Positions 1-19,998 of a stretch of DNA of 19,998 bases are shown here, piece after piece. The stretch covers positions 1-19,998 of the forward strand of contig DHIW01000064.1 of NCBI GenBank assembly GCA_002404015.1, written 5' to 3'. The notes under the pieces were generated by a model. That model was not told where the DNA came from and made no database searches. It saw nothing but the letters and a program-made list of their open reading frames with translations. Made by a program: the position numbers and the translations under genes. The stretch is from Chloroflexi bacterium UBA4736. GTDB lineage: Bacteria > Chloroflexota > Dormibacteria > Dormibacterales > Dormibacteraceae. The first letter of the stretch is position 1; each line of letters starts with the position of its first letter.

Positions 1-41
1 CGGCGGAGCCGGGCCTACCGCACCGCGCTGGGTTCTTTATT
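1..41 (-). repeat. Partial copy D of a structured intergenic element
   Basis: Read on the minus strand directly after the siroheme synthase stop, this stretch has AATAAAGAA, then CCCAGCG, then GGCCCGGC-TCC-GCCG, where the window ends. The same order of words occurs at 19412-19456 (copy A), where the first two boxes are separated by five extra bases. The first hairpin of the element is therefore present but its right arm and everything downstream are cut off by the window edge. Whether the second hairpin exists cannot be seen. It lies on the 3' side of cysG in the transcribed direction. Confidence 0.6.
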
Positions 42-46
42 TGGGC

Positions 47-1372
47 CTAGGCGTCGGCTGCTGCCGCCGCCAGAGAGGCTGCTACTGGTAGGGCGTCCAC
101 CACTTCGCCCACGACGAGGACCGCCGGCCCTTCGAGTGGGGACTTGAGAACTGCGTTCGCGAGGCCGCCCAGGGGGGCCCGGATCACCGCCTGCTGCCTG
201 GTGGTGGCGCCTGACACCAACGCGGCCGGGCGCTGCAAGCCGACGACCCTGGCCAGCCGGGCGGCCGTCTCGCGGAGCGTGGCCAGTGGCATCAGGAGAA
301 TCAGCGTGTCGGCGGCCTCTGCCAGCCGCTCAAGCCGGGGCCCCTCCTCGTCGGCGGCGTGGGCGGTGGCGACCGCGAACGACGAGGCCACTCCGCGCAT
401 CGTCAGCGGGATTCCGGCCGCGGCCGGGGCGGCCAGGGCGGAGCTCACGCCAGGCACGACGATGACCTCGATCCCGGCGTCCAACAGCGCCGCCATCTCC
501 TCACCGCCGCGGCCGAACACGAACGGGTCACCGCCCTTCAGGCGTACGACTTCGTGGCCCGCCCGAGCGGCCTCGATCATCGCCTGGTTGATGGCAGTCT
601 GCTCGGTGCTCCGCCCGCCGGCCCGCTTTCCCACGTCCACCAGCTCTGCCTGGGGGCCGGCCAGGGCCAGGACGGCCGCCGAGACCAGGGCGTCGTGAAA
701 CACCACGTCCGCGTCGAAAAGGCGCTCCTGGGCGCCCAGGGTGAGCAGGTCGGGGTCGCCCGGGCCGGCGCCCACCAGCGCCACCCGCCCCGGCTGGGGG
801 CGGCCTGCCGACGCCGCGATGGCCGCCGCCTCGTAGTCGGCCTCGGACTGCCGGCCCTCGCGCAGCAGCAACCGCACCCCTGATCGCAGCAGCCGCCGGT
901 ACACGGCGGTCTGCGCGGCCAGCGGCACACCCTCGGCGCGAAGCGCCCGCCGGATGGCGCCGACTCGGGCCACGAAGGGGCCCCACTCAGCACCCAGCAT
1001 CCGCTCCAGCCGGGCCCTCAGGGCGGAGGCCAGGAACGGGCTTTCGCCCGATGTCGAGATCGCGACCAGGAGCGGCTCCCGGTTCACGACGGCGGGCATG
1101 ATGAACCGGCAGCGCTCTGGCCGGTCGACCACGTTCACCAGGATGTCCAGCCGCTCGGCCTCCTCCCAGACCCTGCGGTTGACCTCCTCGTCACCGGTGG
1201 CGTCGAAGACCAGCCGGGCGCCGGCCAGGCTCCCCTCCTCGAAAGTGGGCAGCTCTCGGACCGCGGCTCCTGCCGCCCGGAGCCCGGCCGACTTCTCTCT
1301 GGCCAGCTCGTCGGTGCCGAGCACGAGGCAGTCCTGGCCGCGCAGGTCCAGGAAGACCGGGTAGTACCTCAG
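47..1372 (-). CDS. cysG: Siroheme synthase: precorrin-2 dehydrogenase/ferrochelatase fused to uroporphyrinogen-III C-methyltransferase (CysG-like)
   Basis: Makes siroheme, the cofactor of sulfite and nitrite reductases, in the cytoplasm. The N-terminal ~150 residues match the CysG dehydrogenase/ferrochelatase module ([17 protein letters not shown], then ISTSGESP). The C-terminal ~240 residues are a SAM-dependent methyltransferase ([47 protein letters not shown]). The first GTG in frame (1324) would cut off the first beta strand. The frame is open upstream and reads [11 protein letters not shown], the usual CysG N-terminus, starting at a CTG (1372-1370) that overlaps the previous gene's TGA as CTGA and is preceded by GAGGAGG about 7 nt away. 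I therefore call a CTG start (441 aa), which is an inference. The nucleotide-binding motif usually reads GGGxVA but is GTDELA here. It is the last gene of the sulfur operon. Confidence 0.88.
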
Positions 1373-3015
1373 ACCACAGCCTCCTCGGCGTAGGCGGCGC
1401 GCAGGACGTCCGCCACCTCGGCACGGGTGAACTCGGCCGGCAGCTCCTGGCCGGAGGCCAGCAGCTCGCGCACGCGGGTCCCGCTCAGCGAGGCGTGCGC
1501 CTCGGCCGGGTGGGGGCAGGTGCGGGTGGAGGCCAGGCTGCCGCAGCGGCGGCAGAAGAAGGAGTTCTCGAAGCGGAGGATCTCGATGCCCAGCTCCTCA
1601 GGCGTGTACTGGTCGAAGATCCGCTGCGCGGCGTAAGTGTCGTAGTAGCTGCCGACCCCCGCGTGATCGCGGCCCACGATGAAGTGGGTGCAGCCGTGGT
1701 TGCGGCGCACTATGGCGTGGAACACGGCCTCCTTGGGCCCGGCGTACCGCATCCAGGCCGGGTTGGTCGCCAGCAGCACGCGCTCAGCCGGGAAGTAGCC
1801 CTCGAGCAGCGCCTCGTAGCAGCGCATGCGGACCTCGGCCGGGATGTCACCGCTCTTGGTCTCGCCGACCAGCGGGTGCAGCAGCAGGCCGTCCACGAGC
1901 TCCAGGGCGACCTTCTGCAGGTACTCGTGGGCCCTGTGCACCGGGTTGCGGGTCTGGAAGCCGACCATCGTGCGCCAGCCGCGCTTCTCCTTGACGGCCC
2001 TGACCTGGCTCGGGGTCAGGTCCTGCTCCGGGAAGCTGGTGGGCGGCCGGCCCAGCGCGGTCACCTTCCCTCCGAGCGCCAGCGACCCAGAGGCGCACAG
2101 GGCGGCCACGCCGGGGTGGGCGACCTCCTCCGTGCCGTAGACCGTCAGCGCCTCGGGCCGGTGGGGCGCCGCGAAGCCGCCGGCAACATCGAGGACCCCG
2201 ATCGGAACGCCTTCCCGCCAGAGTCCGACGCGATCCCCCTGCGGCGCAGCGTTCACCCGCAGCGTGACCGGGACCGTGAAGGGCTGGCCGCCGGCCAGCC
2301 GGCCGTTCTCGATCACGGCGCGGTAGTCGGCCTCGGTCAAGAAGCCGTCCAGCGGGCTCAGGGCGCCCGATCCCAGCATGTAGATGTCGGCCGCCTCGCG
2401 AGGGCCCACGTCGAGGCGGGGGAGTCCAGCCGCCTCGGCCCGGGCGTCAGCCAGCTTCTCGCCCTCGATCAGCCGGGTGGGGGCGGCTCCGGCGATCACG
2501 CGTCGCCGCGCCAGCTCGCCCAGGATCCGGTCCGTCGACTGCTGGACCGTCTCCAGCTCGCTGTCCACCACCAGCTCCGGGTTGAGCGGTGGCTCGTAGG
2601 GGTCGCTGACGCCCGTGAAGTTGGCGAGCTCGCCGGCCAGGGCCTTCTTGTAGAGGCCCTTCACGTCGCGCCGCACCAGCTCGTCCAGCGAGGCCCGGAC
2701 GTACACCTCGAAGAACCCGGGACTCTGGGCCCGGATCTCGTCGCGGATCTCCCGGTAGGGCGAGATCGCGGCCGCGATGGCCACGCCCCCGCTCCGGGCC
2801 ACGAGCCGCGCCACGTAGCCGATCCGGCGGATGTTGGTGTCCCTGTCTTCCTTGGAGAAGCCGAGCCCCTTGGACAGGTGGGTCCGGACCTCGTCGCCGT
2901 CCAGGATCTCGACGTGGCTGCCATGGGCCCGCAGCTCCGCCCCGACCCGTTCGGCGAGGGTCGACTTGCCGGCGCCCGAGAGGCCGGTGAACCAGATTAC
3001 GAAACCTCGACTCAT
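1369..3015 (-). CDS. Bifunctional APS kinase-ATP sulfurylase
   Basis: Activates sulfate: ATP sulfurylase makes adenosine 5'-phosphosulfate (APS) and APS kinase phosphorylates it to PAPS. The protein has 548 residues. Residues 1-175 are APS kinase, with P-loop GLSGAGKST at 11-19, DGDEVRTHL near 39-47 and [12 protein letters not shown] near 132-143. Residues 180-548 are ATP sulfurylase, with [10 protein letters not shown] at 354-363, GRDHAG at 448-453 and a zinc-type cluster Cys488-Cys491-Cys500-His502. The kinase is N-terminal, as in animal PAPS synthases. The ATG at 3015 overlaps the upstream stop as ATGA, so translation is probably coupled. The frame stays open upstream to 3678, but that part has no family resemblance and is antisense-like noise. 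No APS/PAPS reductase gene is present in the window. Confidence 0.95.
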
Positions 3016-4133
3016 GCTTCTCCCAGCCCCCAGCGGCGCTTGATCCGGCCATCGACAACTCCGAACACCCCGTCGATCGCGATCCCGACGGCGAAGATCA
3101 CGATCATCAGAGCCAGGAGCTGCTCGGCGTCCGAGAACTCCCTTGCGAACTGCAGCCGCACCCCGAGCGACGCCTGGTGGCCGACGATGCCCAGCAGCTC
3201 GCCGGCCATGAGGCTGCGCCAGGCGAAGGCCCAACCCTGCTTCAGACCGCCCACAAAAGCCGGCAGCGCGGCGGGCAGGATCACGTGCCGGTACAGGCCC
3301 AGGCCGCGCGCGCCCATGGTGCGGCCCACGCGGATCAGGAGCGGCTGCACGTGGTCCACCCCGCTCAGCAGCCCGCCGGCGATCGCGGGCGCCGCGCCCA
3401 GCAGCACCACGAAGAAGATCGCCCCCTCGCTGAGCCCGAAGAGGAGGACCGCGAGCGGAAACCAGGCGATCGAGGGCATGGACTGGAGCCCGAGGATCGC
3501 GGACCCCACGTCGTAGAGGTCCTCGACTTCGTCCGCCGGCTGGCTGTCCGCCGCCAGCTCGCCGTCGATCCAGATCTCGTGGTAGGCGCGGGTCCTCGGC
3601 GTCAGCGCGCCGACCAGCCCCGCCACGAAGGTGCGCGCCTGTGTCCGCAGCTCGTCCTGCTCGGGCGCCGGGCAGCACATGATGTTGCGCTGCTGGTCGC
3701 CGCAGCCCCCCAACGTGGTCATCAGGGCGTCGTTGATGGCCCGGATGCCCGCGTGCAGGTCGCCCTTCAGGACCCCGTGGAGCTGGAAGTCCTGGCGAGT
3801 GGTGACCCGGAGGCTGCCGTCACCCCAGCGGCCGGCGATCTCGTCGTGGGCGAGGTAGCCCTCGGGGCTGACCAGGCCGCCCGGGATCCGGGTCCTGATC
3901 ATCATCTGGTGGTGCTTGGCGTGGCCCCTGGCGCGGGCTTCGGCGCGCCGGTCGCGATCCTCCTGCTGGTAGACGCCGTGAAACTTCAGGATGTGGGCCG
4001 CCGGCTCCGTGAAGACAGGCGTGTCCTGGTCGAGCTCGGCCCTGATCGAGCCTCGGAGATGCCGGCTCTCGGCCTTTATCCGCTCGACCTTGGACTGGTC
4101 GTCGGGGAGTGGGGGAGTGGGGAGTGCGTTCAT
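3012..4133 (-). CDS. Chimeric ORF: N-terminal sulfite reductase fragment joined in frame to C-terminal SsuC/TauC-type ABC permease fragment
   Basis: Residues 1-208 are clearly the N-terminal part of a ferredoxin-type sulfite/nitrite reductase: [14 protein letters not shown] at 50-63, [10 protein letters not shown] at 77-86, [12 protein letters not shown] at 109-120, [11 protein letters not shown] at 147-157 and YHEIWIDGE at 184-192. From about residue 209 the sequence becomes the C-terminal part of a SsuC/TauC-type ABC transporter permease, with several hydrophobic helices and the cytoplasmic coupling motif [24 protein letters not shown] at 274-297. The reductase lacks its C-terminal half to two thirds, including the part that should carry the 4Fe-4S/siroheme cysteines. 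The permease lacks its first helices. The junction is near 3506-3512. Neither activity is likely to survive. A genomic deletion or an assembly join between two genes of one operon are both possible. AGCAGGT lies just before the ATG. Confidence 0.85.
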
Positions 4134-4194
4134 ACCTGCTGGGTTCGGATGGACGGAGGATGCGGCCGGCCGGCGGGCCGGGAAAACGCGCTCG

Positions 4195-4250
4195 ATGGGC
4201 TCTCACGCCCGGATCGCGTCAGCTACAGGAGCAGCTCGAGAGGCGCCCAT
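4195..4250 (-). promoter_or_regulatory. Candidate attenuator helix overlapping the end of the leader ORF
   Basis: On the transcribed strand, ATGGGC-gcc-TCTC (4250-4238, inside leader codons 20-24) can pair with GAGAGCCCAT (4204-4195, after the leader stop). This gives ten base pairs with one 3-nt bulge. The enclosed loop holds both terminal Cys codons and the leader stop codon, so a ribosome paused there would block the helix. A GC-rich self-complementary stretch (GGCCCGCCGGCCGGCC, 4182-4167) follows before the ribosome binding site. The pairing was found by eye; its energy and alternatives have not been computed. Confidence 0.42.
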
Positions 4251-4308
4251 AGTCGAGCTCGCGGCGGCGCGCGAGATACGTGCAGGCGAACTCGCCCTGG
4301 GGAGGCAT
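4219..4308 (-). CDS. Cysteine-containing leader peptide (uORF) of the sulfur operon, leaderless
   Basis: A 29-codon ORF whose ATG lies 6 nt downstream of the -10 hexamer TACAGT, so transcription probably begins at or next to the start codon. The peptide ends LSSCSCS and stops at 4221-4219, 85 nt before the sulfite reductase start. Cysteines are at 9, 26 and 28. The segment RRRELDYGRLSSCSC resembles, from memory, the R-R-x-x-D-x-x-R-x-S-S-x-x-C pattern of actinobacterial leader peptides before sulfur genes. Mycobacterial leaderless uORFs with terminal cysteines are known cysteine-responsive attenuators. The likely role is that, when Cys-tRNA is scarce, the ribosome pauses on the terminal Cys codons and changes downstream RNA folding to allow operon expression. 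The promoter spacing, ORF and cysteines are visible in the sequence; the mechanism is inferred. Confidence 0.72.
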   Translation of the reverse strand: MPPQGEFACTYLARRRELDYGRLSSCSCS

Positions 4309-4314
4309 CGCCCG

Positions 4315-4343
4315 ACTGTAAGGGCGCGCGCTCTCGAGGGCAA
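4315..4343 (-). promoter_or_regulatory. Sulfur operon promoter (-35 TTGCCC, 17-bp spacer, -10 TACAGT)
   Basis: The -35 hexamer is at 4343-4338 and the -10 hexamer at 4320-4315, separated by exactly 17 bp. The leader ATG at 4308 lies 6 nt beyond the -10, the expected place for a transcription start, so the first transcribed codon would be the leader start. It is the best sigma-70-type match I found in the window. Confidence 0.6.
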
Positions 4344-4352
4344 GGGCTCCCT

Positions 4353-4400
4353 GTCCCCAAAATGACGGACCCGAACGCGCCGGTCGTACCTTTTGGGGAC
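4353..4400. promoter_or_regulatory. Perfect 10-bp inverted repeat between divergent genes, candidate operator
   Basis: GTCCCCAAAA (4353-4362) and TTTTGGGGAC (4391-4400) are perfect inverted copies separated by 28 bp. The near arm starts 10 bp upstream of the sulfur operon -35, an activator-like position. The far arm lies about 46 bp before the ATG of the divergent HTH gene. A binding site for a dimeric regulator, perhaps that HTH protein, is the simplest reading. There is no T-tract, so a terminator role is unlikely. The 4134-4446 interval otherwise holds the leader ORF and promoter described separately. Confidence 0.5.
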
Positions 4401-4446
4401 GCCGCGGGCCGCAGAATTCGCCGCGGCTCTTTCCGGTTTCACCCCG

Positions 4447-4887
4447 ATGGCCCATTGGACGATCAGCGTGAACGGCGTCAGGGCGGCTCAGCAGCTGGAG
4501 CGGCTGTTCGGTGCCTTCGCCCGCCTCGGCGTGCCCGTGCGGTCCGGCCGGCTGGGCCACGGCCATGTGCACCTGGTCCTCGAACCGGGGGCGCCGACAC
4601 GGCTCCTCCCGCAGGAGCTGGTCCGGCTCGGCTTCGACGCGGTCACGGAGCCCGGCGAGCACCTTCTCGAGGCCCTCTCCGAGAGGGAGCGCGAGCTCAT
4701 GGAGCACCTGGCCGCCGGGCTCCAGATGAAGGAGGCGGCCCGCCGCATGGGCATCGAGACCAACACTGCGCGCGAGTACTGGGCACGGGTCAAGCGCAAG
4801 TGGGGGGTCAGGACCTTCGGCCAGGCGGTCAGCACCTGGATGACCGAGCTAGCGTCCGGGTCCGACGGCCACGGCGCAGCGGGTTAG
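4447..4887 (+). CDS. LuxR/GerE-type helix-turn-helix regulator
   Basis: A 146-residue protein whose residues 77-126 form a GerE-like DNA-binding domain (LSERERELMEHLAAGLQMKEAARRMG, then a recognition helix around TNTAREYWARVKRKWG). The first ~75 residues match no receiver or ligand-binding domain that I recognise. They read like a short alpha/beta fold with a Gly/His-rich turn (RLGHGHVHLVLEPG). I chose the ATG at 4447. An in-frame TTG at 4393 lies inside the inverted repeat and has no ribosome binding site, so it is unlikely. No clear Shine-Dalgarno precedes 4447. The gene is divergent from the sulfur operon across a shared regulatory region, which suggests, without proving, that it controls that operon. 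Confidence 0.8.
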   Translation: MAHWTISVNGVRAAQQLERLFGAFARLGVPVRSGRLGHGHVHLVLEPGAPTRLLPQELVRLGFDAVTEPGEHLLEALSERERELMEHLAAGLQMKEAARRMGIETNTAREYWARVKRKWGVRTFGQAVSTWMTELASGSDGHGAAG

Positions 4888-4968
4888 CCAGGAAGTCAGC
4901 TGGCGCATCGATCGCGCTGAGCCCAGGCTGTTTCGGCTTGTGCTGGACCGGATCCCGGCGAATGTGTC

Positions 4969-4974
4969 TAGTGT
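4969..4974 (+). promoter_or_regulatory. -10 element TAGTGT for a leaderless desaturase transcript
   Basis: TAGTGT fits the TANNNT -10 pattern and is followed after 7 nt by an in-frame GTG at 4982. This spacing would place the transcription start on the start codon. No convincing -35 is visible at 17 bp. Confidence 0.4.
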
Positions 4975-4981
4975 GGGACGG

Positions 4982-6067
4982 GTGCCATCACCCACCAGGT
5001 CCCCCGCCCTCGTGTTCCCCAACGACTACGCCGAGCTCAAACGAAGGGTGACGGCCGCCGGTCTGCTGGATAAGCGGCCTGGCTACTACGTCGCGACGAT
5101 GTCGGCCAACCTTGTCCTCGTCGGGCTGTTGGTCGCGGCCCTGGTGATCTTCCGCTCCAACCTGCCGATCCTGCTGGCCGTCGCGGCCGGGATGGGATTC
5201 ATGGGCGCTCAGCTGGGCTTCGTGGGTCACGACGCCGGCCACCGCCAGATGTTCGCGGCGCCCTGGAAAAACGTGGCGGCGGGACTCTTCTGGGGCAACC
5301 TGGTCATGGGTATGAGCCCGTCCTGGTGGAACGACAAGCACAACGCCCATCACGGCAACCCCAACCACACCGATATGGATCCCGACATCGACACGCCGAT
5401 CGTCGCCTATTCCGCCGAGCAGGCCCGCGGCAAGGCGCGATGGGCCCGGTGGATCGTTCGCCGCCAGGCCTACCTGCTGTTCCCCCTGCTCTCGCTGCTG
5501 GCCTGGAACATGCACTTGAGCTCGGTCGAGTTCCTGCTGAGGCGGCGCTCAAAGCGCACCCGCCCGGAGGTCGTGGCGAATCGCACGAAGTACCGCCGGA
5601 TCGAGATCGCGCTGCTTCTCGTCCACCTCCCGTTCTACTTGGGCGGCCTGGTGCTCCTCCTCGGCTGGTACGCGATCCCGGTGATCCTGATCCACCATGC
5701 CGTCTGGGGCATCTACATCGGGTGCTCGTTCGCGCCCAACCACAAGGGGATGCCGATGCTCGACGATTCGAGCCAGCTCGACTTCTTCCGGAAGCAGGTG
5801 CTGACCGCGCGCAACGTCCGGCCCAGCGTCGTCCGCGACTACCTCTACGGCGGGCTGAACTACCAGATCGAGCACCACCTCTTCCCGGCCTGCCCGCATC
5901 CTCACCTGCCGGCGCTGCGCCGGCTCGTCAGACAGTTCTGCTCCGATGTCGGCGTGCCCTACCACGAGGTCGGCGTCGTCGATTCCTACCGCGAGCTGCT
6001 GGGCTTCCTGAACGCGGTCGGGCGCAGCCTCGACGAGCCACCGGCGGGCGTCTTCGCGGCCGCCTGA
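4982..6067 (+). CDS. Membrane fatty-acid desaturase (paralog 1)
   Basis: A di-iron membrane desaturase that introduces double bonds into acyl chains. With the GTG start at 4982 it has 361 residues. The three histidine boxes are HDAGH at 83-87, HNAHHGNPNH starting at 120 and QIEHH at 295-299. The Q in the third box is typical of front-end/DesA3-like acyl desaturases. Hydrophobic helix pairs lie between boxes one and two and before box three. The frame is open back to a GTG at 4940, but no ribosome binding site is seen there. Homology with the paralog at 12407-13453 begins only around FPNDYAELK. The start at 4982 has a TANNNT box 7 nt upstream, so I prefer it. The regioselectivity and the electron donor cannot be read from sequence. 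Confidence 0.9.
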   Translation: MPSPTRSPALVFPNDYAELKRRVTAAGLLDKRPGYYVATMSANLVLVGLLVAALVIFRSNLPILLAVAAGMGFMGAQLGFVGHDAGHRQMFAAPWKNVAAGLFWGNLVMGMSPSWWNDKHNAHHGNPNHTDMDPDIDTPIVAYSAEQARGKARWARWIVRRQAYLLFPLLSLLAWNMHLSSVEFLLRRRSKRTRPEVVANRTKYRRIEIALLLVHLPFYLGGLVLLLGWYAIPVILIHHAVWGIYIGCSFAPNHKGMPMLDDSSQLDFFRKQVLTARNVRPSVVRDYLYGGLNYQIEHHLFPACPHPHLPALRRLVRQFCSDVGVPYHEVGVVDSYRELLGFLNAVGRSLDEPPAGVFAAA

Positions 6068-6226
6068 GCCGGGTTTCACCGAGGCGTCCGAGTTGTCCGC
6101 GCGGGAGTCGCGCCGCGTCCTGTCCGGTGCGTGAACCCAGGCGCGGCTGGCACACTGCATCGGTGACCTCCAGGGCCTGATCGGCCGGCTGGACTACTTG
6201 CACTGAGGGAATAGGAGGAGGTTGGG

Positions 6227-6973
6227 ATGAGCTCGCCAGAGAAGGTCGCCCTGGTGACCGGGGCCGGGAGCGGAATCGGCCGGGCGGTCGCGCTGGCCCT
6301 GGCCGGTGATGGCTACTCGGTCGTCCTTGCGGGCCGCCGGCGGGAACCACTCGAGGCCACCGCCGCCGCCGGCGGCCGGATGCTCGCGGTTCCAACCGAC
6401 GTCGCGGACCCGGCCTCGGTCAGCACCCTGTTCAGCCAGGTCCGGGCCGCGTTCGGCCGCCTGGACCTGCTCTTCAACAACGCGGGCCAGGGCGCGCCCC
6501 CGGTGCCCCTCGAGGACCTGGCCTACGAGCAGTGGAGAGCGGTGGTGGACGTGAACCTGACCGGCGCCTTTCTCTGCACCCAGGAGGCGATCCGGATCAT
6601 GAAGAGCCAGCAGCCCAGAGGGGGCCGGATCATCAACAACGGTTCCATCTCGGCCCACGCGCCCCGGCCCAACTCGGCCCCTTACACAGCGACCAAGCAC
6701 GCCATCACGGGCCTGACCAAGTCGACCTCGCTGGACGGTCGCAAGTACGACATAGCCTGCGGCCAGATCGACATCGGCAATGCCGCAACCGAGATGACCG
6801 AGGGGATGACGCACGGCGTCCTCCAGGCCAACGGAGCGACCGAGGTCGAGCCCCGGATGGACGTCGAGCACGTCGCCCGCGCCGTCCTCTACATGGCCGG
6901 CCTGCCGCTCGACGCCAATGTGCAGTTCCTGACGGTGATGGCGACCAAGATGCCGTTCATAGGGCGAGGCTAG
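6227..6973 (+). CDS. Short-chain dehydrogenase/reductase (SDR)
   Basis: A classical SDR of 248 residues, an NAD(P)-dependent oxidoreductase of unknown substrate. The cofactor motif TGAGSGIG is at 11-18, NNAG at 84-87 and structural Asn at 110. The catalytic residues are Ser140, Tyr153 and Lys157 (YTATK). R37-R39 after the second strand (LAGRRRE) suggest a preference for NADPH. A strong ribosome binding site (AGGAGG, 6211-6216) precedes the ATG, unlike the apparently leaderless neighbours. The 159 bp upstream (6068-6226) show no other feature. Its 3' end overlaps the convergent metalloprotease gene by 17 nt. Nothing in the context fixes the substrate. Confidence 0.9.
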
Positions 6974-7469
6974 CCAGCGCCTCGGCGGCGCCGAGGCGGC
7001 GCCGCTCCAGAAGGGCCGGCGCGAGGCGATCGATCGCCGCCCAGTTGGCGTCAACGAGCTCCTGGGCCCGGCGGCCGAGCTCCGCCAGTCGCTCTTCCGC
7101 GCCCTCCCGATCGCCCAGCCGCTTCAGCCACTCACTCACGATCGCGTCGAGGTCGAAGCCGTCGCCGTCCCGGTTGCGGAAGCCCGCGACCCGGGCCTCG
7201 GCCAGCGACCCGGCCAGGAAGGTGATTACGACCGACTCGACGAACGCCCGCTGGCGGGCGTCCAGGGACTCGCCGCGGGGCGGCTGACGGCCGGCATCGA
7301 ACCAGGGTGGGGGCCGGAAGTTCGTGTGGCCGTTCCCGCCCTCCTGGTCGGGCAGGACGTCGACGTCGATCAGGTCCAGCCCCAGCAGGTGGCCCACGAC
7401 GACGTGGCCGGCCTCGTGGTAGGCGACCTCCTCCGGCGTCGAGGCCCGGCCCCGGGGCGACTCGATCAT
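6957..7469 (-). CDS. Small M41-like (FtsH-type) zinc metalloprotease domain protein
   Basis: A 170-residue protein with the zinc-protease signature [16 protein letters not shown] (HEAGH at 18-22). Further on, a segment [19 protein letters not shown] followed by GDGFDLDAI parallels the FtsH peptidase order HEAGH, then LAGRAAEE, then the Asp that is the third zinc ligand, so Asp106 or Asp108 is the likely ligand. There is no AAA ATPase domain and no transmembrane segment, so it is a stand-alone peptidase-like domain. The ATG at 7469 is preceded at 7 nt by TAACGT, indicating a leaderless mRNA. It is divergent from the liv operon and overlaps the SDR end tail to tail. Its substrate is unknown, and family assignment rests on these motifs only. 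Confidence 0.75.
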
Positions 7470-7476
7470 CGGATAA

Positions 7477-7482
7477 ACGTTA
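7477..7482 (-). promoter_or_regulatory. -10 element TAACGT, leaderless metalloprotease promoter
   Basis: TAACGT on the minus strand is followed by TTATCCG and then the ATG at 7469. The 7-nt gap matches that at 4969-4982. No strong -35 hexamer is visible. Confidence 0.42.
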
Positions 7483-7505
7483 GCTACGGCCGATGCGGTC
7501 CGTTA

Positions 7506-7615
7506 GGCCTGGCTCCGCCAGGCCGTCTGAGTCCTGAATACAAGACGCGCACCAACCCTGTAAGCCCTCCAAAGGGAGGAAGGGTACTGGGGAGGAACCG
7601 CAGGTGCCTCCCCAG
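7506..7615 (+). repeat. Structured intergenic element, copy B
   Basis: Hairpin 1 is GGCCTGGC-TCC-GCCAGGCC (7506-7524), a perfect 8-bp stem. After 3 nt comes TGAGTCC (7528-7534), then a 52-nt spacer that includes a small hairpin CCCTCC-AAA-GGGAGG (7565-7579). Hairpin 2 runs from CTGGGGAGG (7587-7595) to CCTCCCCAG (7607-7615), with AACCGC just inside. Copies A and C share this order and spacing. It lies between the divergent metalloprotease and livG genes, ending 4 nt before the putative livG -10, and points toward livG. Confidence 0.68.
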
Positions 7616-7619
7616 CATT

Positions 7620-7625
7620 TAGACT
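7620..7625 (+). promoter_or_regulatory. -10 element TAGACT before livG
   Basis: TAGACT fits TANNNT and is followed by 7 nt and then the codon ATC at 7633, in frame with livG. The distance is the same as at the other putative leaderless genes here. Its -35 region would fall inside hairpin 2 of repeat copy B. Confidence 0.38.
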
Positions 7626-7632
7626 CCGCTCC

Positions 7633-8415
7633 ATCGGCGACGCGCTGCTGTCAGTCCAGAGCCTGAGCCTCCGGTTCGGCGGAGTCGTCGCACTCGACTC
7701 CGTCTCCTTCGACGTCGCGCCGGGCCAGATCGTCGGCGTCATCGGCCCCAACGGGGCGGGCAAGACCAGTCTTTTCAACTGCGTCACCAGGCTGTACCGG
7801 CCCTCATCCGGGAGCATCCTGCTCGCAGGCAAGGAGCTGCTCGACTGCCGCCCGCACGAGGTCGTCAGGCAGGGCGTCGCGCGGACGTTCCAGAGCCTGG
7901 CCCTCTTCCAGCGCATGAGCGTGCTGGACAACGTGCTGGTCGGCGCCCACACGCAGATCAAGGGCGCGGGCACACTGTCTTCGGCCCTCATGCTGCCCCG
8001 GCAGCGGACGGCCGAGCGGGAGGCTCGTGAGCTGGCCCTGCAGGCACTGCAGGAGGTAGGCCTGCGCGGCCTCGCGGACAGCTACGCGGCCGGCTTGCCC
8101 TTCGGCCAGTTGAAGCGCCTCGAGCTGGCCCGCGCCCTGGTCGCCCGGCCCCGCCTCCTGCTGCTGGACGAGCCGGCCGGCGGTCTCAGCCACGACGAGC
8201 TTCGCGAGCTGAGCGACCTGATCCTACGGATCCACAAAGACTTCGAGGTGACCATCGTCCTGGTCGAGCACCACATGAACCTGGTCATGGGCATCTCGGA
8301 CCAGGTGGTGGTGCTCAACTTCGGGCGCAAGATCGCGGGTGGCACTCCCGACGAGGTCCGCAACGACCCCGGGGTCATCGAGGCATACCTGGGGGCCGCG
8401 AGTGGCGCTGCTTGA
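7633..8415 (+). CDS. livG: Branched-chain amino acid-type ABC transporter ATP-binding protein LivG
   Basis: ATPase subunit of a LIV/HAAT-family importer. The reading frame is open from 7564, and the Walker A GPNGAGKT, signature LPFGQ, Walker B LLLLDEP and H-loop LVEHH are all present, as is the long LivG-type insertion before the signature. There is no ATG, GTG or TTG in frame before 7915, which lies far past Walker A. The protein must therefore begin at a non-standard codon, or a base is wrong. ATC at 7633 sits 7 nt after TAGACT. CTG at 7645 would give the usual (M)LSVQSLSLRFGG beginning. I give the ATC position (260 aa); the real start is uncertain by four codons. Its 3' end overlaps livF by 14 nt. 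Confidence 0.88.
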   Translation: MGDALLSVQSLSLRFGGVVALDSVSFDVAPGQIVGVIGPNGAGKTSLFNCVTRLYRPSSGSILLAGKELLDCRPHEVVRQGVARTFQSLALFQRMSVLDNVLVGAHTQIKGAGTLSSALMLPRQRTAEREARELALQALQEVGLRGLADSYAAGLPFGQLKRLELARALVARPRLLLLDEPAGGLSHDELRELSDLILRIHKDFEVTIVLVEHHMNLVMGISDQVVVLNFGRKIAGGTPDEVRNDPGVIEAYLGAASGAA

Positions 8416-9109
8416 GCTGCGCGGCGTGGCCGCCCGGTACGGCCACCGCCGCGTGTTGCACGAGGTCGACATGCAGGTGGAGGAGGGGGAGATCGTCGCC
8501 ATCCTGGGCGCCAACGGGGCCGGCAAGACGACCACCCTGCGTGCCATCTCCGGCACTGTCACGCGAGAGGGCGAGATCAACTTCCTGGGCCGCTCGCTGC
8601 TGGCTCAGCGGGCCTCCGACACTGCTCGTCTGGGGATCGCCCACGTCCCCGAGGGGCGGGGCACGATGGGCCAGCTCAGTGTCCTGGAGAACCTCCGACT
8701 GGGCGCCTACATGCGCCGCGACCGCGAGGTGGGCCGCGACTTCGAGCGCGTCTACGACTACTTTCCGGTGCTGCGCGAGCGGCGCGGCCAGGCGGCCGGC
8801 ACGCTGAGCGGCGGAGAGCAGCAGATGCTGGCCATCGGCCGCGCCTTGATGGCCCGGCCCAAGCTGCTCCTGCTGGACGAGCCATCCCTGGGGCTGGCCC
8901 CGCTCATCGCGAAGACCATCTTCGGGATCATCAGCAGCATCAACAAGGACGCCGGCACGGCGGTCCTCCTCGTCGAGCAGAACGCGGTCGCAGCGCTCGA
9001 GATCTCGCGCCGGGCCTACGTGCTCGAGGTGGGCCGCGTAGCGGTCAGCAACACCAGCGAGAAGCTCGGCCAGGACGACTCCATCCGGCGTTCCTACCTG
9101 GGGTATTGA
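8402..9109 (+). CDS. livF: Branched-chain amino acid-type ABC transporter ATP-binding protein LivF
   Basis: Second ATPase of the importer, 235 residues from a GTG at 8402. It begins MALLELRGVAARYG, the usual LivF opening. Walker A GANGAGKT is at 36-43, the segment HVPEGRGTMGQLSVLENLRLGAY is typical of LivF, and the signature LSGGEQQ is followed by Walker B LLLLDEP and the switch region VEQNA. The start lies 14 nt inside the end of livG, and the TGA is 5 nt before the livH ATG, so translation is probably coupled. An open frame extends upstream to 8339 but only overlaps livG further. Confidence 0.93.
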   Translation: MALLELRGVAARYGHRRVLHEVDMQVEEGEIVAILGANGAGKTTTLRAISGTVTREGEINFLGRSLLAQRASDTARLGIAHVPEGRGTMGQLSVLENLRLGAYMRRDREVGRDFERVYDYFPVLRERRGQAAGTLSGGEQQMLAIGRALMARPKLLLLDEPSLGLAPLIAKTIFGIISSINKDAGTAVLLVEQNAVAALEISRRAYVLEVGRVAVSNTSEKLGQDDSIRRSYLGY

Positions 9110-9114
9110 GCGGG

Positions 9115-9996
9115 ATGAGGGATTTCGTCGAGCAGGTGGTGTCCGGGCTTGCCGCGGGAGGCATCTACGCCAGCCTGGCCCTGGCCCTGGTGCTGATCTA
9201 CAGCGCCATGGGCCTCGTCAACTTCGCGCAGGGCGAGTTCGCGATGTTCGCAACCTTCATCTGCTGGACGCTCCTTGTCTCCCTGCACCTGCCGTACGTG
9301 CTGGCCTTCGTCCTTTCGGTGGCCGCCGCCTTCGGGGGCGCGATGGCGATCGAGCGGGTGATCATCCGGCCGTTCGAGAAGGGATCGCAGCTGAGCGTGG
9401 TGATCGTGACCCTGGCGCTGCTGGCGGTCGTGAACTCGATGGCAGGCGCGATCTGGACCTACGTCCCCAAGCCGTTTCCATCGCCGTTTCCGACCAAGCC
9501 GATCGAGTTGGGCGGCCTCCTGTTCTCAATCCTCGACATGAGCGTCATCGGCGTCAGCGTCGTCGTGCTGATCCTCATGTATCTGCTCTTCAACTACACG
9601 AAGTTGGGGCTCGCGATGCGGGCCGCCGCGCTCTACCCGGAGGTCGCCGAGCTGCTCGGCGTGCGGACCGGGCTCATGCTCGGCCTTGGCTGGGGGCTGG
9701 CCTCAGCCGTGGGCGCGGTGTCCGGGATCCTGGTCGCGCCCAACCTCTTCCTGGAGCCGAACATGATGCAGGGCGTCATCATCTACGCCTTCGCCGCGGC
9801 GGTGCTGGGCGGTATCGACAGCCCGATCGGAGCGGTTGTCGGGGGCCTTCTGCTGGGAGTCGCGCTGGCCTTGATCGGGGCCTACATCCCGGTTCTGGCC
9901 GACCTCCGGCTGGCGATCACGCTGGGCCTGATCGTGCTCGTGCTCGTGGTCCGGCCCTCGGGCCTCTTCGGCCGCCACCAAGTGAGCCGAGTCTGA
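9115..9996 (+). CDS. livH: Branched-chain amino acid-type ABC transporter permease LivH
   Basis: Integral membrane permease of 293 residues with about eight hydrophobic helices. The opening VVSGLAAGGIYASLALALVLIYSAMGLVNFAQGEFAMFA carries the LivH hallmark G-x-x-x-N-F-A-Q-G-E. The C-terminal half has GLAMRAAALYPEVAELLGV, the coupling-helix motif contacting the ATPases, and FAAAVLGGIDSPIGAVVGGLLLG. I chose the ATG at 9115; an in-frame TTG at 9106 overlaps the livF stop and adds only three residues. GAGCGGG precedes the ATG closely. The stop TGA overlaps the livM ATG by one base. Confidence 0.93.
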   Translation: MRDFVEQVVSGLAAGGIYASLALALVLIYSAMGLVNFAQGEFAMFATFICWTLLVSLHLPYVLAFVLSVAAAFGGAMAIERVIIRPFEKGSQLSVVIVTLALLAVVNSMAGAIWTYVPKPFPSPFPTKPIELGGLLFSILDMSVIGVSVVVLILMYLLFNYTKLGLAMRAAALYPEVAELLGVRTGLMLGLGWGLASAVGAVSGILVAPNLFLEPNMMQGVIIYAFAAAVLGGIDSPIGAVVGGLLLGVALALIGAYIPVLADLRLAITLGLIVLVLVVRPSGLFGRHQVSRV

Positions 9997-11015
9997 TGCC
10001 CTCCTGGCAGCGGCTCGCCGCGGCGGGTCTGGTCTTGCTCGTCGCGCTGGGGTTGCCGTTCGTGGCCACGGGATTCCAGACGCTGGAGCTCTCCTACGCC
10101 CTGATCTTCGCGATCGCCATCCTGGGGTTGAACATCCTGACCGGTTTCAGCGGCCAGATCTCACTCGGCCACGGCGCCTTTATCGCCATTGGTGCGTTCG
10201 TGATGGCGATCGGCGTCCACCTCTACAACATCAATTACCTGGCCACGATCCCGGTCGCGGGCGTGGTCTGCGGAGTCCTGGGTTTCGCCATCGGGGTGCC
10301 CGCACTCCGCCTGGAGGGCATCTACCTGGCGCTGGCAACGTTCGCGCTGGGGGTGGCGACTCCGAACATACTCAAGAAGCCGACCAACATCACCGGCGGC
10401 GTGAAGGGCATCATCCTGCCCCCGGCCACGTCACCAGTGCCCGACCAGGTTTCCGACGAGCAGTATTTCTACTTCGTCTGCCTGCTGGTGGCGGCGATCC
10501 TGTTCTTCCTGGCCTGGAGCATCCTGCGCGGCCGCACGGGCCGGGCCTGGCGGGCGATCAGGGACGGTGAGCTGGCCGCCACCTCGTTCGGCATCAACAT
10601 CGCGTCATACAAGACGCTGGCCTTCGCCGTAAGTGCGGCGTACGCGGGCGTGGCCGGCGCGCTCTACGGCATCGCGACCGGGTTCGTGAGTGCCGACGCC
10701 TACCCGTTCCAGCTCTCCATCGCACTCCTGGTGGGCGCCATCATCGGCGGCATCGCCTCGCTGGAGGGGGCCCTCATCGGCGGCCTCCTCAGCGAGTTCC
10801 TGCCCATCTACTCGCAGCAGCTGCTTTTCCCGATCAGCAAGCAGCTTGCGAACGCGGCCCCGGGCGCCACCCAGGGCCTTCTCCTGCTGGCCATAATGTT
10901 TCTCGCCCGAGATGGGATCGCTGGCGTGCTCAGGAGCGGATATCTGCGGCTTCGCCTGCGGCTGACCCGAGAACCTTCGCCAGTTGACACAAAGCAGCCT
11001 CCGCCCGCAGTCTGA
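9996..11015 (+). CDS. livM: Branched-chain amino acid-type ABC transporter permease LivM
   Basis: The partner permease, 339 residues with multiple membrane helices. It contains LNILTGFSGQISLGHGAFIAIGAF, the LivM signature, and later GRAWRAIRDGELAATSFGINIASYKTLAFAVSAAYAGVAGAL, the coupling motif (RDxExxAxxxGI) and following helices. The start codon shares one base with the livH stop (TGATG). The hydrophilic tail after ~315 is basic and proline-rich. A 48-nt gap follows before livK. Confidence 0.93.
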   Translation: MPSWQRLAAAGLVLLVALGLPFVATGFQTLELSYALIFAIAILGLNILTGFSGQISLGHGAFIAIGAFVMAIGVHLYNINYLATIPVAGVVCGVLGFAIGVPALRLEGIYLALATFALGVATPNILKKPTNITGGVKGIILPPATSPVPDQVSDEQYFYFVCLLVAAILFFLAWSILRGRTGRAWRAIRDGELAATSFGINIASYKTLAFAVSAAYAGVAGALYGIATGFVSADAYPFQLSIALLVGAIIGGIASLEGALIGGLLSEFLPIYSQQLLFPISKQLANAAPGATQGLLLLAIMFLARDGIAGVLRSGYLRLRLRLTREPSPVDTKQPPPAV

Positions 11016-11063
11016 TACACCCGGTTCGGGCATTAACCGACACAGAGGGAGGAGACGAGCAAG

Positions 11064-12332
11064 TTGAGAAGCAAACGTATCGGCGTTGCCCTTGTCACGG
11101 CCGTGAGCTTCGTGCTGGCCGCCTGCGGCAACAGCAGCGGCGGCGGGACGGCCGCCAACACGGCCAGCGACGTCGGGGTGACCAAGGACTCCATCCTGCT
11201 GGGCAGCACGATGCCCCTCAGCGGCCCGGCAGCCGCCTACGGCACCATCGCCAAGGCGATGGACGCCTATTTCAAGTCCGTCAACGACGCGGGCGGGGTC
11301 AACGGACGCAAGATCACGTTCAAGTACCTTGACGATGCCTACAACCCGGCTCAGACCGTGCCGCTCACCAAGCAGCTGGTCGAGCAGGACCAGGTCTTCG
11401 CCATGGTGGGTGGCCTGGGAACCCAGGACCAGACCTCCGTTCGCGACTACCTGAACTCCAAGAAGGTGCCCCAGGTCTTCGTCTTCACGGGAGCGACCAC
11501 GTTCTCGGCGGAGTTCAAGAAGTACCCCTACACGTTCGGCTGGCAGCCCGTCTACCAGGGCGAGTCGCTGATCTACGCGCAGTACCTGCTCAAGAACACG
11601 CCCAACGCCAAGATCGGCATCATCTACCAGAACGACGACTACGGGCAGGACTACCTCGCGGGCCTCGTCAAGGGCCTCGGTGACAAGGCCAGCATGATCG
11701 TCGACAAGGAGAGCAATGACGTTGGGGCCCCCGACCTCAGCTCGCAGATCCTCAAGCTGAAGGCGTCCGGGGCGGACACCTTCTTCGTCTTCGAGACCCC
11801 TTCGCCCGCGATCAAGTCGATCGTGACGGCGTTCAAGGTGGGCTGGAAGCCGACCATCTACCTGAACTCGGTGGCGGCACCATTGCCCTACGTCGGTGCG
11901 GCCGCCAAGGCGGCGGGCGACCCCAAGGCCGTGGACGGCATCCTGACCGTGTCCTACCTGAAGGACCCCATCGACCCCGCCCAGGCCAGTGACGCGGCCG
12001 TCCAGCAGTACAAGCAGTTGATGGCGAAGTACTACCCAGACGGCAAGATCGAGGACAGCTTCAACTTCGTAGGCTTCGCGGCCGCCTGGAGCACGGTGGA
12101 CGTGCTGAAGAAGGCGGGCAACAACCTAACGCGGAAGTCATTGCTCGATGCGCTCGGCACCTTCAACGAGCCGGACAACCCCTTCCTCTACAAGGGGATC
12201 ACGGCCAAGAACAGCTCCAGCGATCACTACACGATCACCCAGGAGTACCAGGCGAAGTACGACGCGGCGCTGGGCGACTACAGGCCGATCAGCCCGCTGA
12301 TCGACGTGCGGGGCAAGATCAAGTTCCCGTAA
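11064..12332 (+). CDS. livK: ABC transporter substrate-binding lipoprotein, LivK/HAAT family
   Basis: Extracytoplasmic solute-binding protein of 422 residues. A basic start (MRSKR) and hydrophobic stretch lead to a lipobox FVLAAC with Cys21, so it is a lipoprotein. A Ser/Gly-rich linker follows, then the periplasmic-binding-protein type I fold: ILLGSTMPLSGPAAAYG, a mature N-terminal signature of the family; ITFKYLDDAYNP; and IGIIYQNDDYGQDY. The TTG start is supported by GGGAGGAG about 9 nt upstream. Family members bind branched-chain amino acids, amides, urea or aromatic acids, and the substrate cannot be told here. It is the last gene of the operon, followed by a terminator. Confidence 0.93.
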   Translation: MRSKRIGVALVTAVSFVLAACGNSSGGGTAANTASDVGVTKDSILLGSTMPLSGPAAAYGTIAKAMDAYFKSVNDAGGVNGRKITFKYLDDAYNPAQTVPLTKQLVEQDQVFAMVGGLGTQDQTSVRDYLNSKKVPQVFVFTGATTFSAEFKKYPYTFGWQPVYQGESLIYAQYLLKNTPNAKIGIIYQNDDYGQDYLAGLVKGLGDKASMIVDKESNDVGAPDLSSQILKLKASGADTFFVFETPSPAIKSIVTAFKVGWKPTIYLNSVAAPLPYVGAAAKAAGDPKAVDGILTVSYLKDPIDPAQASDAAVQQYKQLMAKYYPDGKIEDSFNFVGFAAAWSTVDVLKKAGNNLTRKSLLDALGTFNEPDNPFLYKGITAKNSSSDHYTITQEYQAKYDAALGDYRPISPLIDVRGKIKFP

Positions 12333-12348
12333 CCCGAAGCTGAACGAA

Positions 12349-12381
12349 GGGGCCGGGCGGCGCGCCCGGCCCCTTTTCTTT
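12349..12381 (+). terminator. Intrinsic terminator of the liv operon
   Basis: GGGGCCGGGCG (12349-12359) and CGCCCGGCCCC (12363-12373) form a perfect 11-bp stem with a 3-nt loop, followed by TTTTCTTT (12374-12381). It begins 17 nt after the livK stop and lies just before the end of the convergent desaturase gene. Confidence 0.9.
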
Positions 12382-12406
12382 GGGGGTTGGGTCCGGCCGG
12401 CTGGCC

Positions 12407-13453
12407 CTAGGCCTCGGCCGCCTCGCCGCGGCGGGGGCTGCCTGGCCGCAGCGGCGCGCCGATGTCGTGCAGGAAGGAGAGGATCTCCCGGTACGACTGC
12501 AGGATCGAGGTCTCGTAGTAGGGCACGCCGCGATCGGCGCAGAACTGCCTGACGATCGCATGCGCCCGGCGCACGTTGCGCCGGGGCATGGTTGGGAACA
12601 GGTGGTGTTCGATCTGATAATTGAGGGACCCGTAGAGCAGGTCCGTGAGCGGGTGCGAGGCCACGTTGCGAGCGGTCAGCACCTGTGAGCGCAGGAAGTC
12701 CATCTCGGCCTCGGCCTCAACCTGGGGCATCCCCTTGTGGTTGGGCGCGAACACGGACGCCAGGTAGAAGCCGCCGACGCACTTCTGGATGACCACGACC
12801 AGGAGAGCCCGCCAGGGCCCGACCAGCACGACCAGCAGCGCCAGGTAGGCCAGCGCGTGGAGTGCCAGCCCGATCGCTTCCGCCCGGCGGTGGCGCGAGG
12901 GCCCGCGGGCGAGGAACCTCACCCCGGACACGTGCATGACCCAGCCCAGGCCGAAAAGCAGGGGGAAGAAGAGGTAGGCCTGGTTGGCGGCGATGAACCG
13001 GCCCAGGCCTCGCTTGTCGGCGGCCTGCTCGGGTGTATACGCGATCACCCCCACGCTGATGTCGGGGTCAAGCTCGACGTGGTTGGGGTTGCCGTGGTGG
13101 CGGTTGTGCTTGTCGACCCACCAGCCGTGGCTCATGCCGAGCAGCAGGTTGCCGGTGATGAAACCGATCACCGTGTTGGCGCGCCGGCTGGCGAACATCT
13201 GCTGGTGCCCGGCGTCGTGCAGCTGGAAGCCGAGCTGGCCTGACACCACACCCAGCATCCCCGCCGTCAGCGCCGTCACCCAGGGGTTGTCGACCAGGCC
13301 CAGGATCGCGAAGCAGGCCGCGAAGGCCAGCGTGTTGGTGGTCAGGAGGAGGACGTAATAGCCAGGCTGCTTGCGGAGGAGCCCGGCCTGCTCGACCAGG
13401 CGCTTCAGCTGCGCATAGTCGGAGGCGATGGCGGAAGTCGGCAAGACATCCAC
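12407..13453 (-). CDS. Membrane fatty-acid desaturase (paralog 2)
   Basis: A di-iron membrane desaturase of 348 residues, clearly paralogous to the one at 4982-6067 over its whole length. Shared segments include DYAxLKR, KQPGYY, HDAGH (79-83), HNRHHGNPNH (from 116), APNHKGMP (236-243), LTARNV and NYQIEHHLFP (278-287). The start at GTG 13453 (MDVLPTSAIASDYAQLK) is chosen by alignment with that paralog. The frame is open upstream to a TTG at 13534, but that part is unrelated and overlaps repeats. No clear -10 or Shine-Dalgarno precedes 13453. A structured element (copy C) and a short hairpin lie upstream on its side. It converges with the liv operon terminator. Confidence 0.88.
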   Translation of the reverse strand: MDVLPTSAIASDYAQLKRLVEQAGLLRKQPGYYVLLLTTNTLAFAACFAILGLVDNPWVTALTAGMLGVVSGQLGFQLHDAGHQQMFASRRANTVIGFITGNLLLGMSHGWWVDKHNRHHGNPNHVELDPDISVGVIAYTPEQAADKRGLGRFIAANQAYLFFPLLFGLGWVMHVSGVRFLARGPSRHRRAEAIGLALHALAYLALLVVLVGPWRALLVVVIQKCVGGFYLASVFAPNHKGMPQVEAEAEMDFLRSQVLTARNVASHPLTDLLYGSLNYQIEHHLFPTMPRRNVRRAHAIVRQFCADRGVPYYETSILQSYREILSFLHDIGAPLRPGSPRRGEAAEA

Positions 13454-13496
13454 TCTGAGGGAGGGCTCGAGCCAATTGCAAATGGCGTCCGGCCGC

Positions 13497-13513
13497 ACGC
13501 ACGGTTCGTGCGT
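13497..13513. promoter_or_regulatory. Short perfect inverted repeat upstream of desaturase 2
   Basis: ACGCACG-GTT-CGTGCGT is a perfect 7-bp inverted repeat with a 3-nt centre, 44 bp before the chosen desaturase start. There is no T-tract. It could be a small operator or a hairpin in the 5' leader; nothing else identifies it. Confidence 0.35.
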
Positions 13514-13539
13514 CCTGGCGGACGGCTCCCTCAAGACTT

Positions 13540-13733
13540 CCGCGCCGCCTTCACAAGGCGCTTAAGGCGTGGGGGAACCCCTTCGCGGTTCCCCCTCGTG
13601 CCCCTTCCGTGCTCCATGCCGCGTTTGGCGCGCGTCTGGAATTTGGGACTCAAGCGGGCCGGCGGAGCCGCCCCTTCCGGCGCCACAGGTCTGACGTTTG
13701 ATCTAAACCTCCGCGCCGCCTTCACAAGGCGCT
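13540..13733. repeat. 23-bp perfect direct repeats flanking element copy C
   Basis: The same 23 bases, beginning CCGCGCCGCC and ending AAGGCGCT, occur at 13540-13562 and 13711-13733. Each contains a small hairpin CGCCTT-CAC-AAGGCG. They lie 8 bp beyond hairpin 2 and 36 bp beyond hairpin 1 of copy C, so they frame it asymmetrically. With copy C they account for most of the 339 bp between the divergent genes. Confidence 0.6.
13571..13674 (-). repeat. Structured intergenic element, copy C
   Basis: Read on the minus strand, hairpin 1 is GGGGCGGC-TCC-GCCGGCCC (13674-13656) with one mismatch. After 3 nt comes TGAGTCC (13652-13646), then a 50-nt spacer beginning like copy B: CAGACGCGCGCCAA here, AAGACGCGCACCAA there. 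Hairpin 2 is GGGGGAACC (13595-13587) pairing with GGTTCCCCC (13579-13571), with the shared AACCGC at its apex. It lies between divergent genes and points toward desaturase 2. Confidence 0.65.
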
Positions 13734-13792
13734 CACACGCGCCGGGCAGTATTGGCCGCATCGGATCTCGATCACATGGAGGTACATCGGAA

Positions 13793-14122
13793 ATGAACGG
13801 ACGACGCAGATTCGGGCTGCTGTGGGGGCTGATCACGCTCCTGATCGCCGGGGTGGTGGGCGCGATCGCTTACCAGGCCGGGGTGGCCACCCATTTCGCC
13901 TCGGGCCAGTACGAGGGTTTCGGCTTCTTCGGCCTGGTGCCGCTCCTGTTCCTGGGCCTGCTCCTGTTCGGACTGTCCAGGATCTTCTGGTGGCGCGGTC
14001 CCCGCGGCATGTACGGCGGGCACGGCCATCGGGGCGGCATGGAGCACAGGCTCCGGGAATGGCACGACCAGGCTCACGGCCAGGTCCCGGCCGAAGGTAA
14101 GAAGTCCGACTCGTCACCCTAG
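13793..14122 (+). CDS. Small two-TM membrane protein preceding a two-component system
   Basis: A 109-residue protein with hydrophobic helices at about 8-28 and 43-65. A cytoplasm-like tail rich in Gly, His and Arg follows (GPRGMYGGHGHRGGMEHRLREWHDQAHG). The ATG at 13793 has GGAGGT about 9 nt upstream. An open frame reaching back to 13508 runs through the repeat region and is not coding. It is 1 nt from the response regulator start, so it belongs to that operon. Small proteins of this make-up often sit beside sensor kinases; it could be an accessory sensor or metal-binding protein, but I recognise no family. Confidence 0.75.
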   Translation: MNGRRRFGLLWGLITLLIAGVVGAIAYQAGVATHFASGQYEGFGFFGLVPLLFLGLLLFGLSRIFWWRGPRGMYGGHGHRGGMEHRLREWHDQAHGQVPAEGKKSDSSP

Positions 14123-14123
14123 G

Positions 14124-14822
14124 ATGGCGGTCGTGAAGACCGTGCTGGTCGTGGACGACGAGCCGCAGATCCTGCGGCTCGTCCGCGACTACCTGGAGCG
14201 GGCGGGCTTCAAGGTGGTGACCGCAGGCGACGGCGTCGCCGCCCTGCGCACCGCCCGGACCCAGCACCCCGACCTGGTGGTGCTCGACCTGGGGCTGCCC
14301 CAGCTGGATGGCCTTGACGTGACGCGCGAGCTGCGCCGAGAGGGCGCCGTCCCGATCATCATGCTGACCGCCCGCGGGGACGAGTCGGACAAGCTGGTCG
14401 GCCTCGAGCTGGGCGCCGACGACTACCTGACGAAGCCCTTCAGCCCCAAGGAGCTGGTAGCGCGTGTCCGTGCGGTGCTGCGCAGGGCCGATGGCCTGCG
14501 CGCCCAGGACGACCTGATCCGGGTGGGGGAGGAGGTCGAGCTCGACCTCCCGCGCCTGCAGCTCCGGATCCGCGGGCGCCTGGTGGAGCTCACGCCGACC
14601 GAGTTCCAGCTTCTCGCCACCATGGCCCGCCAGCCCGGCCGCGTCTTCACGCGGGCGCAGCTCCTGGACGCGGTTCACGGCGTCGCGGTGGAGTCTTACG
14701 AGCGGGCGATCGACGCCCACGTGAAAAACCTACGGCGCAAGATCGAGCCCGACCCGCGAGCCCCGCGCTACTTGCAGACCGCCTTCGGGGTCGGCTACCG
14801 CTTCGCGGACCTGGCTCGTTGA
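14124..14822 (+). CDS. OmpR/PhoB-family response regulator
   Basis: A 232-residue cytoplasmic regulator. The receiver domain (about 5-120) has the acidic pair Asp11/Asp12, phosphoacceptor Asp55, Thr82 and Lys104. The winged-helix DNA-binding domain (about 130-230) has LTPTEFQLLATMARQPGRVFTRAQLL, then a recognition helix around ERAIDAHVKNLRRKIE and the wing GVGYRF. The ATG at 14124 has no clear ribosome binding site but follows the previous stop by one base, so coupling is likely; an in-frame GTG at 14133 is a possible alternative. The stop overlaps the kinase start as TTGA. Its targets are unknown. Confidence 0.93.
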   Translation: MAVVKTVLVVDDEPQILRLVRDYLERAGFKVVTAGDGVAALRTARTQHPDLVVLDLGLPQLDGLDVTRELRREGAVPIIMLTARGDESDKLVGLELGADDYLTKPFSPKELVARVRAVLRRADGLRAQDDLIRVGEEVELDLPRLQLRIRGRLVELTPTEFQLLATMARQPGRVFTRAQLLDAVHGVAVESYERAIDAHVKNLRRKIEPDPRAPRYLQTAFGVGYRFADLAR

Positions 14823-15916
14823 GGCGGCGCCGGGGAAGGCCCCCCTGGTGGCCCGAAGACCAGCCGTTCCCGCCGCCAGGCGGGCCACCCTGGATGCGCG
14901 GCCGCCATCGCGGCCGGCTTCTCTGGCGGATCGCCGCCCTGCTGGCCGCCCTCGGTGTCATGGCACTCGCCGTGGGAGCCCTGGTCGTCTGGCTGCTGGC
15001 GGCGCTGTTCGGGCTTATCCCGGCTCCGGCGCCGGTTCGGATTCTCGGAGTGATGGGCCTGGGAGCGGTGGTGTTCGCTGTTATCGCCGGGCTGCGCGGC
15101 ATGCGCAGGCTCGCGCTTCCCGTGGGCGACCTGGTGGAGGCGGCGGGCCGGATCGAGGCCGGCGACTACAGCGTCCGGGTGGCCGAGCGCGGCCCCCGGG
15201 AAGTCCGCTCGGTCGTGCGCGCGTTCAACTCGATGGGCGCCCGCCTGGAGGCCACCGACAGCCAGCGCCGCTCCTTCGTCGCCGACGTTTCGCACGAGCT
15301 GCGGACCCCCCTCTCGATCATCCGGGGCCAGGCCGAGGGCATCGTGGACGGCATCTACCCCGGCGACGCCGAACACCTGGCGCCGATCCTCGACGCCACT
15401 GAGACGCTCGAGCTGCTCGTTGAGGACATCCGCACCCTGGCGCTCTCAGAGACAGGCAGCCTCGCGCTGGCGCGCGAGCCGGTCGACCTGGCCGTCCTGG
15501 TCAACGAGACACTGGCCGCCTTTCGGGCGCCAGCGGCGGCCAAGGGGGTGACTCTGGCCGAAGATGTGAGCCGGGACGTGCCGGCCGTCGACGCCGACCC
15601 GGCGCGGATCCGGGGCGTGCTTGGGAACCTCCTGACCAACGCGATCCGGCACACGCCCGCGGGCGGGTCGGTGACCGTCGGGGCCGCCGGCGCGGGCGGA
15701 CTCGTCACCATCTCGGTCAGGGACACCGGCGAGGGCATCCCCCTGGAGCTGAAGCCGCGCGTCTTCGAGCGCTTCGTGAAGAGCGCCGACTCGCGGGGCT
15801 CCGGGCTTGGGCTGGCCATAGCACGCGACGTGGTGGTCGCCCATGGCGGCCAGATCGAGCTGGGCAGCCTGCCAGGTGCGGGGACCGAGGTGCGCTTTAC
15901 TTTGCCGCTGGCGTAG
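14819..15916 (+). CDS. Membrane sensor histidine kinase
   Basis: A 365-residue kinase, cognate to the adjacent regulator. A basic, proline-rich N-terminus leads to two membrane helices (about 35-61 and 73-92) with only a very short loop between them, so there is almost no extracytoplasmic sensor. A HAMP domain follows (about 93-148). The H-box VSHELRTPLS has His159. The ATPase domain has N-box NLLTNAIRHT, G1 DTGEGIP, F-box FERF and G2 GSGLGLAIA. The TTG start overlaps the regulator stop by 4 nt. Without a large sensor loop it may sense the membrane itself or rely on the small membrane protein upstream. The 3' end overlaps a convergent gene by 20 nt. Confidence 0.93.
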   Translation: MRRRRGRPPWWPEDQPFPPPGGPPWMRGRHRGRLLWRIAALLAALGVMALAVGALVVWLLAALFGLIPAPAPVRILGVMGLGAVVFAVIAGLRGMRRLALPVGDLVEAAGRIEAGDYSVRVAERGPREVRSVVRAFNSMGARLEATDSQRRSFVADVSHELRTPLSIIRGQAEGIVDGIYPGDAEHLAPILDATETLELLVEDIRTLALSETGSLALAREPVDLAVLVNETLAAFRAPAAAKGVTLAEDVSRDVPAVDADPARIRGVLGNLLTNAIRHTPAGGSVTVGAAGAGGLVTISVRDTGEGIPLELKPRVFERFVKSADSRGSGLGLAIARDVVVAHGGQIELGSLPGAGTEVRFTLPLA

Positions 15917-16409
15917 TCGTGTTCGGGATGGCGGCCAGCCGGCCGCGCAGCTCGTCAATTTTCGCGCGCGCCACGTCCAGCTTGACGTAGGGAAGCTGAG
16001 TGATGGCGAATTGCCACGTGTCGCGCCAGAGGTCTTCGTACAGGTGCACCCATGTCTGGTGGGCGACCAGCTCCTCGTTCGGCTTCAGGACGGACACAAG
16101 GCCGCCCGCGATCCCTCCCAGGAGTGAGGCCCCTCCGACGATCCAGCGTGCGGGACCCGGAAGCCTGTCCGCGGCCAGGACGGAGCCGCCGACCGCAGAA
16201 GCTATGGCGCTGAGCCCCGGCAGGACCCAGTTGAGTCCGCGAAAAGCGCCCCGCACTTTGCGATTGACGTGGTAGAGGGCCAGCCCCCTATCCGCCATCT
16301 CGACCATCTGGTCGCCTATGTCACGCCGGGGGTCGTCGTCGCGCGTACCATCCAGCGCCGTCTTGAGCCGTTCTGAACTTCTGATGGTGCTGGTCGGGCT
16401 CCCAGTCAT
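15897..16409 (-). CDS. Two-TM protein of unknown function, SLATT-like topology
   Basis: A 170-residue protein with a hydrophilic N-terminus (about 1-55), two adjacent hydrophobic segments (about 60-82 and 88-108, the second glycine-rich: WIVGGASLLGGIAGGLVSVL) and a helical C-terminal region with VAHQTWVHLYEDLWRDTW. This layout resembles the SLATT family of membrane effectors in nucleotide-signalling systems, but no partner synthase, SLOG or nuclease gene is adjacent, and I cannot confirm the family. It follows the ferric reductase gene on the same strand after 117 bp. The ATG at 16409 lacks an obvious Shine-Dalgarno. Its 3' end overlaps the histidine kinase by 20 nt. Confidence 0.65.
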   Translation of the reverse strand: MTGSPTSTIRSSERLKTALDGTRDDDPRRDIGDQMVEMADRGLALYHVNRKVRGAFRGLNWVLPGLSAIASAVGGSVLAADRLPGPARWIVGGASLLGGIAGGLVSVLKPNEELVAHQTWVHLYEDLWRDTWQFAITQLPYVKLDVARAKIDELRGRLAAIPNTTTPAAK

Positions 16410-16526
16410 TGCGCGGCTGGGGCAGAAGCCGCTTCATCCAGGACCCCACCGCCACGATCGCCATTTTGAAACCGCACAGCCCTCTGAGCAAATCGGACTG
16501 GGCGCCACCCCCAGGCGGCCCAACGG

Positions 16527-17570
16527 CTAGAGCCGGCTGCCGTCCACCGTTCCCGTCACGTTGCCGTCGGCGTCAACCTGGACGACGATCTGGAGCTGGA
16601 CCTGGTCGCCCGACTGGGTAGCGCATTGGGCCACCATCGTCGAGCGCTGGATCTGGGTGACCGAGCCCGTGCAGACGGGCCCGGAGCCGGAGGGCCGCAG
16701 CACGACCGTGGAGTCGTTGACGACGAGCCGGTTGCCGGTCTGGGTCTGCCCGATCAGCCTCACCTGCATGCTGCCGCCGGGCGCGCCGCTGAGGGTGGTG
16801 TCGTACTGGAGCGCGGTCTGGGCGGCGCTCCCCTGGCGCTGGTAGCGGCCCTGCAGCGTGGACTGGAAGGGCAGCGGGAGGCTGCTGGCCACGACGGGTG
16901 CGGGAAGCCTCGAGCCGGTTCCGTGGCCGTAGTTGGCGGTCTGGTTCCAGCCCGGCTGCAGCGGCCCACTGAAGGCCCAGCCGCCGAGCAGCAGGAGCCC
17001 GACCCCGGCCACCGTGGCGGGTGCGAAGGCCCGCCGCCCCTCGCGGTCGGGACTGAGCAGCCGGGCCGCCAGGAGGGCGGCGACCAGGAAGACGCTGCCG
17101 GCGTAGATGTAGAAGGCCCAGGTGGCCTGGGAGTCGCTGCCGCTGCCGAGCCCGTGGACGACCACCGCCAGGTAGGCGGCAAACGCCAGGTAGTGGAAGC
17201 GGCGCCACCACGCAAAGCCTATCCAGCGCTGGATCCAGGAACTGGCGTAAAGAGCCGCCATCAAGTAGGCGGCAGTGACCCCCAGGCCGACCCAGAGCGG
17301 GCGGTAATGGGCGGCCAGTGGAACCGCGATCTCAGCCGGGGTGAACTTCATGAAGGGGTCGATGTAAAGGGCGACCCCATGAAAGAGCGTGAAGACGAGC
17401 GCCAGGATCGTCGCGAAGCGGTGAACCTCGTTGGTCACGAAGCGCGGGAGCGCGAGCGTGCGCCACTTGAGGCTGAGAACGATCCCAAGGCAGACCGACG
17501 TCGTGAGCAGCGCAAAGGCGACCAACCCGCTGGCGCGGGCGGCATACCAGGCGACCTGGCTCCAGTCCAT
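16527..17570 (-). CDS. Ferric-reductase-like transmembrane protein with C-terminal extracytoplasmic domain
   Basis: A 347-residue membrane protein. The first ~200 residues are a ferric-reductase-like heme membrane domain with five to six helices. Histidine pairs suited to heme binding are His50/His64 (HRFATILALVFTLFHG) and His126/His139 (WRRFHYLAFAAYLAVVVHG). No FAD/NAD(P)H-binding domain follows. Instead there is another helix near 186-203 and a Ser/Thr/Gln-rich, probably exported beta-type domain (about 205-347) with one Cys pair (VCTG, AQCAT). The start ATG overlaps the apbE stop by one base (TGATG), so they are cotranslated. Electron transfer across the membrane, perhaps to a flavinylated partner, is the likely role; the partner is not evident. 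Confidence 0.82.
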   Translation of the reverse strand: MDWSQVAWYAARASGLVAFALLTTSVCLGIVLSLKWRTLALPRFVTNEVHRFATILALVFTLFHGVALYIDPFMKFTPAEIAVPLAAHYRPLWVGLGVTAAYLMAALYASSWIQRWIGFAWWRRFHYLAFAAYLAVVVHGLGSGSDSQATWAFYIYAGSVFLVAALLAARLLSPDREGRRAFAPATVAGVGLLLLGGWAFSGPLQPGWNQTANYGHGTGSRLPAPVVASSLPLPFQSTLQGRYQRQGSAAQTALQYDTTLSGAPGGSMQVRLIGQTQTGNRLVVNDSTVVLRPSGSGPVCTGSVTQIQRSTMVAQCATQSGDQVQLQIVVQVDADGNVTGTVDGSRL

Positions 17571-18565
17571 CAGGCCGGCCAGGCCCCGACGCGGATCGGG
17601 TCACCGTCTTCTGGCACGAGGAGGCCGGCCAGTCCGCGCGCTCGGAGGAAGTCGGCGCCGGCGCCGGCGCCGAGCACGAAGGCGACCTTGGCCGCCACCT
17701 CCGCCTCCCCGCATTGTGCGGCGCAGACGCTGGCCGACCAGAGCCCGGTGTTCGCCGGCAGACCGGTGCGCGGGTCGAGAAGGTGGTGGCGGCGCAGCTC
17801 GCCCTGCTTCCAGGCGTGGCGGCCAATCCCGGACGTGGCCAGCGCCCCGGACCACAGCTCGACCAGCTGGCTGCCCGAGCGCAGCTCGACGGCTCCCGGC
17901 CAGGCCGCCGCCCGGGGCGGCGAGCCGTGGACGCGGACGTCACCACCTGCCTCGACCGCGGCCATCCGGTGGCCGGCGGCCGCCAGGAGCTCGATGGCCG
18001 AGTCCACGGCCAGCCCCTTGCCGATCCCGCCCAGGTCCAGGGCCGCCCCGACAGGGAGCTCGACGATCCGGGCCTGGCGGTCGAGCCGGATCCCGCGCCA
18101 GGCTCCGCCGGGCTGTGACGCGACCGCGGCGGCCGGCTGATCCGATTCCATCAGCTCGAAGCTGCGCTCGTAGCCGAGGGCGGCGAGCTGGGGCAGCAGC
18201 GTAGGGTCGTAGACACCGTCGCTGGCCTCGGCCGCCGACAGCGCAGTGGCGACGACCTCCGCCAGAAGGTCGCTCACGACCACCGGCGTGCCGGCGCCGG
18301 CGTTCAACCGGCTGAGCTCGCTGCCGGCCTGGAATCGACTGAGCCGCGACTCCCACTCCTCGAACAGGGCGCGCGTGAGGGGCAGCGCGTCCGAGCGGCC
18401 GGCCGCGCTCAGGACCGAGACCCGAGTGCCCATGGCAGGGAACTCGTCACGCCGCAGCGCGGCCGGGATCAGCAGGTCAGGATCGACGGGTTCTGAAGAC
18501 CGGGCCGCTGGTTCCAGCCGAGACTCCTCCCTGGTTGCTGGGCTGGCCACCGAAAAAGCCGCCAT
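17570..18565 (-). CDS. apbE: FAD:protein FMN transferase (ApbE family)
   Basis: Covalently attaches FMN from FAD to Thr/Ser of extracytoplasmic redox proteins. Family motifs, in order, are FPAMGTRVSV (42-51), SRFQAGSELSRLN (76-88), DGVYDPT (116-122), DLGGIGKG (177-184), GGDVRVHG (207-214) and HLLDPRTG (261-268). Near 288-296 the usual Mg-site A-D-x-x-A-T reads A-E-V-A-A-K, so both expected ligands are changed; this may be a subfamily trait. No signal peptide is evident. The ATG at 18565 overlaps the preceding small gene by 89 nt. No later start lies before the conserved AMGT, so the long overlap seems real. It is cotranscribed with the ferric-reductase-like gene. Confidence 0.9.
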   Translation of the reverse strand: MAAFSVASPATREESRLEPAARSSEPVDPDLLIPAALRRDEFPAMGTRVSVLSAAGRSDALPLTRALFEEWESRLSRFQAGSELSRLNAGAGTPVVVSDLLAEVVATALSAAEASDGVYDPTLLPQLAALGYERSFELMESDQPAAAVASQPGGAWRGIRLDRQARIVELPVGAALDLGGIGKGLAVDSAIELLAAAGHRMAAVEAGGDVRVHGSPPRAAAWPGAVELRSGSQLVELWSGALATSGIGRHAWKQGELRRHHLLDPRTGLPANTGLWSASVCAAQCGEAEVAAKVAFVLGAGAGADFLRARGLAGLLVPEDGDPIRVGAWPA

Positions 18566-18773
18566 CCGAGGTCGCGGGCTGGGCGGGAGTCGCTCCCTGG
18601 GTTCCGTCGGAGGGGTTCTGGGTCGCGGGCGTGGCTGCGCCGACCTGGTTCCCGGACACCAGCGTCCAGGCCACGCCGAAGGCCGCCGCGGCGCCCACCG
18701 CCAGCAAGAACTTCAACTTTCCGGCGAGCTGGTGGGCCGCCGCCTGCCGGGCGGTCGCGCTCACCGGATTCAC
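18477..18773 (-). CDS. Small membrane-anchored protein before apbE
   Basis: A 98-residue protein with a GTG start. A short positively charged N-terminus is followed by one hydrophobic segment (about 21-40) and then a low-complexity tail rich in Thr, Gln, Gly, Pro and Ser, ending in a basic RTRRS. It is first in a run with apbE and the ferric-reductase-like gene and overlaps apbE by 89 nt. It has no recognisable FMN-binding domain. A role as a small exported partner of the flavin/heme electron-transfer module is possible but is inferred from position only. Confidence 0.6.
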   Translation of the reverse strand: MNPVSATARQAAAHQLAGKLKFLLAVGAAAAFGVAWTLVSGNQVGAATPATQNPSDGTQGATPAQPATSDGGFFGGQPSNQGGVSAGTSGPVFRTRRS

Positions 18774-18831
18774 CCTACCGAGGGCGCCTTAGAAACTCCT
18801 TAGAATCGCGCGGACGGTACATCCTGTTGGC

Positions 18832-19413
18832 ATGTCGCTCGAAACCGAGCTGAAGCAGGTGCGGCGGCTGACCGGCGGCCGAGTCCACCTGGTGGTCGAG
18901 GCGGAGGGCGACCGCCAGGCACTCTGTGGCGCGGCGCTCGAGGCCGGCACGTATGAGTTGACCGATCGGCCCGCCGACTGCCGGAGCTGTCTGCGCCGGA
19001 AGGACGACCCGACCCGGCTCTCCAGCGCCTTCTTCGCCAGCGACCAGGGCAGCCGGCTGCTGGAACTCTCGCTGGAGCAGGCCCGCCGGCGGCCGCGCCG
19101 GCAGCCCGCGCCTGGAAAGCCGGCTGTCCCGCCGCCCTCTCGCCGAGCTCCGAAACCGGAGCCCGAGCCCGAACCCGAGGTACTGGGGGAGCTGTACACG
19201 GCCGGGTTCCGGCGCTTCGCCGAGAACACGTTCACCAGTCCGGCGGGCGTGATCGTGCACATGTCCGGCGAGCGGGTTGCGGACGTCACCTTCGAGGGTA
19301 GGATCCAGGTCCGGCGGTCGGGGGCGGCGACCGTCACGCTCCGCGCCGGCGACGTGGACCTGACCTACTCGGCCAAAGGCGGCAAACTCCTGGGAGTGTG
19401 CCGGAAATCCTAA
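18832..19413 (+). CDS. Hypothetical protein with a Cys/His cluster and a Pro/Glu linker
   Basis: A 193-residue protein of no family I recognise. The N-terminal ~60 residues contain a possible metal site: HLVVE, then ALCGAAL, then DCRSCLRRK, giving His19, Cys32, Cys50 and Cys53. A linker at about 85-116 is rich in Pro, Arg and Glu (a run of alternating P and E). The C-terminal ~75 residues are predicted to be mainly beta strands (GVIVHMSGERVADVTFEGRIQVRRSG). The ATG at 18832 lacks a clear Shine-Dalgarno. Upstream lies a short intergenic stretch with TTAGAA repeated at 18790-18795 and 18800-18805. The stop codon is immediately followed by repeat copy A. Confidence 0.65.
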   Translation: MSLETELKQVRRLTGGRVHLVVEAEGDRQALCGAALEAGTYELTDRPADCRSCLRRKDDPTRLSSAFFASDQGSRLLELSLEQARRRPRRQPAPGKPAVPPPSRRAPKPEPEPEPEVLGELYTAGFRRFAENTFTSPAGVIVHMSGERVADVTFEGRIQVRRSGAATVTLRAGDVDLTYSAKGGKLLGVCRKS

Positions 19414-19598
19414 TAAAGAAAGAAACCCAGCGTGTGTGGAAGGCCCGGCTTCGCCGGGCTGTCTGAGTCCCACTTCAAATCGCTCACAACGGTGTAAGGG
19501 GCCAGAGAGGGAGGTAGGGTCTGGGGGAGGAACCGCGAGGTTCTTCCCCCGTCCTCAGAGGTAGGGTCCGGGGGAGGAACCGCAAGGTTCTTCCCCCG
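19412..19598 (+). repeat. Structured intergenic element, copy A, with doubled hairpin 2
   Basis: The copy begins with the AATAAAGAA and CCCAGCG boxes also seen in copy D. Hairpin 1 is GGCCCGGC-TTC-GCCGGGCT (19442-19460), then 3 nt, then TGAGTCC (19464-19470), then a 52-nt spacer. Hairpin 2a is GGGGGAGGAACC-GCGA-GGTTCTTCCCCC (19523-19550), and hairpin 2b (19569-19598) is nearly identical but has a GCAA loop. Both loops are GNRA tetraloops. The element follows the stop of the hypothetical gene and precedes the sigma factor gene on the same strand. Confidence 0.7.
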
Positions 19599-19600
19599 TT
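19511..19600 (+). repeat. Tandem 47-bp duplication of the hairpin-2 module
   Basis: The block starting GAGGTAGGGTC at 19511 recurs at 19558 with very few substitutions. Each unit carries a 12-bp stem containing one G-U pair, topped by GCGA in the first and GCAA in the second. The differences keep a GNRA loop. Confidence 0.75.
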
Positions 19601-19608
19601 GTCCAGGG

Positions 19609-19636
19609 TTTGCCGCCGGTCGGGCCGGGGTAACCT
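19609..19636 (+). promoter_or_regulatory. Weak candidate promoter of the sigma factor gene
   Basis: TTTGCC (19609-19614) and TAACCT (19631-19636) are separated by 16 bp. They would give a start near 19643, just before the GGGGAGG ribosome binding site of the sigma gene. Only the -10 is a reasonable match. Confidence 0.3.
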
Positions 19637-19660
19637 CCGAAATGGGGAGGCTTATCCAGA

Positions 19661-19998
19661 TTGGCGATCAGGCACGACTACAACGAGGAGCTCGAGGAGC
19701 GGCGCGGCCCGCGCCTGGAAGAGCTCGTGGCGGTTTCCGAGGAGCCCGCTGAGCCGACGAAGGCCGAGGACGAGGCGTCACTCGACGACTCCGTCCGCGC
19801 CTACCTGCGCCAGATCGGCAAGGTCAAGCTGCTCACGGCGGCCGACGAGGTCGAGCTGGGCCGCCTGATGGAGCAGGGATCCCTCGACGCCCGCCGGCGC
19901 CTGACCGAAGCCAACCTGCGCCTCGTCGTGAGCATCGCGAAGAAGTACGCCAACCGCGGCCTGCCGCTGCTCGATCTCATCCAGGAGGGCAACCTCGG
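19661..19998 (+). CDS. rpoD: Primary-type RNA polymerase sigma factor, N-terminal part (runs off window)
   Basis: The first 112 codons of a sigma-70 family factor. A short acidic N-terminus (about 44 residues) replaces the long region 1.1 of enteric RpoD. Region 1.2 is [33 protein letters not shown]. Region 2 begins with [35 protein letters not shown], where the window ends. These features fit RpoD/SigA/HrdB-type factors and not ECF or SigB-type ones. The TTG start at 19661 is supported by GGGGAGG (19644-19650), 10 nt upstream; no other start in this frame fits. Promoter recognition regions 2.4 and 4 are outside the window, so principal versus related group-2 status cannot be decided. Confidence 0.88.

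Follow-up and report, generated by a model that had tools for sequence, protein, structure and literature searches.

Upstream of a sulfate-assimilation operon in a Dormibacteria-like bacterium lies a small open reading frame (uORF). We think it fairly likely that this uORF encodes a leader peptide by which cysteine is sensed, that its mRNA is leaderless or nearly so, and that ribosome pausing would relieve a repressive fold of the leader. Ribosomes would start at the 5' AUG of the uORF and, when Cys-tRNA is scarce, would pause at the C-x-C codons just 5' of its stop. Because the paused ribosome would then cover the P0 hairpin and the start of the P1 helix, as placed in the relatives, the repressive fold could not form and the first gene would be translated more; with sufficient cysteine, the ribosome would depart and the fold would close. 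The Cys codons stand at a constant distance from the stop, inside or beside leader structure, and passages of two papers (PMC13236596, PMC9031893) report the same arrangement for mycobacterial cysteine leaders. We infer the leaderless start, the pausing, the cysteine response and its direction, and an output that is translational rather than transcriptional.

The leader frame and its conservation

The hexamer and ORF elements named in the preliminary description of the window (the whole stretch of 19,998 nucleotides analyzed here) were all found by direct reading: TTGCCC, 17 nt, TACAGT, 6 nt and an ATG opening a 29-codon ORF that ends in SSCSCS (Table 1). A gap of 85 nt separates its stop from the next gene start (4133). 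No Rfam riboswitch or T-box reached the gathering score in the window.

Table 1. Positions of the leader elements and operon genes in the window
Feature	Position	Strand	Description	Basis
Proposed -35-like hexamer TTGCCC	4338..4343	-	17 nt to TACAGT	Direct reading; consensus scan negative
-10-like TANNNT box TACAGT	4315..4320	-	6 nt 5' of the uORF ATG	Direct reading; TANNNT spacing in relatives
uORF	4219..4308	-	ATG 4308-4306, 29 sense codons, TGA 4221-4219; putative Cys leader peptide MPPQGEFACTYLARRRELDYGRLSSCSCS	Direct reading; conservation
Putative sensor codons AGC TGC TCC TGT AGC (Ser-Cys-Ser-Cys-Ser)	4222..4236	-	Last Cys codon is TGT	Codon alignment of 23 core leaders
P0 hairpin AGCUGC-UCCU-GUAGCU	4221..4236	-	Over the last Cys codons	Predicted pair probabilities 0.86-1.00
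Predicted hairpin GACGCG...CGCGTT	4185..4220	-	Starts at the stop codon; possible P1 counterpart	Folding
Sulfite reductase gene, start and first 207 codons	3513..4133	-	Siroheme domain PF01077 missing	PF03460
ABC transporter permease, C-terminal half	3012..3512	-	In-frame continuation	PF00528; junction by comparison with permeases of L001, L002, L003 and L006
APS kinase/ATP sulfurylase gene	1369..3015	-	Start overlaps previous stop (ATGA)	PF01583, PF01747; start by direct reading
Siroheme synthase-like gene	47..1324	-	True start probably further upstream	PF00590, PF13241, PF14824

The frame goes beyond chance, since the core pattern recurs at the same position in relatives and a profile of 15 relatives, built with the window left out, ranked it first of 18,838 frames from the window and 53 non-Dormibacteria loci (649 kb), with an E value of 9.9e-8 against 0.21 for the next best. 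The loci came from a scan of species genomes that gave 447 sulfite reductase loci, the best 80 of which were kept; 27 of these (L001-L026 and L031) form what we call the Dormibacteria group, delimited by identity and, for those checked, by belonging to a single class set, and the remaining 53 are the others. Among the 27 Dormibacteria-group loci, 25 carry the leader-core pattern 5' of sulfite reductase, versus none of the 53 others, with 2 further matches elsewhere in the same best 80 of 447. One of the two misses, L005, has a degenerate frame ending in TARCVCH, and the other, L018, has Ns in its assembly at the leader site. In L012, L016 and L031 leader and sulfite reductase are separated by a TauE-like gene, an assignment tested with Pfam for L016 only. 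The comparison of leader ORFs in related genomes that had been suggested at the outset showed conservation of the uORF C-terminus 5' of sulfite reductase. One member of the group, L004 (JAJPKS010000078.1), is labeled Bacillota; its genome falls into the class set of the Dormibacteria genomes and has the same leaders, which makes a mistaken label probable.

A class-wide profile search matched the leader at an E value of ≤1e-3 in 34 of 110 class genomes and at ≤0.1 in 56. Across 400 genomes of the phylum, with at most 20 candidates per genome scored, it was found at ≤1e-3 in 19, 17 of them in the class set; the matches in genomes G444 and G170 were weak and lay inside long frames. Another 15 sulfite reductase loci from the phylum (L172-L186), taken with flanks of up to 1.5 kb, gave no match to a looser leader pattern, and the leader peptide had none in plasmids. 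Searches of the open-licence literature listed no work on leader peptides of the Cys type for Dormibacteria or Chloroflexota.

The core alignment holds 23 leaders, the window and 22 loci, with the divergent L005, L017, L020, L022, L024 and L025 omitted. Exactly 18 codons run from L[TA]RRR to the stop in all 23, and Leu, three Arg, Asp and the two last Cys are invariant, with up to five different codons in the Arg columns despite the fixed residue. Synonymous change drops to zero over the last seven codons of the 17 core leaders ending in CASCFCS or CASCVCS. Judged from this alignment, the uORF is coding, with constraint beyond its residues. The weight given to the alternation of Ser and Cys, which had been put forward in place of a plain Cys run, is not borne out: what is constant in 23/23 is C-x-C with a single codon between it and the stop, where x is Ser, Ala, Phe or Val.

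The two last Cys codons of every core leader read TGC and then TGT; as background, long GC3-rich ORFs of L001-L026 use TGT for 106 of 924 Cys codons (11%). TGT is likewise the last Cys codon in the six divergent leaders and in 13 of another 15, a set made up of 14 leaders that precede other genes and of L165, which precedes a sulfite reductase remnant; the exceptions are L159 and L165. As for two loci added from other searches, L122 has TGT and L121 another codon. Selection seems to be aimed at the TGT codon itself, because the sequence 3' of it varies. Slow wobble reading of UGU is our guess at the reason; the fixed codon is a sharp, testable oddity.

The claim of a promoter stands in part. 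A scan of window positions 3000-5000 for consensus sigma-70 promoters found none, while TANNNT lies 5 to 13 nt 5' of the start codon in 22 of the 23 core leaders, against a mean of 1.93 and a maximum of 5 in 300 rounds of mononucleotide shuffling (six of the 23 starts are GTG, and some were picked by us among several candidates). The signature described for leaderless genes in a passage of PMC3160421 is a TANNNT whose first T stands about 12 nt 5' of the start. The window matches this distance exactly, and the distances of 12 to 18 nt in the relatives, equal to gaps of 6 to 12 nt between box and start codon, would leave 0 to 6 nt of leader, a spacing that fits a leaderless or near-leaderless mRNA. 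Adjoining the leader promoter, a divergent gene (4393-4887, plus strand) encodes a DNA-binding domain of the LuxR type (PF00196) and is a candidate regulator.

Genes behind the leader

Leaders of this kind also stand before other sulfur genes. We fetched 16 extra places, dropped L169 by eye (a long frame without Cys) and added L121 and L122. Carbonic anhydrase follows the leader in L160 and L163 (PF00484) and, by sequence, in L121, L122, L156, L159, L161, L162, L166 and L167; cysE-cysK follows in L168 (hexapeptide and PLP families), L170 (PLP) and L164 (by sequence), and a TauE gene in L155. Siroheme synthase (cysG) and cysteine dioxygenase were found behind the leader at a single locus each, L157 and L158, respectively. 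Sulfite reductase, carbonic anhydrase, cysE-cysK, TauE, cysG and cysteine dioxygenase genes thus apparently form a regulon, to judge by their common leader. The enzyme encoded at L158 degrades cysteine, which is at odds with a simple logic of making cysteine when it is short.

Another feature concerns the sulfite reductase of L004, L012, L016, L017, L018, L020, L022, L024, L025 and L031, which carries an N-terminal Cys motif (e.g., MCDTCGC or MCKVCGC), one that we take to recall the N terminus of HypB.

Leader RNA structure and mode of control

In leaders of the CASCFCS type, the P1 helix begins beside the stop codon and closes 28 to 34 nt 5' of the gene. Its alignment was cut by hand into nine distinct rows standing for 14 loci, with the helix-less leaders (L010, L023, L001-L004, L006 and the window) omitted, and 98.1% of its cells are paired. 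Double-sided changes occupy seven cells, a number reached by 1 of 500 shuffles, and the covariation score was 0.407 versus 0.170 (0 of 500 shuffles), falling to ≤0.130 when the helix was slid; two of the five measures were not above shuffles (290 and 210 of 500). A search test over 34 leaders found no P1 in six (L001, L002, L006, L023, L159 and the window) and gave fractions of 0.013 to 0.19 where the helix was found, except in L026 (0.40) and L010 (0.51), with a combined p of 1.1e-4 over 22 chosen, non-independent leaders. The consensus fold of 12 relatives contains the P0 hairpin without variation; this fold is uninformative, since P0 is invariant and the SD-side helix nearly so.

A second kind of pairing links the Cys block to the start region of the first gene. 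In L001-L003 the complement of the SD is found in this block (TGCTCCTG or GCTCCTG), with a predicted pairing of 97 to 99%. Placing a ribosome over the Cys codons in the model increases the openness of the SD from 0.01-0.02 to 0.31-0.66; this opening is not specific to the Cys codons, because neighboring codons and the stop also open the SD. By energy, SD pairing was significant in none of 33 leaders when compared with 95 other SD-bearing starts, and among 19 leaders it fell below 0.05 in 2 by recoding and in 5 by shuffling. The longest unbroken run between Cys block and start region gave 0.030 to 0.054 in L001-L003 and 0.08 to 0.11 in 9 of 13 CASCFCS and 5 of 10 carbonic anhydrase leaders; the sum over 13 representatives chosen by us had a p of 0.025. 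Taken over all these leaders, the pairing is marginal. Unbroken runs join TGCGCC to GGCGCA in 9/13 CASCFCS leaders; in 6/10 carbonic anhydrase leaders it is TGCCTC or GCCTC that is joined to the SD. An SD followed by GCA occurs in 20 of 33 leader genes versus 10 of 95 other starts, counts that are uncorrected for kinship. The start region is open in cysE leaders, which counts against SD masking there.

For the window itself, a ten-pair helix between codons 20 to 24 and a stretch 3' of the stop had been proposed as the switch. We rejected it, as its duplex energy equals that of shuffled sequence (fraction 0.504). The helix can be drawn with interruptions, its longest unbroken run (4205-4200) having 6 pairs, and the expected number of pairs between codons 20 to 24 and 4218-4195 is 3.0 in the ensemble. 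The predicted hairpin that starts at the stop codon lies 51 nt from the gene start, versus 28 to 34 nt for P1 of the relatives, and the position test for a P1 at the usual place was not above chance. Pairing between the window's Cys block and start region was not above chance either (fractions of 0.53 to 0.99), with 0.862 and 0.978 in the recoding and shuffling tests and 0.534 in the longest-run test. In the ribosome model, SD openness rose from 0.47 to only 0.52-0.68 with the ribosome at codons 26 to 28 and was 0.39 with it at the stop. For the family, a switch in the leader is therefore plausible; for the window it is unproven. That a pausing ribosome would open an RNA structure is suggested by the covarying helix of some relatives, with nothing significant in the window.

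The same Cys-sensing uORF could instead act on transcription, through a choice between terminator and antiterminator or through access of Rho once translation ends. Passages of PMC13236596 offer a precedent in the uORF transcription attenuation of ilvB1 of M. tuberculosis, and attenuators of the trp/ilv type resemble our leaders in that a leader ORF with codons for the product of the pathway precedes hairpins, as described in parts of PMC13236596 and PMC8079986. Moreover, a hairpin with a T-rich tail is present in 7 of 34 leaders, five of them related sulfite reductase leaders (L007, L008, L011, L021 and L026) and the others L006 and L168. However, no terminator-like site was found in the remaining 27 or in the window leader, which sets them apart from the trp/ilv type and for which reason we favor a translational output; an intrinsic terminator was rejected as a feature of the group, and we regard a transcriptional output as unlikely.

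In the window as assembled, the first gene behind the leader is broken. Sulfur genes do lie downstream, as had been claimed, although the first of them consists of a sulfite reductase fragment that continues in frame into half of a permease. Its first 207 residues are 97% identical to the N-terminal part of P0001, a complete assimilatory sulfite reductase (573 aa) on a 2540-base ENA contig. In L006 a distance of 5.07 kb, holding a cysH-like gene and transporter genes (named by look), separates the start of sulfite reductase from that of APS kinase; in the window this distance is 1.12 kb. Compared to L006, about 3.95 kb are missing, from sulfite reductase codon 207 to mid-permease, with a junction near 3513/3512 across which the frame stays open. 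The data fit either a deletion or a metagenome misassembly. If the fusion is real, the enzyme cannot work. Such an operon might be decaying, its leader switch degenerated and the role of the uORF lost in this organism, which would agree with the missing siroheme domain and the run into the permease gene, with the failed structure tests of the window and with the weak SD before 4133. We consider this improbable, as the window has kept the core residues, both Cys codons, the stop and the TANNNT spacing, and the junction may be a misassembly, given that an intact enzyme of 97% identity exists in another record. Elsewhere in the window, two fatty acid desaturase genes (PF00487; 4940-6067 on the plus strand and 12407-13534 on the minus strand) flank a set of branched-chain amino acid ABC transporter genes (8339-12329), and a ferric-reductase-like membrane gene (16527-18565, minus strand) lies next to an ApbE gene.

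Finally, what is conserved could be a peptide acting in trans (e.g., metal- or redox-binding via C-x-C) rather than a cis sensor, a reading favored by LTRRR and the Asp, which are conserved far from the Cys codons and needless for a pure codon sensor. We consider it very improbable: LTRRR could act in the ribosome tunnel, and the frozen synonymous sites and fixed TGT of the Cys block speak for a cis role at the level of RNA and ribosome, as does the position before many different sulfur genes.

Relation to known leader peptides

Excerpts of PMC4633059 describe Cys-rich leaderless uORFs before cysA2, Rv0485 and nirA in mycobacteria, and a cysteine response has been demonstrated in M. smegmatis (work cited in passages of PMC9031893 and PMC13236596). 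The Dormibacteria leaders resemble the mycobacterial ones (Ms5788A, Ms4527A) in being short uORFs with C-terminal Cys codons before sulfur genes, including sulfite reductase, and probably in their place at the mRNA 5' end. They differ in belonging to the class Dormibacteria and not to Actinomycetota, and in having a spaced C-x-C whose last Cys is TGT, while the Cys codons of the mycobacterial leaders are contiguous; only L156 and L160 have contiguous Cys codons, 5' of the C-x-C. Of the mycobacterial type of control that had been proposed for the window, the Cys-ending, probably leaderless uORF before sulfur genes is strongly supported by conservation, TANNNT spacing and sub-cut-off matches of sister peptides, and the Ser/Cys alternation and the switch helix fall away.

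Those matches concern two NCBIfam models with curated cut-offs, NF042933 (Ms5788A, before cysA2; 45 bits) and NF042934 ("putative leader peptide," cis_reg_atten, 19 positions; 27 bits). The actinobacterial Cys-rich leader peptides of these two models are the closest relatives described so far, and the NF042934 family is mainly actinobacterial. The window peptide matched no NCBIfam model at an E value of ≤10, while the best sister peptides reached 3e-5 (23.5 bits) and 4e-5 with NF042934 and 3.8e-5 (23.3 bits) with NF042933, both under the cut-off; the L155 peptide matched NF042936 (Ms4527A; by its name, the uORF before nirA) at 0.0027. Searching the 110 class genomes with NF042934 gave nothing above its cut-off, and the ten best places were sulfite reductase leaders; only these best matches count, because the threshold of ≤10 also fires in 10 of 14 control genomes. 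The core LTRR-x-x-D-x-x-R...C of NF042934 is present in the Dormibacteria leaders. By cut-off, then, the window peptide is outside NF042933 and NF042934, though it resembles them, and the class-wide leader family is probably related to both.

A wider reading, which we hold tentatively and at somewhat less than even chances, is that Dormibacteria control a cysteine regulon through one leader-peptide family before at least six kinds of sulfur genes, that cysteine is sensed by codon choice (the near-constant, wobble-read UGU) as well as by residue and that the family is common to Actinomycetota by descent or transfer. If true, this would be an old, general control of sulfur assimilation.

Cysteine control by leader peptides is known from mycobacteria, and like leaders now appear in an uncultured soil class of another phylum, where they provide dozens of natural variants for comparison. 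The control gene itself, a uORF of 29 codons, is missed by standard gene calling. Such a leader could let sulfur operons sense cysteine without a protein regulator, and if it is a cysteine control in Dormibacteria, the mechanism would be broad and perhaps ancient.
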